A stretch of DNA of 64,000 bases. Source: an uncultured Candidatus Melainabacteria bacterium (GTDB lineage: Bacteria > Cyanobacteriota > Vampirovibrionia > Gastranaerophilales > Gastranaerophilaceae). The notes beneath the pieces were generated by a model. The model saw nothing but the letters and a program-made list of their open reading frames with translations, made no database searches and was not told the origin of the DNA. The stretch lies in NCBI GenBank assembly GCA_947364235.1, contig CANARY010000001.1:310001-374000 (forward strand), in the 5' to 3' direction. Positions 1 to 64,000 of this stretch are shown here, piece after piece (position 1 is the first letter of the stretch; the number at the start of each line of letters is the position of its first letter). The translations under genes were made by a program, and so were the position numbers.

Positions 1-9
1 ATTTTTGCA
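1..9 (-). CDS. start of a further late gene, cut by the window edge
   Basis: A minus-strand ATG at 9 is preceded by an AAGGAG-type ribosome binding site at about 21-27, which follows the tail hub gene. Only three codons lie in the window, so the product is unknown. By position it belongs to the same late operon, possibly a tail fibre or lysis gene. Confidence 0.35.
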
Positions 10-35
10 TTAGTTTAAAATCTCCTTTCTAATTC

Positions 36-2972
36 TTAATATCCTTGTGCAACAAAATTTATTGTTTTTGTTATTGGTTGATCAAAATTCTTCAAGCAAA
101 TATTAAAACCTTCAGAATCTAAATTTGTAATAAATTCATCATCACCTTGTGCTTTGTTCAAGATAGTTACTTGCAAATTTGGCACTGTATGAAAATATTT
201 TTCAAATTCAATTCTTAAGCCTTCTTCAGGTATAAAAATGGAATTGCCAGTTTCCACAATATCAGGTACATCAACATTTATTGTTAATTCGTCAAGCTTT
301 GCAACAACATTTGGTGAAGAACTTGCAAGAACTGCCCTGAACCTGAATTTTCTTCCATAATATTGACCAGCAACAAAGTCTTGCCATTCACCAAAATCTT
401 CTTCAACAGCAATTTGAATTTGTATTTTTGAATCTGTTATAAATTCGCCAAAACTTTCAATAAATCTTTCAACAGCTGAAACAAGTGGTATTTTGCTGAA
501 TGTTGCAAATGGGTTTTCACCTAAAAAGTTATAATCAATATAGATATAACATTTTGCAGCTGCACCAATATCAATTGTTTGTTCACATTCATATATGCCG
601 CTTTGATGAATACCACCAAAAAATAACAATGTGCCAATTTCTGAAAATTTTGGAATTTCAGAAAATAAGCCTTTGCCATTCAATGATAAAATGCCCCATT
701 CATTGACAAAAACACTTCTTGTTTTTTCACCGGGATAACCCAGTGCATGTTCATCAATAACTTCAATAACATTCTGAACAAGCCTTGCACCACTTATTTC
801 AATTGAAGCAGCTTCAGCTGAATATATATTGTGGTCAGGTGAATATGCTTTCACAAAATATGTGCCATTGCCATTGGTTGTGAATGTATTGTTTGAAGTT
901 CTTTTCAAACATTGTGCCTTGCCCCAAGTGCTGCCTTTTCTGATTTCATATATTATGGTTCTTGTGTCATCCACTGCATTCCAAGTTAATACATTAAAAC
1001 CATCAGAATAAAAGCTTGTAAGCCCAGTTACATTTTCAGGGGCTTGCCCCATTGCAACACCTTTTATTGTGTAATAATAAGGGTTTACATCACCCAAACT
1101 TTGCAACCCAGCACCAAATGAATTAAATGTTGGGAATTTTATGGCAAGTTTTTTGCCAATATCTTCTTTGCAAAATGGAATTCTTAAGAAACAATCTTCA
1201 TCAATTCTTGCAAATTGTGTGCCAGCATAATGTTCTTTTATTTCTGAACCATAAGCACCCCTGTTCAAATATGAAAGCTTGTATTTTCCAATGTCAATCA
1301 ATTCGGCATTTTGATATGCAAGTAACTCACCATCACACAAACAAAGTGTGTTCAATCTGTCAGCATCTTCTTGTGTACCGCCAAGCAGTTCTGAATTGCT
1401 CATGTTCATATCAACTACAAAATTGTTTTGCACATCAGGGTTTGCTTCATTGAGGTTTAAAGGTGTTTCAAGCACTCCTTGCCTTATCTGTGAATCAATT
1501 GTGCCAAGCAATTTGTAATGTTCATCATCATCTGAAACCCAAACTTCACAACCGCCAAAAAGATTGACTGGTGAAGAAACACCAACCCACACTTCAAGTG
1601 TGTCTTGTGTCAATTCAAATGGTGGTTCAAAAATTACAACAGGGTTCACATTGCCCACTGGCTGGTTTGCATCAATAGCCATTGCAAGAACTCTTTGAAC
1701 ATCAATTTCAGCTGGTGAAGCTGAACCAATAACCATTTCTTCAGCTAATACTGAAAGCTTGTTTTCATCTTCTTCAATTTTAAGAATTCTTACTGGTTCA
1801 CGATCCAAACCCAACTTGCTGCTTGTTAGGGTTACAATGTCCATTGCATCAAGAAGAACATATTTCAAAGGAAGCTTGAAACTGTAATTGTTACGCACAG
1901 CAATGCCCCTGTCCAATGCAAGCTGTGCTGTTTTTTGTGCAATAGAAGGCACGCAAATTTGGTGTGCTTTTTTTGTATCAGCTGCACGCAATCCATAAAG
2001 TTCAATGTTTGCCAAATCTTGTGCTTCAATGACTTCAACATTGTAATCATTTGCACGATTTTTAAATTCAATTTTTACTGAATTGTAAATGTCATTTTGT
2101 TCACTTCTTGTGCAAATGATTGGTTCATCATCATCAAGAAAGTCATCTTCAGTTAAGTCATAAATTGGCTGAAGGTCAGGTGTCCAAGTTACTCCATTGC
2201 CACTTACTTTTTCATCTGCTAAAGGCACAATGTGCAGTTTTTCCTGTGTCCACACAAATGCTGAATTGCATATTTCAGCCAAATCTGTAAGTGAACTTTG
2301 TGCTTCTTCCTGTGCATCATAAACAGGGCTTAAGAAAATATTATTGGCTTTGCAATATTCACTAAAAGTATTAAAACTTTCGGAATCAATGCAAGAAGCT
2401 GAAAACCCAGCACCATATATTGGATTGGTTAAGATGTCAAGCATAATGTCTTTAGGGTTTGCATCCAAACCATTTGCAATGCACTTGCCTTGTACTTCAA
2501 AATTGAATTGTGGAACTCCACCTGAAGTTGTCAAATCAATATACCCGGCAACATAAGCAAGGTTTCTGTAATTAAGTGCATGGTCAGGATGTTTTGAACG
2601 CATTTCACCCCATGCAGCTTGATTAGCAGCACCATTGAAAAAAGTTAAGTTTAATTCATTCAAATTGTAAGAACCATCATCAAAAAGAACTTTTTTCACA
2701 CCAGCAATTTGCCCATTGCATAAGCCTATAACTACTCTTGATTTATATGTGTAACTGGTTGAACTTTGGCTTTGTCCACCTTTGCCCATTTTTACTTTGC
2801 TTTTATGTTCAATTGCAGTGAAGTCTGTGTTATCAATCAAGTTGCCACAAATTCTGTTTGTGCCATACACAATTTGCTTTGTTGTGCCATAAGTGCTTTG
2901 TTCATATTGTAATGAACTGATGCGGCTTTCTTCTTTTGCTAATGAACTTTTATTGCTTTTTACAAAACCCAT
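36..2972 (-). CDS. tail hub/tip protein, GTA gp15-like
   Basis: Large tail-tip protein of about 978 residues that forms the baseplate hub at the distal end of the siphovirus tail. The N-terminal half resembles the putative phage tail protein family (hub domains), and a fibronectin-III-like segment follows at roughly residues 660-745 (VTGLTSFYSDGFNVLTW). It is the last of the ordered set tape measure, DUF2460, DUF2163, NlpC/P60, large hub protein, which matches gp12-gp15 of the Rhodobacter gene transfer agent. I chose the ATG at 2972, which has GGAG nine bases upstream, over a TTG at 2987. The C-terminal part probably carries receptor-facing domains, but I recognise no lectin fold. Confidence 0.8.
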   Translation of the reverse strand: MGFVKSNKSSLAKEESRISSLQYEQSTYGTTKQIVYGTNRICGNLIDNTDFTAIEHKSKVKMGKGGQSQSSTSYTYKSRVVIGLCNGQIAGVKKVLFDDGSYNLNELNLTFFNGAANQAAWGEMRSKHPDHALNYRNLAYVAGYIDLTTSGGVPQFNFEVQGKCIANGLDANPKDIMLDILTNPIYGAGFSASCIDSESFNTFSEYCKANNIFLSPVYDAQEEAQSSLTDLAEICNSAFVWTQEKLHIVPLADEKVSGNGVTWTPDLQPIYDLTEDDFLDDDEPIICTRSEQNDIYNSVKIEFKNRANDYNVEVIEAQDLANIELYGLRAADTKKAHQICVPSIAQKTAQLALDRGIAVRNNYSFKLPLKYVLLDAMDIVTLTSSKLGLDREPVRILKIEEDENKLSVLAEEMVIGSASPAEIDVQRVLAMAIDANQPVGNVNPVVIFEPPFELTQDTLEVWVGVSSPVNLFGGCEVWVSDDDEHYKLLGTIDSQIRQGVLETPLNLNEANPDVQNNFVVDMNMSNSELLGGTQEDADRLNTLCLCDGELLAYQNAELIDIGKYKLSYLNRGAYGSEIKEHYAGTQFARIDEDCFLRIPFCKEDIGKKLAIKFPTFNSFGAGLQSLGDVNPYYYTIKGVAMGQAPENVTGLTSFYSDGFNVLTWNAVDDTRTIIYEIRKGSTWGKAQCLKRTSNNTFTTNGNGTYFVKAYSPDHNIYSAEAASIEISGARLVQNVIEVIDEHALGYPGEKTRSVFVNEWGILSLNGKGLFSEIPKFSEIGTLLFFGGIHQSGIYECEQTIDIGAAAKCYIYIDYNFLGENPFATFSKIPLVSAVERFIESFGEFITDSKIQIQIAVEEDFGEWQDFVAGQYYGRKFRFRAVLASSSPNVVAKLDELTINVDVPDIVETGNSIFIPEEGLRIEFEKYFHTVPNLQVTILNKAQGDDEFITNLDSEGFNICLKNFDQPITKTINFVAQGY

Positions 2973-2977
2973 TTCTT

Positions 2978-3466
2978 TCAACTCCAAAAACTATATGTGC
3001 AAACTTCTCTGCTTTTGTTTATATCTTGATTGTAATTTTGATAGGTGCAGCCCCTTGTGATGCAATTATCAATCATTGTGCTTTCTGTATCTATAACAAT
3101 GCCAGCATGGTCAATTAAATTTGCATACCTGTATAGAATGACATCACCCGGTTTTTTCTCTTTTGTTTCTTTTGCAAATTTCTTCATTCCTTCAAGGTAA
3201 GTTTCTTTGCACGTGTGAAAAGAAAAATCAGGGCGGTAAAATTCAGGCTGAAAAAGCTTAATAAGTCTTGCTTCTGCAAAAACCATAATAAGAATTGTGT
3301 GGCAATCAGTGGCTTTGTATGGCAACATTCCATTGATATGATAATTTGCACCAATATATTTTTTAGCAATTTCAACAACTTTTTGCCGCAGTTCTGCTTC
3401 ATGTGTTGCAATATATTCAGCTGAATATGGTTCAAGCTGTGATATTCTAATCAAATCTTCATTCAT
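2978..3466 (-). CDS. NlpC/P60 family tail-associated peptidase
   Basis: Cell-wall hydrolase carried on the tail tip, 162 residues. The expected NlpC/P60 catalytic cysteine lies in ATDCHT (about residue 55), and the histidine is in LIDHAGIVI (about residue 116). Family members cut peptidoglycan stem peptides, and tail-borne versions open the wall during DNA injection. The gene sits between the DUF2163 and hub genes, as GTA gp14 does. AAGGTGAATTT precedes the ATG. The stop lies just before the hub gene start, so the two are probably translationally coupled. The assignment rests on motif and synteny. Confidence 0.8.
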   Translation of the reverse strand: MNEDLIRISQLEPYSAEYIATHEAELRQKVVEIAKKYIGANYHINGMLPYKATDCHTILIMVFAEARLIKLFQPEFYRPDFSFHTCKETYLEGMKKFAKETKEKKPGDVILYRYANLIDHAGIVIDTESTMIDNCITRGCTYQNYNQDINKSREVCTYSFWS

Positions 3467-3475
3467 AAATTCACC

Positions 3476-4345
3476 TTAAAATTTTGCAGTTGTTTCTGCT
3501 TTTGGCACAAAAGGTGTGCCGCTGAAATTTGCAAGATTATTGAATTTACCTTGACAAACAGCAGTTGTTTTATTACACCCGGCTGAAACTTCAAACCTAT
3601 CACCAATTGCTGGCGGATATTGCAGCGGTGTTGATAATATCAAAAAGCCTTTTTCTGATTGTTTAACAGATCTTTTCACATTGATATTTTTACCGCTTAA
3701 AAAGGTAACAACACCATTTTGATAATACCCAGCCGCTTTTGAAAAATTGCAGTTAATCTGTTTTTTTGTGCTGTTTTGTAAAACATACCCGGTTTGTGAA
3801 AATTTACTTTTGTCCACTCCACAACCAGCACCATATAATGTATAGCAACAAGATGCTTGATATACATGGCAAGGAAATGAAGAATTCAAAATTTCTGTGT
3901 AGCTTTTAGCGGTACATTTTACATAAGAACCACCAACTTCATCAACATCAATTGTGCCTACAAACAACTTTTCAAGCACTTGTGGTTCTGCATCCCAGCC
4001 ATCTGTATAAAAAGCCAAGTCAAGTTGCAATTTTGCACCATCAAAGCTGCCATTTCTAAAAGCTTGCACAAGTGGAACAGTACCCAGCAAATCTTTTTCT
4101 GAAGGGTTGAATTCAATTGTTAAGTCATCAACTGAAAGCCCTGTTGCCCACTGCATTGAACTTCTTGAAATACAAGCATTGTTTTTGCTAAATATTTCAC
4201 CGTCATATTTTATATTGAAATCTGCACTTGTAAACCTTAAAACAGTGCCATTTGTAAGTTTGAATGTGTAAAGGTCAGCAACTCTCAATTTTTCAGAATC
4301 AATTTTTGCCAAAAACTTCACAAGTTCTTCACTGCATTTTTTCAT
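3476..4345 (-). CDS. DUF2163 distal tail protein (GTA gp13-like)
   Basis: A 289-residue tail-tip protein of the DUF2163 type (phage conserved protein BR0599 family). A cysteine cluster at about residues 148-165 (CHVYQASCCYTLYGAGC) matches the family feature that in the Rhodobacter GTA gp13 binds an iron-sulfur cluster. It joins the distal tail ring to the hub. Its ATG overlaps the stop of the upstream DUF2460 gene by one base, showing tight coupling. This family is mainly known from alphaproteobacterial phages and GTAs, one of the few host clues here. Confidence 0.8.
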   Translation of the reverse strand: MKKCSEELVKFLAKIDSEKLRVADLYTFKLTNGTVLRFTSADFNIKYDGEIFSKNNACISRSSMQWATGLSVDDLTIEFNPSEKDLLGTVPLVQAFRNGSFDGAKLQLDLAFYTDGWDAEPQVLEKLFVGTIDVDEVGGSYVKCTAKSYTEILNSSFPCHVYQASCCYTLYGAGCGVDKSKFSQTGYVLQNSTKKQINCNFSKAAGYYQNGVVTFLSGKNINVKRSVKQSEKGFLILSTPLQYPPAIGDRFEVSAGCNKTTAVCQGKFNNLANFSGTPFVPKAETTAKF

Positions 4346-4944
4346 TATTTCACCGTTTTCATTGAAAGTTCAATGCCTTCCCATAAGCCACACCAAGTTC
4401 TGCCCAAATCAATTTGATCTTCTGAAAATCTAACCCTGAAATAATACAACCCAGACCAAGAAAGAATGGCATCAGCTTCAGGTGGTTCTTCAAAGGTAAC
4501 AACACCATAAGCATCAACTTCACATTCAACTTCTTCACCATTTACAAATATTTTTGGTTTTTCGTTTATTCCATTTACTGGTTCAGCCCAGTAAGGGTGG
4601 TTTCTAACAAGCTGAAATTTGGTTGTTTGTCCATCACCCACACCAAAAGTTTGATTTTCAACACTGTTTTCTGTGTCATCAAAATAAAGGAAATCTTCAA
4701 AAGAACCACCAACGGCATTGAAAAACCCTTGCAGCCTTTCAATGTCGCCTTTGTCAAGTGTTCCTTGTGTGGTGTTATCAGTCATAAAGTTGAAGTTTAA
4801 TTTTATTTCATATCGTGGAAATTTCCACTTCTGAATTCTTGTTTCCCTTCCACTTTCGCTTTCATAGGTTTGTGTATTCCAAATAGGGGTGATTGTTTTG
4901 TTATAACTCCACCCCTGAAATTGTGGCAATATTAAGTTTGTCAT
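4345..4944 (-). CDS. DUF2460 distal tail protein (GTA gp12-like)
   Basis: A 199-residue distal tail protein of the DUF2460/TIGR02217 family. Typical features are the N-terminal ILPQFQGWSYNKTI segment and the C-terminal LYYFRVRFSEDQI. It forms the ring between the tail tube end and the hub. The start has GGGGGT upstream and overlaps the tape-measure stop by four bases (ATGA). It is followed directly by DUF2163 and NlpC/P60 genes in the GTA order. Confidence 0.8.
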   Translation of the reverse strand: MTNLILPQFQGWSYNKTITPIWNTQTYESESGRETRIQKWKFPRYEIKLNFNFMTDNTTQGTLDKGDIERLQGFFNAVGGSFEDFLYFDDTENSVENQTFGVGDGQTTKFQLVRNHPYWAEPVNGINEKPKIFVNGEEVECEVDAYGVVTFEEPPEADAILSWSGLYYFRVRFSEDQIDLGRTWCGLWEGIELSMKTVK

Positions 4945-7900
4945 TGTTTACCCCCTAATGGTGCAAGCTGCCTTCTTTTGATTTTCTTTTGCAAATTTGA
5001 ATGAATACGGTCTGTTAATTCATCAATTTTGCTTGAAAAGCTTGCAGCATCTGTTGCTTGTACGGTCATAGTTACTGGCATGTGGTATTCTGTGTAAGAA
5101 TCGCCACCACCGCCACCACCTAAAGAATTCAAGTTTGGTTCAATTCTTCCATTTCTATCAGGAATAAATAATTCAGGTCTTTTTTCACCTACAACATAGG
5201 CTTGCCCCTTCTTGACTTCACCGCCTTTTTCTCTGAAGCCAGCAATTGCTGTACCAGCAGCAATGCCAAGCCCTGTTGACATAGCTGCGCCCGGTGCCAT
5301 TGCCCAGCCTACCATTGGAATCATTGCAGCACTATTTGCGGCATTTGCAACAGCAAGTGCAGCAACTCCTTTTGCTGCAAGTTGTGAAGTTACTGCAAGA
5401 ACACCCAGTGAAACATTCAACAATGTTGCAGTCAAGCTTGCAAGTGCAGCTTCAAGTGAAAATAAACCAGTTGAAACTGCAATAATTGCCATATTTGTTG
5501 CAACTGCACCTGAAGAAAGGGCAAGAACTGCCATTGATCCAGCAAGTGCTGATATAGGTGCAAGTAAAGCTGTAACACCTGAAGCCATTGTTCCTGAAGC
5601 TGCAACCATTGTGCCAGCAGCGGCGGCTTGTGTGCTTGCAGCAGCCCCAGCTGAAACTGCCACAGCGGCATTTGTTGTTGCAAGTGCTGCCCCTGTGGTG
5701 GTCAATACAGCTTGTGATGATGCTGTGGCAACATTACTTGCAGCAACTGCTGAATTTGAAGTTGCAACCGTTGCATTGCTTGCATTTATCATTTGGTCAG
5801 TGGCAACTTTTTGCACTCCAAAAAGTCTTGTAATGGTTTCCATTGTCATGTGGTCTTGTAACCAAGTTTGAACCATTGTGCCGCACATATTACCAAATGA
5901 ATTAAGCACAGAATCAAGCATATTGTTCAAAGCACCTTCAAAAGTAATGTTGCCATTCAATAAATCAGAAACTGTTGAACCCCAGCCGCTTGCAATGTCA
6001 GAAGTGATGTTTCTGAAGCCTTCATTTTGATGTTGCCACAATTCAAGTGCTTTTCTGTTAGCTTCAAGGTTGTATTCTTCCATAATTCGCTGGCTGTTTC
6101 GCTTGATTTTTACTTCTTCAGCAGCATTGCCTTCAACAAGCTTCAATTGTTCTTGCAAAGCAGCCAGTTCAAGCTGTTTCTTTTGGTTTATGAATTCAAT
6201 TTCAGTTTGAAGCATTTGTTTCTTTGAAATCTTGTGTGAATCATATTCCAATTGAAGCATTGCAATTCTGTTGTCAATTTCTTGTTTGTTCCATGTAAGG
6301 TCATCAACTGCTTTTGAACTCTGCAAAGCCTTCAAACTTTTTTCATAATCTCTTTCAAGTTGAAGTTTATCTGCAAGTGCTTGTGCATATTCAGAAGTGC
6401 CTTTTTTTGCTGCCTGAAGTTTAAGTTCAGCTTTCTGAAGTTCAATTTTATAAATTTCATCTTCAGTTTTTTCTGTTTTGTATTTTTCAACATCTAAAAG
6501 TGCAAGCTTGTAGTCAAGGGCTTCTTTAGCTGCCGCTTTTGCTTCTGCTGCAAGCTGTTTTTCTGTTTTCTTTTTCTTATCAGTTCCAGTTGTATTTGCG
6601 GAAACAGAAGGTACTTCAGAAGCTTGTGTGTTCAATGCTGTTAATTCATTGATTATGGCTTCTCTTTCTTTTTTTACATTTTCAAGTTCTTTGTTTACCA
6701 AATCTTGATCTTTTTGTAGTTGACGGCTTGCCCCCTTTCTCCCTGTGTCTGAAAAATCAATTGGTGTGCCAAATCTTGCGGCACTAATGACCTGATTTTG
6801 TTTATAAGCTTTAACTGATTTTTCTACTTTTTTGTCAATTTTTTGTTTTCTTTCTGTTAATTCTTTAACTTTAGCAAGTGTTAATTCATTGGCAATTTGT
6901 TCTGCTGTTGCCTGTGAAATTTGCCCCTTCAAAGCCAATTCTTGCTTTAATTTATTGATATAATTAGGGTATTTTTCAGTAAGATATGACAAAGCAGCAT
7001 CAAGCCTTTTTGTTTGGTCATAATCCAGTTTTTTAACCCCTTGAAGTTCTTTCAAAGTCCTAATTGCATCAGTTGTTGAATTTACATTTTGGTCTTGTTT
7101 TGCATTGAGTTCTTCAACTGCATTTGTTGTTTCTTGAACAGATTGCTTATATTTCCACCATGCAGCTGCCCCAGCCCCAATTGCCACAGTAACCCATGTT
7201 ATAGGGTTCATAAGAAGTGCAACTGTGAAAGCACGCACAGAAGCTGTTGCAATTGCCATTGCTTTTGATAAGTTCCCGGTCATCAAACATTGTGCTGCTG
7301 TTGCTCTTGTTGAAGCTGCTGTTGCTGTTGCCGCTTCAACTTTTGCCACTGCTGCAACATGTGCGGCTTCTGCTTCACGCAAATTTGAAGAAGTTGCTGC
7401 AATTAGTTGTGTGTTTTCTGTTGCAAGTGCTTGATTGTATGCAAGTGTTGCCTGATACAAACCAATTTCTTCAGCTGCTGCAACTTTTTTTGCATAAGTC
7501 AATGCTTCTTGTGCTGCCGTTTCTGCTACAATTGCGGCTGTTGCAGCACTGTGTGCAGCTGTTATTTGCGGGATTATTTTAGCAAGTGCAACACTTCCAG
7601 TAATTGTTGCAGCAATTGCCACTGCTGCATTTTGTAAGCCATAAACAGTTGATTGGTTCACTGAAGCCCATTCTTTTAAAGATGTAACAGCTTCATTTGT
7701 TTTTTCAATCATGTGTGTTACTTCAACAACTTGCTGCTTGATTACTGGCAAAGCTGAATCAGAAATTGATCTTATAAGCAAAGTGTAAGCATCATTCATT
7801 GTTGAAAGTCTGCCTTCCAGTGTTTCACTTTGTTTGTCCATCATTTTATAGAACAAACCACCTTCACTGGTTGCATCTTTGAATGCTTGTTTCACCATTT

Positions 7901-8480
7901 CAACAGAAATTTTGCCTTCACCCATTTCATCTTTCAGTTCTGCCATACTTTTGCCAGTTTTTTCAGAAATAACTTGCAAAGGGTTGAACCCAGCATTTAT
8001 CATTTGAAGCAAATCTTGCCCCATCAACCGCCCAGCTGATGACATTTGTGCAAATGCAAGTGTCATTGAACGCAATTTCTCTTTGTTACCGCCTGAAATA
8101 TCACCAAGCATTTGCAAATCAGGCAAAACTTCTTGAAGGTCAGTTCCAAAATTCAGAAGAACTTTTGAAGCATCCAGCAAGTCTTGTGTTTCAAAAGGTG
8201 TTACATTTGCCATATTCTGCAAATCATTCACAAGTTTGCCAGCTTTTTCAGCACTGCCCAGCATAACACCAAATTGAACATTGGCTTGTTCAAAATTAGA
8301 AGAAGCTTTCAATGCACTTTTACCAACCTGAAGCAATGTTGCACCAACTCCAAGTGCAGCAATAGAACTGAAGGCTGTTGAAAGAAGATCAACAGACTTT
8401 TTTGCTTGCACCATTCCTTGTTCAAATTGTGCTTTGTCCAAATTAAGCTTTACTGCAACTTGTCCAGCTGTTGTGGTCAT
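4941..8480 (-). CDS. tail tape measure protein (element A)
   Basis: Tape measure protein of about 1,179 residues; its length sets the tail length, and it leaves the tail with the DNA. It has an N-terminal tape-measure domain (FGVMLGSAEKAGKLV through LLQMINAGFNPLQVI), a central charged coiled coil (about residues 560-800), and a very Ala/Val/Thr-rich hydrophobic stretch (about residues 890-1090). The ATG at 8480 has AAAGGAG upstream and follows the frameshifted chaperone extension, the usual order in long-tailed phages. The Ala-rich part creates long antisense ORFs that are not genes. Confidence 0.9.
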   Translation of the reverse strand: MTTTAGQVAVKLNLDKAQFEQGMVQAKKSVDLLSTAFSSIAALGVGATLLQVGKSALKASSNFEQANVQFGVMLGSAEKAGKLVNDLQNMANVTPFETQDLLDASKVLLNFGTDLQEVLPDLQMLGDISGGNKEKLRSMTLAFAQMSSAGRLMGQDLLQMINAGFNPLQVISEKTGKSMAELKDEMGEGKISVEMVKQAFKDATSEGGLFYKMMDKQSETLEGRLSTMNDAYTLLIRSISDSALPVIKQQVVEVTHMIEKTNEAVTSLKEWASVNQSTVYGLQNAAVAIAATITGSVALAKIIPQITAAHSAATAAIVAETAAQEALTYAKKVAAAEEIGLYQATLAYNQALATENTQLIAATSSNLREAEAAHVAAVAKVEAATATAASTRATAAQCLMTGNLSKAMAIATASVRAFTVALLMNPITWVTVAIGAGAAAWWKYKQSVQETTNAVEELNAKQDQNVNSTTDAIRTLKELQGVKKLDYDQTKRLDAALSYLTEKYPNYINKLKQELALKGQISQATAEQIANELTLAKVKELTERKQKIDKKVEKSVKAYKQNQVISAARFGTPIDFSDTGRKGASRQLQKDQDLVNKELENVKKEREAIINELTALNTQASEVPSVSANTTGTDKKKKTEKQLAAEAKAAAKEALDYKLALLDVEKYKTEKTEDEIYKIELQKAELKLQAAKKGTSEYAQALADKLQLERDYEKSLKALQSSKAVDDLTWNKQEIDNRIAMLQLEYDSHKISKKQMLQTEIEFINQKKQLELAALQEQLKLVEGNAAEEVKIKRNSQRIMEEYNLEANRKALELWQHQNEGFRNITSDIASGWGSTVSDLLNGNITFEGALNNMLDSVLNSFGNMCGTMVQTWLQDHMTMETITRLFGVQKVATDQMINASNATVATSNSAVAASNVATASSQAVLTTTGAALATTNAAVAVSAGAAASTQAAAAGTMVAASGTMASGVTALLAPISALAGSMAVLALSSGAVATNMAIIAVSTGLFSLEAALASLTATLLNVSLGVLAVTSQLAAKGVAALAVANAANSAAMIPMVGWAMAPGAAMSTGLGIAAGTAIAGFREKGGEVKKGQAYVVGEKRPELFIPDRNGRIEPNLNSLGGGGGGDSYTEYHMPVTMTVQATDAASFSSKIDELTDRIHSNLQKKIKRRQLAPLGGKQ

Positions 8481-8493
8481 TTGAAATTCTCCT

Positions 8494-8757
8494 TTATAGC
8501 AATTTTGCAACCTCTTTCATACTTAATTTTTTGCTTGAATCGGTTGCTTGTTTCTTATTTTTCTTGTTGTCAGGTAAAGTGTTCACTTCCCTGTCAATGT
8601 CGAGTAATTCAACTATTTTTCTATGTGTACCGCACCAAAAAGCCACTTCAGGCAAGTGCAAATGAACACATACTGCATAATATAAATAGGCATAGTCTAT
8701 TTCATAAGTTTTTTCTTTTTGGCTGTCTTTTTCTTTGCAGCCGCTTTTGGCTTTTTT
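8494..8757 (-). CDS. gpT-like extension reached by -1 frameshift from the tail chaperone
   Basis: In the -1 frame of the chaperone gene an open stretch of about 85 codons runs to a TAA at 8494-8496, 14 bases before the tape-measure ATG, and has no start codon of its own. The entry site is a canonical slippery heptamer, A AAA AAG (8757-8751), in the chaperone frame. The extension encodes a plausible folded sequence (TYEIDYAYLYYAVCVH, then LPEVAFWCGTHRKIVELLD). This matches the conserved G/GT arrangement of long-tailed phages, in which a minority of ribosomes make a chaperone fusion that recruits the tape measure. Further A-rich sites at 8705-8725 could also slip. Confidence 0.75.
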   Translation of the reverse strand, partial: KKAKSGCKEKDSQKEKTYEIDYAYLYYAVCVHLHLPEVAFWCGTHRKIVELLDIDREVNTLPDNKKNKKQATDSSKKLSMKEVAKLL

Positions 8758-9122
8758 TCGGCTTTTGCCTTTTCAGCTTCTGTTGGTTGTGGAAGTGCAG
8801 CTTCCATTGCTTTAACAACTTGATCACCCAGTGCTTGCAAATCAGGCAAATTGAGTTCAAAAAGAGGCAACAAGTCCATTTCTTTTTCAAGTTTCAGTGG
8901 GTTTGCTGGATCAAAAGGGCTGGCAAAAACTAAAGTTGAAGCCCAAATTGCGTATGCAATATATTTTGGCTGTCCTTCCATCAAACCTTTTAAAAGTTCA
9001 TGTTCTCTAATGTCAAATCGTTCTCTTAAAACTGCATAATTTCGCAATTGAAATTCACAGTTCCATTTTTCACCTTGCATTTCAATTTCAATTTTGGGTG
9101 TTTTAATTTTTTCCAATGTCAT
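8697..9122 (-). CDS. tail assembly chaperone (gpG-like)
   Basis: A 141-residue protein between the major tail protein and tape measure genes, where lambda gpG-type chaperones are encoded. The body is globular (MQGEKWNCEFQLRNYAVL), and the C-terminus is a Lys/Ala-rich tail (KPKAAAKKKTAKKKK). The A-rich codons of that tail contain the frameshift site. AAGGAG lies at the right distance from the ATG. It coats the tape measure during tail assembly and is absent from the finished virion in well-studied phages. Confidence 0.75.
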   Translation of the reverse strand: MTLEKIKTPKIEIEMQGEKWNCEFQLRNYAVLRERFDIREHELLKGLMEGQPKYIAYAIWASTLVFASPFDPANPLKLEKEMDLLPLFELNLPDLQALGDQVVKAMEAALPQPTEAEKAKAEKKPKAAAKKKTAKKKKLMK

Positions 9123-9143
9123 CTTCTTTTCTCCTTAAGTTAC

Positions 9144-9176
9144 AAAAAAGAACCCCAAACAATATGGGGTTCTTTT
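9144..9176 (-). terminator. intra-operon terminator after the major tail protein
   Basis: The minus strand reads AAAGAACCCC, a 9-base loop, GGGGTTCTTTTTT. It lies between the major tail protein stop and the chaperone start, so it probably reduces transcription of the low-copy tail genes downstream. Confidence 0.75.
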
Positions 9177-9193
9177 AATATTCCAAAATATAA

Positions 9194-9778
9194 TTATTCA
9201 GTTGGGTTTTCTTCAACTGAAGGTGTTGCTGGCACAATTTCAGTGTTTTCTTCATTTGCAAAAATTCTTCTGAAAGCACCATCTTTCTTTCTTGTGAAAG
9301 CTGTACCTTCAAATGAAACTGTCCAATAGTCATCTGCTGTTGTTACAACATCCATTAAACCTTTAACACAGAACATTTCCATGTGAATATCTGCTGCTTG
9401 ACCATTCAGCAAGTCTGATTTAATTTCTAAATTAAACATAACAGGTACTTGTTTTTCTGTTTCAAGAACTTCTGCAATCTGTTTGCCAGTTGTGCCTGAA
9501 GTTTTTAGTTCTGCACCGTTAATGATTGCAAGAACATCAAGTGGAATGTTCACTTCTTCAAATTTTACATCATAGCCTGTTTTCATTGTGAAAGAATCGG
9601 CAATTTTTAAGCCAGCTTTGGCTTCTTTCTTTTCACTTGTAACTGTAATTTCCAATGAACTCAAATCAGGCAATTTTATTTTATCGCCTTTTGTGTAAGT
9701 CGTTGAAGTGTTTGCAGTTACTTTTGCAATGTAAGCATCTGTAATTGCCAAAACATTTTGTTGTGCTTCAAATGTCAT
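9194..9778 (-). CDS. major tail tube protein (element A)
   Basis: A 194-residue beta-rich protein (MTFEAQQNVLAITDAYIAKV at the start, DDYWTVSFEGTAF near the end), located between the tail terminator and the tail chaperone. This is the standard place for the siphovirus tube subunit. It has a strong ribosome binding site (AAGGAGAAAAACA before the ATG) and a terminator directly behind it, both fitting a protein made in many copies. I assign it from position and composition; no single motif proves it. Confidence 0.7.
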   Translation of the reverse strand: MTFEAQQNVLAITDAYIAKVTANTSTTYTKGDKIKLPDLSSLEITVTSEKKEAKAGLKIADSFTMKTGYDVKFEEVNIPLDVLAIINGAELKTSGTTGKQIAEVLETEKQVPVMFNLEIKSDLLNGQAADIHMEMFCVKGLMDVVTTADDYWTVSFEGTAFTRKKDGAFRRIFANEENTEIVPATPSVEENPTE

Positions 9779-9802
9779 TGTTTTTCTCCTTTTCTTTTAG
9801 GC

Positions 9803-10171
9803 TCAAAAAGCCGTTACTGTAATATTAAATACCCATACAAATCTTTGCTGTGTGTCTTTTTCTTGAAAGAATGGTTGTTGACTTTCCACAACCTTCATTT
9901 TCTTGTTGTTAATTGTTGAAATTCTGTTTGGTTGGTTTGAAATCAAAGCATCAAATATTGCTTGAATTCTTTTTTGTGCCTTTACAGGATCAACTGAAAG
10001 AGTCTTAATTTGAATTGTTGGTGAAGTTCCAATTACTTCTTTGTAACCACCATAAACCCATAAAGAAGTAACTTCAGGGCTGGCATCCACAAAATTGTTT
10101 TTTAATTCTTTAGCATTTACGATTTTTAAATCAATCAAATGCTGTCTTATTTCATTTAAAATGTCGCTCAT
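9803..10171 (-). CDS. tail terminator/minor capsid-type completion protein
   Basis: A 122-residue protein that fits phage tail terminator proteins: helical N-terminus (ILNEIRQHLIDLKI), central strands, and a final FVWVFNITVTAF. It overlaps the HK97 gp10-like gene by four bases and precedes the tail tube gene, the usual place for the protein that caps the tail and joins it to the neck. It resembles the minor capsid protein family of Firmicutes phages. Confidence 0.65.
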   Translation of the reverse strand: MSDILNEIRQHLIDLKIVNAKELKNNFVDASPEVTSLWVYGGYKEVIGTSPTIQIKTLSVDPVKAQKRIQAIFDALISNQPNRISTINNKKMKVVESQQPFFQEKDTQQRFVWVFNITVTAF

Positions 10172-10578
10172 AGTTTCTTCAATTGCCTTTCAACAAGTTT
10201 TGGAATTATTGCTTCAGAATTTTGCAAACCTCTTTCAAGAAATTTTGAATGAAATTTGTTTTCTTCATGTTGATGGTGTGCATAAGGTGTGTTTGCTGTA
10301 ACATAAACAGCAACTTCTTCTTGAACACCAACAGCTTTTTCTTCTTTCAAATCTCTTTTCTTTGCCTTTTCAAAGGTCTGTTCTAAATCAGGCAAGCCGC
10401 CTTCAGTAACACAAATTGACCTTTTCAAAGTTCCTGAAAGAACTGGTGCAAGTTTTTGTGCTTCACCTGAAACAACTTCACCGCCTTGTTTCAATCCCTT
10501 CATTGCAGCTTTTAGCACTTTGTCTGAAGCACTTTTGCCAAACCATTTAACATCAATATCAAATTCAGATTTTCTCAT
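10168..10578 (-). CDS. HK97 gp10-like head-tail joining protein
   Basis: A 136-residue neck protein. The mixed helical core (KAAMKGLKQGGEVVSGEAQK, then LAPVLSGTLKRSI) and the later TPYAHHQHEENKFHSKFLERG match the HK97 gp10 family, in which 'AP..TG.L..SI' and an 'YA...E.G' segment are typical. The ATG at 10578 (MRKSEFD) was chosen because AAGGTATCT precedes it; an upstream start would overlap the neighbouring gene. It acts at the head-tail interface. Confidence 0.75.
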   Translation of the reverse strand: MRKSEFDIDVKWFGKSASDKVLKAAMKGLKQGGEVVSGEAQKLAPVLSGTLKRSICVTEGGLPDLEQTFEKAKKRDLKEEKAVGVQEEVAVYVTANTPYAHHQHEENKFHSKFLERGLQNSEAIIPKLVERQLKKL

Positions 10579-10585
10579 AGATACC

Positions 10586-10885
10586 TTAAAAATAAATCTT
10601 GTAACCTTGCAGCTTGTTTTCAAAATCAAACATTGGTGCTGCTGAAATAATTGTGTAATCTTTATTGTTTATGTGTACCAAATCACCAGCTTTTGCAGCA
10701 ATAGAAGAAAGAATGCTGCCTTCAGAAGTTTTTTGCTGTCCATTGCTCGAGATAATAAGCTTATTTTTCCAAACAATTCTGCAAGCAATATTTTCTTTTG
10801 TTTCAACAACTTCAGGCAACCCATTTTCATCAGTGCCATCTGTTATTTTAAGTGTGAAGGTTTGGTTCATAAATTGTTTGAACAT
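10586..10885 (-). CDS. head-tail stopper-like protein
   Basis: A 99-residue beta-rich protein starting MFKQFMNQTFTLKITDG, with GGGTGGTGTAAT upstream of its ATG. It starts one base after the stop of the connector gene and lies before the gp10-like gene. In size and position it matches head closure (stopper) proteins of SPP1/HK97-type phages. The sequence alone would not identify it. Confidence 0.55.
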   Translation of the reverse strand: MFKQFMNQTFTLKITDGTDENGLPEVVETKENIACRIVWKNKLIISSNGQQKTSEGSILSSIAAKAGDLVHINNKDYTIISAAPMFDFENKLQGYKIYF

Positions 10886-10886
10886 A

Positions 10887-11429
10887 TTACACCACCCTTG
10901 CTGTTGTAGTGATGAATTTATCAATATAAAACAATGCTTCAGGGCAAATGTTTTCTTCTGCTGTTTTAATAGCTGCACCGCTTCCAGTATATGAAACAGA
11001 ATCACCCATTATATTTGCACTTGCAATGCCCATTTTTTGGTTTTTTATATGAATTGAATTTTCTGTGCTTTGAACAATTGAAGCTGCTTCTTCACAACAA
11101 GCAAACATCATTTCTTCACAGGCTTCAATATAAATGTATTCTTTACCCCTTACAGTAATGGCTTTTGCTTCTAATGCGTAACTTCTTTTTGAAAGAAAAT
11201 TTGGTTTAAATAATCGAGGGAAGGCAAGCGGCTGTGTTGGTTCTACTTGAAAACCTTTGAAATTTAACTGGTTTAATTTTCTTGTAGCCGTAACAATAGC
11301 CCTTTTTTTGTTTTCCTCTGTTTGTTCTTCCCAAATATCACCGCCAAATCTTTCAGCAAAATATTGATCTGCTTCTTCAACTGTGCAAAAAACAGGAATT
11401 TCTTTTTTGTTTATTTGTATTGTTTTCAT
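10887..11429 (-). CDS. head-tail connector, DnaT-like family
   Basis: A 180-residue protein with the motif set of phage head-tail adaptors often labelled DnaT-like: VEEADQYFAERFGGDIWEE, then KRAIVTATRKLNQLNFKG. In such phages it follows the major capsid gene and forms the adaptor ring under the portal. The ATG at 11429 has AAAGGAATATAAA upstream. A small hairpin at 11459-11480 separates it from the capsid gene. The DnaT label refers to sequence similarity and does not imply a role in replication. Confidence 0.65.
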   Translation of the reverse strand: MKTIQINKKEIPVFCTVEEADQYFAERFGGDIWEEQTEENKKRAIVTATRKLNQLNFKGFQVEPTQPLAFPRLFKPNFLSKRSYALEAKAITVRGKEYIYIEACEEMMFACCEEAASIVQSTENSIHIKNQKMGIASANIMGDSVSYTGSGAAIKTAEENICPEALFYIDKFITTTARVV

Positions 11430-11505
11430 TGTTTTATATTCCTTTAATTTGAAAACAATGGCTGCCATAATGACAGCCACCGCTTAAATAATGAACAACC
11501 AAGAA

Positions 11506-12534
11506 TTAAGCAAGCAAATGCTTGAATTGAACAATTCTGATGTGTTTAGGCTCATAGGCTCTTTCCCAGTTTGTTCCTGTTGCAAATTCTGCATTGGTTG
11601 GTGAAACTCCAGCTGGTGAACCTTTAAACTTAATGCCACGAGGGTGAATCAAGTTCTTTCTTCTTGAAATCAGAATGTCATTGCCTTTTAGCTTTTCTCT
11701 GTCTGTTTCAAGTGCCGGGTAATCAGGTGTTGCTTCACCAAGTGCAACTGCACCATTTCCAAACAAGTAAGAAGTGTAAACCGTTTTACTTGTTTTTGGA
11801 GCACCTTCACCACTTTCAACAACTTCAACAGGTAATTCATCATTGACAATTACCCTTTTATCACCATAATAAGCAAGCGGCTTGCCGCCTTCTGATGGCT
11901 TAATATAGTCAATTAAGTCATCTTTTTTTAATTTGCGTTCAATTGCTGAATGAATCATAATTGCCTGAAGGCTTGAACCTCTATCACCAAGTTTACCTTC
12001 TGCATCAATCAAGGTGTCTGCATTACAAGTTCTATCAGCAGCAGCTGCACCGCCTGAAATATCAAGAACATTGCCAGCCATTGAAGTTGCAGCAAATGCA
12101 CCCTTCAAACAAGCAAGCAGCATTTTTTGATATTCCATTGACCAGTAAGCACCAATTCTTGTTGCAATCACAGCCATTGGATCTGCTTTTGGATCATTTG
12201 CCATTGTTTTTGCAAGTTCTTTCACAAGGTCATTGACTTTGAAAGCTTTACCCCTGTGATTGATAGCAGCAGCATCAAGACCGCTGCCAATGTCAGATGT
12301 TGAAAGTGCTGTTGAACCATCTGAAGGTAAAACTTCAGAATCGCCTTGCAAATCTTTCCAAAATGGCATTTTTACGGTTGTGCCAGTGGAATTTGCAAGT
12401 GCATCATATTCTGCATCACGCACCATAATACCGCATTCAACCAAACTTGAATTGTAAAGTGTTTGTTCTAAACCGTATGCAACAACTTTTTCAATATCAA
12501 TTGGTAAACCGCTAATTGTAACAATTGTTCCCAT
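11506..12534 (-). CDS. major capsid protein (element A)
   Basis: A 342-residue major capsid protein that forms the icosahedral shell. It follows the scaffold gene, and its strong ribosome binding site (AAGGAGAAAAAACA) suits a high-copy protein. The N-terminus (AYGLEQTLYNSSLVECGIMV), a central DAAAINHRGKAFKVND segment and the C-terminal ERAYEPKHIRIVQFKHL resemble HK97-fold capsid proteins of phages with DUF4355 scaffolds. No protease gene is present, so the head is built with a separate scaffold and not by proteolytic maturation. Confidence 0.8.
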   Translation of the reverse strand: MGTIVTISGLPIDIEKVVAYGLEQTLYNSSLVECGIMVRDAEYDALANSTGTTVKMPFWKDLQGDSEVLPSDGSTALSTSDIGSGLDAAAINHRGKAFKVNDLVKELAKTMANDPKADPMAVIATRIGAYWSMEYQKMLLACLKGAFAATSMAGNVLDISGGAAAADRTCNADTLIDAEGKLGDRGSSLQAIMIHSAIERKLKKDDLIDYIKPSEGGKPLAYYGDKRVIVNDELPVEVVESGEGAPKTSKTVYTSYLFGNGAVALGEATPDYPALETDREKLKGNDILISRRKNLIHPRGIKFKGSPAGVSPTNAEFATGTNWERAYEPKHIRIVQFKHLLA

Positions 12535-12579
12535 TGTTTTTTCTCCTTATGTTTTTGTTGTACTTTTTCACTTCAAACC

Positions 12580-13224
12580 TTAATTCAAACCAGCTTCAGC
12601 TTTGAATTTCGCAGCCAGTGTTGGGTTGTTTTGTTCAAGCAAAGATTGTTTTGTAAGGTTTAATGTTTCCTTTTTGTATGGGTTAGGAATAGAAGAATTG
12701 TTGAATTCTGCCGGGTTTGTGCCACCGCCACCCACATTGTAATTCACTTTCAATTCAGGGTATGCTTCAGCAACTTTTTTCACAGCTTCTTCAAGGTTTT
12801 CAGCATCCAGCTGAACCAAATTCACAGCTTTTTCTTTCAAACCAAGCTTCTTTGCAATTTCGGCAATTTGTGCTTGCTTTTTCAAAGTTGCTGCTTCTTT
12901 TTCTGAAGCTGCAATTTTGTCTGCAAGTTCTTTGTTTTGTTTCACAATCTCTGTGATTTTCTCATTAAGAAGGTCAGTTTCTTTCACTTCTTTTTCTGTC
13001 AAACCAAGTGCTTCTGCAAGAAACTTCTTCAGGTCTTTGCCGTCTTTTTGCTCAATTCTTCTTGCAGCATTTTCATCATTTAATTTTTTGATGTGTTCTT
13101 TGAACTTTGCTTCTGTTTCTTCATTGGCTTTTGTTACGGCTTCAGAAATCATTTGCTGTACTTGTTCCTTTGTGAAGGTTTCTGTGTTGTTTTGAGGATC
13201 TCCCCCATTTCCATCTTTTGGCAT
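12580..13224 (-). CDS. capsid scaffolding protein (DUF4355-like)
   Basis: A 214-residue, highly charged protein that is mostly coiled coil: EQVQQMISEAVTKANEETEA, ENAARRIEQKDGKDLKKFL, then GLTEKEVKETDLLNEKI. This is typical of DUF4355 scaffolds that fill the procapsid during assembly and then leave. It lies directly upstream of the major capsid gene. The start has AAAGGAG upstream. A 123-bp gap before it holds only a weak hairpin (about 13291-13320). Confidence 0.75.
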   Translation of the reverse strand: MPKDGNGGDPQNNTETFTKEQVQQMISEAVTKANEETEAKFKEHIKKLNDENAARRIEQKDGKDLKKFLAEALGLTEKEVKETDLLNEKITEIVKQNKELADKIAASEKEAATLKKQAQIAEIAKKLGLKEKAVNLVQLDAENLEEAVKKVAEAYPELKVNYNVGGGGTNPAEFNNSSIPNPYKKETLNLTKQSLLEQNNPTLAAKFKAEAGLN

Positions 13225-13347
13225 CTCGCTTTTCTCCTTTTCTTTTGTATATTTCTATTGGCTACACGTGCAGCCAAAACTTTGCAATAAAATGAAGCCC
13301 CCTGAAAAGGAAGGCTTCAACAATCCAACTTTATAAATTAAAAATGT

Positions 13348-13539
13348 CTAATAAATCAATAAACCATCAATCACACAAGGGATTTTTGATAAATCGGCAT
13401 TGCCTTTGTATATTTCTGAAAAGCAAATTTTTGAATTCATAGGCAATTCTTGTGCAATTCTTAATTTATCAGAAGCACTTAATTTTTCATATTCTTCATT
13501 GGTAAGATTTAATTTTGAAATATCTTTTGGTAATGTCAT
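13348..13539 (-). CDS. small protein overlapping the MuF-peptidase gene; possible immunity partner
   Basis: A 63-residue protein (MTLPKDISKLNLTNEEYEKL; LPMNSKICFSEIYKG) whose ATG overlaps the stop of the MuF-metallopeptidase gene by four bases (ATGA). I recognise no family. Such coupling means it is made with the MuF fusion protein. Small genes behind toxin-like C-terminal domains are often immunity proteins, so that role is possible here. A virion or assembly role is equally open. It is followed by a weak hairpin and the scaffold gene. Confidence 0.6.
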   Translation of the reverse strand: MTLPKDISKLNLTNEEYEKLSASDKLRIAQELPMNSKICFSEIYKGNADLSKIPCVIDGLLIY

Positions 13540-15251
13540 AAATTTTTCAAGTCCTTTACATATAGTGTAAATAATTCCTCGAGTGAATTCAACAATTCAG
13601 GTGTATTTTCTTTAAGAACCTTTAAGGCTTCTGTGCAATTATTTGTTCTTAAGAAGAAATACTGTGCAAAAATTTCAGGTTCTTTTGTTCCATATTGTCT
13701 GTAATATGCCGCACCATGTCCAGCAATAGAAAAATCAACTTTTTTATTCCTGAACATATTACCATTACAAAGTGCATCAAAAATGTCAGACACTGCCGCC
13801 CAGCCGTCTTTGCTCAAACCTTGATAGTTTGGCACTTTGTTTTGTATAACATACTCTTTTATAACTTCTCTGAATTTGTTTGCAACCTTTTCAGGGAATT
13901 TGTCCATTCTTTTAATTCTGTGTTTTTCAACAACTGCTTCAAGCCGTTTACTATAATTGCCATAACCTTTTGATGAAGCTTTAACAAGTCCGTAATCCAA
14001 TGAATGCCCAAATTCGTGCATAAAAGTAACCGGGTTGTCTGCTGAAATAACACTTCTTGCCCTGTTGTAATAACCATGCCCCCTGTCATTTATAATTTTA
14101 ACAGCTGGTAATTTGTTAATATTGGCAAGAATTTCTGCTGTTTCATTATCAATAAAGGCATTATTGAAAGCATTTTTTACAAGTTCATCATTGCCAGTAT
14201 AACCTTTTAAAATATCAGCCATTGACCAGCCAGCAGCTTCTGCATCCGTTTTTTCTCTTTGTTTTGTTGGTGGCTTGTCAACTTCTTTTAAAACTGTACC
14301 AGTGCTTTTGCCAGCTTCTATTCTTTCATATTCTTCAATAACTTCAATTGTTACTGCAAAATGGTGAATACAATTAGGGTGAAACAAGCCTTGTGCTTTT
14401 GCTTCATCAAGTGTTGTATAGCCTTTTGTTTTGCCTGTTAAGCTTAAAAATGCACCCTCAAATGGCAAGCAAGGACTGTTTGGAAAAGAAGAATGACCAT
14501 TGACTTGTACCAAATCACCCATGTCATCAAAAGTTTCAAGAATTGTTGTTTCAGCCCCTTTTCTGTATGCTTCAGCTGAAGTTGTCCTTGCAACAAGTTC
14601 TGCATAATCGGATAAATTCACCATTGAATGCAAAGTTCCATCTTTTTTGTAATATGGCACTTTGAAAATAGAATCCTTCACAAATTCTTCTTGAAAATCT
14701 CTTATTGCTTTTTGCCAAGTAATGTTGCCATTTACAACACCTTGCACTGAAGCAAGCCCTGTTGCCCTTAAATCTTCATTGTCAGGAAAGAATTTCAGCA
14801 GCTTTTTCAGAATATCTTGTGTTGAATTGAAGTTTGTTCTTTCAAAATATTCTATGCAATCCCTACCAATAACATCCACAACCCTTTTCAAAGGTTTGTA
14901 AGTGTTTATTGCAAGGGTTTTTACAGCATTTTTGTGAAGCCCTGAAAATTGTGCATAAGTTCTTGCTTTTACCGGGTTGAATTGAATGTGAAGTTGCCTG
15001 AAGCTTGCTTCTGTTCCTTTTACACTTTTAGAATATATTTTTGAAGTTCGTTCTGTTGAATAAAATTGAAATTTTTTTTGAAGTTTTGCCAGTTCATTTT
15101 CAACATTTGCTTTTAACTGTTCAAGGTGTGTTTTGTCATAACCTTTTACAGCTGCATCAAGCAATTGCTTTTTTATCTTTGTTAAGCTGTCATTGTAATA
15201 ACGCAGCAATATAAGTTCATTTTCGCTAACAATATCTTCAAATTTTTTCAT
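13536..15251 (-). CDS. MuF-type minor head protein fused to a zinc-metallopeptidase-like domain
   Basis: A 571-residue fusion. Residues 1-330 look like MuF/SPP1 gp7 minor head proteins, with the family's end motif HPNCIHHF after KGYTTLDEAKAQGLF. These sit inside the capsid near the portal and enter with the DNA. Residues from about 345 to 571 form an extra domain with a zinc-binding HEFGH (HExxH), then SLDYGL, and a downstream EPEIFAQYF whose glutamate could be the third ligand. MuF proteins with C-terminal enzymatic or toxin domains are known from prophages of gut and oral bacteria. The next small gene overlaps its stop. The peptidase call rests on the HExxH context. Confidence 0.75.
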   Translation of the reverse strand: MKKFEDIVSENELILLRYYNDSLTKIKKQLLDAAVKGYDKTHLEQLKANVENELAKLQKKFQFYSTERTSKIYSKSVKGTEASFRQLHIQFNPVKARTYAQFSGLHKNAVKTLAINTYKPLKRVVDVIGRDCIEYFERTNFNSTQDILKKLLKFFPDNEDLRATGLASVQGVVNGNITWQKAIRDFQEEFVKDSIFKVPYYKKDGTLHSMVNLSDYAELVARTTSAEAYRKGAETTILETFDDMGDLVQVNGHSSFPNSPCLPFEGAFLSLTGKTKGYTTLDEAKAQGLFHPNCIHHFAVTIEVIEEYERIEAGKSTGTVLKEVDKPPTKQREKTDAEAAGWSMADILKGYTGNDELVKNAFNNAFIDNETAEILANINKLPAVKIINDRGHGYYNRARSVISADNPVTFMHEFGHSLDYGLVKASSKGYGNYSKRLEAVVEKHRIKRMDKFPEKVANKFREVIKEYVIQNKVPNYQGLSKDGWAAVSDIFDALCNGNMFRNKKVDFSIAGHGAAYYRQYGTKEPEIFAQYFFLRTNNCTEALKVLKENTPELLNSLEELFTLYVKDLKNL

Positions 15252-15254
15252 TTT

Positions 15255-16676
15255 TTATTCTTCATTGTCATTTGGGTTTTCTTCATCATTTTCTTCTTCA
15301 GGGTATAAGTCAGATAAAGGCAACACTGTTTTGCTTTTTTGTTCTTCTGAAATTTCAGCAAGTTCATCTTCCAATGGCTTGCCTTCAAGTTTCTGAACAA
15401 ATGCAATTGCTGTTTTTTGGCTCATTGTCTGTTGAACACCAGCTTTTTGTGCTGTTTCAACTCTTTCTGCAATATCATCAGCAATGCCGTCTTGCCAATC
15501 AATTTCAAATTCTTTCAGCTCTTTGCCTTCAAGCTGTGCTGCAATTGCAAAAACTCTTTTAATAGTTTCATCAAAATCTTCAGCAAGCCTTCCAGCTTTT
15601 GAAATCATCCTTTGCATTAGCCTTTTAAGTGATATTCCAGACAAATCACTTGCAACTGTTTTATTTGGATCAAACATTACAGGGGATATTTCACCAACCA
15701 TATAAAAGAAGAACATTAACTGTGAGATGTATTCTTTCACTGCTTCAAATTGCACTGTCCAAGTAACAACACCCGGTGGATCTTGCTTATTAGCACCACC
15801 AAGCATAACAATGTATGAACCTCTTTCAACATGTCCATTTTCATCCACTGCTGTACCCGGACCATATTTCAAGTTGCCTTGTTCTTCCAAATCTTTGCCC
15901 AGCTTTGAAAGGTGAAGTTCAATTTGGCTGATTATAGGGTTTATGTCAGTATAATCATCTTCACCAAATGGATCTTCAGAATCAGCTGAATTTGAAACTG
16001 GAATAATTAAAAAGTCATCAACCTTTGTTTCTTCCACTGGTTCAAGTGTTGCATATCTTGCAAGTGCTTTTAATTCAATTTCTTCTTTGATTTTTCCAGC
16101 ATCTTTGTCAACAATAAACAATTTGTGTGTAATTTTGCCAATTTCGTGAATTTCAGCTTTCAAATAATGAACTTTATTTTCTACAAAAGTGTAAGCAATA
16201 ACATGCATCAATATTTCATTGATATTGTCAGGGTTTACAACTGGAAACCACAAACGAGGTGTAACAGCTTCAATGACAACTTTGCCATTTCTGTTTCTAA
16301 TTTTAAAAAGTCCATTGCCATATCTTGAAACATCAATTGCAACTTTTCTTGCAGTTTTCCACAATTTTGTTGCTTTAATTAAGGCATTCAAATAATCTTC
16401 TGTTGTTTTATCAGTTACATTTGAAATTGTAGGACTTTCAGAAAAAAGCAAGTCAGCCCATAATTTTGAAACACTCCTGTAAAGATTGATGAAAACCCTT
16501 TTTACAGTTTCATTCACTTCTTGTTCAGGATAAACAACCTTAAGCAGCATATCAAGCACTTCAAGGTGTTCATTCTCATACAAGGAATGGTTCAATTCAT
16601 ATAAGGCAAGCCTGTCTTTTTCTGTGTCAGGAATCCAGTTTTGCCCGGCTTCTAAAAATGATAAATCATTAAGCAT
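15255..16676 (-). CDS. portal protein (element A), SPP1 gp6-like
   Basis: A 473-residue portal protein forming the ring through which DNA enters and leaves the head. It lies between the terminase and MuF genes and has typical length. Segments such as VFINLYRSVSKLWADLLF, VVIEAVTPRLWFPVV and the late LDLSGISLKRLMQRM-like region (SDLSGISLKRLMQRMI) resemble SPP1-type portals. Its start overlaps the upstream acidic gene by eight bases. The acidic C-terminal tail (EEENDEENPNDNEE) is an addition seen in several related phages. Confidence 0.8.
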   Translation of the reverse strand: MLNDLSFLEAGQNWIPDTEKDRLALYELNHSLYENEHLEVLDMLLKVVYPEQEVNETVKRVFINLYRSVSKLWADLLFSESPTISNVTDKTTEDYLNALIKATKLWKTARKVAIDVSRYGNGLFKIRNRNGKVVIEAVTPRLWFPVVNPDNINEILMHVIAYTFVENKVHYLKAEIHEIGKITHKLFIVDKDAGKIKEEIELKALARYATLEPVEETKVDDFLIIPVSNSADSEDPFGEDDYTDINPIISQIELHLSKLGKDLEEQGNLKYGPGTAVDENGHVERGSYIVMLGGANKQDPPGVVTWTVQFEAVKEYISQLMFFFYMVGEISPVMFDPNKTVASDLSGISLKRLMQRMISKAGRLAEDFDETIKRVFAIAAQLEGKELKEFEIDWQDGIADDIAERVETAQKAGVQQTMSQKTAIAFVQKLEGKPLEDELAEISEEQKSKTVLPLSDLYPEEENDEENPNDNEE

Positions 16677-17184
16677 TTGTTAATTGTTCCCTTTGTTTGT
16701 TAATTTCTTCTTTTAAGTCTGTGATGAATTCTTTTCTTAATCTTTCTCTACGCAAGCCAGCATATTCATCAATTTTGGCTTCAAACTTGTTAAGTAATTC
16801 AATATAAAATTGATTACTGCCACTAACAGTGCCAGCTGCTTGAAGTTGTGTTTCAAGTTCTTTCACTTTTGCTTCAAGGTCAAGAATTTGTTTGCCAGCA
16901 ATTTCAGTTTCTTTGTTTGTATGTTCAACAAGGTTTTTAAGTTCAGTGCTTTTTGCATCCAATTCTTGCTTGATTGCAGTGTTTTCTTCCCTTAATCTGT
17001 TTACTTCATTTGCAGCAGCTTCAAGTGCTTCTTCCTGTGTAATTTCTTCAGCATCTTCAGGCACTTCTGCATTGTCAAGTTCTTCTTGTGTAAGGGTTTC
17101 AATAGAAGCATCAGCGGCTTCTGTGTTCACATTTTCTGCACCAGTTTTTTCTGCTTCAACAGCAGTTTGTTTTTCTTTTGCCAT
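16669..17184 (-). CDS. acidic coiled-coil protein between terminase and portal
   Basis: A 171-residue protein with a very acidic N-terminal third (TQEELDNAEVPEDAEEITQE) and a long coiled coil after it (ANEVNRLREENTAIKQELDA), ending in a basic-acidic helix (RRERLRKEFITDLKEEI). I recognise no family. Its place in the packaging block suggests a head or packaging accessory role. AAGGAG precedes the ATG. Confidence 0.7.
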   Translation of the reverse strand: MAKEKQTAVEAEKTGAENVNTEAADASIETLTQEELDNAEVPEDAEEITQEEALEAAANEVNRLREENTAIKQELDAKSTELKNLVEHTNKETEIAGKQILDLEAKVKELETQLQAAGTVSGSNQFYIELLNKFEAKIDEYAGLRRERLRKEFITDLKEEINKQREQLTNA

Positions 17185-17203
17185 GTCAATTTCTCCTTTT
17201 TTG

Positions 17204-18469
17204 TTAGAATTTAAGCCCTAAAATTTCTTTTCTGTATGTGTGTATTGGATAACGCAAAACACCATCACATGCGTGGTCTTTTCCAATGAATGTTGTTTCA
17301 CTGCCATAACCCGGTTCATCTTTTTGTGGGTATCTCAAAGTAAGAAGTTCATTTTGTGTGTTCACACATATTGTGCCAATTTTCACATTGTCTTTTTTGA
17401 AACAAGTTCTTACTGTGTTACAACCAGCAGCAATTTCTTTTTCAGAAGCATAAGCATTCAAGCCAGCAAGTGCCATTTCTGCAATCCTGTCAGGTTCAGC
17501 TGAATCACAAAAAATATAATTCAGTTTGCTGCCCAGTATTTTTTCTTGTGCCTTAAACCATTCAATAACATCAGCAGTAAGTTTGCCTTTTTTGTAAAAT
17601 TCAGTTGCAAGATGAAAGTCATTGCTTCTTGTTACACCCCAAACACCAGCAGCCATTTCTGCTGAATAACCCCAGTCAACACCGCCAATATATTCTTTAT
17701 AAAGTCCATCAGCAACATTCTTGCTGAATTCTTCAGGTGTTATGATGTGTTTGTCTTTGTCAAATTCAGGATAAACAAGCCCTTCTGCAATAACCCACAA
17801 GCCCTGAATCATTCTTTGAAAATAAACACCTTGATAGGAATTTTTAACATTTTCAATATATTCAGGTGGCAAATTCAAATTGTCAGTAAGTTCAAAGAAA
17901 AGATATTCAAATATTTTTTCTTTTTCTTTGTTGTTTATCCAATCAGTGTATATGAAATGAAGAATGTCTGCCGGGTTAGTTGTTGCAAATATTTTGCTGT
18001 TTGGCACTGAAAGCCTGTTAATTGCAAGGTTCACAAATGCTTCAGTGTGAAGTGTAAGTTCATCAGCAAGCCACAATGCAAAAGTATCACCCCAAATTGC
18101 ACCTTCATTGCCTTTTTTATTAGCACCAGCAATTCTTATATAAGCATCTTGCTTTGTTCCAAGCACTTGTGAATTGATTAAAAGCCGCCCATCTGTGCTG
18201 TTATAATCACAATTCTTTTTGCCATACAAAGCCATTAGTTCAAGCAAGATGTTGTTGTAAATTGTTTCTTTTGATTTACCTGAAATCAGAATCTTGCCTT
18301 TGTCAGCCCTTTGTGGTATCAGTTCAGCTGAAGCTTTTGCAATTTGTGTTACGGTTTTACCTGAACGCACTGAACCTGAAAGAAGTGTGAAAAATTTAAA
18401 ATCATCATAAGGTCTTGCCATCAATTCAAGATGTTTTCTTGACCATTTTGCAGTTGTCCAGTCTATCAT
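17204..18469 (-). CDS. terL: terminase large subunit (element A)
   Basis: A 421-residue packaging ATPase-nuclease. The Walker A-like LLSGSVRSGKTVTQ is at about residues 30-43, and WLADELTLHTEAF serves as the Walker B region. The nuclease half begins at GGVDWGYSAEMAAGVWGV (about residue 268), with FCDSAEPDRIAEMAL and a final IGKDHACDGVLRYPIH segment, as in Terminase_6 family proteins. The start overlaps the small-subunit stop by four bases. It translocates DNA into the prohead and cuts the concatemer. Confidence 0.9.
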   Translation of the reverse strand: MIDWTTAKWSRKHLELMARPYDDFKFFTLLSGSVRSGKTVTQIAKASAELIPQRADKGKILISGKSKETIYNNILLELMALYGKKNCDYNSTDGRLLINSQVLGTKQDAYIRIAGANKKGNEGAIWGDTFALWLADELTLHTEAFVNLAINRLSVPNSKIFATTNPADILHFIYTDWINNKEKEKIFEYLFFELTDNLNLPPEYIENVKNSYQGVYFQRMIQGLWVIAEGLVYPEFDKDKHIITPEEFSKNVADGLYKEYIGGVDWGYSAEMAAGVWGVTRSNDFHLATEFYKKGKLTADVIEWFKAQEKILGSKLNYIFCDSAEPDRIAEMALAGLNAYASEKEIAAGCNTVRTCFKKDNVKIGTICVNTQNELLTLRYPQKDEPGYGSETTFIGKDHACDGVLRYPIHTYRKEILGLKF

Positions 18470-18891
18470 TTTAATTGTTCCTTCATAGACCTTTGCAAAC
18501 TTTCAAACATTTGTTTGATTGGTGCTTCTTCTTTTTCTTCAGGTTCTTTTTGAATCGGTGCAATTGTTATTGCTTCCTTTTCTTCTTTTGTTGCAATCAT
18601 TCTGTATAAAGCAATTTGCAGTGCCGGGCTTTTACTATTTGCCCATTTTGCCCTTAAAGCCTGTTTTGTTTTTATTCGATTGTTTTCAATTTCTTCTTTT
18701 AATGTGTCTAATTTGTCTAAACCATAATTATAAAAAGTTGCCCTTGAAATAGGCAAGAAAGCAACCAAATCTGTAATAAATAAAATGTTAATATTAGGGT
18801 TTTTAATAATATCAAGGCACATTTGAACAAGCTTTTCATATTCCGCTGGATCAATCGGCAATTTTTTCTGTTTTGTTTCTTTTTTAGTCAT
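18466..18891 (-). CDS. terS: terminase small subunit (element A)
   Basis: A 141-residue DNA-recognition subunit. A helix-turn-helix-like part (DLVAFLPISRATFYNYGLDK) is followed by a helical oligomerisation region (SKSPALQIALYRMIATKEEK) and an acidic tail, typical of TerS proteins. It overlaps terL by four bases. It selects viral DNA and stimulates the large subunit. Confidence 0.75.
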   Translation of the reverse strand: MTKKETKQKKLPIDPAEYEKLVQMCLDIIKNPNINILFITDLVAFLPISRATFYNYGLDKLDTLKEEIENNRIKTKQALRAKWANSKSPALQIALYRMIATKEEKEAITIAPIQKEPEEKEEAPIKQMFESLQRSMKEQLK

Positions 18892-18942
18892 TTAAACATC
18901 CCGCCTTGCATCTCGCATTGACTAACAACAGAACATAATTGC

Positions 18943-19254
18943 TTATTCAACATATTCTAAATAATCGCCAATATGTTCCCTCATAAAATCATCAAATTTT
19001 CTGTATAAAATGTAATCATTCAAACAATCCCTGTAATACTCAACATCTGAAATATTTGTTATGTTGAACCTTGCATGAACAGTTTTTGTTTCGCCTTTTT
19101 CATTTTTCTTGTTCCAAATTAAAATTGCATCTTCAATTTGTTCATTTTGTTTGAAATTTACTTCAATTACTTCATTTAACCATTCAAGAAATTGCTGTTG
19201 CCTTGTTTTATAGTCAACAACATTGGTTTGTTCTTTCTTCACTTCTTTAAGCAT
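18943..19254 (-). CDS. hypothetical late protein
   Basis: A 103-residue charged protein (MLKEVKKEQTNVVDYKTRQQ) of unknown family. The ATG at 19254 has GTAGGAAAG upstream and overlaps the previous gene by eight bases. It is the second gene of the late operon, ahead of the terminases, where regulators and HNH nucleases often lie; I see no HNH motif. Confidence 0.65.
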   Translation of the reverse strand: MLKEVKKEQTNVVDYKTRQQQFLEWLNEVIEVNFKQNEQIEDAILIWNKKNEKGETKTVHARFNITNISDVEYYRDCLNDYILYRKFDDFMREHIGDYLEYVE

Positions 19255-19738
19255 TTTCAACTTTCCTACACTCTGATTGAAAAATATCTGCAACCCATCT
19301 GCCATTCTCGAACTTATCCCGCCAGCTGTCTTTCTGTGGCAATGGTGCATTGTATTTTGCTCTTTGTTTATCAGGTGCAATTGCAAAGCCATAAACATAA
19401 GGCAAACTTGTTGCTGAAGCTATCAATGGAACCGGGCATTTTTGTTCTTGCAGCTGCAAATATTTTTGTTTCTCGAGCAAAAACAAATCAGCTGCTGCAC
19501 CAGTCATTTTTTCTGTTTCAACAAGTTTCTTTTTTCCGTTTGCTGCTCTGCCAAATCTTTTAATTATCAAATGTTGACAGCCGCACTTTTTGCAAATACA
19601 AGTTTCAACTTGTTCTGAAAAAATACGGTCATCACCTACATATTTTTTTTGAACTGGTTTCATTTTATAAGTTTCAATACACCAGTATGTTTCAATATCT
19701 GTTTTTTTGTATAGCTGCCCACAACATAAAAAAGCCAC
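19247..19738 (-). CDS. zinc-ribbon-like protein, first gene of the late operon
   Basis: A protein of about 163 residues starting at a GTG (19738) with AAGGGGG six bases upstream. The N-terminus has FLCCGQLYKK and YWCIETY; CICKKCGCQHL follows at about residues 50-60, suggesting one or two zinc sites. The C-terminus (LPQKDSWRDKFENGRWVADI) is unassigned. It is the first gene after the predicted late promoter. Confidence 0.65.
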   Translation of the reverse strand: MAFLCCGQLYKKTDIETYWCIETYKMKPVQKKYVGDDRIFSEQVETCICKKCGCQHLIIKRFGRAANGKKKLVETEKMTGAAADLFLLEKQKYLQLQEQKCPVPLIASATSLPYVYGFAIAPDKQRAKYNAPLPQKDSWRDKFENGRWVADIFQSECRKVENA

Positions 19739-19827
19739 TTTGAACCCCCTTCCGCAGTGTATAAGCACAGTTAGCCCTTATTTTAGCAAGGTGGTCTTTT
19801 TGGCTTCAAAGGCTCTCACTACATACC

Positions 19828-19862
19828 ATTATAACGCATGTTTCACTGTCCAGCTGGACAGT
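19828..19862 (-). promoter_or_regulatory. late promoter of element A with an 18-bp perfect palindrome in place of the -35 box
   Basis: ACTGTCCAGCTGGACAGT (19845-19862) is a perfect palindrome. On the minus strand it is followed by a consensus TATAAT (19833-19828), with no recognisable -35 hexamer. Everything downstream is the late operon. This layout suits a promoter that needs an activator, and the gene just upstream encodes a LuxR-type HTH protein, whose family binds palindromes of about this length. Confidence 0.65.
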
Positions 19863-19885
19863 CTTTCAAATTTTGCTTGACATTT

Positions 19886-19917
19886 TATAAAAAAGAAGCC
19901 TATTTTCAAGGCTTCTT
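19886..19917 (-). terminator. terminator of the early operon
   Basis: The minus strand reads AAGAAGCC, a 9-base loop, GGCTTCTTTTTT, 17 bases after the stop of the LuxR-type HTH gene. It separates early transcription from the late promoter. Confidence 0.85.
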
Positions 19918-19933
19918 GCTTCTTCAATATTCT

Positions 19934-20155
19934 TCACATATATTTTGCCAGTTCTTGCTTTGTAACTTCTTTAATTAACAAAGCCCTTCTGTTTTGTGGG
20001 TTTTTGGCTGGTATTCTGTAATATGTATAAATTCTTTCAAGGTGGTATTTTATATTTCTTTTTGAATAATTCATTTTTTCTGCAATTTCTGAATTCGTTT
20101 TTCCTTCCACCACCATTGCCAAAATTGTTTGTTGTGTATCGTTAAGAATTGCCAA
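19934..20155 (-). CDS. LuxR-type helix-turn-helix regulator, probable late activator
   Basis: A stand-alone GerE/LuxR-type DNA-binding domain of about 73 residues: ILNDTQQTILAMVVEGKTNS, EIAEKMNYSKRNIKYHLERI, matching the four-helix pattern 'L...E..IL.l...G.s..eIA..l..s..tVk.hl..I'. No receiver or ligand-binding domain is present. A TTG at 20155 is spaced well from GGGGG; a GTG at 20164 is the alternative. It is the last early gene, right before the terminator and the palindrome promoter, which suggests it switches on the late operon. Confidence 0.75.
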   Translation of the reverse strand: MAILNDTQQTILAMVVEGKTNSEIAEKMNYSKRNIKYHLERIYTYYRIPAKNPQNRRALLIKEVTKQELAKYM

Positions 20156-20405
20156 TTCCTTCACCCCCTCTGTTAATTAAACAAAGAGTATAACCGATAA
20201 TTGCCCCACTCATCATATAGGCTGCTGGTTCGCATTCTTTGTTTTGTGCTTTTACATCATTTGTGAATTTTTGAATTGCACCATTTAAAAATGCGGCATT
20301 GCCTTTGTCGTTTACAAGTTCATTCAATGCCTGTGCTTCAAATGCCTTCATTTCCTCAATTTGTTTTTGTGTCAATTCTTCTTTCAGTTTTTCTGTTTGT
20401 GCCAT
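20142..20405 (-). CDS. small hypothetical protein
   Basis: An 87-residue protein with a charged helical N-terminus (AQTEKLKEELTQKQIEEMKA) and a possible membrane-associated C-terminus (AAYMMSGAIIGYTLCLINRG). GGGAGAAACAAAC precedes the ATG. It overlaps the LuxR-type gene. Function unknown. Confidence 0.6.
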   Translation of the reverse strand: MAQTEKLKEELTQKQIEEMKAFEAQALNELVNDKGNAAFLNGAIQKFTNDVKAQNKECEPAAYMMSGAIIGYTLCLINRGGEGIGNS

Positions 20406-20424
20406 GTTTGTTTCTCCCTCTTTT

Positions 20425-20676
20425 TTAGTAATAACCGTAATTGCTGCTTTTTGGTGTGAATTCTTTTGTGTCAAACAATTGTTGCTGCACTTCAGGTGCT
20501 TTGCCTTGAAGAATTTTATTGAAACAAGCAGCTGCCAGCTTCATAAGCCTTATTTCTTCATCAGCCTTTTCTTGTGTCATTCTCCCGGCTTCCACCCATT
20601 TTGGATATACATTCACACGCAGTGCAGCTTCCCTTGCACAACAATCTTTTAATTTTTTTATTGTTTCAAAGTCCAT
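20425..20676 (-). CDS. small hypothetical protein
   Basis: An 83-residue helical protein (MDFETIKKLKDCCAREAALR; AGRMTQEKADEEIRLMKLAA). AAGGGGGCAGCAA precedes the ATG at 20676. It resembles many short phage proteins with a 'm.q.kA..E...m' pattern and no known role. Confidence 0.6.
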   Translation of the reverse strand: MDFETIKKLKDCCAREAALRVNVYPKWVEAGRMTQEKADEEIRLMKLAAACFNKILQGKAPEVQQQLFDTKEFTPKSSNYGYY

Positions 20677-20687
20677 TTGCTGCCCCC

Positions 20688-21020
20688 TTAACATTCATCC
20701 ACAAAGAACTTCAGCCAAATAAAAGGCAATATTCTAAAATAGCAAACATGTTTGTAATATGTTTCTTCAAGGTGGGTTACACTTGTGTCAGCATAGAAAG
20801 AATAATTCAAAGCCCACAAAAATATATTTATTTTTTTGTCAGTTCCTTCTTTCCATTGGCTTATTGTACATTTTTCGCCTTTCGGGTGAAGTGTTATTCC
20901 AATGAATTCTGCATGATCCCATCCTGAATTCAAAAATTTTGAATATCCTTCAAATACCCACACGCAATACAAGAAAAATAACCAAATCAATAAAAGTGTT
21001 GAAAAATTAAATATTATCAT
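20688..21020 (-). CDS. small membrane-anchored protein
   Basis: A 110-residue protein with one N-terminal membrane helix (IFNFSTLLLIWLFFLYCVWV) and a mostly extramembrane remainder. The ATG at 21020 overlaps the previous stop by one base and has AAAGGAG upstream. An early phage membrane protein could act in superinfection exclusion or host takeover, but nothing here decides between these. Confidence 0.6.
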   Translation of the reverse strand: MIIFNFSTLLLIWLFFLYCVWVFEGYSKFLNSGWDHAEFIGITLHPKGEKCTISQWKEGTDKKINIFLWALNYSFYADTSVTHLEETYYKHVCYFRILPFIWLKFFVDEC

Positions 21021-21277
21021 TATTGTTCTCCTTTCTTGTAGTTTTTGCAATAGAACTTTGTTTCATCATCATTGAAAACATTTGAATAATTGATGCAACT
21101 GTAACAAGTGCCTTCATCATCAGCAATGCTTTGATTTTCACACTCGTTGCAATGAAAATAATATCTTCCCATGTTGCAAGGTTTTCCTACTGTTTCAATA
21201 TTCAAAACAACTTCTTTGCCAAATTCTTTAATGCTCAATTTATTTTGAAAAATAAGCTTGAAACCTTCCTTATACAT
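21020..21277 (-). CDS. cysteine-rich small protein
   Basis: An 85-residue protein with Cys pairs in HCNECENQS and GTCYSCINYS and a further Cys in KFYCKNY, compatible with a zinc ribbon. Its ATG overlaps the stop of the ASCH gene, with AAGGGGGGTGT upstream. No family recognised. Confidence 0.6.
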   Translation of the reverse strand: MYKEGFKLIFQNKLSIKEFGKEVVLNIETVGKPCNMGRYYFHCNECENQSIADDEGTCYSCINYSNVFNDDETKFYCKNYKKGEQ

Positions 21278-21599
21278 CACACCCCCCTTGCTTTTTCCAC
21301 TCCACAATGTTCAGCTGTTCACCCAAATGTATTGCATAGACTGGTTTGTCAATATGCAAATCTGTTTCAAGCCCTGAAGTCAAAACTTCAATTTTATCTA
21401 TTGCAAAAAGCATTTGTTCTTTTCTGTCATAACCTTTTGAAAGAAGTGCTTTGTTTACAACTGGCTTGCCGTTTTCATAAATTCTTGAAGCCCAGCTTTT
21501 TTTGATTTCTCGATATTCAATAGTTTTTTCACCGTTCTTGATTTTATTGAACCATTCGGACTTCATCACAAGGTCAAGAACTCCATTTTCTTTGCTCAT
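21270..21599 (-). CDS. ASCH domain protein
   Basis: A 109-residue protein with the ASCH/PUA-like start LDLVMKSEWFNKIKNGEKTI followed by EYRE, and a later IDKIEVLTSGL segment. ASCH proteins are small RNA- or nucleotide-binding domains common in phage early regions; some are ribonucleases or modified-nucleoside amidohydrolases. Substrate unknown. Confidence 0.7.
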   Translation of the reverse strand: MSKENGVLDLVMKSEWFNKIKNGEKTIEYREIKKSWASRIYENGKPVVNKALLSKGYDRKEQMLFAIDKIEVLTSGLETDLHIDKPVYAIHLGEQLNIVEWKKQGGCDV

Positions 21600-22210
21600 T
21601 TTTGCCCCCTTTTTATTACTGCAATTTCGCCTTCAAGTTCCAAATTCTTGTTGTACAAGCTTTGGTTTTCTTCATCTAATTTTTCGCATTTCTGCTGCAA
21701 TTCTTCAATTTTGTGCAAATTTTCACAATGTTCTGTGGTAAGCCTTATTGATTTTTTTGCCAATTCTGCAATTTGTGCATAAGTCAAACCGCTGAAATAT
21801 TTATCAGAAAATGGGTTTGGTTTATTGTTCTGATAATCATTCAAAGCTTCACCAATTCTTTGCAAGTTTACAATTGTTTCATCATCAATCTTAAAAATAG
21901 CTGTTTTGTTGGCTTTCCAAAAAAGAAAAAATGAAAGCACAAATGTGCAAGCATCTTCAACAATTAGTGGATCACAAGCATTTTGCATTGAAGCAATTTT
22001 TGCATCTTTGCCAATAAGTTCATTGTTTACTTTAATTAGTTTTTGTTGTAACTCATTAGCTTTATTTTTTTCTCGTTGCATTTGCTTAAAATAACAATCA
22101 GGAGCTTCTCTGCAATCATCTCCATCATATAGATAACATTTGTAACCGTTCTTTTCTCCAAATTCACAACCAGTTACATCAACATTATTTGCAATCAATT
22201 TATGTGACAT
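21596..22210 (-). CDS. Cys-rich N-terminus plus coiled coil, hypothetical
   Basis: A protein of about 204 residues. The N-terminus has a cysteine set (VDVTGCEFGEKNGYKCYLY, DDCREAPDCYFKQ). A long coiled coil follows (KNKANELQQKLIKVNNELIG) and another forms the C-terminus (KIEELQQKCEKLDEENQSLY). Proteins of this layout occur widely in prophages from gut metagenomes; the function is unknown. ATG at 22210 with AAAGGAG upstream. Confidence 0.65.
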   Translation of the reverse strand: MSHKLIANNVDVTGCEFGEKNGYKCYLYDGDDCREAPDCYFKQMQREKNKANELQQKLIKVNNELIGKDAKIASMQNACDPLIVEDACTFVLSFFLFWKANKTAIFKIDDETIVNLQRIGEALNDYQNNKPNPFSDKYFSGLTYAQIAELAKKSIRLTTEHCENLHKIEELQQKCEKLDEENQSLYNKNLELEGEIAVIKRGQK

Positions 22211-22224
22211 TTTATTTTCTCCTT

Positions 22225-22317
22225 TTATTTTCTTGTAAAACTCCAAGCTATAACAGCCATAACAATCAAGGCTGTACAAGCAACAAGGTCAGTGCCTTCA
22301 ATATGTATTTGCAACAT
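22225..22317 (-). CDS. 30-residue single-span membrane peptide
   Basis: A short frame beginning MLQIHIEGTDLVACTALIVM and continuing as a hydrophobic helix that ends TRK. AAGGCGG lies nine bases before the ATG, and the stop is 15 bases before the next gene. It fills an otherwise empty gap in a dense operon. Real coding is likely but unproven. Confidence 0.5.
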   Translation of the reverse strand: MLQIHIEGTDLVACTALIVMAVIAWSFTRK

Positions 22318-22329
22318 CACAACACCGCC

Positions 22330-22845
22330 TTAAAATGGAATTTCATCTTCAGGTATTATTGAATAATCTTCAATCTTTTCTGAAATCTGAACACCTGAAA
22401 CTATCTTCAACACAAGAATTTTTTGCCCATTTGTAAGTTTTGAAACAGCTTTTGCATCAGTCAATGCAGCTGCATAGCTTTCATATACTTTGCGTGGTTT
22501 GTCTTTTAGTGGGTTGAACACATAAAACTTGCCTTCATAGTCAGTTGCATGTGCAAGTTGTGTTCTTAATTTTTGAATTTCTGAATATTGTTGGTCAATT
22601 GTGCCTTCAAGTGAATTTTCAACTTTTCTTATTTCTTCATTTTTTGCAGCAATTTGTTCTTTGAATTCATCAATTATTTTATTTTTGCCATTGCATTCCC
22701 TTTGTAAATTAGCAACATAGCAATTGTTTTGAAATAACTCTGTGTAATAAGCATCTTGTTTTTCAATAATTTTTTGTTGATGCTCAATAACTGATTTTAA
22801 GCTTTCAATGCCAGTAATTCTTTCAAAAATTTTCTTAAACTTCAT
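22330..22845 (-). CDS. coiled-coil protein with C-terminal globular part, hypothetical
   Basis: A 171-residue protein. The first half is coiled coil (EHQQKIIEKQDAYYTELFQN; DEFKEQIAAKNEEIRKVEN). The second half (KFYVFNPLKDKPRKVYESYA) looks globular and ends EDEIPF, a short acidic tip like those of ssDNA-binding or recombination partners. AAAGGAGAAACGGAA precedes the ATG. Confidence 0.6.
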   Translation of the reverse strand: MKFKKIFERITGIESLKSVIEHQQKIIEKQDAYYTELFQNNCYVANLQRECNGKNKIIDEFKEQIAAKNEEIRKVENSLEGTIDQQYSEIQKLRTQLAHATDYEGKFYVFNPLKDKPRKVYESYAAALTDAKAVSKLTNGQKILVLKIVSGVQISEKIEDYSIIPEDEIPF

Positions 22846-22859
22846 TTCCGTTTCTCCTT

Positions 22860-23429
22860 TTATTCAATGCCTTCTGCAACAAGAACACCTTTTTTGAGAG
22901 CTTCAAGTTCCTGTTTGTCTTTGTTGTACTTTTCTTTTAAGGTAATCATTTCATTTGTTACCCTTTGCCCTATTTGCCGCCAGCAATAAGAATCAGGTGG
23001 GTTTGGTTGCAAGTTCCTTGCCCCTTTTACCAGTCTTATTTTGCTTGTTTTTGTTAGTTCTTCATCAAAAACAAGCAAGCCATATTTCTTGTTTTTGGTT
23101 TGCATATATTCTGAAGCCCAAACTTCCAATTCTTTTGGCACACAAAAATAAAACTTGTTAGGTATTACATAAGATGAATAAGCTTCTTCAGGGTTTGCAT
23201 AGAATTTGTGTTTCTTTTCCTTCCAATATGTGCCATTTTTCAAAGTAGCTGTTTCAAATTCCCTTCTGAAGTCGCTTTTTGAAATTTTCACTTCTACTTC
23301 AACAAGACATTTGTCATTTATTGCACTAATATCTGAATTGTGAATACACTCTGAACACACAAAAACCATGCCTTTTTCAAACCTAAAATATTTCATCAGT
23401 TCAAGTTTTATGATGTCGGACTTCTTCAT
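22860..23429 (-). CDS. possible PD-(D/E)XK-type nuclease, MmcB-like
   Basis: A 189-residue protein. The segment CLVEVEVKISKSDFRREFE has the E-x-K character of PD-(D/E)XK nucleases, preceded by an acidic residue in AINDK. The later HKFYANPEEAYSSYVIPNKF and YFCVPKELE resemble MmcB-like DNA repair nucleases. It overlaps the previous gene by four bases. Assignment is tentative. Confidence 0.45.
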   Translation of the reverse strand: MKKSDIIKLELMKYFRFEKGMVFVCSECIHNSDISAINDKCLVEVEVKISKSDFRREFETATLKNGTYWKEKKHKFYANPEEAYSSYVIPNKFYFCVPKELEVWASEYMQTKNKKYGLLVFDEELTKTSKIRLVKGARNLQPNPPDSYCWRQIGQRVTNEMITLKEKYNKDKQELEALKKGVLVAEGIE

Positions 23430-23857
23430 TTGCTAACCCTCAAAGCTTCTTCTGCTGTTTTTCGCATAAAATCACAAACTTTATGCCAGTTTCTAAAGTC
23501 AGAATTCTTTGCACGTGCAATTTTGTTCAAGGCTTCTTCAAGTTCGGTGTATTTTGGTTTTTTCTCAAATAAACAAGCTCTGCCTATTTCAAATAAATCT
23601 TCTGTGTTTCCAAGTTCATCAAAATCTTTTGGATTATAATTCACAGGTGCTTCAAGGCTGCCACCTGTTGTATAAATTCTGCCATTTGTTTCTTCTACAA
23701 ATCTGTCATCAAAATAATAACTATCAAGCATCAAGTTTTCTTCAATCTGCCCTGCATCATTTTTACTTTTGTAAATTGCCGCTTCAATAATTTCTTGATA
23801 TGGCTTTTTGCTGCCTTTTCTTACATAAATTTTGCCATTTTCAAATTGTTTTACCAT
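23426..23857 (-). CDS. hypothetical early protein
   Basis: A 143-residue protein (MVKQFENGKIYVRKGSKKPY; DFRNWHKVCDFMRKTAEEAL) with no recognised family. GGAGAAATAAAA precedes the ATG. It lies in a run of DNA-metabolism genes, between the cytosine methyltransferase and the possible nuclease. Confidence 0.6.
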   Translation of the reverse strand: MVKQFENGKIYVRKGSKKPYQEIIEAAIYKSKNDAGQIEENLMLDSYYFDDRFVEETNGRIYTTGGSLEAPVNYNPKDFDELGNTEDLFEIGRACLFEKKPKYTELEEALNKIARAKNSDFRNWHKVCDFMRKTAEEALRVSK

Positions 23858-23859
23858 TT

Positions 23860-24771
23860 TTATTTCTCCATTTCTCTTAAAATGTGTTTAATTACTTCAA
23901 CAGTCCAACCATCACCAATGACTTCATACCGCTTCTTTTTTGGTAAAATTGCGGTGTAATTGTCAGGTAATGTTTGCAACCGTTCATATTCAAGTGGTGT
24001 TATATATCGCAGCCTGTTATCATCAAGCACAATTTTGGGTGCTTTGTAGTCTGAAGATAACAGGCAATTTATTTTGCCATCAGTTCCAAAAACTTCATTT
24101 TTTTGTTTGCTAATGCTTTCAAAAGGTTTTACAGTTCCAATGCAACCCCTGTTGTGTGGCACTGTTCTTGTGAATCGTGAAGCCCTCAATTCTGAAATAT
24201 CAAATTCAGAAGAAACATTTTTTTCTGCAATATCTTTGAAACAAATTTTTCTGTTTTTCGGTTGTTCTATTGCACAAGTTGGAAAACCAAATAAATTGAA
24301 GTTTTTGTGTCCTATATTTGTCCAGTAATATCTGTTTCGCAATTGTGCTGAAACATTTTCACTGTTTATATTTACAGGATAAGTGCCAAGTGCTTGTGAA
24401 ATTGCTTCAAAGTCTTGTTGGTACATTTGCACATTTTCAAACAAAAAATATTTTGGTTTAAGAATTTGTTTTGCTTTCACAAATTCCCAAAACAAAGAAC
24501 TTTTACAGCCTTTAAGCCCAAGCCGCTCATTGTTAGCACTTGAAAAATCTTGACAAGGTGAACCTCTAAGCAATAAATCACATTGCCCAATGCTCTCCCA
24601 GCAAATATTTCTTACATCACCCATTTGTATTGTGTCCGGGTAGTTGTTTTGTGTAACTTTTATTGCTGTTTGTTTAATTTCACAAGCAAAATATTTTTCA
24701 ACTGGAATGCCCAGCTGATCAAGTGCAATTTGTCCGCAACTAATACCATCAAACATTGAAACAACAATCAC
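23860..24771 (-). CDS. DNA (cytosine-5) methyltransferase
   Basis: A C5 methyltransferase of about 303 residues. Motif I is VVSMFDGISCGQIALDQLGI, motif IV is RGSPCQDFSS with the catalytic Cys, motif VI is FENV, and motif VIII is QLRNRYYW. Near the C-terminus GDGWTVEVIKHIL matches motif X. A single-chain phage enzyme with a short recognition domain, it probably protects phage DNA from host restriction. The GTG at 24771 was chosen because GGAGAG lies eight bases upstream, just behind the VRR-NUC stop. No partner endonuclease is evident. Confidence 0.85.
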   Translation of the reverse strand: MIVVSMFDGISCGQIALDQLGIPVEKYFACEIKQTAIKVTQNNYPDTIQMGDVRNICWESIGQCDLLLRGSPCQDFSSANNERLGLKGCKSSLFWEFVKAKQILKPKYFLFENVQMYQQDFEAISQALGTYPVNINSENVSAQLRNRYYWTNIGHKNFNLFGFPTCAIEQPKNRKICFKDIAEKNVSSEFDISELRASRFTRTVPHNRGCIGTVKPFESISKQKNEVFGTDGKINCLLSSDYKAPKIVLDDNRLRYITPLEYERLQTLPDNYTAILPKKKRYEVIGDGWTVEVIKHILREMEK

Positions 24772-24775
24772 TTGC

Positions 24776-25170
24776 TTAACTCTCCAAATACTTGTGCAAT
24801 ACTCTGATTGCTGCTTCACAACCGTATGCAATACCTACCACATAATCAGCTTCATCAAGTTTTTGAATCCAAGCTTCTTGTTCAGGTTTCAACTTGCCGC
24901 CCTCTTGCCTTTTCATTTCAATGCAAAGCACTTCATGGGTTTTGCTTTTGTTTTTGGCAAAAATAACAATGTCAGGAAAACCTTTTCTTAAGCCCATTGC
25001 TTTTTGCCTTCTTATATATCCAAAATGATTGAAGTCTTTTGTTCCATCATCTGTTTTTTAGGGATATACATACCATTTTGTGTGCTGAATGCAATAATAT
25101 TGTGTAAATCGCAATATTTTATGAATTCAATTTGTTCTGCACTCTCTTTTGGTGTCGTATTTTTTGCCAT
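24776..25170 (-). pseudogene. VRR-NUC domain nuclease split by a -1 frameshift at an A6 run
   Basis: The first frame (ATG at 25170, TTGGAG upstream) encodes ESAEQIEFIKYCDLHNIIAF and QNGMYIPKK, then goes out of frame and stops at 25012. In the -1 frame the coding sense continues at once with DDGTKDFNHFGYIRRQKAMG, GFPDIVIFAK, LCIEMKRQEGGKLKPEQEAW and on to a stop at 24776. Together they make a normal VRR-NUC protein of about 130 residues with the G-PDI and E-x-K nuclease residues. The shift falls at CCTAAAAAAC. One missing A, an assembly error, or ribosomal slippage could each explain it. Confidence 0.75.
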
Positions 25171-25197
25171 TTTGTATTCTCCAATTTGGGTGGAATA

Positions 25198-25217
25198 GGG
25201 GCAAAAAGCCCCTTTTT
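25198..25217 (+). terminator. GGGGC-AAAAA-GCCCC-TTTTT hairpin
   Basis: A short plus-sense terminator-like hairpin at the 3' end of the acidic protein gene. It opposes the operon direction, and no plus-strand gene lies before it, so the function is doubtful. Confidence 0.3.
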
Positions 25218-25221
25218 CCAA

Positions 25222-26337
25222 CTAATTATTTTTTGTTACACTATCAAGCGGCAATTTTTCTTGTCTTGCAAAAGTGTCAATTTTTGCTTCAAGTTCAGCC
25301 AGTTCATCTTCAAATTTTGAAATTTCATCTTCAAGATCTGCAATGTGCTGTTCAGCATCCAGTGCTTTTTGTTTGTATTCCTTCAATAAGTTTTGAATGT
25401 TCACAATGCTTTCAAAATCTTTTGTTCTGTCTTTAATACCCTTTATGTTTTCATCATCAACATTTGAATGGATTGCTTCAGTTACAATGTATTTAAGCTT
25501 CACAAATGGTTCAAAATCAAGTGTGCTTGCCAAATTATTGTTGTATTCAACCTTTTCTTGCAGTGTGATAATTTCAGAATGATTTTTGTTAATAAGATTT
25601 TTTAAAAACTTCTTTCGCATAATTGCATTCTTTTCATCTTTAGTATTTGCAATTACTTCAGGGATAGCTTCTTTTGCAACTTCTACAATTACATTTTTGC
25701 CAGTTGTTGCTTCATCACTCACTGCCCCTTCTTCTGTGGGTTTGTCATCAGTTGTTTTTGCTGGTTCTTCTGAATTTGTTGAACTGTCGTTTCCAGTTCC
25801 AGCTTCCTGTAATTCATCAGTGCTTGTTCCATTTTCGGTTGCTGTAACATCAGAATCAGTGCTGCAAATCTGTTCATGTTCTTCATCCTTTTCTTCTGAA
25901 GGTGCTTCAGGTGCGGTGTCAGAAATTTCTTCACCCTTTGTTTCAATCGTTTCTGTTGTTTCAATCGGTTCTGTTTGCTGTGTTTCTTCCACCATTTCAA
26001 CTTCTTCTGAAATATTTTCTGTGGTATCTGATATGGGTGTATTTGCAAACATTACTGGTTCTTGTGGTGTTTCAAGGCTTGCTTTGTGTTCTTCAATAAC
26101 ATTTTCATTTTCAAAGCTATTGCCAATAAAGTCCATTTGAACAAGGTTTGCACCAAATCTTGCAATTGGTGTAACTTCTGTTGTGCCATTGTGATGAACT
26201 GAAATGCCCATTGAAATATTGTCAATAATCTTGTAATAAGGCAATTCTTCCTTTTTGTTGTAATAGACATCACCCACATACATTGGGCAATTTCTTACAC
26301 TGTCAAAGTAGCCAGCACTTTTTTGTTTTCCTGTCAT
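25222..26337 (-). CDS. acidic low-complexity protein with C-terminal coiled coil
   Basis: A 371-residue protein in three parts. The N-terminal domain (about 1-75) is GYFDSVRNCPMYVGDVYYNK. The middle is very acidic and Thr/Ser-rich (about 85-205, for example TEPIETTETIETKGEEISD). The C-terminal coiled coil starts near residue 230 (HIADLEDEISKFEDELAELE). I recognise no family. The long negative stretch next to two methyltransferases and a nuclease could be a DNA mimic, but it could also be a linker. Confidence 0.65.
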   Translation of the reverse strand: MTGKQKSAGYFDSVRNCPMYVGDVYYNKKEELPYYKIIDNISMGISVHHNGTTEVTPIARFGANLVQMDFIGNSFENENVIEEHKASLETPQEPVMFANTPISDTTENISEEVEMVEETQQTEPIETTETIETKGEEISDTAPEAPSEEKDEEHEQICSTDSDVTATENGTSTDELQEAGTGNDSSTNSEEPAKTTDDKPTEEGAVSDEATTGKNVIVEVAKEAIPEVIANTKDEKNAIMRKKFLKNLINKNHSEIITLQEKVEYNNNLASTLDFEPFVKLKYIVTEAIHSNVDDENIKGIKDRTKDFESIVNIQNLLKEYKQKALDAEQHIADLEDEISKFEDELAELEAKIDTFARQEKLPLDSVTKNN

Positions 26338-26361
26338 CTTCTTTTTCTCCTTATCGCTGAA

Positions 26362-27207
26362 TTAAAACAATTTTTGCTGTATTTGGTCAGCTTCCAAACC
26401 AGCTTGTATTCCGTATTTTTTGCGTTCTGCAATTCCTTGAAGTCTATCTTCACCAATTTTGCAAAATCTTTCTTCAATCTCTGCTGCAACAAATCTTCTG
26501 CCACATTTAACAGCTGCAACACAAGTGGCTGCACTGCCAGCAAAAGGTTCAAGCACAATTTCATTTGGTTGTGTGCTTTGTAAAATCATTTCTTGCATCA
26601 GTTCAACAGGTTTTTCTGTTGGATGAAATTTTGTTCCAATAATGTTTGGAATAATAAAAACATTGCCTTTGCCCATGTCATTGATGTTTTTGGCAAAGCC
26701 TTTTCTTAAAAACAAAACAAATTCACATTGCTGCATGTAGTATTTGTTAGGTGTTTTGTTATTTTTTACCCATACAAGCAAATTCATAAATTTGAACCCA
26801 GCAGCTTCTGCCTTTGTCTGCAATTCGTTCAAATTCCTACTGTTCACCATAAAATAAGCATGTGAACCATCTTTCAAAACTCTGTAAACTTCAGGCAACC
26901 ATTCTTCAAATTTAATATCGCAATGTTGAAACAATTTGCCTTCTGCAACTAATAATGCACTATCAGCATCCCCTTGTTTTAACCATTTTGATTTTAAGCG
27001 GTCATTGCAAACCATTCTGTTAAATATTCCTGAAGGATCAGTTTTTCCGTATTTTTCCTGTGCTTCTTCTGTAACTCTTGCACCGCCAGTGATTATTTTG
27101 TAAGGAACATCAGAAACAACACAATCAAAAAAGTTGTCAGGGTATTCTTTCAGTAAATCTCGAACATCACCGCAATAAATGAAGTTTGTTTTGCTTATAT
27201 CTACCAC
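26362..27207 (-). CDS. DNA methyltransferase, N6-adenine/N4-cytosine type
   Basis: A 281-residue amino-methyltransferase of beta-class order. The catalytic motif IV reads SDVPYK near residue 33, where DPPY is usual, so one conserved Pro is Val. The cofactor-binding motif LEPFAGSAATCVAAV is near the C-terminus, preceded by KFHPTEKPVELMQEM. It starts at a GTG with GAGGGG upstream and overlaps the dnaC-like gene by seven bases. It probably modifies phage DNA against restriction; its specificity cannot be read from the sequence. Confidence 0.85.
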   Translation of the reverse strand: MVDISKTNFIYCGDVRDLLKEYPDNFFDCVVSDVPYKIITGGARVTEEAQEKYGKTDPSGIFNRMVCNDRLKSKWLKQGDADSALLVAEGKLFQHCDIKFEEWLPEVYRVLKDGSHAYFMVNSRNLNELQTKAEAAGFKFMNLLVWVKNNKTPNKYYMQQCEFVLFLRKGFAKNINDMGKGNVFIIPNIIGTKFHPTEKPVELMQEMILQSTQPNEIVLEPFAGSAATCVAAVKCGRRFVAAEIEERFCKIGEDRLQGIAERKKYGIQAGLEADQIQQKLF

Positions 27208-27983
27208 TTTTCACCCCTCATTGATTTACCAGTAAATTGAAGGTGAATGCCGCAAGTGTCTTTTAGCCTGTCCAGTGTTGCTTTCCATTCAGGCAATACT
27301 TGCAATTTTTTAATCATTTCAGGGTTTGCAGTCAGTGCAGTTGTAGTTTTGTAGTTTAATAAGCTGTCAATAATTCTGAATGCAACTTCTTTTCTTTTGT
27401 CGTTGTAAGTTTCCCTTCCAATGTCATCCAAAACAACAAAATCAAATGAAACCAGCCACTGAAGCAATGGTGTAATATCACCAGCATTGTCATAGCTGTA
27501 TTTACTGAACTTATCCAGCAAAGCTGAAAGTGTTGTGAATAAACAGTTAAAACCTTTATTCATCAATTCATTACAAATTGCAGCAAGAAGTGTTGTTTTT
27601 CCAGTGCCAACATTGCCAATCATCAAAATGCCTTCAGCGGTTTTTGGGTTGAATTCTGCCGCATATTTTTTGCAAAGGTCAAAATGTTCTGTTTCTTTTA
27701 AAGAAGAAAAAACTTTTTCTTGAAACAATGGTGTCATCATTGAATTTTCAAAGATTTTTGCCAGTTTTTCTTTTTTAGCTTCTGCAATTTTTGCAGCTTC
27801 TTTTTCTTTTTCAATTCGTTCTTGACAATCACAAGCTGGAACTTGCACATGAATATTGATTGAATTAGTGCTTTTATTAAACCAAGCATATTTTGTGCCA
27901 CAATGTGGGCAAACTCTTAATTCTTCATCATTGCTTCTTTTAGCAATAGTGTTTATTGCTTTTTGCATTATTGTAGTGTCCAT
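27201..27983 (-). CDS. dnaC: DnaC-like helicase loader ATPase
   Basis: A 260-residue AAA+ loader. An N-terminal Cys motif (RVCPHCGTKYAWF, then ACDCQ) suggests a zinc site. Walker A is GNVGTGKTTLL, Walker B is DFVVLDDIGRE, and sensor residues lie in ALTANPEM. Behind the O-type initiator gene, with a 16-base overlap, it repeats the lambda O-P logic: the initiator binds the origin and this protein brings the host replicative helicase. Confidence 0.85.
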   Translation of the reverse strand: MDTTIMQKAINTIAKRSNDEELRVCPHCGTKYAWFNKSTNSINIHVQVPACDCQERIEKEKEAAKIAEAKKEKLAKIFENSMMTPLFQEKVFSSLKETEHFDLCKKYAAEFNPKTAEGILMIGNVGTGKTTLLAAICNELMNKGFNCLFTTLSALLDKFSKYSYDNAGDITPLLQWLVSFDFVVLDDIGRETYNDKRKEVAFRIIDSLLNYKTTTALTANPEMIKKLQVLPEWKATLDRLKDTCGIHLQFTGKSMRGEKW

Positions 27984-28942
27984 CCGTCATTCTCCTTTTC
28001 TTGTTCCGGGTTTTTGATGTTGCTGTCAAAATCGCCTGATAAAACACCAGACCAATTGCCATCTTCAAGCAACCAACGCAAACCCACCTTCTGTTCTTTG
28101 CCGTCAAAATCAAATCTAATTCTTGAAAATTTTGAAATTAGAATCGGCAACATTTTTATGAAGTCAGGGTTTTCATAACTTATTTCAACAAGTGCCATTC
28201 TTTGTGCATTGTTCAAATAACAACTTTTATTGAATACTTTTTGATATTCAGCACAAAAAGCAGCTTGTGTTTTTCCTAAATATGGATCATCTCTTTTGGG
28301 TTGTGGTTTATTACTATCATATATATATGTACTATTATCTTTCTCTATTATTTCTCTATATTTAGGGGTGTTTGTATCGCTTTCACTGTCTGTGTTTTCA
28401 GCTTGTGTTTGTTTGTTATTTACAAACAAATCTGTTTGTATTTCGCAAACAACATTGTTTGTATTTTGCAAACATTCATTTTTAGCTTGTTTGTTATTTA
28501 CAAACAAATCTGTTTGTATTTCGCAAACTTCTTCAGGTGTAATTTCATCAGGATTGCCAAAAATTTGTGCAGTTTTTTTGCATTCCAAATTTAATTTTTT
28601 AAGTTTAATAAGATCTTCTTCATTGAAAAGTTTATGATATGGAATTTTCCATTCATCATAATTTTTATTTATTTGAATTTCACCAAATTGTAAATTATAA
28701 GTAATAACTTTGTTTTGCTTCAAATAAGTCAGTTCTTCCTTAATGTCGCACCTATATATGTAAGCCAATTCAAACATTCTTTGTGGTTTTATAATTGCAA
28801 CTTTTTTGTGAAATCCATAAGAAAACCTTGCAAGAAGCAATAAAACCTTCAATTGTTTCAATGTAAAATCTCTTATGAAGAACTGTTCAAACAGTTCAAG
28901 TGCTATTTTGAAATATCCATTTTCCAGTTGTACATTCGCCAT
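27968..28942 (-). CDS. replication initiator, phage O-type
   Basis: A protein of about 324 residues. The N-terminal winged-helix part matches Phage_rep_O: MANVQLENGYFKIALELFEQ, FTLKQLKVLLLLARFSYGFH. A linker follows with a duplicated peptide, VCEIQTDLFVNNKQ, occurring twice at about residues 141-180, encoded by DNA repeats that look like origin iterons. The C-terminal part (LGKTQAAFCAEYQKVFNK; MLPILISKFSRIRFDFDGKE) probably contacts the loader. The ATG at 28942 with GAGG upstream was chosen over a TTG five codons earlier. Confidence 0.8.
   Translation of the reverse strand: MANVQLENGYFKIALELFEQFFIRDFTLKQLKVLLLLARFSYGFHKKVAIIKPQRMFELAYIYRCDIKEELTYLKQNKVITYNLQFGEIQINKNYDEWKIPYHKLFNEEDLIKLKKLNLECKKTAQIFGNPDEITPEEVCEIQTDLFVNNKQAKNECLQNTNNVVCEIQTDLFVNNKQTQAENTDSESDTNTPKYREIIEKDNSTYIYDSNKPQPKRDDPYLGKTQAAFCAEYQKVFNKSCYLNNAQRMALVEISYENPDFIKMLPILISKFSRIRFDFDGKEQKVGLRWLLEDGNWSGVLSGDFDSNIKNPEQEKENDGWTLQ
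28309..28528. other. candidate replication origin: five 18-bp iterons plus an AT-rich stretch inside the O-type gene
   Basis: Five imperfect palindromes of 18 bp start at 28410, 28433, 28456, 28488 and 28511. Copies 2 and 5 read TGTTTGTATTTCGCAAAC, copy 3 TGTTTGTATTTTGCAAAC, and copies 1 and 4 TGTTTGTTATTTACAAAC. Spacing is 23, 23, 32 and 23 bp, about two or three helical turns. Next to them, 28309-28366 is nearly pure A+T and could be the unwinding element. Lambda has the same plan: four iterons and an AT-rich region inside gene O. Confidence 0.75.
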
Positions 28943-28946
28943 GTGT

Positions 28947-29759
28947 TTATACCTCAATTAGCATGTCAGTGGATATTGGTGCAGTTAATTTCTTTGTAAA
29001 TTTGCAATAATCACATTTTTCACACCTCACTGGCTCAACCAAACCAGCCTTTAATTCCACAATCCTTTTTACATTTCCTTCTATTCCAACAAGTGCATTG
29101 TCCATATCGCCTTGTCTTAAACCGATTACATCAATATCAGTTACTTTTTGTTTATCAGCAGCAGCAATATAAAATGGCACTTTATCGCCACCAAATTTTG
29201 CTTGTTCAAGCAGCTGGTAAATTGCACCTTGCAAGTCATACCCCCACCACTCAATGAAAGAAACATATTGCCCCAAATCTTTAACCCAAAATCTTTCATG
29301 TAGGTTTTTAACAACTTTTAAATCAACAATACTGCTGAATGGGCTTTTTCTGTCGTGGTAGCTGTCTGTTTTACCCTTCCACATTGCCCCAAAAAGTTCA
29401 GCTGTGAATATAACCTGTTTTTCACCGCTCATACACAGCATGAAAAATTCATCTCTTTCAATGCGTTGAATCACCTGTTCAGCTTTTTCAAAATCTTTTT
29501 TTAATTCCCCATCTTTTTTAAAGAATTCAGGGTGTTTAATTCTGAACCAATTAAGTGTGCCTTCAAAATGTGCATCAACATAAGAACCAACAAGCATTGC
29601 TGTTGTAACTTCCTCTTCCCATTCACCATTTAGCTTTGCCATTGCCCTTGCTTCACAGCCGGGTTTTGCCCACGTGCCAATAAAATCTTTGTATTGTGAA
29701 ACACTCAAAAATTCTTTGTTTGCTTCAGGTGAATAATAGTTGCTTTCAGTCAAAAACAT
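28947..29759 (-). CDS. PD-(D/E)XK exonuclease (DUF3799-like), RecE-like partner of RecT
   Basis: A 270-residue nuclease. The catalytic core GKTDSYHDRKSPFSSIVDLK holds the D...D-x-K pattern, and WGYDLQGAIYQ is the conserved QxxxY-like helix. Cysteines near the C-terminus (CEKCDYCKFTKK) with an earlier Cys are those seen in this exonuclease family. It lies right behind RecT, forming a two-gene single-strand annealing system: the nuclease resects ends and RecT anneals the strands. Confidence 0.8.
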   Translation of the reverse strand: MFLTESNYYSPEANKEFLSVSQYKDFIGTWAKPGCEARAMAKLNGEWEEEVTTAMLVGSYVDAHFEGTLNWFRIKHPEFFKKDGELKKDFEKAEQVIQRIERDEFFMLCMSGEKQVIFTAELFGAMWKGKTDSYHDRKSPFSSIVDLKVVKNLHERFWVKDLGQYVSFIEWWGYDLQGAIYQLLEQAKFGGDKVPFYIAAADKQKVTDIDVIGLRQGDMDNALVGIEGNVKRIVELKAGLVEPVRCEKCDYCKFTKKLTAPISTDMLIEV

Positions 29760-29770
29760 TTCAAACCTTC

Positions 29771-30832
29771 CTATAATTCACCGTTTTTTGCTAATGTTTG
29801 GCAATTTCTGCACAAAGGTTTGCCATAATTTCTTCTTGAAAAGCCATCTTCTGCTGAATTTATAGTTGAACCACAATTTGCACATTCATAAACAACTTCA
29901 ACTTCTTTTTCATATTCAGAAGCTTCAGAATGGCTTATAACAGTTTTTTCTGTTGCTGGTGCAAAATTATCTTCAGGAACTTCTGAAAATTCATTCTGTG
30001 GCATTTGTGCGGTTGCATTTTGAATGTTTGCTGGAATTGCTGCTTGATTATTTTGAACAGGCAATCTATTTTCAAAAACATTTGTTATTTTTTCGGCTGA
30101 AGTTGAAACACCTGTTGAATTATTAAATTCAAAATCAGTTGCAGTTGAATAAGCAATTTGTTGTGCTGAATTTTTGAAGCTTTTTGCAACATTCTTCAAA
30201 ACAAGCCTTAAAACAGTTTTTTTGTACATTTCGCCAGTTCTCTTTGTCCAAGCTGGTGAATTTGGTGCTTTTGAAAAATCTTTTCTTAATTGCTCTAATT
30301 CAGTTATATTCATATCTTCACCAATTGAAGAACCATCTGTAAATATAACTTGTGCAAATGCACCAATAATTTTGTTATTATTGAGTGGTAAGGGTTTAAA
30401 AATGAATTTTACATTTCCATCTTCAACAATTTTTTGGTATTCATCCCCTTCTCTGATAACTTCTTTTATAGTGTTGAAAATAGGCTTAATGCTGTATGTT
30501 TTTGCAACCTTATCTTCACCTTTATAATCGGTTTGAAAGTTCAAATCATTCTTGCCTTCTTCTTTGTTCCAATATGGTATTGCATAGCATTCCCCACTTT
30601 GAAAATCTAAATCAAGCAAAGCCCCCTTCATTAAACAAGCAACAACATCTTGTGCTTTGATTTTCAATAAATCTTGTTTTTTTATACCCTTAAGCATTGC
30701 AACACAGTTTTGTTGAAATTTTGCAGCCTGAAAACCATCAGGCAATGCTGCTGCTTTTGCTGCAAGTGTTGTTGCAAGGTTGCTTTCAACCGATACCAAA
30801 AAATTTTCTAAATTGTTGTTTTGTTCTGCCAT
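29771..30832 (-). CDS. recT: RecT-family single-strand annealing protein with C-terminal zinc ribbon
   Basis: A protein of about 353 residues. The RecT core spans about residues 10-255 (LATTLAAKAAALPDGFQAAK; ALLDLDFQSGECYAIPYWN; GEMYKKTVLRLVLKNVAKSF). A Cys4 ribbon at the C-terminus (YECANCGSTINSAEDGF, then CRNCQ) is absent from most RecT proteins. The ATG at 30832 (MAEQNNN) has AAAGGAG upstream; earlier in-frame starts lack one. It works with the adjacent exonuclease in phage recombination. Confidence 0.85.
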   Translation of the reverse strand: MAEQNNNLENFLVSVESNLATTLAAKAAALPDGFQAAKFQQNCVAMLKGIKKQDLLKIKAQDVVACLMKGALLDLDFQSGECYAIPYWNKEEGKNDLNFQTDYKGEDKVAKTYSIKPIFNTIKEVIREGDEYQKIVEDGNVKFIFKPLPLNNNKIIGAFAQVIFTDGSSIGEDMNITELEQLRKDFSKAPNSPAWTKRTGEMYKKTVLRLVLKNVAKSFKNSAQQIAYSTATDFEFNNSTGVSTSAEKITNVFENRLPVQNNQAAIPANIQNATAQMPQNEFSEVPEDNFAPATEKTVISHSEASEYEKEVEVVYECANCGSTINSAEDGFSRRNYGKPLCRNCQTLAKNGEL

Positions 30833-30857
30833 TTGTAATTCTCCTTTTTTTGAATTG

Positions 30858-30917
30858 TTTAGCCCTTTATGATGGGCTGTGAACCACCAAGAAACACAGC
30901 CCACGAAAAAGGCTAAA
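30858..30917. repeat. nested inverted repeats between the RecT gene and its upstream neighbour
   Basis: Outer arms TTTAGCC/GGCTAAA enclose inner arms GGGCTGTG (30874-30881) and CACAGCCC (30895-30902). No T-run follows on the minus strand, so this is more likely an mRNA structure or processing site than a terminator. Confidence 0.5.
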
Positions 30918-31533
30918 CTGTTGCAGTTTCTGCTTCAGTGCCTTCTTCTTTTTCTTCCCCTTCCCCTAATTCTGATACACAGCCAGCCAATGCAGCTGCC
31001 ATTTGTTTCCTTATTCCTTTTGGAACTTCATTCAAGTTTTGAATTTTGCCTGTTTTTAAGTCCATTGCTTGAATCTTTACTTCAGGTTTATTATCCGATA
31101 CTTCAGGCACTCTTAAAGCCACATTGAAGGCTTCAATACTGAATGCTTCGTGTTTTTGAATTTCATTTGCAAATTGAAGTGCAGCTTTGTCAATTTTTAC
31201 AGAACAAGCTTCAAAATATTTTCTGTTTTTATCTTCATCAGCTTCAGTTTCTTCATAAACAAGCTGTGTTTTGTCATAGTCAATGACTTCAGCAAATTCA
31301 AGAATCAATCTGTGCTGAACAAGTTTCTTGCCCGGATGTTTACCAGCCAAAACTTCTTTGAAATATCGCAGCTTTTCTTTTTGTGAAGTATGAATTTCAT
31401 TCATCAAGCTTTCACAGTCGTCTTGAAAGTTTTTGCTTTTAGTTTCCTTGTGTTCCTGTTCAATTTCAGAATTGATGATGTCATCTTTTGAAATTCCTTC
31501 TTGTTCGCAATAATCGTGCAGTGATTGTGTCAT
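30913..31533 (-). CDS. hypothetical early protein of the recombination block
   Basis: A 206-residue charged protein (MTQSLHDYCEQEGISKDDII; AALQFANEIQKHEAFSIEAF; acidic tail GEGEEKEEGTEAE). I recognise no family. It lies between the SbcC/RecF-like ATPase and RecT with a strong ribosome binding site, suggesting a role in recombination or replication. Confidence 0.65.
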   Translation of the reverse strand: MTQSLHDYCEQEGISKDDIINSEIEQEHKETKSKNFQDDCESLMNEIHTSQKEKLRYFKEVLAGKHPGKKLVQHRLILEFAEVIDYDKTQLVYEETEADEDKNRKYFEACSVKIDKAALQFANEIQKHEAFSIEAFNVALRVPEVSDNKPEVKIQAMDLKTGKIQNLNEVPKGIRKQMAAALAGCVSELGEGEEKEEGTEAETATV

Positions 31534-31563
31534 TTTTTGTTTCTCCTTTACTTTTTTGGTGTG

Positions 31564-33009
31564 TTATAACTCAACAACTGTTAATTCAGAATCATCAGTT
31601 GTTCTTGTAGCAATAAATTGAAGCCCTGAAGCTTTGCAGCGGTCAAATAAGTGCTGTCTGTTGATTGGTGAAAGTTTTTCAACACCATCAATAAGCACAA
31701 TCTGCAAGCCAGTCTTGTTTTTAAGTGCAATATCAACACAAAGGTCAAGTTTTTCACCTTCAGACAAATTGCTTATTGGCAATTCGCCATTGGGCTTTTT
31801 AATAAGAACTTGATCACCGTCAATTGACATTTCACCAAGCGGCATGTTTGCTTCAGCAAGAATTGTTGCTGGCAATGACCTTGCAAGTTCAATTTTTCTT
31901 GTAAATTCATCAGAATCCGCCTGAAGTTCAGCCAATTCATTGTTCATTGCCATCATTTTGTTGTATTGTGGCAAGTTTTGCTTCATTTTTAAGGCTTCAG
32001 CAGCTTCTTCTTGAAGCGGCAAAATATTTGTTTTTTGTTGTTGCAAATATGGTTCAAATGCTTTTAATTCTTCATTAAATTGTGCAACTTGTTTTTCATA
32101 ATTTGCTTGAATAACTGCTTTTTTATCAATCCCAATTGCATTAAGTGAAGCCAGTTCTTTTTTTGATGAATTCAACATTTCTTCAAGCCTTGCAATATCT
32201 GCTTGAAGTTCTGCTTCTCTATCCTTAAGACCTTGAAGCAATCTTTGTTCTTCAAGTTCTTTTACAGCCTGAAACCCTCTTATTTTGTTGTCATAGTTTG
32301 CTTTTAGTGTTTCAGCTTTTTCAATTTGTGAATTGTGTTGCCTTGCTTGCTCAATTCTTGTGTGAATTTCTTGCAAGTCGTATTTTTCCCACTTTTCAGC
32401 ATTGAAGTTTTCAGGAAGTTCTTTTTGTGTTTCTTCAATAAGCTGCTTTTTGAACCTTATTTTTCTGTTTACTTCTTGCCTTTGCATAAAGTAAAAGCCA
32501 TTTTCAGCAGCAATTTGTTTTAAAACTTCAAGAATGTGTGCTTCATAGTTCACACCTTGTGGAATTTCGCCAAACCATTCTTTGATTGTGTTTAGATCCC
32601 AGTTGTATTCAATAAGGTCAAGAATAATTCTATTTTGTTCTTTGGCATCCATATTGATAAAAGCAACCGGGTTCAATTGTAGTTCTGAAAATAATTCAGA
32701 TAGGAATGCTTCAGGGCTTTGAACTTCTTTGCCGTCTTGCTTAATACTTTTGTAATCTGATTTATTTGTGCGTGGTTTTCTTGTAATTGAAAGCCCGGCA
32801 TCTGTTTCAATAAGAATTTCACCTTCAGTTGCCCCTTGCTTAACTATGCAATCTCTTGTGCTTCTGTTGGTTATTGCATAACGGATTGCATCAAGCACTG
32901 AAGTTTTGCCTGTTCCATTGCCACCTAACAATTCAATACTTTTGGAATCAGCTTTAAATTCTGTAATTCCAAAAAGATTTTTGATTTTAATGTTTGTAAT
33001 TTTTGCCAT
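31564..33009 (-). CDS. SbcC/RecF-like SMC-type ATPase
   Basis: A 481-residue ABC-type ATPase. Walker A is ELLGGNGTGKTSVLDAIRYA at about residues 28-47. Two coiled-coil stretches (about 150-250 and 260-390) flank a short hinge. The ABC signature is SNLSEGEKLDLCVDIAL, and Walker B is LQIVLIDGVEKLS. It is shorter than Rad50/SbcC and similar to phage ATPases found with recombination genes. It probably tethers or processes DNA ends together with the downstream exonuclease and RecT. Confidence 0.8.
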   Translation of the reverse strand: MAKITNIKIKNLFGITEFKADSKSIELLGGNGTGKTSVLDAIRYAITNRSTRDCIVKQGATEGEILIETDAGLSITRKPRTNKSDYKSIKQDGKEVQSPEAFLSELFSELQLNPVAFINMDAKEQNRIILDLIEYNWDLNTIKEWFGEIPQGVNYEAHILEVLKQIAAENGFYFMQRQEVNRKIRFKKQLIEETQKELPENFNAEKWEKYDLQEIHTRIEQARQHNSQIEKAETLKANYDNKIRGFQAVKELEEQRLLQGLKDREAELQADIARLEEMLNSSKKELASLNAIGIDKKAVIQANYEKQVAQFNEELKAFEPYLQQQKTNILPLQEEAAEALKMKQNLPQYNKMMAMNNELAELQADSDEFTRKIELARSLPATILAEANMPLGEMSIDGDQVLIKKPNGELPISNLSEGEKLDLCVDIALKNKTGLQIVLIDGVEKLSPINRQHLFDRCKASGLQFIATRTTDDSELTVVEL

Positions 33010-33023
33010 GTTGTATTCTCCTT

Positions 33024-33338
33024 TTATTTGAATCTGTAAAGTTCATCTAAAACACCATTTGCCAAATCAGCAAGCAGCATTGCTTTTGCTCTCGGTGTTG
33101 CACCTTTTTCTGTGGTCAAATAGCCTTCTTCTTTCAAAATTGCATTGATTGCTTTGGGCATATAATAAGCATCCCAAACAGCTTTTGAATTCTGTTCTTT
33201 TATGGCAAGCAATACTTCATTAAATTCTTCAGTCAATGCTTCATTTTCTGTGTTATTAAAAATTTCAATTTTGCGTGCAAATCTCAAAAAGAACTGCATT
33301 GCTTTTTCAAGCTTTGATTTTTTAAATTTTTTACGCAT
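33024..33338 (-). CDS. hypothetical early protein
   Basis: A 104-residue basic protein (MRKKFKKSKLEKAMQFFLRF; AVWDAYYMPKAINAILKEEG) of unknown family. Its ATG lies inside the 3' end of the preceding 49-residue gene (eight-base overlap), which implies translational coupling. Confidence 0.6.
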   Translation of the reverse strand: MRKKFKKSKLEKAMQFFLRFARKIEIFNNTENEALTEEFNEVLLAIKEQNSKAVWDAYYMPKAINAILKEEGYLTTEKGATPRAKAMLLADLANGVLDELYRFK

Positions 33339-33480
33339 TTTTTAACCCTCGCTTTTGCATTTCATAAAGAAGAAAAACAACCTTTGCCATATCGGCAATA
33401 CATTCTTCTTTTGTTGGTTCACCTTCTTCAAATGTGAATATAAAATTTGGTTTCTTCTTCTTTTTTTCGTACCTTGACAT
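33331..33480 (-). CDS. 49-residue small protein
   Basis: A short frame that begins MSRYEKKKKKPNFIFTFEEG and ends FLLYEMQKRGLKNA. Codon use matches neighbours (only GAA for Glu). It overlaps the next gene by eight bases, the arrangement seen elsewhere in this operon. The ribosome binding site is weak (AGAG). Function unknown. Confidence 0.55.
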   Translation of the reverse strand: MSRYEKKKKKPNFIFTFEEGEPTKEECIADMAKVVFLLYEMQKRGLKNA

Positions 33481-33542
33481 GTATTTTTCTCTGTTTTTGC
33501 GTAGCAAAATTAAGCCCTTTAAAAAGGCTGAAATATTTGTGC

Positions 33543-33599
33543 TATAATCTAAAATGAAAAAATTATTTTTTAGGGCTGCTGGCTTTCAGCAGTCTTTTT
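33543..33599 (+). promoter_or_regulatory. plus-strand TATAAT box and terminator hairpin facing the early operon
   Basis: TATAAT (33543-33548) is followed 30 bases later by CTGCTG, a 5-base loop, CAGCAG and a run of T (to 33599), all plus-sense. A very short antisense transcript is possible, but no good -35 box is visible, so this is weakly supported. Confidence 0.3.
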
Positions 33600-33797
33600 T
33601 TAATCATTCCAAGAAATTTCATTTTCTTGAATGTATTGTTTAATTGCTGTAACCATTGTTTTGTTAAACAGTGGATCTTGTTCTGCTCTCAAAGTGTACT
33701 TGCCAAGTAATCTAATTGGGTCTTGTCCAAGTTCTTCAATTTCATGTTTTACTTGCCATAAGCAAGAATTCAAATTGTAAACTGCATCTAATGCCAT
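33600..33797 (-). CDS. hypothetical early protein
   Basis: A 65-residue protein (MALDAVYNLNSCLWQVKHEI; VTAIKQYIQENEISWND). AGGAGAACAGAAA precedes the ATG. It is the second gene of the early operon. Unknown function. Confidence 0.6.
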   Translation of the reverse strand: MALDAVYNLNSCLWQVKHEIEELGQDPIRLLGKYTLRAEQDPLFNKTMVTAIKQYIQENEISWND

Positions 33798-33808
33798 TTT
33801 CTGTTCTC

Positions 33809-34009
33809 CTATAAGTTCAAATTTGTGAAGCCTTTTTCAACCATAAAGGTTTTCAAATCTTCTTCAGCTACTCTGTAACGGTTTCTTTTTAAAGTTGCTT
33901 TAAGTTCGCCTGTTTTAATGTATCGCCTTATTTGTTGCTCTCCGATTGGCAAAACTTTTGCAATATCCTCAATGCCGTATTCTGTAACATTTGTCAATAA
34001 AGGTTGCAA
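33809..34009 (-). CDS. small HTH protein, excisionase/MerR-like fold; Cro or Xis candidate
   Basis: A protein of about 66 residues with the HTH_17-like pattern YGIEDIAKVLPIGEQQIRRY and IKTGELKATLKRNRYRVAEE, typical of small excisionases and MerR-like regulators. A TTG at 34009 sits seven bases from GGAG and gives the expected domain start; an in-frame ATG at 34069 lies inside the promoter region. As first gene of the early operon, divergent from the repressor, it may act as Cro or as the recombination directionality factor for the serine recombinase. Confidence 0.65.
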   Translation of the reverse strand: MQPLLTNVTEYGIEDIAKVLPIGEQQIRRYIKTGELKATLKRNRYRVAEEDLKTFMVEKGFTNLNL

Positions 34010-34059
34010 AATTCTTCTCCTTTTTTTATTATGTAATGTATAACTTTTGATAAGATAAG

Positions 34060-34117
34060 AATATAACAAGTGTTCACATTTGTCAAGTAAATTATTAAAT
34101 AATGTTCACATTTGTCA
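34060..34117. promoter_or_regulatory. divergent operator/promoter region with direct repeats
   Basis: TGTTCACATTTGTCA occurs at 34071-34085 and 34103-34117, 32 bp apart (three helical turns). A shorter variant TGTAACATTTGTCA lies at about 33983-33996. A leftward -35 box TTGACA (34086-34081) overlaps the first copy, with TATATT or TATTCT as possible -10. This is the expected place for the repressor-controlled switch between lysogeny and early genes. Confidence 0.7.
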
Positions 34118-34135
34118 GAAAGAAGGTTGCAAGTA

Positions 34136-34573
34136 ATGAATATCAAAGAACTTCACAAAATTGTCTGTGATGAAAAAAAAGAAATTATTAAGAAAACAGA
34201 ATTAGCCAAATCAATGAATTATTCAAGGGAATATGTAGGGCGATTATTTAAAGCCCCTGAAAAACAAATTTCACTTGACAAAATTGAACAGTGTGCAAAG
34301 TATTTTGAAATAAGCATGGCTGTTTTTAATCGTTTTATGGATGGTTCAGAACTTCCAAATGACCACACACAAGATATTTTATTAAAAGAAATTGAAAAAC
34401 ACTTTTCAATTGACAAAGTTGACATGCCAACTGTAAAAACTGTTTTAGAAACAGGAAGGGTGCGTTCATTAGTGAAAACTCTTATTAAATCATTAAATGG
34501 TGATGAAGAAGCTGCTGATGCTCTCATTGGCATTTTAAAAGTGCCTGAACTTGCAAAAAGTTTTATTGAATAA
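34136..34573 (+). CDS. HTH lysogeny repressor
   Basis: A 145-residue protein. Its N-terminal HTH (KKTELAKSMNYSREYVGRLF; KQISLDKIEQCAKYFEISMA) resembles XRE/CI-type DNA-binding domains. The C-terminal helical part (MPTVKTVLETGRVRSLVKTL) may dimerise. There is no LexA-like protease domain, so induction may not use RecA-driven self-cleavage. It is divergent from the early operon across the repeated operator and is the first gene of the lysogeny operon. ATG at 34136 chosen over an upstream TTG. Confidence 0.75.
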   Translation: MNIKELHKIVCDEKKEIIKKTELAKSMNYSREYVGRLFKAPEKQISLDKIEQCAKYFEISMAVFNRFMDGSELPNDHTQDILLKEIEKHFSIDKVDMPTVKTVLETGRVRSLVKTLIKSLNGDEEAADALIGILKVPELAKSFIE

Positions 34574-34585
34574 GGAAGGTGAACA

Positions 34586-35104
34586 ATGAAAAAAATATTA
34601 TTTTCTACAATTATATTAAGTATGCTGTTTCAACCAGTGTTTGCAGCTATTCAGCAAACAACTTCAGGTGTTGAAATTGGTTCAGAAATGTTGAAAGAAA
34701 ATTTTGATGCATACACCTTAAGTTTTACAAATTTAGGCAATAACCCGGTAAAAATAGCCAATATTGATATAAGCGGCATGGTTACAAATGCAAATCAAGT
34801 TCTTGTGTCAGAAGGCTTGAAAGCTGTTAAGAAAAACAACAAATATGCTTATATGGGAATTCTAACTTTAGGCATCACAACACTTGTTGGAACTGCAAAA
34901 AATAACACTATTATAAACAAACAAAAAGTGGCACTTGCTGAAGCTGCAACATTCAATTCAAATTTTGAAACTGCAAAATCTGAAATTATTATGCCAAACA
35001 GTACAAAAACATTTAGAATTCTTGTTCAGAAGAATCAAGAACCAAATATTTCAGCAATTTTTCAAGATACAAAAACAAATGAATATATCAAGGCGGTAAA
35101 ATGA
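34586..35104 (+). CDS. exported protein of the lysogeny operon, candidate superinfection-exclusion or conversion factor
   Basis: A 172-residue protein with a clear signal peptide (MKKILFSTIILSMLFQPVFA, cleavage after VFA) and a hydrophobic stretch at about 92-108 (YAYMGILTLGITTLVGTA). The rest looks like a beta-rich envelope protein (YTLSFTNLGNNPVKIANIDI). It lies between repressor and recombinase genes, so it should be expressed in the lysogen. AAGGAAGGTGAAC precedes the ATG, and its stop overlaps the recombinase ATG by four bases. No family recognised. Confidence 0.7.
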   Translation: MKKILFSTIILSMLFQPVFAAIQQTTSGVEIGSEMLKENFDAYTLSFTNLGNNPVKIANIDISGMVTNANQVLVSEGLKAVKKNNKYAYMGILTLGITTLVGTAKNNTIINKQKVALAEAATFNSNFETAKSEIIMPNSTKTFRILVQKNQEPNISAIFQDTKTNEYIKAVK

Positions 35105-36684
35105 AGCAAAAAGAACCAGCATTCATATATGTTAGAGTATCGAGCAAGGAACAAGAAGAAAGTGGTTTTTCTATCCCGGCACAAATAAAATACTTACAAG
35201 ACTATGCAAAAAGAAAAGGTTTTGAAGTTGTTGAAATTTTTGCTGAAAGTATCACTGCAAAAGAAACAGGAAGGCAACAATTTGAAAAAATGTTGCGTAT
35301 TATAAAAAAACAAAAAAAAGCCTGTCATCTTTTGTGTGAAAAAAATGACAGGCTATTAAGAAATGAAGATGACGCAGCTACGATTAAAAATTTATTTACC
35401 AAATCAGAATGCCACGTGCATTTGGTAAAAGATAACATGGTATTGAACAGACATTCAACACCTTATGAAATATTCATTTTTATGATGTTTTCAGCTGTTT
35501 CCTCTTTATACCCACGCAATTTGTCAATTGAAGTTAAAAAAGGCATGGTTGAAGCAGCTGAAGAAGGTTTCTTTCCGGGCAAAGCCCCAACTGGATATTT
35601 AAACAACAGAACCAGCAAAAAGAAAAGTGAAATTATTGTTGACAAAGAAAAAGCTCCTTTTGTTATAAAAGCATTTGAATTATATTCCACTGGTTGCTTC
35701 ACTTTTCAAAGTTTAGCCAAAAAACTTGCAAAGGATGGGTTCACAATAGGCAAAAGAAACTGTACAAAAGGAACTATTGAAAAAATACTTCACAACCCAT
35801 TTTATATGGGTGAATTCAATTATAAAGGCAAAAGGTTTTATGATGCAAAGCACAAGCCGCTGATCACAAAAGAATTGTTTTATACGGTGCAAAAAATTAT
35901 AAATGAAAGAACCGCACCACACACAACAAAGCATGAATTTCTTTATTCCGGGCTAATAAAATCACCTAACAATTATTTTCTTGTGGGTGATATTAAAAAA
36001 GGCAAATATGTATATTACAGAAGCACTGATGTCAAAGATAAAGGGCTTAAGCTTCTCAAAGAAGGTTATATTGATGAAATGATTGAAGAAATGTTCAGAA
36101 ACTTGTATTGTCCGCCTGAATTTGCTGAAGCAATATTTTCAAAACTGAAAGAAATGGTGCAAGGCAAAGAACAATATGAACAAGAATCGCTTGAAGCAAT
36201 ACAAAAGAAAATAAGCATGCTGAAAAGCCGCTTGAATAAGCTTTATATTGACAAATTAGATGAAACAATTTCTGAAGAATTTTATTTTGAAAAGAAAAAT
36301 GAATGGCAAATTGAACTTGATGAATTAAGAATTCAATTTGATTATATAAGCAAAGAATCTGATGAAATTATGCAAAGAGCTTCTGCAATCCTCACACTTT
36401 GCAAAAATGCTTATAATGCTTATCTTTCAGGAAATATTGAACAAAAACGCACCCTGTTAAAATTGATAACCTCACACTTTTTGTGGGATGGTGAAAACCT
36501 AACAATAACAATAAAAAACACTCTCAAACCAATGTTCAAGAGTGTGTTTTTTCAAAATGGTGGAGCAAAAGATGCTAAACTAGAACTTTTGTGCAAATAT
36601 TTTATTGACAAATTAACCTCTGAAAGTATCTTATATATTGACTTTGCACTGAGCGAATATCAAAAAATCAAAAATGTTGCGTAA
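35101..36684 (+). CDS. int: large serine recombinase (integrase)
   Basis: A 527-residue site-specific recombinase. The resolvase domain begins FIYVRVSSKEQEESGFSI, with the catalytic Ser in VRVSS, and includes CEKNDRLLRNEDDA. The recombinase domain follows (LAKKLAKDGFTIGKRNCTKG; ILHNPFYMGEFNYKGKRF). The zinc-ribbon region reads LYSGLIKSPNNYFLVGDIKK, GKYVYYRST; the usual four cysteines are all absent. A coiled coil (KKISMLKSRLNKLYIDKLDE) and C-terminus complete it. It should integrate and, with a directionality factor, excise element A; the attachment site should lie close to its gene. Confidence 0.9.
   Translation: MKQKEPAFIYVRVSSKEQEESGFSIPAQIKYLQDYAKRKGFEVVEIFAESITAKETGRQQFEKMLRIIKKQKKACHLLCEKNDRLLRNEDDAATIKNLFTKSECHVHLVKDNMVLNRHSTPYEIFIFMMFSAVSSLYPRNLSIEVKKGMVEAAEEGFFPGKAPTGYLNNRTSKKKSEIIVDKEKAPFVIKAFELYSTGCFTFQSLAKKLAKDGFTIGKRNCTKGTIEKILHNPFYMGEFNYKGKRFYDAKHKPLITKELFYTVQKIINERTAPHTTKHEFLYSGLIKSPNNYFLVGDIKKGKYVYYRSTDVKDKGLKLLKEGYIDEMIEEMFRNLYCPPEFAEAIFSKLKEMVQGKEQYEQESLEAIQKKISMLKSRLNKLYIDKLDETISEEFYFEKKNEWQIELDELRIQFDYISKESDEIMQRASAILTLCKNAYNAYLSGNIEQKRTLLKLITSHFLWDGENLTITIKNTLKPMFKSVFFQNGGAKDAKLELLCKYFIDKLTSESILYIDFALSEYQKIKNVA
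36511..36553 (+). terminator. terminator-like hairpin inside the recombinase 3' coding region
   Basis: AAAACACTCT, a loop, then AGAGTGTGTTTTTT forms a hairpin with one bulge followed by a T-run, but it lies 130 bases before the stop codon. It could be chance in an A/T-rich gene. Confidence 0.3.
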
Positions 36685-37086
36685 TTTTTTAAATTTTTAC
36701 CACATTTTTACTTTAATTTTTTAGTTGATTTTTTTTGATAATATTTTTTTGTTCAAAAGGCTTATTTTTAAAAGATTTTCTGTGATTTTTTACTTTATTT
36801 TTTATTGTTGAATTATTTTAAGGGAGAATAAAGGCTCAAACCCCCTAAAATCGAAATTTTTTGCTTGTCGCACCGTCATTGATTTTCAGAGAAAAAAATC
36901 CTCTGAGTTAATAAATGCCGGCGGGCGGACAATCAACCCCCGATCTCTGAGGCGGCGGCACAGTACCTAAGCCGCCCTAATGCCGCACTGTGCAAGGTTT
37001 TTAGAGTATAACCACCAAGAGAATACAAAAGAGAGCTGCTGCGGATGCACCGGAGTTGATCAGAGTTGAAAAATATTTTTTGATGT
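36685..37086. other. junction between the two elements; AT-rich then GC-rich non-coding stretch
   Basis: No gene is seen in this stretch of about 400 bases. 36685-36835 is almost pure A+T. At 36917-36995 a GC-rich island carries overlapping inverted repeats: GCACAGT (36958-36964) with ACTGTGC (36987-36993), and GGCGGC (36951-36956) with GCCGCC (36971-36976). The attachment site of element A is expected here. A structured RNA is the other possibility. Confidence 0.5.
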
Positions 37087-37146
37087 TTGATTAAATGTAT
37101 TACAATTTGTAAATCTTTTTTATTTTATTTGATTAAATGTATTGCA
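37087..37146 (+). repeat. 18-bp direct repeats upstream of the LPD29-like gene
   Basis: TTGATTAAATGTATTACA (37087-37104) and TTGATTAAATGTATTGCA (37129-37146) are 42 bp apart. The second abuts the promoter's -35 box. A third identical copy is at 37887. Confidence 0.7.
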
Positions 37147-37170
37147 TTTAATCTATAAATAAGTTATAAT
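37142..37170 (+). promoter_or_regulatory. sigma-70 type promoter of the LPD29-like gene
   Basis: TTGCAT (37142-37147), a 17-base spacer and TATAAT (37165-37170) form a near-consensus promoter, 45 bases before the start codon. The -35 box overlaps the end of the direct repeat, a good position for a regulator. Confidence 0.75.
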
Positions 37171-37214
37171 AATAGTATCGGTTATGAATTAAACAAAAGA
37201 AAGGCAGGCACAAT

Positions 37215-37679
37215 ATGGCAAGAGAATTAACAGATGCAGCAAAAGCAGCAAAGGCAATCAGAGCAGAATTAAAAGCAATCGGAGTAAAAGCAAGAGTAAA
37301 ATCTCAAACATACTCAGGCGGAGACAGTGTTGATGTTTATACAACAGATTTAACTCCTGAAGTAATGGCTCAAGTAAATGAAATTTGCAAAAAATATCAA
37401 GAAGGACACTTTGACGGAATGACTGATTACTATGAATACTCAAATAGAAACAGCAATCTTGTTGCTCAGGTAAAATATGTTTTTGTAGAAAACTCAGCAT
37501 CAGATGATATGATTACAAACATTTTAAACTGGATTGACTCAAAAGATGCCGGCAAACAATTTGACACTGATGCAAAAGTAAAAGAGTTTTTTAGAGATTA
37601 CAGCATGAGCCGCTACAACTTAGCAAGGAGAATATTTAGAGGTTATGATCTTTTTGGCGGTTTTTGGCAAGCAGCTTAG
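37215..37679 (+). CDS. LPD29-like domain protein
   Basis: A 154-residue protein resembling large polyvalent protein-associated domain 29: AAKAAKAIRAELKAIGVKAR, TYSGGDSVDVYTTDLTPEV, SRYNLARRIFRGYDLFGGFW. In large phage and plasmid polyvalent proteins such domains travel with anti-restriction and DNA-processing domains; here it stands alone. It is the first gene of the rightward accessory block, with a strong promoter. Codon use includes GAG, as in element B. Confidence 0.6.
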   Translation: MARELTDAAKAAKAIRAELKAIGVKARVKSQTYSGGDSVDVYTTDLTPEVMAQVNEICKKYQEGHFDGMTDYYEYSNRNSNLVAQVKYVFVENSASDDMITNILNWIDSKDAGKQFDTDAKVKEFFRDYSMSRYNLARRIFRGYDLFGGFWQAA

Positions 37680-37717
37680 GGAGAGCAATCTCCCTTTTAA
37701 AAATAAAGGAGATAATT

Positions 37718-37870
37718 ATGAGATACAATATCGGACAAAATGTAACATTAACAGATGGATATAAAGGCTATAAATCCGGAGAGATTGTAGGTTATGAGTT
37801 CCCTCAGTATGAAGTTGAGTTATCATCCGGCAAAGTGATTAAAGTTTATGAGGATGAGATAGAGTCTTGA
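37718..37870 (+). CDS. 50-residue SH3-like small protein
   Basis: Begins MRYNIGQNVTLTDGYKGYKS and ends with VYEDEIES; the alternating strands resemble small SH3/KOW-like folds (GEIVGYEFPQYEVEL). AAAGGAGATAATT precedes the ATG at 37718. Small proteins of this kind follow LPD-type genes in phages and plasmids. Function unknown. Confidence 0.6.
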   Translation: MRYNIGQNVTLTDGYKGYKSGEIVGYEFPQYEVELSSGKVIKVYEDEIES

Positions 37871-37886
37871 CATCCTGGCTTTATTT

Positions 37887-37904
37887 TTGATTAAATGTAT
37901 TACA
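37887..37904 (+). repeat. third copy of the 18-bp direct repeat
   Basis: TTGATTAAATGTATTACA, identical to the copy at 37087, lies 128 bp before the small toxin-like ORF. It links the two transcription units. Confidence 0.65.
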
Positions 37905-38014
37905 AGAACATTGAAATTTTAATCACAGGGTAAAAGATAGCTCTTTTCAAAAGGAACACCGTCTCAAACCACTTAAAGATCTCAGGCGTGTGTCTGACTA
38001 GAAAGGGGGTCAAT

Positions 38015-38095
38015 ATGGATAACTTCAATTTGACTTTAATTTTAATCTTTTTGATTTTATACATAATAAAAAGCGGCTCCCATCCGCAAGGATAG
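38015..38095 (+). CDS. 26-residue hydrophobic peptide, candidate type I toxin
   Basis: MDNFNLTLILIFLILYIIKS and a short polar end form one membrane helix. GGGGG lies five bases before the ATG. The mRNA leader would be long. AACCACTTAAAGATCTC (37967-37983) upstream is repeated as AACCACTTTAGATCTC (38097-38112) just past the stop. An antisense transcript covers the 3' end. This is the layout of Fst/par-type and related type I toxins, which insert into the membrane. The match is by architecture, not by a named family. Confidence 0.6.
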   Translation: MDNFNLTLILIFLILYIIKSGSHPQG

Positions 38096-38151
38096 GAACC
38101 ACTTTAGATCTCTGATAGGGCTATCGGCACCTTAGGAAAGTGCCACCCTGT
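38066..38151 (-). ncRNA. candidate antisense antitoxin RNA
   Basis: A minus-strand transcript of about 85 nt is predicted from the promoter at 38158-38186 to a terminator with arms at 38105-38090 and 38085-38070, loop TTGC and a T-run. The 16-bp stem is complete only on the minus strand, where all mismatches become G-U pairs. The RNA overlaps the toxin ORF 3' end and, through the repeated AACCACTT element, can also pair with the toxin leader. Confidence 0.6.
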
Positions 38152-38157
38152 GATTTT

Positions 38158-38186
38158 ATTATAAACTATATTTTAAACTTTTTCAA
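38158..38186 (-). promoter_or_regulatory. strong minus-strand promoter of the antisense RNA
   Basis: TTGAAA (38186-38181), a 17-base spacer and TATAAT (38163-38158). Transcription should start near 38151, facing the toxin gene. Confidence 0.7.
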
Positions 38187-38221
38187 GTGTTACATTAAAA
38201 AATATTACCGTAGGAGATATT

Positions 38222-38620
38222 ATGGCAGATCACATTTTAGACAATATAGATGAGTTAATCCAAAGAAAAAACATCATCCGGGATCCCAAATTTGTTGATG
38301 CGTGGAAAGAGATTTACACAGCAATTCAGATGGGTAAAGATCCTCAAGAGCTTTTTAATGAGTATAAAAAACAATATAAAGCTGATCCGGAGTTTGACAC
38401 TTTCAAACTACTTGCAGCAGCAAAGCATCTTGAGGATATAAACAAAGGCAGCGGCAGAGGCGGATCAAGACCTGGAGCCGGCAGAAAAAAGGGCAAGCCG
38501 GTTAAACCAAAATCAGAGCTAAAAAAATCAAGATCAATCCGCATGACTGATGAGGAATATCCTCAAGTCCTTGAGTATTTAAAACAACTTAGAAAATCAA
38601 AAGAGGTGTCAGATGAGTAA
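38222..38620 (+). CDS. basic DNA-binding-like protein
   Basis: A 132-residue protein: helical N-terminus (NIDELIQRKNIIRDPKFVDA), a Gly/Arg hinge GRGGSRPGAGRKKGKPVKP of the kind seen in phage and plasmid DNA-binding proteins, and a C-terminal helix pair (SIRMTDEEYPQVLEYLKQLR) like a ribbon-helix-helix unit. TAGGAGATATT precedes the ATG. It overlaps the next gene by eight bases. Exact role unknown. Confidence 0.6.
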   Translation: MADHILDNIDELIQRKNIIRDPKFVDAWKEIYTAIQMGKDPQELFNEYKKQYKADPEFDTFKLLAAAKHLEDINKGSGRGGSRPGAGRKKGKPVKPKSELKKSRSIRMTDEEYPQVLEYLKQLRKSKEVSDE

Positions 38621-39101
38621 AAAAGTGCCAAAAGTAATGATCTCAGAAATGATAAAAAAAGATTTTGAAAATACTTTCAAGCCTGAAAATTATTTCTATA
38701 CGGCAATAAACCCTGAGACAATAGATAAACTCAAAGCGGATATGTTAGACTATATCCAAAATATAAGAGTTTCAAGAAATAGAGATTTTAATGATCCTCT
38801 ATTTTATCATGATTGCGAGGAATGTATATTTTTAGGCAATATGCTTGATGTTAAAGCAGATGAATTAAACAAAAATCAGGTAAATATAGCATTTTATGAT
38901 TTTTATTGTCATAACAAAAAGGACTCAGTAAGTCTTATTGCAAGATATGGAGACAACCCTCAAGATTATTTAAGTATGAGATATTATTTTGATGCACCAC
39001 CGGAAGAAAACCCTGTTTGTAAAAATACTTTGTTTAGAGAGATTTTAAAAAGGTATGAAAATAAAAAGGAGTCAAACAATGCCGCCATTGATACAAACTA
39101 A
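38613..39101 (+). CDS. hypothetical accessory protein
   Basis: A 162-residue protein (MSKKVPKVMISEMIKKDFEN; FYHDCEECIFLGNMLDVKAD; NIAFYDFYCHNKKDSVSLIA) with three Cys in the middle. I recognise no family. GAGGTGTCAG precedes the ATG, which overlaps the upstream stop. Confidence 0.6.
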   Translation: MSKKVPKVMISEMIKKDFENTFKPENYFYTAINPETIDKLKADMLDYIQNIRVSRNRDFNDPLFYHDCEECIFLGNMLDVKADELNKNQVNIAFYDFYCHNKKDSVSLIARYGDNPQDYLSMRYYFDAPPEENPVCKNTLFREILKRYENKKESNNAAIDTN

Positions 39102-39264
39102 TAATCAAAATTATAGATGCTTAAACTGTGGATCTCCTCATTGTGTATTAAAAATTGCTGATGATGGAGTCTTAGAATATTATGAGTGCTTAAATTGTGG
39201 ACAAAAGGACATAGCATATATTGATTATTTTAAAAAGTATGCAACAAAAATAGAGACAAAATAA
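39079..39264 (+). CDS. zinc-ribbon small protein
   Basis: A 61-residue protein with RCLNCGSPHC and ECLNCGQKD, a classical two-knuckle zinc ribbon. AAAAAGGAGTC precedes the ATG at 39079, which overlaps the previous gene by 23 bases. It is the last gene of the rightward block, directly before a terminator. Confidence 0.7.
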   Translation: MPPLIQTNNQNYRCLNCGSPHCVLKIADDGVLEYYECLNCGQKDIAYIDYFKKYATKIETK

Positions 39265-39269
39265 CAAAA

Positions 39270-39306
39270 AAGCCGCCCGGATTAACTCCAAGCGGCTTAT
39301 TTTTTG
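39270..39306. terminator. bidirectional terminator between the accessory block and element B late operon
   Basis: AAGCCGC, a loop, GCGGCTT, with T-runs following on both strands. It is six bases after the zinc-ribbon gene stop. Confidence 0.8.
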
Positions 39307-39500
39307 CAATAAAAAAGGCAAGCCAATAAAAATCAGCTTGCCTATTTGTATGTTAAGAATTAAAAAAGGAATAAAAATGAAAGAAACAACCAAAACAAAA
39401 AATCAAATCTCAGCCCATTAGAAAAGCCATGAGCAACATCAAATTAAATTTTTTGATACTTGATACATAAAAAGCTCTTAAAATCAATTTTAAGAGCTTT
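39307..39500 (-). terminator. two further minus-sense terminator hairpins in the 39.3-39.5 kb gap
   Basis: AGGCAAGC/GCTTGCCT (39316-39343) is followed by six T on the minus strand. AAAGCTCTTAAAAT/ATTTTAAGAGCTTT (39471-39500) is a 14-bp stem with a T-rich end. A 14-codon frame with a ribosome binding site (ATG at about 39377, plus) lies between them; I would not call it a gene. Confidence 0.6.
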
Positions 39501-39504
39501 AAAT

Positions 39505-39537
39505 AAAAAAAGACGATAGAGTCTGCCCCCTATCGTC
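39505..39537 (-). terminator. late operon terminator of element B
   Basis: The minus strand reads GACGATAG, a 10-base loop, CTATCGTC and seven T, 32 bases after the endolysin stop codon. Confidence 0.85.
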
Positions 39538-39568
39538 AAATATCGGTTATGGAAACACCATAAACTGT

Positions 39569-39970
39569 CTAATATCTTAAAACTTGATGCCTGTTTTTGC
39601 CCTTGTTAAAAGATATATGCACCCATCTGTTATATTCGTTGATAAGCTGATCAAACTCAATGCCAAATGATTTTATTTTGGCAATGATTTGATCCGGAGC
39701 CATCCCGGTAATAACAAAATCAACCGCTTGCCCTGTTGTATGCTGAGAGTTTTTAACCCCTCTAATCTCCGGATGATTATTAAGAGTGCTGCATCTGTAA
39801 CCGCTTGTAATAATCATGGGCTTGCCTATTTTCTCCCGGATGGGCTGCAAGCAATAAGTAATTAAATCAAGCATATTATCCAGGCTGTTAATATCCGGCA
39901 TATTGTTGATTTTATACTTTGCGGCAGTATCGGAATGAATAAGCTCACTCATTTTAAAATTTAATGCCAT
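39569..39970 (-). CDS. M15 family peptidase endolysin
   Basis: A 133-residue D-Ala-D-Ala carboxypeptidase-like lysin. Zinc-site motifs of the M15 family are visible: SGYRCS, SQHTTGQAVDFVI (His and Asp ligands) and RWVHISF (third ligand). It would cut peptidoglycan cross-links at the end of infection. It is the last gene of the element B late operon, after a holin-like gene, and is followed by a terminator. Confidence 0.85.
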   Translation of the reverse strand: MALNFKMSELIHSDTAAKYKINNMPDINSLDNMLDLITYCLQPIREKIGKPMIITSGYRCSTLNNHPEIRGVKNSQHTTGQAVDFVITGMAPDQIIAKIKSFGIEFDQLINEYNRWVHISFNKGKNRHQVLRY

Positions 39971-39977
39971 TTTTACC

Positions 39978-40286
39978 TCATTTCATATTGTGATCTAACA
40001 ATAAATCAAGTTTATGATCTATTGAGTCAAACATTCTCTCTGTGTTTTCGTTTTGTTTTTTGCAATATTCGCAAGTGATATAATTTTTTTCTACGGTGTT
40101 GATCCTCTCATGGAGTCTTGCATCCTCTTCTTTGGAGCCTTTTTTAAGTTTTGCAATACTTTGATTGATTGCTGTCAACTCATCATTCATAAGCTCTTTA
40201 ACAGCTGCTTTAAAAGCAGCCTTTAATATAAACCAACCAACACCGCTGCCGGCAACAAAACCGGCAACAGATCCCCATATTGACAT
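39978..40286 (-). CDS. small membrane protein, holin-like
   Basis: A 102-residue protein with a glycine-rich N-terminal membrane helix (WGSVAGFVAGSGVGWFILKA) and a coiled-coil tail carrying CEYCKKQ. Its place directly before the endolysin and its one-span topology suit a holin or holin regulator. The ATG at 40286 has AAAGGCGG upstream. Confidence 0.6.
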   Translation of the reverse strand: MSIWGSVAGFVAGSGVGWFILKAAFKAAVKELMNDELTAINQSIAKLKKGSKEEDARLHERINTVEKNYITCEYCKKQNENTERMFDSIDHKLDLLLDHNMK

Positions 40287-40297
40287 TATCACCGCCT

Positions 40298-40603
40298 TTA
40301 ATTGATTGCTTTTTCAATTTCATCAGCAGCCTTGTTTAACTTTTCGGCAATAGCTCTCAAAGTCTCAAGCCCCAATTTTGTACCCTCAATATATGCCTCT
40401 TGTTTTGCAATCTCCGGCTCATCTGCAATTTTTGCAGCATTTTGAGCAAGATCCTCAATCAAGGCATCAGCTTTGTTGTTTAATTTTTCATAGGCTTTGC
40501 GTTTGAGAGTCGGTACAACTTTACTCTTGATGAGCTTTTTGATGTATGGAATAACAAGCTCTAAAATTGCCTTGACTGCTGTCAAAATCATTTTTGCATC
40601 CAT
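40298..40603 (-). CDS. helical lysis-region protein, hypothetical
   Basis: A 101-residue, largely helical amphipathic protein (ILTAVKAILELVIPYIKKLI; LETLRAIAEKLNKAADEIEK). It starts within the 3' end of the DUF1353 gene (16-base overlap). It might be a lysis helper, but no transmembrane segment is certain. Confidence 0.55.
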   Translation of the reverse strand: MDAKMILTAVKAILELVIPYIKKLIKSKVVPTLKRKAYEKLNNKADALIEDLAQNAAKIADEPEIAKQEAYIEGTKLGLETLRAIAEKLNKAADEIEKAIN

Positions 40604-41118
40604 GTTTTAATTCTCCTTTTCATTTTTTGTATGAGATTTTTTGCAAAATCCCAAAAGTACACTAACCGCTGCCAAATATCGACAGCCTCTCTGATGATCA
40701 GAGCTTTTGTTTTAGGTGTGCAAGTCAACAACATAAGCTCATATAAAAGCTCACTTGACAGCCGCCTTTTGTTATCAATCAATGAATGATCTCTGCAAAC
40801 TTTGTCATGCAGGATTGCACCTGTTAAAAACTCCGGCTGCAAAGGATAGCCTATAAGCCAGGAGTAAAATTTTATTGTTGCTCCGTCAAAGCCCTCATTT
40901 TTATAAGCGGTAATTTTATAAAATTTGCCGTCTTTTCTATCCCTGAGATAATAATTGACTCTCTCTGCAAGTTTTATAGGGAATTGTTTTTTATCCTTTA
41001 AAACTTCAGGAGAGTCAAATTTGATAGGGATCCGGATCTTGACATCCGGGATGTCTGAGATACCCAAAACAAAGCCCGGAGCATTTATAAAATATTTTGC
41101 TTTTGGCTCTTTAGCCAT
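40588..41118 (-). CDS. DUF1353 protein
   Basis: A 176-residue protein with DUF1353 hallmarks: GFDGATIKFYSWLIGYPLQ, AILHDKVCRDHSL, SSELLYELMLL. These small proteins are frequent next to phage lysis genes and are of unknown biochemical function. The C-terminus has an extra aromatic-basic helix (VYFWDFAKNLIQKMKRRIK) that may touch membrane or DNA. Confidence 0.75.
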   Translation of the reverse strand: MAKEPKAKYFINAPGFVLGISDIPDVKIRIPIKFDSPEVLKDKKQFPIKLAERVNYYLRDRKDGKFYKITAYKNEGFDGATIKFYSWLIGYPLQPEFLTGAILHDKVCRDHSLIDNKRRLSSELLYELMLLTCTPKTKALIIREAVDIWQRLVYFWDFAKNLIQKMKRRIKTWMQK

Positions 41119-41473
41119 CTTTTAACATCTCCTCATAAGTTGCGATCTTTTTCTTTTCATAATCAATCCGCTGATTACAGTTGATTATCCCTCTGCGGCA
41201 GCTGTTGACTTTATCCTCAAGCAAAATAAACTCAGTGCCGCAATCTTTACATCTTTGCAAATAAAATGCTCTGCCGGTGTAATTTTCATTGAGCTGCTTA
41301 AACTCAATGGAGTCTGAGAGACATCTAGGGCATACGCATTGAGGCAGCTCCGGATCAACATCCTCAGTCTCTGCAAGCATCAACTTTAGAGCCTCATCTC
41401 CCTCAGCTTGCTCAACTGCCTGAACATAGCCTCTTATGTCATTACATCCGCAATCATTACCGTATCCGCACAT
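41111..41473 (-). CDS. cysteine-rich zinc-ribbon protein
   Basis: A 120-residue protein. The N-terminus CGYGNDCGC and the ribbon CVCPRCLSDSIEF ... LQRCKDCGTEF give one or two metal sites; a helical C-terminus follows (NQRIDYEKKKIATYEEMLKD). AAAGGAGATTTTAAAA precedes the ATG. It lies in the lysis block; function unknown. Confidence 0.65.
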   Translation of the reverse strand: MCGYGNDCGCNDIRGYVQAVEQAEGDEALKLMLAETEDVDPELPQCVCPRCLSDSIEFKQLNENYTGRAFYLQRCKDCGTEFILLEDKVNSCRRGIINCNQRIDYEKKKIATYEEMLKDG

Positions 41474-41519
41474 TTTTAAAATCTCCTTTATTCCTTGCTC
41501 CTATTGCTTTTGCACAATT

Positions 41520-41702
41520 TTATTTTTTTGTTTTCGCACGTGCGAGAATATAAAACCCACCAAACCGACTGCCGGACATCTCCGGGAGTAATCGGCAATA
41601 ACCCACCCTGTGCTTAAAGAAAGGAGTTAAGCTGTACCTAAAAAATTGCTGCGTAGTGTTGCCCTGCTCATCTTGCTCAATGCAAGCTGACACCGGCAAC
41701 AC
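41520..41702 (-). CDS. doubtful 60-residue frame in the 41.5-41.7 kb gap
   Basis: A GTG-started frame (LPVSACIEQDEQGNTTQQFF; SGSRFGGFYILARAKTKK) uses GAG codons like its neighbours and begins ten bases after the upstream stop, but has no clear ribosome binding site. If it is not a gene, the 238-bp gap is non-coding and holds the CGCACGTGCG palindrome. Confidence 0.3.
   Translation of the reverse strand: MLPVSACIEQDEQGNTTQQFFRYSLTPFFKHRVGYCRLLPEMSGSRFGGFYILARAKTKK
41535..41544. promoter_or_regulatory. CGCACGTGCG palindrome, copy 1
   Basis: On the minus strand the palindrome is followed by AAAA and an A/T-rich stretch leading to the zinc-ribbon gene. The same 14 bases recur at 49070. Confidence 0.45.
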
Positions 41703-41711
41703 CGGCTGCCG

Positions 41712-42245
41712 CTATCCTAAAGCAAAATTAAGCTGCTTATCTCTAACATTGCCCTGAGAGTATAAGACTGCCTGCTTTTTTAGCTCATTGAGCTGATCTT
41801 TTGCATATTGCGGCATCTCATAGCCGCCTGTCTTGCTCTCTAAAGGTATTGCCGGAGTATTGATGCACAAAGGCTGCGGAATGCCATTTTCTGTCAGCTC
41901 AACTTTTGCAGAGAGTATGACTCCATTTTTGCAAAAATTGACTGTATGGATCAGAGTCTCATCAACCTTGTCTCCGATCTCACAAATCTCACAGAACACA
42001 GTTGCAAGAGCCTGCATTGCTCTTAAAAAATCATCTGTTGCTCTCTCTTTTTTACCTTTAACAGAGATCTCATTGACAGATCTTGATGTCTCTACATTGT
42101 AATAAATCTCCGGAATGTCTTTGTCAGACATTGAGATTTTTGTAATTGCATCAGCAAGATCTTTGCACTCATCAAGAGTCTTAGCCTCTTTGACATCTTT
42201 GATGTTAGTTACCTTGCTGCTGTTCGGTTTTCTACCTCTTGCCAT
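41712..42245 (-). CDS. hypothetical late protein
   Basis: A 177-residue protein with a basic start (MARGRKPNSSKVTNIKDVKE) and a beta-rich middle (DETLIHTVNFCKNGVILSAK). I recognise no family. It lies between the DGR block and the lysis genes. AAAGGAGATTAAAGGTT precedes the ATG. Confidence 0.6.
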   Translation of the reverse strand: MARGRKPNSSKVTNIKDVKEAKTLDECKDLADAITKISMSDKDIPEIYYNVETSRSVNEISVKGKKERATDDFLRAMQALATVFCEICEIGDKVDETLIHTVNFCKNGVILSAKVELTENGIPQPLCINTPAIPLESKTGGYEMPQYAKDQLNELKKQAVLYSQGNVRDKQLNFALG

Positions 42246-42299
42246 AACCTTTAATCTCCTTTTATTTAAACTGTTACCATATAAAAAGACTGCCGGATT

Positions 42300-42836
42300 T
42301 TAATCTCCGGCAGCTGCTTGTTTATATTCATTAAAACATTGCTCTTTATAACTGTATAAAAACAAATAAAGCTCAATAATCTCTTTAATACCCATCTCCA
42401 CTGCTTGCTCAGGCTGCCCTGTTGCATCATAGATGTTTGTCTTGATTTTTAAATATTCTGTTATATCTCCGCCGGCTAATTTGTAAAGCTCTAAAATATC
42501 CTTAAAGTCTTTGATGATACTTGCATAAAGACCGATCCATTTTGCTTTATAAAAATGACCGTTAGTAAACTTTATGGGATTATCAAGCTGTTTTTTGTAA
42601 TTTTCAAACTCTTGACTGTTATCCTCTCCATTGATCTGATTTACAAGCAAATCTCTTGAGTATGCCTCATATTGATCAAAAGACAAAAAAGCCTCTTGAT
42701 ACTGATATTTTTTGACTCCCTCACTGCCTGTAACCTGTTTAATATTTCTCCTAATATAAATGCCGTCTGAAGATGATTTTGTGTCAATCTCAGGCGGCAT
42801 TGTCAAGCTCTCAGCTTGTCTGTAAAATGTTTGCAT
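42300..42836 (-). CDS. tail-fibre-associated protein downstream of the DGR reverse transcriptase
   Basis: A 178-residue protein. The start (YRQAESLTMPPEIDTKSSSD; GIYIRRNIKQV; YQYQEAFLSFDQYEAYSRDL) resembles short phage proteins found behind tail fibre genes in many Firmicutes-type phages. The C-terminal half is helical. It begins three bases after the reverse transcriptase stop, so it is co-translated with it. It is not an obvious Avd four-helix bundle, although the DGR has no other accessory gene in view. Confidence 0.6.
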   Translation of the reverse strand: MQTFYRQAESLTMPPEIDTKSSSDGIYIRRNIKQVTGSEGVKKYQYQEAFLSFDQYEAYSRDLLVNQINGEDNSQEFENYKKQLDNPIKFTNGHFYKAKWIGLYASIIKDFKDILELYKLAGGDITEYLKIKTNIYDATGQPEQAVEMGIKEIIELYLFLYSYKEQCFNEYKQAAAGD

Positions 42837-42839
42837 ATA

Positions 42840-43943
42840 TCACTCCTTTTGCTTTTTGCTGTGATTACTTATCATTTTTTTGCATAATTTTATACTCACA
42901 TTAGGCTCAATATATTTTTTATAAGCCTGATATGTATCTGAGTTTTTAAACCATCCCATATAACTTAAAATCTGACATGCATCATACCAGGTCATGCGTG
43001 CCTTGCTTTTGATTTTTCTTGCTTTTCTGATGGCTCTTATAAATATTTTGCCTCTGATTGTTGTTTTATCCCGGTAAAATTTAAAGCCCATAAAATCAAT
43101 AGGTCTGCCTCTGCGTTTGCCGTTTTTGTCAATATAATCAAACCTAAAGACTTGATAATTAGACTTAACCTCAAGATCAAGAGTTTTTAAATATTCTTTT
43201 ATTTTTTCAAAATTTTTGTGTAATTCTTTTTTATTTCTGCCAAATATAACCATATCATCCATATATCTGACATAACATTTTGCTTTTAGCTCCTCTTTGA
43301 CAAAATGATCAAACCCTTGCAAATACCAATTTGCAAACCATTGAGAGGTATAAAAACCAAGAGGCAAACCCTCTCTGATAATTTCTCCGTTGATTTCTGC
43401 TGAGTTAGAGTCTAAAACAAAATAAATAAGTTTGAGCATCCTCTCATCATGGATATGTTTTTGTAGTTTAGCTTTTAACATATCAATATTGATGCTCTGA
43501 TAAAAATGATGTATGTCTAATTTTAAAATATACTTGATCTCAGCTTTGTTATTTCTGATAAATTTCTCAAGATATTTTTTACCATAATGTATGCCTCTGC
43601 CCGGTATTGATCCGCATGTATAATCATACATACCTTTTAAAAACATAGGCTGCAAAGTTTTAACAACAATATGCTGAGTCCATTGCTCCGGGTAAAAATA
43701 AGGCTGCATAACAACCCTCTTTTTGAGCAAAAATCCATCATTGATATTGACTGCTTTATGTCTTATAGGAGTGTACTCTCCTTTAATGAGCCAATCTCTA
43801 AACTTTTTTATATATTTCTCCAGGTTATCAAAAATCCTTTTGACTTCCTGTCTATCCCTTTTTCCTTTACTTGCACCGCTCAGTGATGACAAAATTATGT
43901 CATCACTAATTGCAATCTCAAAGAGGTGATTGTATGATTTCAT
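42840..43943 (-). CDS. DGR-type reverse transcriptase
   Basis: A group II-like reverse transcriptase of about 367 residues. Motif A is YILKLDIHHFYQSIN, the DGR-type motif 4 is GLPLGFYTSQWFANWYL, the catalytic YMDD is in CYVRYMDDMVIFG, and motif 7 is PIDFMGFKFYR. No maturase or endonuclease domain is attached. Just upstream (higher coordinates) lie two template repeats and the tail fibre variable repeat. The enzyme copies template RNA while misreading adenines and writes the cDNA into the fibre gene. The start is an ATG at 43943 or a GTG at 43961. Confidence 0.92.
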   Translation of the reverse strand: MKSYNHLFEIAISDDIILSSLSGASKGKRDRQEVKRIFDNLEKYIKKFRDWLIKGEYTPIRHKAVNINDGFLLKKRVVMQPYFYPEQWTQHIVVKTLQPMFLKGMYDYTCGSIPGRGIHYGKKYLEKFIRNNKAEIKYILKLDIHHFYQSINIDMLKAKLQKHIHDERMLKLIYFVLDSNSAEINGEIIREGLPLGFYTSQWFANWYLQGFDHFVKEELKAKCYVRYMDDMVIFGRNKKELHKNFEKIKEYLKTLDLEVKSNYQVFRFDYIDKNGKRRGRPIDFMGFKFYRDKTTIRGKIFIRAIRKARKIKSKARMTWYDACQILSYMGWFKNSDTYQAYKKYIEPNVSIKLCKKMISNHSKKQKE

Positions 43944-44055
43944 TCTCTTACTAAACCTCACGAGCTTTCTACAAGTTACTTGCCCATGCCTCTTTTTCGG
44001 TCAATTTTTACCAAGCGGTATGGATAATAAACCACATTGTAAGATAATGTTTTTA

Positions 44056-44173
44056 GTAATTGAGCGACACGCCATAGTTCCAATTCGAGTGAGAGACGAC
44101 ATTGTTGACATTGAACGCAAAAGCACCAACCAAAAAGCCGTCATTCGGATTGCTACCAAAGCGAGCGAAACCC
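44056..44173 (-). repeat. DGR template repeat 1 (TR1)
   Basis: About 117 bp matching the fibre gene's variable repeat at 44515-44631 base for base except 12 positions; 11 of the 12 are T on the plus strand, that is A in the coding sense. Read in the fibre frame it encodes GFARFGSNPNDGFLVGAF and then VNNVVSHSNWNYGVSLNY, with AAT/AAC/TAT codons at the sites that vary. It lies between the reverse transcriptase and TR2. Confidence 0.93.
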
Positions 44174-44198
44174 TTGAATTATTACCCAAAATTTTTTA

Positions 44199-44316
44199 GT
44201 ATGCGAGCGACACGCCATAGTTCCAGTGGCTGACAGAGCAGACATTGTTGACATCAAACGAGAAACAACCACACAAAAACCCCTCAGCAGTGTTGCAACC
44301 AAAGCGAGCGAAACCC
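44199..44316 (-). repeat. second template-like repeat (TR2), no target seen in the window
   Basis: Same length and same ends as TR1 (GAGCGACACGCCATAGTTCC on one side, AAAGCGAGCGAAACCC on the other), 143 bp away. The interior is diverged at A and non-A positions alike. In the fibre frame it stays open and encodes GFARFGCNTAEGFLCG, VNNVCSVSHWNYGVSLAY, stop. The flanks of TR1 and TR2 are also alike (ATTATTACCCAAAATTTT and AAATTATCCAAAATG). It is a template for a different variable repeat, or a duplicated relic. Confidence 0.8.
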
Positions 44317-44475
44317 GTAGTAAATTATCCAAAATGTAAAAGTACAAACATGCTTATCTAGTATGCCAAAAAATAATATACCATAAAAATAAAACATGCT
44401 TGACTTTTAATTTAAAATTTACCCGGCATCCCCTCAAAAAAAATTTTTCATGAGCCTTCGGCTCAAATGGTTAAA

Positions 44476-44493
44476 TGGGGGATAGCTCCCCCA
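44476..44493. promoter_or_regulatory. GC-rich hairpin downstream of the variable repeat
   Basis: TGGGGGA, a four-base loop, TCCCCCA: a seven-bp stem starting 21 bp past the variable repeat end and six bp past the stop codon. In the Bordetella phage DGR a GC-rich hairpin with a four-base loop at this place is needed for efficient target recognition. Neither template repeat has one. Confidence 0.65.
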
Positions 44494-44499
44494 AACCCC

Positions 44500-46155
44500 C
44501 TAAAGAGGTGATTTGTAAGAGAGCGACACGCCAGAGTGCCAAGACGAGTGAGAGACGACAACGTTGACAGTGACCGCAAAAGCACCAACCAAAAAGCCGT
44601 CATACGGATCGCTACCAAAGCGAGCGAAACCGATCAGAGAGGCATTGCTCCAACATCCATCACAGTAAAAAGTTGTTGAGGTTCCGCCGGCATCTGCCGT
44701 AGGCACAAGCCCCAAGCCCGGCACAAGCTCCATCCTTTTAATATAGAGTTGTGAGATCGTTCCCGGTAATGTAACACCGGAGTCAATATAACCGTCTCCT
44801 GTTGTGTTGTAGTTTTCAACAGTTGATCCGTCATGTGTACCCTCACACATTTTATAAAGCAGCTTGCCATTTTTCTGAATTATACCGTTTGTAATTTTCC
44901 AAATGTTGCCCCACCAGTTTTCAATATGAAAAACTTTAACAAGCCCATTGTTATTATCTCCATAGAACATCCCTTTATCTTTGAGAGTGCCTGTTGTATT
45001 GATCTGATTAGTATTTGATTCATTAACATAGCCGGTATATCTGCCGGTACCAAATACGGACTGAGTGTCTGTTGATTTGCCAATCAAAAGCAATAAGTAA
45101 TTTATCAACCGTCTTAAGCTGTACTCATCAACATTCCATCCGGCACCGTTTGCCTTTGCATAAGCCATCTGAGTATCACCGGCAACACTTTTGCACATAT
45201 TTTGCCCGGCTATTGTACGGATCTTATTGCTGACATTTGCACCATCAAACAAGCCACGATAAATATTTTTGCAATAGCTGCCGTCTTTCTTTTGGTGAGT
45301 GTAACAATCTGCATTGTTAGAGAACTTTTTATTACCTATGCGGACATGGATTTTGTCATTTTGTAAAAATTCCTCAATCCAAATCTGCCCGATTTCAACC
45401 ATTGCATTACCGCCATAGGCTGTATTTGATACATCAGAGGCAGTGCCGTCAAGTTTTTTGCTGTAATCGTTAGGATCAAGGTAATAATCAACAGTGCCAT
45501 CATATTTAAGCATACAAGGCTTGAACAGCTGCATAAAAAAGGCATCAGCCCATGATCCATAATTAAAGACATTGCTTGCATAATCCATTTTTGCAGGAAT
45601 AAATTTTTCATTTATGCTGCCTTCAGGATAAGAGATGCAGCCGGCAGGATTAGAGTTTTTTTGATCAATAACAAACTCATAAACCTCAGACTGACCAAAT
45701 TTATTAAATCCGTTGAGATTGACCACATTATTTGCTGATACAGGGAATGCCCTGTAAAAATACTCATTTGTCTCATCCGGCAGAGTGTCTGTAAGTGCCG
45801 TTAAATTGTATTGATTTCTTATTTTATTTGTAGCAATAATCTCTCCCTCAGACGGATTTGCAGGGTAGTCTCCTGCTTTTCTCACAATCAGAGTCTTTGC
45901 CCATGTGCAGACTGTCTGATTTTCTATGACTGTATCACTAGGATCCTTCCATTTAAGCTGAACAGATGTGCCGTTTTTCTCAATTCTGAGATTTGCACAA
46001 TTAGAGGGCGGCACACCTTGAGGCAAATTACCAAATGTATTATCCAGGATCTCAAAATTCTCATTGAGATCTCTGTCAAAATTAAAAAGCTCATTGCCAT
46101 CTTTGCTCATATCAGTCAAGTTCATTTTTAAAAATTCTGTTTTTTTATCTCCCAT
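44500..46155 (-). CDS. tail fibre with DGR-diversified C-terminal lectin-like domain
   Basis: A 551-residue receptor-binding protein, last of the tail genes. The N-terminus (DGNELFNFDRDLNENFEILD) attaches to the baseplate. A fibronectin-like part follows (VPPSNCANLRIEKNGTSVQL). The C-terminal half has the formylglycine-enzyme/C-type lectin character of DGR targets (WGNIWKITNGIIQKNGKLLY; GLVPTADAGGTSTTFYCDGC; ARFGSDPYDGFLVGAFA). The final 39 residues are the variable repeat product. Diversification should change which host surface structure the phage binds. Confidence 0.9.
   Translation of the reverse strand: MGDKKTEFLKMNLTDMSKDGNELFNFDRDLNENFEILDNTFGNLPQGVPPSNCANLRIEKNGTSVQLKWKDPSDTVIENQTVCTWAKTLIVRKAGDYPANPSEGEIIATNKIRNQYNLTALTDTLPDETNEYFYRAFPVSANNVVNLNGFNKFGQSEVYEFVIDQKNSNPAGCISYPEGSINEKFIPAKMDYASNVFNYGSWADAFFMQLFKPCMLKYDGTVDYYLDPNDYSKKLDGTASDVSNTAYGGNAMVEIGQIWIEEFLQNDKIHVRIGNKKFSNNADCYTHQKKDGSYCKNIYRGLFDGANVSNKIRTIAGQNMCKSVAGDTQMAYAKANGAGWNVDEYSLRRLINYLLLLIGKSTDTQSVFGTGRYTGYVNESNTNQINTTGTLKDKGMFYGDNNNGLVKVFHIENWWGNIWKITNGIIQKNGKLLYKMCEGTHDGSTVENYNTTGDGYIDSGVTLPGTISQLYIKRMELVPGLGLVPTADAGGTSTTFYCDGCWSNASLIGFARFGSDPYDGFLVGAFAVTVNVVVSHSSWHSGVSLSYKSPL
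44515..44631 (-). repeat. DGR variable repeat (VR) in the tail fibre gene
   Basis: Compared with TR1 it has 12 substitutions; 11 are at template adenines (coding sense) and one is T to G, changing Phe to Val. At protein level Asn and Tyr codons of the template became Asp, Tyr, Thr, Val, Ser, His, Ser and Ser. About half of the 21 template adenines have changed, so the cassette has been active in this lineage. Confidence 0.93.
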
Positions 46156-46157
46156 TT

Positions 46158-46817
46158 TTATTCTCCTGTCTTTACATTACAGTAATGTTTTTTAGGTATT
46201 TGCTGCATCTGAGATTTTGTTAAAACCTCATGGATCTCTTTTTTTCTTAAATAAGGCGGATAATAATATGCAGCAGTCTCAGCCGGCTTGCAGCTCAAAA
46301 GAGTTGAGATAAGAGTGTCAATCTCCTCATCCTCTAAAAACCTATCCGGGCATAAAAAAAACATACTTTTGCCGTCATTGATTTTGACCGGATCTGATTT
46401 TGTGTCTTTTTGGCTTAAATTGCCGTTGCCTATATAGTCAATCTGCCTCAAATCAAAATTATTGTTGATATTTTCAACAACATAAACCGGCAAGCCTCTT
46501 TTTTGCAAAAGCTGCTCAACCTGTTTATAATTCTGACCACCGGCAAAGAGTCTCCATTGAGTCTCAACTGTTGCTGCTCTTTCTTTGAGGCTGCCGGATG
46601 CAGCAATCCCAAAAAGCTCCTCATCATTTTGGATGTCATTCTCATTGAGTGTCATTGTAGGAAAATGCACAAACTTGAGATTTAAAATCCTTTGAGCAAC
46701 CTCAGAGATCGGAGATGTCAAAACATCAATAAAGTCTGATGTAAATTTATCAATACACATCCAGGCTCTGCCGTTACCAAGCATCTTTTTAAAAGCAAGT
46801 GATATTTTATTGATCAT
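46158..46817 (-). CDS. DUF2313/Mu gp48-like baseplate protein
   Basis: A 219-residue protein placed after the baseplate J gene and before the fibre, as Mu gp48 is. It contains the typical SEVAQRILNLKFVHFPTMTL region and a KERAATVETQWRLFAGGQNY segment of YmfQ/DUF2313 proteins. ATG at 46817 with GAGGAGC upstream, overlapping the J gene by 11 bases. It links the baseplate wedge to the tail fibre. Confidence 0.75.
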   Translation of the reverse strand: MINKISLAFKKMLGNGRAWMCIDKFTSDFIDVLTSPISEVAQRILNLKFVHFPTMTLNENDIQNDEELFGIAASGSLKERAATVETQWRLFAGGQNYKQVEQLLQKRGLPVYVVENINNNFDLRQIDYIGNGNLSQKDTKSDPVKINDGKSMFFLCPDRFLEDEEIDTLISTLLSCKPAETAAYYYPPYLRKKEIHEVLTKSQMQQIPKKHYCNVKTGE

Positions 46818-48084
46818 CTGTTTGCTCCTCATTTTCTGCCGGCTCATCATCCTCTCCCGGAACATTTGCACTCTCTGCATTAAATACAACATTGTTATTG
46901 ATTGTCAGCTTTTTGAGATAAGCAAGAGAGCCAATCCCTAAGCTCTCCTCATTGATTTCAACTCCCTCATTATTTAAGAGTGTAAATGTTGAAAATGTAT
47001 TACTGCCAATAATATTCTGAGTAATTGTAACTAAAGCATTTGAGTTGATTTTTGCATTTGCCTCAGAATAATTAAGAGCAATGATATGAGGTCTTTTTAT
47101 ATCCAATGCAGCATCTAAAGCAGCCTTAATTTGATCATTGTATGACTCTGATGTTAATCCTTTAATATCAACCTCATACCCGGTATAATTACAAGGCAGC
47201 AGATTGACTTTTGCATTGACCGGTCTCCTGTCATGCATACCATCAGAGCTGCCCTCTATTGATTTTGCAACAGCCAAAAATTGTCCGGAGCCTTGAAACT
47301 CAACAAACTGACCGTCAATCCAATTAGGAAAAGGATTAGGATTGATGGCACCGGATGGAGTTCTGTTTTTGCCTGAGCCTGTTGCAACAAGGTAAATTGT
47401 AACAATGCCCTCAGTCAATACATAAATCAAAGCATCCTCAATCCCTGAAACTTCGAGGCACCATCCAAAATAATCAGACACTGAGCCGCCCTGAGCTTTG
47501 TTTTTAAATTTATACAAAACTCTAGGTCTGTAATGCTCAATATCCTCATCCTCAGATCCCTCAGTTTTTATTGAGGTTATTGTTGCAGTTTGAGGAATAC
47601 CATCTAAAGGATTTGCAATAGTCAGCTGTGTTCCGACTGGTAAATTGCCGGCAGATCCGGCAGTTGTGCATTGAGCTGAAACAACTATGCTGCCATTATC
47701 GTTATTGCCTTGAGCTGTTGTTTTATAAACTAAACCCGATATTAATTCTTTATACACTGTGCCTGTCGTTAATGTTGATGCTGTTACATCCGATAGAGTC
47801 AACTCAACCTGTGAGGATTGACCATAAATAAACTCAACTCCTACAAGATCGCCCCAAAGTTTTAAAACCGGCAAACTGCAAGTCTGAGGGAAACATTGCT
47901 TATATACCCAAACTAAAGACTTCCAAACACTTGCAACAGCTCCGGCAAATGCCCAAGACAAAGATTTTACCGCTGCTTTTTCTAAAAGCGGTGTTGTGTC
48001 TTTATATTTTTGTCTGAGGGCTTTGTATTTTGCAATCGTACCCTCTGCAATTTCTTTCATTGTTTTAGTTGTAAAATTAGCCAC
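46807..48084 (-). CDS. baseplate J family protein (Mu gp47-like)
   Basis: A 425-residue baseplate wedge protein. Hallmarks are LKLWGDLVGVEFIYGQSSQV near residue 90, the central ATITSIKTEGSEDEDIEHYR, PRVLYKFKNKAQGGSVSDYF, and WCLEVSGIEDALIYVL, which match the Baseplate_J family. It starts at a GTG with GGGAGAGG upstream. Acidic tail. It forms the periphery of the contractile tail's baseplate. Confidence 0.85.
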   Translation of the reverse strand: MANFTTKTMKEIAEGTIAKYKALRQKYKDTTPLLEKAAVKSLSWAFAGAVASVWKSLVWVYKQCFPQTCSLPVLKLWGDLVGVEFIYGQSSQVELTLSDVTASTLTTGTVYKELISGLVYKTTAQGNNDNGSIVVSAQCTTAGSAGNLPVGTQLTIANPLDGIPQTATITSIKTEGSEDEDIEHYRPRVLYKFKNKAQGGSVSDYFGWCLEVSGIEDALIYVLTEGIVTIYLVATGSGKNRTPSGAINPNPFPNWIDGQFVEFQGSGQFLAVAKSIEGSSDGMHDRRPVNAKVNLLPCNYTGYEVDIKGLTSESYNDQIKAALDAALDIKRPHIIALNYSEANAKINSNALVTITQNIIGSNTFSTFTLLNNEGVEINEESLGIGSLAYLKKLTINNNVVFNAESANVPGEDDEPAENEEQTDDQ

Positions 48085-48095
48085 TTTGCCTCTCC

Positions 48096-48494
48096 CTATT
48101 TTGCTTTTAAAATAGCTTTTTCATTTTGCCAAACAACACCAAAGAGCTTGCTATCTCCGCCCGGCTCTGTTGTTGTTATATCAACATTCATTTTGTTATC
48201 ACTATTGCCATAAGCCCTCACAGCAATAGACTCAACAACCCCCTCATCAGTCATCCATTTTAAGAGGTTTTTTGCCGCCTTTTCGGCAGCATTCAAATTA
48301 GGAACAGTGATGGGAGACTGTATAGCATCCTCAAAAGATTTGTCTTGAGGATAATCAGAATAAATGTTATAAAAATTGTCTCCGCCAAAAAGAGAGACAT
48401 ATATTGCAGTTAAAAAACCACCATCCTGATCAACATCTCCGCCTGATGATGTTATTGCTCCGCCGTCTCCATAATCTGATAGCTTTATCTCCAT
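48096..48494 (-). CDS. Mu gp46-like baseplate protein
   Basis: A 132-residue protein starting MEIKLSDYGDGGAITSSGGD, with TAIYVSLFGGDNFYNIY and NLLKWMTDEGVVESIAVRAY, typical of the GP46 (gp25-like) family of Mu-type baseplates. It lies between the spike and J genes. Confidence 0.75.
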   Translation of the reverse strand: MEIKLSDYGDGGAITSSGGDVDQDGGFLTAIYVSLFGGDNFYNIYSDYPQDKSFEDAIQSPITVPNLNAAEKAAKNLLKWMTDEGVVESIAVRAYGNSDNKMNVDITTTEPGGDSKLFGVVWQNEKAILKAK

Positions 48495-48980
48495 TTAAAC
48501 CGCCTTTACTTTAGTTGTATTTGATGTAATGGTACACTCCCGGCTCTCTCCGTCTAATATTGTTGAGTTTTCTGTCAATACAAAAGCTCCGGACTCACCG
48601 CCCAAATTGATTGATGCTGCGTTGATTGTTGCTGCTCCGGAGACATTGATTGTCAATTTTGAGCCGGCTGCATCAATAGTGCCGTCATTTTTGAGATGTA
48701 AAGCTGCAACAACTTTGCCCTCAGTATCAACAGAATAGATCCGTTTTTCTCCTGGAGCTGCAATTTTGTCTGTTGCATCCTTCCATCCAAAAATAAACCC
48801 ATGAGCCGGATTATTGTTAATCATTCCGCCCAATGCCTCAGCATTTTTTAAAGGGCAATAATCGTCTCCGCCTGATGTATATTGATTAAAATTGTGTATC
48901 TCTGAAGATAAAACTTTGCTTTGAAAATATCTGATTTTATCCTTGACAAGTTGAGTAAGGATTTTGCATTTAAAAAACAT
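48495..48980 (-). CDS. baseplate spike/assembly protein (Mu gp45, gpV-like)
   Basis: A 161-residue protein. The N-terminal helical part is followed by an OB-like region (LKNAEALGGMINNNPAHGFI) and a C-terminal repeat-like beta stretch (LTINVSGAATINAASINLGG) expected for the trimeric tail spike that pierces the envelope. Its start follows a 104-bp gap that carries the second CGCACGTGCG palindrome. Confidence 0.75.
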   Translation of the reverse strand: MFFKCKILTQLVKDKIRYFQSKVLSSEIHNFNQYTSGGDDYCPLKNAEALGGMINNNPAHGFIFGWKDATDKIAAPGEKRIYSVDTEGKVVAALHLKNDGTIDAAGSKLTINVSGAATINAASINLGGESGAFVLTENSTILDGESRECTITSNTTKVKAV

Positions 48981-49069
48981 CTTTTCACCTCATTTAAAGT
49001 TAAAAAATAATAAGTTTGATATGTAGCCACACTCAAAACTCAATTAAATCAAGTATTTACAAATTTTTT

Positions 49070-49079
49070 CGCACGTGCG
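49070..49079. promoter_or_regulatory. CGCACGTGCG palindrome, copy 2
   Basis: It lies six bases after the stop of the hub gene and about 90 bases before the spike gene. On the minus strand it is followed by an A-run, as copy 1 is at 41535. Confidence 0.45.
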
Positions 49080-49084
49080 GAGAT

Positions 49085-50239
49085 TTAACTGCAAAGAGGC
49101 AAGCTCTCCGGGATAACTCCTGTATAAGCACAAGGCAAAACAAAAAGGATCTTAGTCTCATCATTATCAAGAGGTGTTATTTTTTTAACAACAAACTCTG
49201 TCTCCTCATCAATGTAGATGTCCGGATTTTTGATGATTGCAAAGTCTCCGGTTTTAAGATCTCTCCGCTCCTCATTTAAAATCAAAATCACTTGAAAATG
49301 ATGCCCTATATCCTCACAGGCTTTAAGATCTGCTACTGAGTTGAGATCATTTGCGTTAAAATCATCTGAGTGCAGCCGTCTTGTAACAGGATAAGGAATA
49401 GGCACTTGAGAGATTGCAGTTTGCGTGTCCGGGTATTGAGAATTAAGCTCATAATATCTTGCAAGTCCGTCTGTATGAAACTTTGCATGCCATTCTTTGA
49501 CACCCACGCACTCTCCGGCAATAAAACTGATTTTTTCTTGCTCTCCCTGCTGCAATCTGCCTACAAATAAACCTGAGCCGGTATCTTTGATTATAAAGCC
49601 CCTTGATTTGCACAATCGGCTCATAAAACTAAACACTCTCTCATTCGGTCTTGCAGCAAATGATGTGCCAATTTCATTGACACAAACCTCATCCAACTCT
49701 GTATCATCTGAAAAGGTTATTTCTTGACCGTAAATCTCAGCCAAATTTGACAATATTGCCTTTAGAGATTGATTTGAAAACTCAAGCGGATAAGGACAGT
49801 CCGTATCTGCCAAAATTCCTGCGTGTGATTTTATCTCAACCTGTACCCATTTTTGAGCCGTTGTAACATGAGGATCAAGATTTGAGATCCTGCCGGTTAA
49901 AAATAATCCGTTTTCATCATACACTTTGACCTCATCCTTTAAATTGAGAGGATAGATGCCATCTGTATTTAAAAATATAAAAATTGCAGCTTTGACAGAG
50001 CCTATTTTGTCAATCAGCTCATATTCGCTAAAATCATTATAAATATTGTCTCCGGTCTCAATACGGACTCCGATCTCTCCGGACTCAGTTTGAGTGTCAT
50101 TGACTGGAGCCATAACCTCTCCGGACTGCACATTTGCATTAAGTTTTTGCAAATTGCTTGCCTTGTCAGGCACTCCATAGACTCTCCTTGAGACATCATC
50201 CCAATTTGTATTTTTATTTTTTGCTAAAGGTTTAAACAT
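49085..50239 (-). CDS. tail hub protein, late control D / Mu gp44-like
   Basis: A 384-residue hub protein. It fits gpD/gp44: IFLNTDGIYPLNLKDEVKVY, a central LKAILSNLAEIYGQEITF, and ARPNERVFSFMSRLCKSRGF followed by GLFVGRL. It forms the trimer between the tube end and spike. The start overlaps the DNA-circulation-type gene by eight bases. Confidence 0.75.
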   Translation of the reverse strand: MFKPLAKNKNTNWDDVSRRVYGVPDKASNLQKLNANVQSGEVMAPVNDTQTESGEIGVRIETGDNIYNDFSEYELIDKIGSVKAAIFIFLNTDGIYPLNLKDEVKVYDENGLFLTGRISNLDPHVTTAQKWVQVEIKSHAGILADTDCPYPLEFSNQSLKAILSNLAEIYGQEITFSDDTELDEVCVNEIGTSFAARPNERVFSFMSRLCKSRGFIIKDTGSGLFVGRLQQGEQEKISFIAGECVGVKEWHAKFHTDGLARYYELNSQYPDTQTAISQVPIPYPVTRRLHSDDFNANDLNSVADLKACEDIGHHFQVILILNEERRDLKTGDFAIIKNPDIYIDEETEFVVKKITPLDNDETKILFVLPCAYTGVIPESLPLCS

Positions 50240-51602
50240 ATAGCTTTACTTCCGTTCCTTTTGGCACAAGATAAAATAAATCATCTCCCCATCCGTTTGA
50301 CTCAATCAAATAATCAATAGCTCCTTCAGGATCTATTGCAAAATCATTGCTGTAATGCTTATATGCAAGATTAACTGTTGACTCATCCTCTGTTAAAATT
50401 AAAGTTTTTTCAATTTTAAGCTCATAAGATTTCTCAATAACAGCATTTATTGCACTAACAACAACCTCATTGATGCCGGAGTCTCTAACAAAAGCCTGAG
50501 ACAGATCCTCAATTTTTTGATACTCCTCATCAACATAATTGTTCCAATCATCAGCCATGTCAGCAAAATCATCAACCGCTGCAATCGCCTCTGAACGTGT
50601 TATATAATCACTCTCTGTGATATTTTCAGCAACAGCAGTCAAAACCGCCTGAGCCGTTGTGTCATTCATTATCAGCTCATCAATCTGCTCTGCTGATAGA
50701 GGATAAGATGTGCCGGAGCTTTTGAGTCCACTAAGCAAGCCTGATAAAGAGCTTTTTATTGATGCCAGGCTATCCGGCAAAGTAAAACCGGAGCCTAATC
50801 TCTTAACCTTATACCCCAAACCAACAGCCTGAGAAATTGCAATTTGCAGCTGAGATGTCATTGTAAAAGCATTTGACATAACATCTTGCCCCATAATATC
50901 ACTCAAGATGGATTTTACAGTGATAGAATTAGCAGCACTCAAAGCATCTGAGACTTTTGACATCATTTTATTGTATGAGTTTGTAAATTTTATCATCCTT
51001 GCCTGAGATTTTGAAACCTCAGAGACAGCAGCCTCAAAATTTTCAGCGGAGATTGTGTTTGTCTCTGCTGCGGCAGCTTTAACCTGTTTTGAGTTTGATT
51101 TTGAGCTGTTAGGATAAGTAGTTGCAGATGTCTGATGAAAACTCACAGAGATTGTTGTTTTGTTGATCTGCTCAGTAAGATGATTTTTTCTCGAAAAATT
51201 TATAACATTGACAGTGAACTCATCACCATAAGCAAGCCTTAACTTTGATTTACCAATCTCACAGAGAGCAGCCTCAAAAGCATCAGCCTCAGTGTCATGA
51301 TTATCACCGACAAAAAGCACCTCTAATGGTACATCTTTGCCGCCTACTCCCAAATCAGTGAAGGTGTCGTTAGAGTCTCCAACTCTTTTTTTGCTCCTGG
51401 ATGTTGAAACTCCGGAGCTGTTATGACTGCCCTTTTTGCCTGAGCTTGATGAGCTTGAGGCTGTGTATGTTGTTTTTGGATTTTCTTTAACCTCTCCAAT
51501 GTGCTTGCGAGTGTATTCATTTACAAGAGTTTTTAAAACAAAAATCTTGCCTGAAGGTGAAGTCCAAGTTACATCCTGTCTTTTTTCTAAAAAATTAACC
51601 AT
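50232..51602 (-). CDS. DNA circulation N-terminal family tail protein (Mu gp43-like)
   Basis: A protein of about 456 residues. The N-terminal 150 residues (FLEKRQDVTWTSPSGKIFVL; LGVGGKDVPLEVLFVGDNHD; EAALCEIGKSKLRLAYGDEF) match the DNA_circ_N domain of Mu-like tail proteins between tape measure and hub. The central part is helical. A final GWGDDLFYLVPKGTEVKLYV resembles gpX-like tail completion ends. ATG at 51602 with AGAGGTTGAA upstream. Confidence 0.75.
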   Translation of the reverse strand: MVNFLEKRQDVTWTSPSGKIFVLKTLVNEYTRKHIGEVKENPKTTYTASSSSSSGKKGSHNSSGVSTSRSKKRVGDSNDTFTDLGVGGKDVPLEVLFVGDNHDTEADAFEAALCEIGKSKLRLAYGDEFTVNVINFSRKNHLTEQINKTTISVSFHQTSATTYPNSSKSNSKQVKAAAAETNTISAENFEAAVSEVSKSQARMIKFTNSYNKMMSKVSDALSAANSITVKSILSDIMGQDVMSNAFTMTSQLQIAISQAVGLGYKVKRLGSGFTLPDSLASIKSSLSGLLSGLKSSGTSYPLSAEQIDELIMNDTTAQAVLTAVAENITESDYITRSEAIAAVDDFADMADDWNNYVDEEYQKIEDLSQAFVRDSGINEVVVSAINAVIEKSYELKIEKTLILTEDESTVNLAYKHYSNDFAIDPEGAIDYLIESNGWGDDLFYLVPKGTEVKLYV

Positions 51603-51713
51603 TTCAACCTCTATATTAAAAATCCGGCAATTATTGTCTTGTATTTTGCTCCACAAAAACAAGCCGCAAATTAAGCTCCGCTGTTATTTGCTTTTGTTTT
51701 TGTTCCTACGAGT

Positions 51714-51765
51714 TTGAGCAGCAAAGCTGCTCATCACTCTACGCAAAATCCGCTATGCCGGATTT
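51714..51765. repeat. two hairpins after the tape measure gene
   Basis: GAGCAGC-AAA-GCTGCTC (51716-51732) and AAATCCG-6-CGGATTT (51746-51765) overlap or follow the tape-measure stop. The minus strand shows no long T-run, so these are more likely mRNA stability or processing structures. Confidence 0.5.
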
Positions 51766-53690
51766 AAGTTCAAATCATGCGGACTTTTGAGGCTTGTTGA
51801 GACTGTTGCATCTTTGTCAGTTTTGTTTGTCAGCTCAACATCAACATCAATAGAGCCTTTGCCGCCTTTAATATTAGGAGTACCCCCATTTTTGCCGCCG
51901 GCTTTTATTTCAAATCCATCAGCTTTAAAGCCTAATTTTGAGAGTATTTGCGGCATTTTACGGATTGCCTGAATGATCAAGCCTATCGGTCCTAAAGCAC
52001 CCAAAAGAATATCAACAAAATGATCTTTGATAAAACTACCAATTACAGAAAAAATCTTTTTGACATTAGTCCATAATCCGGTTATTTTTTCAACAAAATA
52101 ATCCTTGATGATACCGGCTCCGATTTTCCAGTTCTCAATAAATGCATGCCACTTTTCAGAGATCCAATCCGCACAGACTCCAAAAAATGCTTTGATTTTA
52201 TCCCAGTTTTTAATTAGTAAAAATCCGGCAGTAACAGCAGCAGCAATGGCAGCAGGGATCCAAAATATCGGATTTGCTAACATTGCAACAGTCTGACTCC
52301 AAATTGCCGGAATTGATGCCAATATACTAGGGATCAACTGAGCTTTTAATGTCATACCAAATAAAGCAGCCTGGACTCTCATCATTTGCAAAAATTGCAC
52401 AGCTTTATAAACCGCAAAGCCGCTCAATAAACCTGTTACAATCGGCAAAAATACAATCAGAGGCTTTAATGCTTTTATCGTACTTTTTACACCGGATGCA
52501 AAAGAGATAAATCCATCAATAACCGGCACAATTTTTGGAGACAGCTCTGCAAGTTTTCTCACAAGCTCCCCAAAGGCTCTCACTAAAGGCAATAAATACG
52601 GAGCCAAAACCTCTCCAAGCTCAATCATTGCTGCGGTCATTTCTCCGCTGACTTTTGCCATTGTTGCAGATCCGGTTTTGCCCATATTTTTAAATGCTGA
52701 CATCAAACCGTTGCCTGACTGCATATTTTTACCAATATCACCCATGATGCTATCTACAATCTCTAATTTGTCAGAGGATAAAGCCATTACAGCTGTAAAT
52801 GCCTTAACATTAGGGATTGCCTGTGCCATAAGCTCAGGATGTTTCTTTTGTGCCTCATTTAATTTCTCAAGGGTATATCTGAGACCTTTTTGCCTAATCT
52901 GCATCATTCCATAAGGAACACCCAAACTCTGCAATGTCTCCTCAGCCTCTTTTGATGGCTTTATTAAAGATGATAAAGCACCTCTGAGAGCTGTTGTTGC
53001 CTCATCTGTTTTAAGACCGCCAAGAGTCAAGGCTGACATTGTTGCAAGCAACTCATCAAAACCAACACCGGCAGCCTTTGCAATAGGAGCAACTTTACCA
53101 ACATTTGAGGCAAGTTCTCCAACTGTTGTCTTACCATATTGTTGAGCTGTATAAAAAGACTCTGCCACTTTTGTTGCATCTGTTGTCTCTCTGCCGTATG
53201 CGTTTACAACAGATGTCATTCCATCAATCGCAATGCTCAAATCTGTGCAACCACCTTTTGCAAGTATCATAGACTGCTTATAGAGGCTCAAAGATTTATC
53301 AGAGGCTCCAAGAGCTGAGATTGTATCAAAAAGCCCTTTGTTAGCATCCTCAACAGCAAATCCCATCCTGACTGCCTCTTTTGATATATCTTTGAGTTTT
53401 GATCCAAATTGCTCAATATCACCTTTGCTCATTAAGGTATAAACAGACATGATGCCTTTTTCCCAATCGGCAAATTGTTTAAGAGGAACAAATGCACCAA
53501 CAGCAGTCAAAGCTCCGATAATACCAACACAGGCACCCTTAACAGACATAATTGCTGCTTTTGCTTTACCCATATTTGACTGAACATTTTTGCCAAATTT
53601 TGAGGCACCGCCGGACATTTTGCCAAATATCCCGGTTACTCCATCTTTTGCAATAAATTTAGTGCATATTGAAAATGTACTAGCACCCAT
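51753..53690 (-). CDS. tail tape measure protein (element B)
   Basis: A 645-residue tape measure. The TP901-type core is clear: FADWEKGIMSVYTLMSKGDI, GKTTVGELASNVGKVAPIAK and GGLKTDEATTALRGALSSLI. Three or more hydrophobic stretches follow (IVFLPIVTGLLSGFAVYKAV; FWIPAAIAAAVTAGFLLI). It starts eight bases after the stop of the frameshifted chaperone extension, with GTAGGAG upstream. It sets the length of the contractile tail. Confidence 0.88.
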   Translation of the reverse strand: MGASTFSICTKFIAKDGVTGIFGKMSGGASKFGKNVQSNMGKAKAAIMSVKGACVGIIGALTAVGAFVPLKQFADWEKGIMSVYTLMSKGDIEQFGSKLKDISKEAVRMGFAVEDANKGLFDTISALGASDKSLSLYKQSMILAKGGCTDLSIAIDGMTSVVNAYGRETTDATKVAESFYTAQQYGKTTVGELASNVGKVAPIAKAAGVGFDELLATMSALTLGGLKTDEATTALRGALSSLIKPSKEAEETLQSLGVPYGMMQIRQKGLRYTLEKLNEAQKKHPELMAQAIPNVKAFTAVMALSSDKLEIVDSIMGDIGKNMQSGNGLMSAFKNMGKTGSATMAKVSGEMTAAMIELGEVLAPYLLPLVRAFGELVRKLAELSPKIVPVIDGFISFASGVKSTIKALKPLIVFLPIVTGLLSGFAVYKAVQFLQMMRVQAALFGMTLKAQLIPSILASIPAIWSQTVAMLANPIFWIPAAIAAAVTAGFLLIKNWDKIKAFFGVCADWISEKWHAFIENWKIGAGIIKDYFVEKITGLWTNVKKIFSVIGSFIKDHFVDILLGALGPIGLIIQAIRKMPQILSKLGFKADGFEIKAGGKNGGTPNIKGGKGSIDVDVELTNKTDKDATVSTSLKSPHDLNLNPA

Positions 53691-53698
53691 AAAATCTC

Positions 53699-53860
53699 CT
53701 ACTGTTTTATATCCTCTTTGTGTATTCTTTTGCAGCGGAGACCATGCAGCACAATATCTGCAATAAACAGATTATTTATGCCGCTTATTGTCTCCCATCC
53801 AAACTCTAAAAGGATGTCTGAAAAAAACATCCCAACAAAGAGATTTACCTGTCGAAAAAA
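53699..53860 (-). CDS. E'-like extension reached by -1 frameshift from the tail chaperone (element B)
   Basis: The chaperone frame carries the slippery heptamer T TTT TTC (53860-53854) four codons before its stop. In the -1 frame about 50 codons stay open to a TAG at 53699: QVNLFVGMFFSDILLEFGWE, ISGINNLFIADIVLHGLR. P2 makes its E+E' fusion with the same kind of T-rich slip site at the same map place. The product recruits the tape measure during assembly. Confidence 0.75.
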   Translation of the reverse strand, partial: FFRQVNLFVGMFFSDILLEFGWETISGINNLFIADIVLHGLRCKRIHKEDIKQ

Positions 53861-54354
53861 TTAAAACAGCCTGCTGCAATTTCATTGTCTCTGCCGGTTA
53901 ATCCCTCAAGAGCATGTTTGCCTCTGCCTGTAATTATTGCTAAAGATTGCAGCAATATATCTGCATCATTTTTAGCATTCATACCCTTAACCTGACCTAA
54001 TTTGATCGGGTATTTATAACAAAGCTCATCAATGCGGATCTCATTTGACTGAATAGGCTTGATAAGTTTTTGCACCATAAAACCTCTCTGCTCATCCCAA
54101 TAAACCAAGCCGCACATAATAGCCTGGATTACTCTTTTATATAGAGTCTCATTTTCTCCCTTTTCAATAGAGACTTCATCTCCGCAAAGTTCGTCAAGAT
54201 CAACATCACAAAGCCTGTTTTTAATATCTGACAAAACTTTTTCTGCTGCATCTTTTGACATTATTTTTACAATTCTTTTGTCTTTTTTCTCAGCCTCTGC
54301 CGGAGCCACTGTTGCTGCCGGAGCTGCTGTATTTTCTTTTTTGTTATCAAACAT
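53845..54354 (-). CDS. tail assembly chaperone (gpE-like, element B)
   Basis: A protein of about 169 residues between the tube and tape measure genes. It has an Ala-rich start (TAAPAATVAPAEAEKKDKRI), then VSIEKGENETLYKRVIQAIM and IRIDELCYKYPIKLGQVKGM. The frameshift site lies at its very end. ATG at 54354 with AAAGGAG upstream. Confidence 0.7.
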   Translation of the reverse strand: MFDNKKENTAAPAATVAPAEAEKKDKRIVKIMSKDAAEKVLSDIKNRLCDVDLDELCGDEVSIEKGENETLYKRVIQAIMCGLVYWDEQRGFMVQKLIKPIQSNEIRIDELCYKYPIKLGQVKGMNAKNDADILLQSLAIITGRGKHALEGLTGRDNEIAAGCFNFFDR

Positions 54355-54386
54355 TTTTAAATTCTCCTTTAATTTAAGCTCATAAC

Positions 54387-54420
54387 CGAAAAAAGCAGCC
54401 TGCCTCATTGAGACAAGCTG
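54387..54420 (-). terminator. terminator after the tail tube gene
   Basis: The minus strand reads CAGCTTGTCT, a 5-base loop, AGGCAGGCTG, then CTTTTTT: a 10-bp stem with G-U pairs between the tube and chaperone genes. Confidence 0.65.
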
Positions 54421-54445
54421 TTTTTAATAAATTTGTATAATAAAA

Positions 54446-54829
54446 TTAAGACTCTCTGATGCTTGAGCCGTCTGTTACTGTGATTGCAAACTCATCTGTA
54501 ATCTTTTTTGTTGTTGAGACACCAGTCTCTCCAACAATACAACCGGTACACTCATAAGATGATCCGATTGTTTCATATACAACAGGCATAGAGGCTAATT
54601 TACAAGCAGCATCAAAAGCTGCTCTGTTAGAGTCATTGATCTTAGCTTTAAGCCCTGTGATCCCTGCTTTAACTACTGAAAAATAACCATCAGCTGTGCC
54701 GTCTCCATAGTCTTGAGTCTCAGTTATTTTTTGACCGCCTTTATTGACAATAGGCTCAATATCTTTAGGACAGGCAAATTTTGTGCCGTTCAAAGTAATT
54801 GAGACCGCATCTCCTAATTTGTTACCCAT
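54446..54829 (-). CDS. tail tube protein (element B)
   Basis: A 127-residue protein (SITLNGTKFACPKDIEPIVN; TEDYGDGTADGYFSVV-like segment TQDYGDGTADGYFSVVKAG; GCIVGETGVSTTKKITDEFA) directly after the sheath gene, where myovirus tube subunits lie. Terminators stand on both sides, as expected for a separately dosed, abundant protein. Confidence 0.75.
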   Translation of the reverse strand: MGNKLGDAVSITLNGTKFACPKDIEPIVNKGGQKITETQDYGDGTADGYFSVVKAGITGLKAKINDSNRAAFDAACKLASMPVVYETIGSSYECTGCIVGETGVSTTKKITDEFAITVTDGSSIRES

Positions 54830-54856
54830 GTTTTTTCTCCTTTTGTAATTAACTGT

Positions 54857-54885
54857 AAAAAGACAGGCTCAAAATAAGCCTGTCT
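54857..54885 (-). terminator. terminator between sheath and tube genes
   Basis: The minus strand reads AGACAGGCT, a 7-base loop, AGCCTGTCT, TTTT. Confidence 0.75.
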
Positions 54886-54914
54886 CAATCTCTTTCATAC
54901 AATATAGATTTTAT

Positions 54915-56441
54915 TTAGTCTCCAAAATAAAATCCTATAAAGTTTGTAATATCAAAGATACGACCTACACCGGTGATCTCAAATTTAGGATTGATGTTTA
55001 ATCTGTTAGGATTGTTTTTGTCAATCTCAACAACAGTATTATTTTGAGCCTCTACATAGTTTGCAATCAAACCGGCAAGCCCTAACAATCCTATTCTTGT
55101 ATTAACCGCTGCTTTTACATCTTTGAGAGTCCTTACATCCGGATTTGTTGTAACATCTTTGTCAGATGCAATAATAACAGATTTCCATGCCTCAGTATCT
55201 CTGAATTGATACATCAAATCATAGGCAATATTTGCAACAACTGTAACATCTCTGTCAAAACGGAATAACGGATTTGAAACACCCACCGGATGATAAAATG
55301 TTGCAAGATCCATCAATTTATAAGATCCGTCAGATTGTTTAACTATGTTTGAATAACCGGCTTTAAGTAATCTGTTGCGTTCCTGGTATTCTAAAGGTCT
55401 CAACTCTCCAAAATCACCCACCAGCTGCACATTGATTGAGTCGTCTTTTCTTGCATTGCCTGCATCCAGTAATGACTGCATGTCATAAGTGCCGCTAACA
55501 GTCTCAGACTCAGGAGCTTTAATTGCAGAGTAGCAAATTACATATTGAGCAGTTAAGCCCTCATGCCAAGCCTCAAATTTTTCTTTGAGAGCATCCAAGA
55601 CGGTATCATTTGCATATTGAGATACAACTCTTGTAACTCCAAGCTCTGTATTCATAAGTGCCAAAGCAGCCTTTGAGATTGCACCAACACCGGCAGCCTC
55701 TTGAGTTGTTTCAACCTTAAAAGAAACACCATGAGCAGCAGTAGTCAAAGGATCCTCATTGCTGTCAACAAAATCAAACTCAAACAGAGAGTCTGTGCCT
55801 TTCCATTTTGAGGTTAAAGTCATAACACCCTCAGTAATTGACATTGTAAAAGGAACCTCAAGATAATCATCAAGAGACTCTTTAATTACTGCCAAAATTT
55901 CTGCGGCTGTCATACCTTTTGACAATGAAAAAGGATATTTTTTAACCTCATAAGAGTTTAAAACTGTACCTCTCGGAGCTTTTGCAGGATTATTATGTGC
56001 ATTTGTTGCAACCTTGCCGGCAACATCAGCAGCTGCCTCAAAAACTTGATCCTTGAGCCTTAAATATCCGTTTATCGTTTTTGTTATCCCATTTGTTGCA
56101 AGTTGAGGAGTTACAGTCTTGATTGTGGTTTTGCCATTTGTCGGAGCTGCAACCGGTAAAAAATAAGTGTCAACTTTTGAGCCATTGCCGGCTTTAGGGA
56201 ATAGTTTTATTGCTTGTCTGTGCAGCGGTGAGCCAAATCCAAAAATGACTCCGGCATCATCTGCGTTGCCTGATGCAAGATAAAGTTTGTCCGTCTCAAC
56301 AGTTTTGCCCTCTTGAGCTTGTCCTATACAGACAATGACCTCAGGTCTTAAATTTGCGGCAGTTTGTTGATTTTGTTGCTTGACAGACACACTTGTTGCT
56401 GATGCAATCGCTGACACATCAAGTGATTTAGTAATTGCCAT
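54915..56441 (-). CDS. contractile tail sheath protein
   Basis: A 508-residue sheath protein. Typical features are NLRPEVIVCIGQAQEGK near the start, the DSINVQLVGDFGELRPLEYQ region, and the C-terminal LIANYVEAQNNTVVEIDKNN, FEITGVGRIFDITNFIGFYF, which contains the conserved end of sheath proteins. Its presence shows that element B has a contractile tail. AAGGAGAAAAACA precedes the ATG. Confidence 0.88.
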   Translation of the reverse strand: MAITKSLDVSAIASATSVSVKQQNQQTAANLRPEVIVCIGQAQEGKTVETDKLYLASGNADDAGVIFGFGSPLHRQAIKLFPKAGNGSKVDTYFLPVAAPTNGKTTIKTVTPQLATNGITKTINGYLRLKDQVFEAAADVAGKVATNAHNNPAKAPRGTVLNSYEVKKYPFSLSKGMTAAEILAVIKESLDDYLEVPFTMSITEGVMTLTSKWKGTDSLFEFDFVDSNEDPLTTAAHGVSFKVETTQEAAGVGAISKAALALMNTELGVTRVVSQYANDTVLDALKEKFEAWHEGLTAQYVICYSAIKAPESETVSGTYDMQSLLDAGNARKDDSINVQLVGDFGELRPLEYQERNRLLKAGYSNIVKQSDGSYKLMDLATFYHPVGVSNPLFRFDRDVTVVANIAYDLMYQFRDTEAWKSVIIASDKDVTTNPDVRTLKDVKAAVNTRIGLLGLAGLIANYVEAQNNTVVEIDKNNPNRLNINPKFEITGVGRIFDITNFIGFYFGD

Positions 56442-56452
56442 TGTTTTTCTCC

Positions 56453-57130
56453 TTAATTTTGTTTGTTTTTATCCAGGATGATCCTCACAAAAGGATCAAT
56501 ATACTGATCTTGTATGTCAAGAGTCATATATAACTCTTTGATTTTTGCAGCCTCAAGATAGGATGTAGGCTCACTAAAACCTAATTCCAATGTATATGCC
56601 GCACCTAAGACACAGACCGCTGAATTTTCATCTTCAGGAGATTTTATTCTCTCCCATTTTCTAACTATGCTATGAGTTACAAGCCCATCAGTGCCTTTTG
56701 AGACATTTCTCTCACAGTTAAGGATTTTATAGAGTTGAGCCGATAAATAACTGAGCCTATCCTCTGCATTTTCCTCATCTGTTTTAATAATGTACTTGTT
56801 GCCCTTTGAGTCTCTGCCGGTCTCTGTTTTGCCGGCAACATAAAACTCAAGCTGCAAATTTGCTATTGCATAATTCTCATAGATGTCTTGCTGATCAGCA
56901 GGGAAGTCAACCTGATTAAAATAAACAAAAACACAGGGCATCCCGGAGACATCCGGGAATGTTAGTCTTTTAGGATAGATCACAAAATCAATAAGATTAG
57001 CAATCTCATCATCTGACATCCCTTGAGCTTGAGCAATTTTAATCTGTTTGTCTCTCTCTGATGCAAGCAGCTGACAAATTGCATCTCTGACAATAGTCAT
57101 TGCCATAGGCTGTATTATTTCATTTGTCAT
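56453..57130 (-). CDS. neck/tail terminator-like protein (element B)
   Basis: A protein of about 225 residues (MTNEIIQPMAMTIVRDAICQ; FPDVSGMPCVFVYFNQVDFP; RLSYLSAQLYKILNCERNVS) in the slot of Mu gp37/P2 tail completion proteins before the sheath. The ATG at 57130 has CAGGGGGT upstream and follows the previous stop by one base. Assigned by position. Confidence 0.6.
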   Translation of the reverse strand: MTNEIIQPMAMTIVRDAICQLLASERDKQIKIAQAQGMSDDEIANLIDFVIYPKRLTFPDVSGMPCVFVYFNQVDFPADQQDIYENYAIANLQLEFYVAGKTETGRDSKGNKYIIKTDEENAEDRLSYLSAQLYKILNCERNVSKGTDGLVTHSIVRKWERIKSPEDENSAVCVLGAAYTLELGFSEPTSYLEAAKIKELYMTLDIQDQYIDPFVRIILDKNKQN

Positions 57131-57131
57131 A

Positions 57132-57542
57132 TTAAATACCCCCTGCGGCATTTCTGTTTACTTTGCAGCCTTTGCCCTCAGTTGTTGATGCCGTACATCT
57201 CAATAAATACATCCCTAAAGTCCTATCCATAGCAACATTAGAGACATAAAAATCAACTTTCTCATTATTCATCTGAGGCAGCTCAACATTAGCAAACCAA
57301 CCCTCAGCCGGTTTTTTATCTGTTTTTGTAAACAAATCATCTGCATTGATTGTCAACTCAAAAGAGTCTCCAAAATAGCCATTGTCTCCATCAACAAAAT
57401 TAAACCCGGTAAAGTTTGTATAACCTCTCAGAGGATAGCCCTCATCATTGATTTTAGGTTTTAATATGACAGCCACAGAATTACCGCCTTTTTTTGAAAA
57501 AAAGACGGTTTTTTTGTGGTGTCTTAACAAATTGTTAAGCAT
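57132..57542 (-). CDS. head-tail joining-type protein
   Basis: A 136-residue beta-rich protein (FSKKGGNSVAVILKPKINDE; GFNFVDGDNGYFGDSFELTI; GMYLLRCTASTTEGKGCKV) between the capsid and neck genes, similar in place and size to lambda FII-type connectors. AGGAGATTTTT precedes the ATG. Confidence 0.55.
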   Translation of the reverse strand: MLNNLLRHHKKTVFFSKKGGNSVAVILKPKINDEGYPLRGYTNFTGFNFVDGDNGYFGDSFELTINADDLFTKTDKKPAEGWFANVELPQMNNEKVDFYVSNVAMDRTLGMYLLRCTASTTEGKGCKVNRNAAGGI

Positions 57543-57564
57543 AAAAATCTCCTGAAGTTTGTCT

Positions 57565-58638
57565 TTATGATGCTGACGCTAAGCCGCTAAAGGTTACAAA
57601 GCTGTCAATATCAACAGGAACATAAAGCGGTCTTGATTTAACACCTGCAAGAGTTACAGCAGAGCCGCCGTTTAACTTATCATAAGCATAAGGCAGCTGC
57701 TCAACCTGTTGCAGATTTAATTTTGATCCGCCCAATTCTGATGGAGCATTTGCATCATTAACAGCTCCGTAGTATTTTTTGAAGTTAGGATTTTCAGGCA
57801 ATAACAAACCTGTGCCTGATTTTACAAATCCAACCTCAGTGCCTTCTCCGTCAAATCCGTAGCCTTTAGGGATCTTGTATTTTGCATTGTAGCTCCATAC
57901 ATTGATTATGTAACCATCAACAGAGAACTGACCATGAAACTTTGCACCCGGAGTCTTTTCAACCGGCATCTCAAGATTTGTTCTATTAACACCTTGATTT
58001 TTATTGCAATTTTTCAAAAATTTCTCATTGCTCAATAATGCTGCAAGCCCTTTGCTCTCAAGAATAAGATTAAAAGTTGAAACACCAATTTTACCATCAT
58101 CAAAGGCAATCTGACAGCCGCCTGCAATAGACTCAAGCGGATCGGAATTTGCAGTATTCCAAGCTGTCGGAGTAATATTGTGAGATGCTTTTTTGTTAAA
58201 TTTAATCTCTTTGCCGTTAGCTAAAACGATCTTGCCATTAAACAAGCCGTCTGCTGCCTGTTTTTCCTCTGAATATCTTTGCCATCCTGAGATAATTGTT
58301 TGATGTTTATTGATAAGATTTGCAACTCTTGCAGCTTTTACATCAGCATCATACTCAGTCTCACCAAACTGCACTTTGAACATATCTTCCTCTGTTATAG
58401 TGCCGTAGTTGTTATATTCAGGAACTGTGTATTCCTCTGTCTCAAAGCTGCTGCCGTCAGCTCGTCTGCCGCCTGTACCAAGTTGCACATCAACTGCATA
58501 CTGGTTATCCAGGATCTCTTTTTGGATTTCAACTTTGATGCCGGTCAGCTGTTCTTTTTTATAAAAATTTGACAAAAACATAGGACATGCTTGTCTTTTG
58601 CTAAAACCGATCTGCATTGCTTTTTTAATCAATGACAT
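57565..58638 (-). CDS. major capsid protein, lambda gpE family
   Basis: A protein of about 357 residues. It follows the gpD-like gene and shows gpE-type features: FKVQFGETEYDADVKAARVA-like segment (MFKVQFGETEYDADVKAARV), a SDPLESIAGGCQIAFDDGKI region, and the C-terminal SRPLYVPVDIDSFVTFSGLA. ATG at 58638 with AAAAGGAG upstream. With gpD, W and GpA homologues this gives element B a lambda-like head. Confidence 0.85.
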   Translation of the reverse strand: MSLIKKAMQIGFSKRQACPMFLSNFYKKEQLTGIKVEIQKEILDNQYAVDVQLGTGGRRADGSSFETEEYTVPEYNNYGTITEEDMFKVQFGETEYDADVKAARVANLINKHQTIISGWQRYSEEKQAADGLFNGKIVLANGKEIKFNKKASHNITPTAWNTANSDPLESIAGGCQIAFDDGKIGVSTFNLILESKGLAALLSNEKFLKNCNKNQGVNRTNLEMPVEKTPGAKFHGQFSVDGYIINVWSYNAKYKIPKGYGFDGEGTEVGFVKSGTGLLLPENPNFKKYYGAVNDANAPSELGGSKLNLQQVEQLPYAYDKLNGGSAVTLAGVKSRPLYVPVDIDSFVTFSGLASAS

Positions 58639-58674
58639 AATTTTTCTCCTTTTGTTTAAAAATTTCATATCAAA

Positions 58675-58698
58675 ACAAGCCTCTAATCTTAGAGGCTT
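58675..58698 (-). terminator. hairpin between gpD-like and capsid genes
   Basis: The minus strand reads AAGCCTCTA, AGAT, TAGAGGCTT, GTTTTG: a nine-bp stem with a short T-run. It could stabilise the upstream mRNA as well as reduce read-through. Confidence 0.6.
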
Positions 58699-58725
58699 AA
58701 TGCTTTACTGTGCTTTAAAAATTAT

Positions 58726-59115
58726 CTAGTTTGCATAATCTACATGCACAAGGCGGATGCCATTATTTTTTAAGGCTGTAATCACCTTTGCACTGCTTGC
58801 ATCAGCCGTTTTGACAAATACAGCTTTGTCAATATCAACATCTCCGCATTCCAAAACCCTTGCAAGAGGATAATCAACTGCTGCATTTGTTTCATTTGCA
58901 ATAGGATGAGCCAAAATATAAGACGGCTCAACCTCAAATGCCGGAGTTGTTGAAGTGCCTGCAACATTGTTGTCTGTTGAAAAAGCTGTCAACTTGCCTG
59001 ATGAATTAAATCCTAAGACAGTATTTGCTGCGTAGGTCGTTTTTGCCGGAACTGTAACCGTTGCATCAGAATAAACACCATCCAAGATGGCTTTTGAATT
59101 GTCAATTTTACCCAT
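58726..59115 (-). CDS. head decoration protein, lambda gpD-like
   Basis: A 129-residue protein (SKAILDGVYSDATVTVPAKT; YAANTVLGFNSSGKLTAFST; YPLARVLECGDVDIDKAVF) with the fold pattern of gpD/decoration proteins that bind three-fold axes and stabilise the expanded head. Located between protease-scaffold and capsid genes, as in lambda. Confidence 0.8.
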   Translation of the reverse strand: MGKIDNSKAILDGVYSDATVTVPAKTTYAANTVLGFNSSGKLTAFSTDNNVAGTSTTPAFEVEPSYILAHPIANETNAAVDYPLARVLECGDVDIDKAVFVKTADASSAKVITALKNNGIRLVHVDYAN

Positions 59116-59179
59116 TTTATTAAATCTCCTTTAATTTATAAATTTTAAAAATCTTTTTAAGAGTCCACAATCAAAGCTC

Positions 59180-59566
59180 TTAAACACCCATCAATGCAAC
59201 AATTTTATCAACTCTTGCCTGCTCATCTGCTGCTGCTTGATCTGCTGCTGCTTGTTTAGCTGCTTGCTCATTTTCTGCCTCATGATCAGGCTCTTGAGGA
59301 TCAACTGCTTCAGGATTTGCAGCTTGCATCCCTGCAAGTGTTTGAGCTTTCATTCTTGCCTGTAATAAATCAGCCTGGATTTGTGGATTTGTAATATCTC
59401 CACCGTCTTTGATTGCAGCAACAATAGTGTCTTTGCTATCGTCAAGAAAACTGATCAGAGCTGTTACTCTTTCTTTTTCCTTTGACTGCCCTGCTGCTCT
59501 GCCTGCCTCAAATACTTCAGCATAAATTTGAGGATACTTTGCTTGTAATTCTTTTGCATTTTCCAT
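59180..59566 (-). CDS. nested scaffold protein (lambda Nu3-like) within the protease gene
   Basis: An in-frame ATG at 59566 has AAGGAG seven bases upstream, the best ribosome binding site inside this gene. The product of about 128 residues (ENAKELQAKYPQIYAEVFEA; LLQARMKAQTLAGMQAANPE) is helical and acidic, as expected for a scaffold. Nested translation of scaffold from a protease gene is established in lambda. Confidence 0.7.
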   Translation of the reverse strand: MENAKELQAKYPQIYAEVFEAGRAAGQSKEKERVTALISFLDDSKDTIVAAIKDGGDITNPQIQADLLQARMKAQTLAGMQAANPEAVDPQEPDHEAENEQAAKQAAADQAAADEQARVDKIVALMGV

Positions 59567-60310
59567 TGTTTCATCTCCTTGATTTATAGTGCTTACAATT
59601 TTGCCTGTCTGTGTTTCCGGCATATTATATGCCGATTTTGGCGGAGCCTGAGCAGGCTGAACAGATGCTGCCGCTGCCGGAGTTGTTGCCGGTAATAATG
59701 CCGCAATCCTGTCAAGAGATTGCAAATCAAATTGAGTCTCTGACATTTTTGCCTTGCATTGTGTGATTTTTTCCATTGCCGCCTGAATAACAATATCTCT
59801 GTCTTGAGATAAATCATCAGCTCCGGACTCATCCTCAGATGTTTCAACCTGACCAAGTTTTGCAAGATCTTTTTTACCTACAAACCAGGTCTCCTCATCC
59901 ATAATTGAGCGGATCTCTTTTTCCGTAAAAATGCCCTTTTCAACAAATTGTTCAGCATAAAGAGCCGCCAATTTTTCCAACAAATTTGCCATCTTTGCCA
60001 TTGCTCTATAATCGCCACAGGCACAATTCCAGGGATTATGTAAAACAACAATCGCATTAGGCATAAATGTCAAGGTATCTCCGGCAAGCATTATATATGC
60101 AGCCATAGATGAGGCTTGACCTACAACCTTGATATTTACTTTACCTTTTTTATAGGACTTGATGGCATTAAAAATGGATAATCCGTCAGTTACATAACCG
60201 CCCGGAGAGTCAATCTCAATATCAACATCTCCGGAGAGTCTTGACATCATATCCGCAAAGGATGTGCCTACAACATCCCATCCAATTACACCTTTTATCC
60301 TTAAACCCAT
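59180..60310 (-). CDS. ClpP-like head maturation protease with C-terminal scaffold part
   Basis: A protein of about 376 residues. The protease half carries IEIDSPGGYVTDGLSIFNAI, the catalytic Ser in VVGQASSMAAYIMLAG, and the His in IVVLHNPWN. From about residue 250 the protein changes to a scaffold-like helical, Gln/Ala-rich region. An internal start within it has its own strong ribosome binding site. Lambda gene C and Nu3 share this nested plan. It processes the portal and scaffold during head maturation. The ATG at 60310 has AGAGGT upstream. Confidence 0.85.
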   Translation of the reverse strand: MGLRIKGVIGWDVVGTSFADMMSRLSGDVDIEIDSPGGYVTDGLSIFNAIKSYKKGKVNIKVVGQASSMAAYIMLAGDTLTFMPNAIVVLHNPWNCACGDYRAMAKMANLLEKLAALYAEQFVEKGIFTEKEIRSIMDEETWFVGKKDLAKLGQVETSEDESGADDLSQDRDIVIQAAMEKITQCKAKMSETQFDLQSLDRIAALLPATTPAAAASVQPAQAPPKSAYNMPETQTGKIVSTINQGDETMENAKELQAKYPQIYAEVFEAGRAAGQSKEKERVTALISFLDDSKDTIVAAIKDGGDITNPQIQADLLQARMKAQTLAGMQAANPEAVDPQEPDHEAENEQAAKQAAADQAAADEQARVDKIVALMGV

Positions 60311-60314
60311 CTTA

Positions 60315-60806
60315 TTACCTCTTTGAGATTTCAAAGCCGCAACTATTACATTTGCCGTTTATAACCTTGCCTCTGCAAATATGGCAAATTTTAACCACTT
60401 GAGAGCTTGTCTCTTTTGCTGCTTTTGTATTTGCTTTTTGAGATGCCGGAGCTGTAACCGGAACCGGCGGCTCAACATCTTTGTCTAATTGCTCCGCCTC
60501 AGCTTTTGGATCAATGTCTGAGACATCTGCCGGAGTCTCATCTGCTTTAGGAGCATCATCTGCCGGAGTCTCATCATCTTGATCATCAGCTTGCTCATCT
60601 ATTTGCTGACTTTTATCAGTTCCTGGAGCTGCATCATCTGCCGGAGCCTCATCTTTTTTAGCTGTTGCAGCTGCAATTTTTGCCTCTAATGTATCAACAT
60701 ACCAAGTTGCAATCATTGCATTTTTAATGCCTGCATCAGTTGCTCTTTTTAAGAGCTGCTCTCTTTCCTCTTGCGGCAAATCTGCCACTTTTTGTCTTTC
60801 TGTCAT
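60315..60806 (-). CDS. hypothetical head-region protein with low-complexity linker and zinc knuckle
   Basis: A protein of about 163 residues. The helical start (RQKVADLPQEEREQLLKRAT; NAMIATWYVDTLEAKIAAAT) is followed by an Asp/Ala/Pro-rich linker with repeated DETPADDAPK and ends with ICHICRGKVINGKCNSCGFE, a four-Cys knuckle. It lies between portal and protease genes. ATG at 60806 with ACAGGAG upstream. Function unknown. Confidence 0.65.
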   Translation of the reverse strand: MTERQKVADLPQEEREQLLKRATDAGIKNAMIATWYVDTLEAKIAAATAKKDEAPADDAAPGTDKSQQIDEQADDQDDETPADDAPKADETPADVSDIDPKAEAEQLDKDVEPPVPVTAPASQKANTKAAKETSSQVVKICHICRGKVINGKCNSCGFEISKR

Positions 60807-60834
60807 AGTTTTTCTCCTGTTTTTGAATGTATTA

Positions 60835-62424
60835 CTACTCTTTATCCTGTGCATTTTTATCATCAGAATTGTTGCCGGGATCCGGAGCAAAAAGCCCCTC
60901 AGGTGTCAATCCTGCATCTCTGAGTTTTCTCTCCTCTTGTTTTCGTTTTTCAATGAGAGTGTCAAAATCAACCGGATTGCCTAATGACTCAACTGCTTGC
61001 TCATAGGTTATCAGACAGGCTTTGAGCTTAGATATTACTGCATTGACCTCTTTGACCTCATCAACATGAGGAATTGAAACCCCTACAAATTTTGCTTTTG
61101 TATAAGCATTATCAATGTAGCCTTTATCATTTTTAAGCTCCAAGTATTTTGGAGCTTTGATATTGCCTTTTAAACATTCAAGCTCAAAATTTTGAGCATA
61201 GACAATCTGATAAAACTGATCCTCAAGTATATATTTACGATCATATTTCAAAATCATCTCAAACATTTTCAGAGATGCCCTTGATGCTGAGTAATTGTTT
61301 TGAAACACTAACAATGCAATCTCTAAAGGACATCCGATAGAGGCATAATTGTATTTCATACTTGCATCTAAAAAACCGGCATAATTGACATTCGGTCTTT
61401 TTGTATCAAAAGAGTCTAACTTTTGACCGATAGGCACATGAAAAGCAATAGCAGAGGGCTGTTTTCTGATATTTCTGACAAATTTGTCAATCTCAGCTTT
61501 GCTTGCTCCCGGAGACTCAGCAGATGGCAGCATCCCTCTGAGAGATTTTGGAATACCGGCAGGCAAAGCCTTAAAAGGATTAACCCCTGAGCTGTTTTTG
61601 TCTTGCTCAATTTTTACTGCAAATTTTGCGTTTACATTTGCAGCAATAACCTCAGCATTTGAGTATTCTCCGATTTTATGGAGCTTTTGCATTATTGCTC
61701 CAAATTCTGAATAACCTCTCACACCGTTGATGCGTTTATGATTGTTATAAACTAACCAAGCAAGCAGCCTGCCTTTGCCATCCCTTGCAGCAATTCTTGT
61801 CTCTCTGCCGTCTTTGCCAATTACATAATATGCAATATGTTTGCCGTTTTTATCAATCTCAACACCGTCAATGATTTTGTTATCACCGTTTGTGCTTTTT
61901 GAGCTGCGGACACTTTGACCATTGATGATCTGATACTCTAAAAATCCGTCAATAATTCTCTTAACAACAAGAACATCACCGTCAATTTTTGCATGAGTGT
62001 AAACTGTTTTTGCCAAATCATGCAAAGTCTGATCTTTTGTTATTGAGATGTTTTTATCTTGCTCAAGCAAATTCCATCTCATCTGTATTTTTTTGCCAAA
62101 ATCCTCAGGCAGATCAACATTGCACTCTTGCCTCAAAAACTCTTTTGCAGGCTCAGGATAACATTTTAAACCTGTTGATACCGCAAACTGAGTCAACCTT
62201 GTTAAGCCGGTTTTTGCAAATTCATTGATTGTAACAAGAGTATGAGCCTTTTTAGACATTGTGTAGTAATCAACATCATAGATGTATAAATCACTCATTT
62301 GACCTGGATCAAGCTCTCCGTCAAAATCAATCCCCCACAAAGCACCGGCAGGGAATAAAGCAGCAGGCTCAGTTTGTTGAGGCTCTGCCTTTTTTCTGTT
62401 TATTTCAAATCCAAAAATATTCAT
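60835..62424 (-). CDS. portal protein, lambda gpB family
   Basis: A 529-residue portal. Features include NEFAKTGLTRLTQFAVSTGL, the INGQSVRSS segment, FVRNIRKQPSAIAFHVPIGQ and the conserved DASMKYNYASIGCPLEIALL. The C-terminal tail carries LRDAGLTPEGLFAPDPGN. Preceded by gpW-like and terminase genes in lambda order. AGGGGGCTGA precedes the ATG. Confidence 0.88.
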   Translation of the reverse strand: MNIFGFEINRKKAEPQQTEPAALFPAGALWGIDFDGELDPGQMSDLYIYDVDYYTMSKKAHTLVTINEFAKTGLTRLTQFAVSTGLKCYPEPAKEFLRQECNVDLPEDFGKKIQMRWNLLEQDKNISITKDQTLHDLAKTVYTHAKIDGDVLVVKRIIDGFLEYQIINGQSVRSSKSTNGDNKIIDGVEIDKNGKHIAYYVIGKDGRETRIAARDGKGRLLAWLVYNNHKRINGVRGYSEFGAIMQKLHKIGEYSNAEVIAANVNAKFAVKIEQDKNSSGVNPFKALPAGIPKSLRGMLPSAESPGASKAEIDKFVRNIRKQPSAIAFHVPIGQKLDSFDTKRPNVNYAGFLDASMKYNYASIGCPLEIALLVFQNNYSASRASLKMFEMILKYDRKYILEDQFYQIVYAQNFELECLKGNIKAPKYLELKNDKGYIDNAYTKAKFVGVSIPHVDEVKEVNAVISKLKACLITYEQAVESLGNPVDFDTLIEKRKQEERKLRDAGLTPEGLFAPDPGNNSDDKNAQDKE

Positions 62425-62432
62425 TCAGCCCC

Positions 62433-62675
62433 CTAAAATCCAAAGCCTGTCAGATAAGTTGCAGCAGAGCCGGATTGAACATCAAGCAGCTCATTATATT
62501 TCCGCTCATATTCTCGTATCTGCTCACTTATTTCAGCCATTGATGCCTGTTTAACTCTTGTCTCTCCCTGAGAGGATTTGATTGTGTAATCTGTAACTCC
62601 GCCATTTGCTGCTGCTTGTTTTAAAGCATCTTTTAGGGCGGATATAATCTCTTGTAGCTCTTGTAAAGTCCACAT
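62433..62675 (-). CDS. gpW-like head-tail joining protein
   Basis: An 80-residue protein (WTLQELQEIISALKDALKQA; GETRVKQASMAEISEQIREY; ATYLTGFGF) with the gpW pattern of two helices around a beta hairpin. It binds under the portal and lets the tail attach. It is seven bases from the terminase stop and eight from the portal start. Confidence 0.8.
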   Translation of the reverse strand: MWTLQELQEIISALKDALKQAAANGGVTDYTIKSSQGETRVKQASMAEISEQIREYERKYNELLDVQSGSAATYLTGFGF

Positions 62676-62681
62676 AATATC

Positions 62682-64000
62682 CTACCTTTGTTGTTTTTGT
62701 ACTGCTTTTAGATACTCAAAAACCGCTCTAGGATTTGCGGCATCTAAGCCCAAAAACAGGACTGAAGTATTAAATATGACCATATCGGCAGCACAAAGAT
62801 TATAGACATTGATGTCAAATGCCTCATTCCTGCCCTTTTTAACCCATTTAACAGTTGTTAAGCCGCCTTTTGTCTCTGCTTTGACCTTTTTCTCATTAGT
62901 CAGCTGCTCAAAAAATTTCTGAGGATAACCGGCTGCAAAAGAATACCATCCATCCGGATAACCATTTTCTTTAGGCTCCTGAGTTAAATATCTTGTCAGA
63001 ATATTTTTATATTTATCAACATAAATCTCAATGAGGGAGAGTGTGTCATAATCTTTAAGATCAACGACTTTGTATTTTTCTCTTGTCCGGGTAGTTGTTG
63101 CCAAACCCTTGAGAGGATAAATCATGCCATCACCGTACAAATCGCAAAAATTATATACAACATCTGTCAGTTCACCATCTCCGGAGTCAATCAACATCAG
63201 ATCAACTTGTTTATTGTGAGTAAATACTTCATCCTTGATTGCAGCAAATTGCTGCCAACACTCATCCTCAATGTCAGATGTGTTGCCCTCAAAGACTCTA
63301 TAATCAATGCCCCAACATCTAAAGCGATCACCCCATGCCTTAATCTCACACTCAATGCGATCTCTTTGAACGTCTGCACAGCAAGTCATAAACAAAGCCT
63401 CTTTTGGCACCTGGTTATTATAGAGCTTTTTATCTACAAGCCTGTAAACATCAGCCAGGTCAACACCGTCAGTGCTTTCTTCAAAAGGCAACCCTAAGTC
63501 CAAATTATAAAATGTTTGTAATTCCTCAGGATTTGTGCCTGCTGTTATAAAATCTCTCACGATTTCCCACCATTGATAAGTTTGAGAGTATAAAGCTGAG
63601 ATATGATAAGATCTGTAAAATGGGATTTTTGATTTTTGTGTAGGCACCCATTCACCCTTCAGCTCAATACTCTGTTTGTGATACTCTTTAAACTCTTTGC
63701 CGCAATGTTTGCATCTGTATGCAATAGAGCTATAATCGCCATCTTTGCAAGCGGCATAATCAAACATCAAACCAAAAGGCTTGCTGATTGCTCCATCTTT
63801 TTTGATAGCCAAATCATCCGGATATAAACCGCCGTCTTTTTCATAAAAAACAAGCTCCTGCATCTCTCCGCAAATAGGGCAAGGAACTAAATATTTTCTG
63901 CAATCGCCTTGTTTATAAAGCGGATAAATCTCAGAGCTATGAGCTAAAAGAGGAGTTGAATTATAAAAAATCTTTTTATTTTTTGAAAATGAGTTTGTTC
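62682..64000 (-). CDS. terminase large subunit, GpA family (N-terminus beyond the window)
   Basis: The frame stays open to the right edge. The part seen includes STPLLAHSSEIYPLYKQGDC, VPCPICGEMQ, SYHISALYSQTYQWWEIVRD, the nuclease-side CCADVQRDRIECEIKAWGDR with LMLIDSGDGELTDVVYNFC, and the C-terminal NLCAADMVIF. These match lambda gpA-type terminases, which cut cos or pac ends and pump DNA. The ATP-binding part must lie to the right, so the ATG at 63863 is internal. Confidence 0.9.
   Translation of the reverse strand, partial: TNSFSKNKKIFYNSTPLLAHSSEIYPLYKQGDCRKYLVPCPICGEMQELVFYEKDGGLYPDDLAIKKDGAISKPFGLMFDYAACKDGDYSSIAYRCKHCGKEFKEYHKQSIELKGEWVPTQKSKIPFYRSYHISALYSQTYQWWEIVRDFITAGTNPEELQTFYNLDLGLPFEESTDGVDLADVYRLVDKKLYNNQVPKEALFMTCCADVQRDRIECEIKAWGDRFRCWGIDYRVFEGNTSDIEDECWQQFAAIKDEVFTHNKQVDLMLIDSGDGELTDVVYNFCDLYGDGMIYPLKGLATTTRTREKYKVVDLKDYDTLSLIEIYVDKYKNILTRYLTQEPKENGYPDGWYSFAAGYPQKFFEQLTNEKKVKAETKGGLTTVKWVKKGRNEAFDINVYNLCAADMVIFNTSVLFLGLDAANPRAVFEYLKAVQKQQR

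Follow-up and report, generated by a model that had tools for sequence, protein, structure and literature searches.

Two tandem, divergent templates before one reverse transcriptase: a probable alternative-template array for a single prophage fibre tip

Diversity-generating retroelements (DGRs) are usually described as one template that is written into one or more variable regions (VRs), with the protein scaffold fixed and only adenines varying. The stretch of DNA analysed here, 64,000 nucleotides long and referred to as the window, departs from this scheme in that two divergent template repeats, TR1 and TR2, lie in tandem before one reverse transcriptase (RT), and the question arises what the second template is for. 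The most likely answer is that TR2 lies dormant as an alternative template for this one fibre tip and does not serve a second target. More generally, we consider it fairly probable that several alternative templates, arranged as an array in one DGR, compete for one target here, and that TR2 is a swappable dormant scaffold allele. The features on which the argument builds are the following, in minus-strand order.

46155-44500, minus strand: tail-fibre gene of 551 aa, the DGR target (PHROG 5302, tail protein)
44631-44512, minus strand: VR at the 3' end of the fibre gene, equal to TR1 save at adenines and two sites
44455-44515, minus strand: predicted hairpin just 3' of the VR, folding at -19.5 kcal/mol
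44316-44345, minus strand: TR2 leader with the motif GGATAAT, counterpart of the TR1 leader
44315-44196, minus strand: TR2, the distal template repeat, 120 nt including an in-frame TAA, 76% identical to TR1 in register
44173-44195, minus strand: TR1 leader with the motif GGGTAAT, between TR2 and TR1
44172-44053, minus strand: TR1, the RT-proximal template repeat and template of the present VR
44020-43945, minus strand: RT-18 RNA (RF03021), presumed DGR priming RNA (Rfam match of 51.3 bits, gathering score 41.3)
43961-42840, minus strand: DGR-type RT of 373 aa with YMDD and GFYTSQ motifs (Pfam RVT_1, 3.8e-19; PHROG 1423)

The locus is a DGR: a TR-VR pair, an RT, a target of the appropriate fold, a spacer RNA and a hairpin after the VR are all found, in the order fibre gene with VR, TR2, TR1, RT-18 RNA and RT on the minus strand. 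The RT has an intact YMDD motif, and its best solved match by sequence is 8ub7. The fibre has no sequence match in Pfam, NCBIfam or PDB; its kinship is drawn from PHROGs and from fold comparison, in which residues 208-549 of the structural model align with TaqVP (5vf4_D; Z 13.0, 252 residues, 3.7 Å). The C-terminal part is thus predicted to have the DGR variable-protein (C-type lectin) fold, with low confidence for the VR part, where the model has low pLDDT. Genes nearby code for baseplate J, tape measure, portal and further tail proteins and identify the locus as a prophage, probably one with a contractile tail; its host belongs to the Gastranaerophilales. The hairpin has no copy after TR1 or TR2. 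The stretch between TR1 and the RT folds no better than shuffled sequences (z = -0.29), yet the RT-18 covariance model recognises it; promoter and terminator scans gave matches no more numerous than in shuffles. Not every DGR is known to carry an Avd protein. At the window locus, unlike in Bordetella phage BPP-1, none was identified with Pfam or PHROG, and the 178-aa ORF after the RT, a position checked for an Avd candidate, has no match in either.

TR1 wrote the present VR and TR2 did not, as the preliminary description of this DNA had already concluded for TR2. Over 120 nt, the VR differs from TR1 by 11 adenine changes and two non-adenine mismatches (one within the 111-nt core), and from TR2 by 10 adenine changes and 26 non-adenine mismatches. 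The two templates form a tandem repeat in register with a period of 143 nt and 76% identity (E = 1.1e-22). Their cores are identical over the 5' 18 nt and the 3' 20 nt, and 25/25 mismatches lie inside the 73-nt interior (hypergeometric p = 4.9e-6), so that the earlier picture of a second unit with the length and ends of TR1 and a diverged interior holds; its span including the stop is 44196-44315, a small correction to the 44199-44316 first given. The fibre frame is open across TR2, which ends with TAA and encodes GFARFGCNTAEGFLCGCFSFDVNNVCSVSHWNYGVSLAY followed by the stop, with the four Cys that had been reported. It was also said to keep variable-site codons, and indeed it holds an adenine in 6/7 codons that TR1 varied in the present VR, while its core contains 14 adenines against 18 in TR1, of which it lacks 6/18. 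The flanks are shared as described: a leader is repeated before both templates, GTACTTTTACATTTTGGATAATTTACTACG and ATACTAAAAAATTTTGGGTAATAATTCAAG, and its motif GGRTAAY lies 13-15 nt upstream in 15/17 template units of the clade, with ~0.012 expected per leader.

An obvious role for a second template would be to serve another target gene, whether in the host or in a different phage, and the preliminary description had proposed that one RT might serve two targets. DGRs with several TRs and several VRs do exist (PMC6642488). TR2 has no target in the window, as had been noted, and the search of its own genome (99% complete) returned no TR2-matching VR. With TR2 DNA as query, the 383 genomes of the family likewise yielded none, and the diverged TR2 core had no VR match in viral contigs. 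Matches to TR2 in another genome (G305, contig C14, 4533-6354) were rejected as an unrelated chromosomal intergenic repeat that is not part of a DGR; it contains GGGTTTCGCTCGCTTTG, which matches the TR 5' end. The arrays that we examined have a single fibre target each, and the ends of TR2 are identical to the VR of the window fibre over 18 nt on the 5' and 13 nt on the 3' side. A second target is therefore highly improbable.

Relatives offer a more direct view of what tandem templates do. We compared about 110 related loci with template-like units. About eight further lineages carry arrays of 2-4 templates, namely L028 (four), L073 (three) and L029/L072, L030, L031/L032, L034, L087/L089 and L194 (two), and a single template is the rule in nearly all of the ~100 other loci. 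The array trait is clustered on the RT tree, with 6 changes vs 9.7 in shuffles, but has been acquired or lost on several occasions. It is the proximal template that matches the VR in the window, L028, L029, L034, L072, L073 and L194, and does so less well in L087 (5 non-adenine mismatches). The L029 RT had been considered broken; this was rejected, since its frame is intact and both stops lie upstream of its start. The genome of the window itself holds a second prophage with an array (L009, contig C7:78000-96000), whose two tandem templates precede the RT at about 85507-86012 in contig coordinates and whose RT and fibre are 61% and 62% identical to those of the window. Its VR fits T1 save two interior positions that match T2, too few sites to call a mosaic. 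A third DGR of this genome lies just before the window (contig C1:300500-312000) and has an unrelated fibre-like target and a canonical single TR, with 13 adenine changes and 0 other mismatches to its VR.

In three relatives from two lineages, the pattern of mismatches indicates that it is the distal template that was written into the VR. The VRs of L031, L032 and L030 show 0, 1 and 1 non-adenine mismatches to the distal template over the 111-nt core and 24-26 to the proximal one. L031 and L032, which come from separate assemblies, are 97.6% identical over 4.9 kb and share identical templates. Their VRs are not the same, and nearly all differences between them fall at adenines of the distal template, which points to recent activity of that template. 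The active distal template of L031 encodes FLCGCF, as does TR2 of the window. The suggestion that TR2 stores an alternative fibre end, made earlier as one of two options, is well supported by these VRs and by the close kinship, described below, of dormant templates to active ones.

A related case is L075, whose only template belongs to the type in use in L031. The first 41 nt of its VR fit this template perfectly outside adenine sites; the next 47 nt fail it at 16/39 non-adenine sites (p = 8e-6) and encode the VGPFSF type found in L033 and L031_T1, although in DNA sequence none of the templates compared comes nearer than 6-8 mismatches. This arrangement fits a mosaic VR to which two templates contributed one after the other, one having later disappeared; alternatively, the assembly may be chimaeric.

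Templates with common ends, an open frame and an in-frame stop might also be silent cassettes that move into the fibre gene by DNA recombination at the common ends, without the RT, and the mosaic VR of L075 could be seen in the same light. Two observations argue against this. The VR differences in L030, L031 and L032 fall at adenines of the distal template in use, which implicates reverse transcription, and VRs keep their own 3' end, CTCTCTTAC, and not the template's end and stop. We therefore regard transfer by recombination as very hard to credit.

Could TR2 instead be a decaying relic of a tandem duplication, kept by chance while only TR1 is used? The lack of a TR2-derived VR in its own genome, the 383 family genomes and viral contigs would agree with this, as would the reduced number of core adenines and the strongly diverged interior, with a pN/pS of 0.80 against TR1. 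At this value TR2 itself shows no clear sign of selection, and its case is weaker than that of its counterparts in other phages. A template is non-coding, and selection at the protein level can act on it only via the VR that it writes. Dormant copies elsewhere nevertheless show an excess of synonymous changes. In the tree, the dormant L031_T1 falls with the single template of L033, which is active (bootstrap 100); the two differ by 12 changes, 8 of them synonymous (pN/pS 0.16, p = 9e-4). For the dormant T1 of L030, pN/pS is 0.09 against the active template of L071 and 0.20 against the active TR1 of the window, and for the distal copies of L029 and L072, both dormant, it is 0.27, all values to be read with the caveat that selection to keep adenines also lowers pN. 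Such low ratios suggest that use of these copies either ended not long ago or is intermittent. All thirteen dormant copies, from ten loci, are stop-free and conserved in length (chance product ~1e-4, the copies not being independent). In the window, TR2 retains frame, stop, length and leader, and its mismatches avoid both ends; furthermore, a distal copy is the one used in two related lineages. Taken with these points, a mere relic appears unlikely.

In the template tree, TR2 clusters with the distal L029 and L072 copies (support 95/86; 114 nt, long branch), and so the template pair seems older than these phages. The duplication of a whole cassette followed by divergence, as first envisaged, is thus part of the story, to which an older origin of the pair and the presence of adenine-poor, VR-like copies in some arrays have to be added. 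These copies raise the idea that TR2 started out as a VR, was copied into a template slot and was then stored or merely stayed there. Relative to the respective T1, the second template of the C7 prophage has lost 11/19 adenines, L034_T2 15/21 and L028_T3 15/20, in each case with few other sites changed, and L028_T4 is likewise adenine-poor. L029_T1 lacks 10/20 adenines of L072_T1, while 4/91 other sites differ, and its first 60 nt are identical to its own VR. TR2, by contrast, shows no significant adenine bias, either against TR1 (6/18 vs 19/93, p = 0.23) or against L072_T2 (8/18 vs 29/93, p = 0.29), and we consider it very unlikely to be such a snapshot.

Between close relatives, array templates differ at 22/75 adenine columns vs 15/332 others, a count from two phage pairs only, and single templates differ at 27/211 adenine columns vs 95/658 others. 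Adenines thus seem to be where array templates change, a bias that single templates do not show, and this is of interest for template evolution. The sequences look as if array templates were themselves rewritten, by cDNA landing in a template or by a VR being copied back; the changes may reflect use, with tips being stored, or wear in copies that are not used. It is conceivable, if rather doubtful, that an array serves as a read-write store, in which VR states are copied into template slots and can later be written out. If this were true, a phage would possess a heritable record of its past fibre tips, next to templates that had stayed unchanged.

Returning to the dormant alternative template that we favour, one RT and one priming RNA, the RT-18 RNA after TR1, would serve both templates. 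Since their ends are common and their interiors different, the template copied would decide the scaffold of the fibre tip, and adenine mutagenesis would then vary that scaffold. The VR now carries the TR1 scaffold, and the Cys-rich FLCGCF-type scaffold of TR2 would be in reserve. In every array searched, a single RT-18 RNA is present and invariably follows the RT-proximal template, so that distal templates lack a priming structure of their own. To reach TR2, reverse transcription starting after TR1 might read through TR1; alternatively, it might jump to TR2 within the 20 nt that both templates share at their 3' ends. Reverse transcription in BPP-1 is terminated by a motif lying upstream of the TR (PMC12875486), and by analogy the leader motif GGRTAAY could have this role here. 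Homing in BPP-1 is possible with at least 8 bp of homology and works better with at least 19 bp (PMC3240598); the ends shared by TR2 and the VR are within the range reported to permit it there. Against use of TR2 stand the lack of any VR found with its interior, its lack of an RT-18 RNA of its own and its loss of 6/18 core adenines. That TR2 of the window phage is itself transcribed and used is an inference.

The locus resembles the BPP-1 DGR (Mtd) in its phage tail-fibre target, the VR at the 3' end, adenine-specific TR-VR differences, a spacer RNA between TR and RT and a hairpin after the VR. It is unlike BPP-1, which has one TR, in that two divergent TRs precede one RT-18 RNA. Pilin and surface-antigen cassettes and phage tail-fibre shufflons likewise store alternative 3' ends for one surface protein, with common ends and different interiors; unlike in these silent-cassette systems, transfer here would proceed via error-prone reverse transcription, judging from the adenine-specific differences. 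In the MetaCSST survey, 216/271 DGRs with several VRs had one TR, and Stenotrophomonas SKA14 has two TRs and six VRs (PMC6642488). The present locus shares with the multi-TR DGRs of that survey more than one TR per RT; there, extra TRs accompany extra VRs in several genes, whereas here tandem TRs appear to alternate on a single VR. In Treponema denticola, TRs of distinct types that are 81% identical serve targets of one kind (PMC4891356); they are described for separate strains and not in tandem at one locus. The literature searched, subscription papers excluded, contained multi-TR DGRs and no case of tandem divergent templates alternating on a single VR, and we therefore rate such a DGR as a variant beyond those found there. 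With several templates taking turns on one target, a phage could switch between scaffolds, beyond varying the loops on one scaffold. This also raises the mechanistic question of how an RT primed after the last template reaches the preceding one.

Additional VR-like units were observed at two loci. In L194, such a unit lies outside the fibre gene (reverse complement, 793-904) and carries a 3' VR end and a hairpin of its own. Compared with the template, all of its differences (9) are at adenines; it is also unlike the real VR, and from this pattern it seems to be an orphan target that was diversified on its own. L145, a DGR on a 244-kb viral contig, has several VR-like units, of which at least two fit one template with 0 non-adenine mismatches and 12 and 14 adenine changes.
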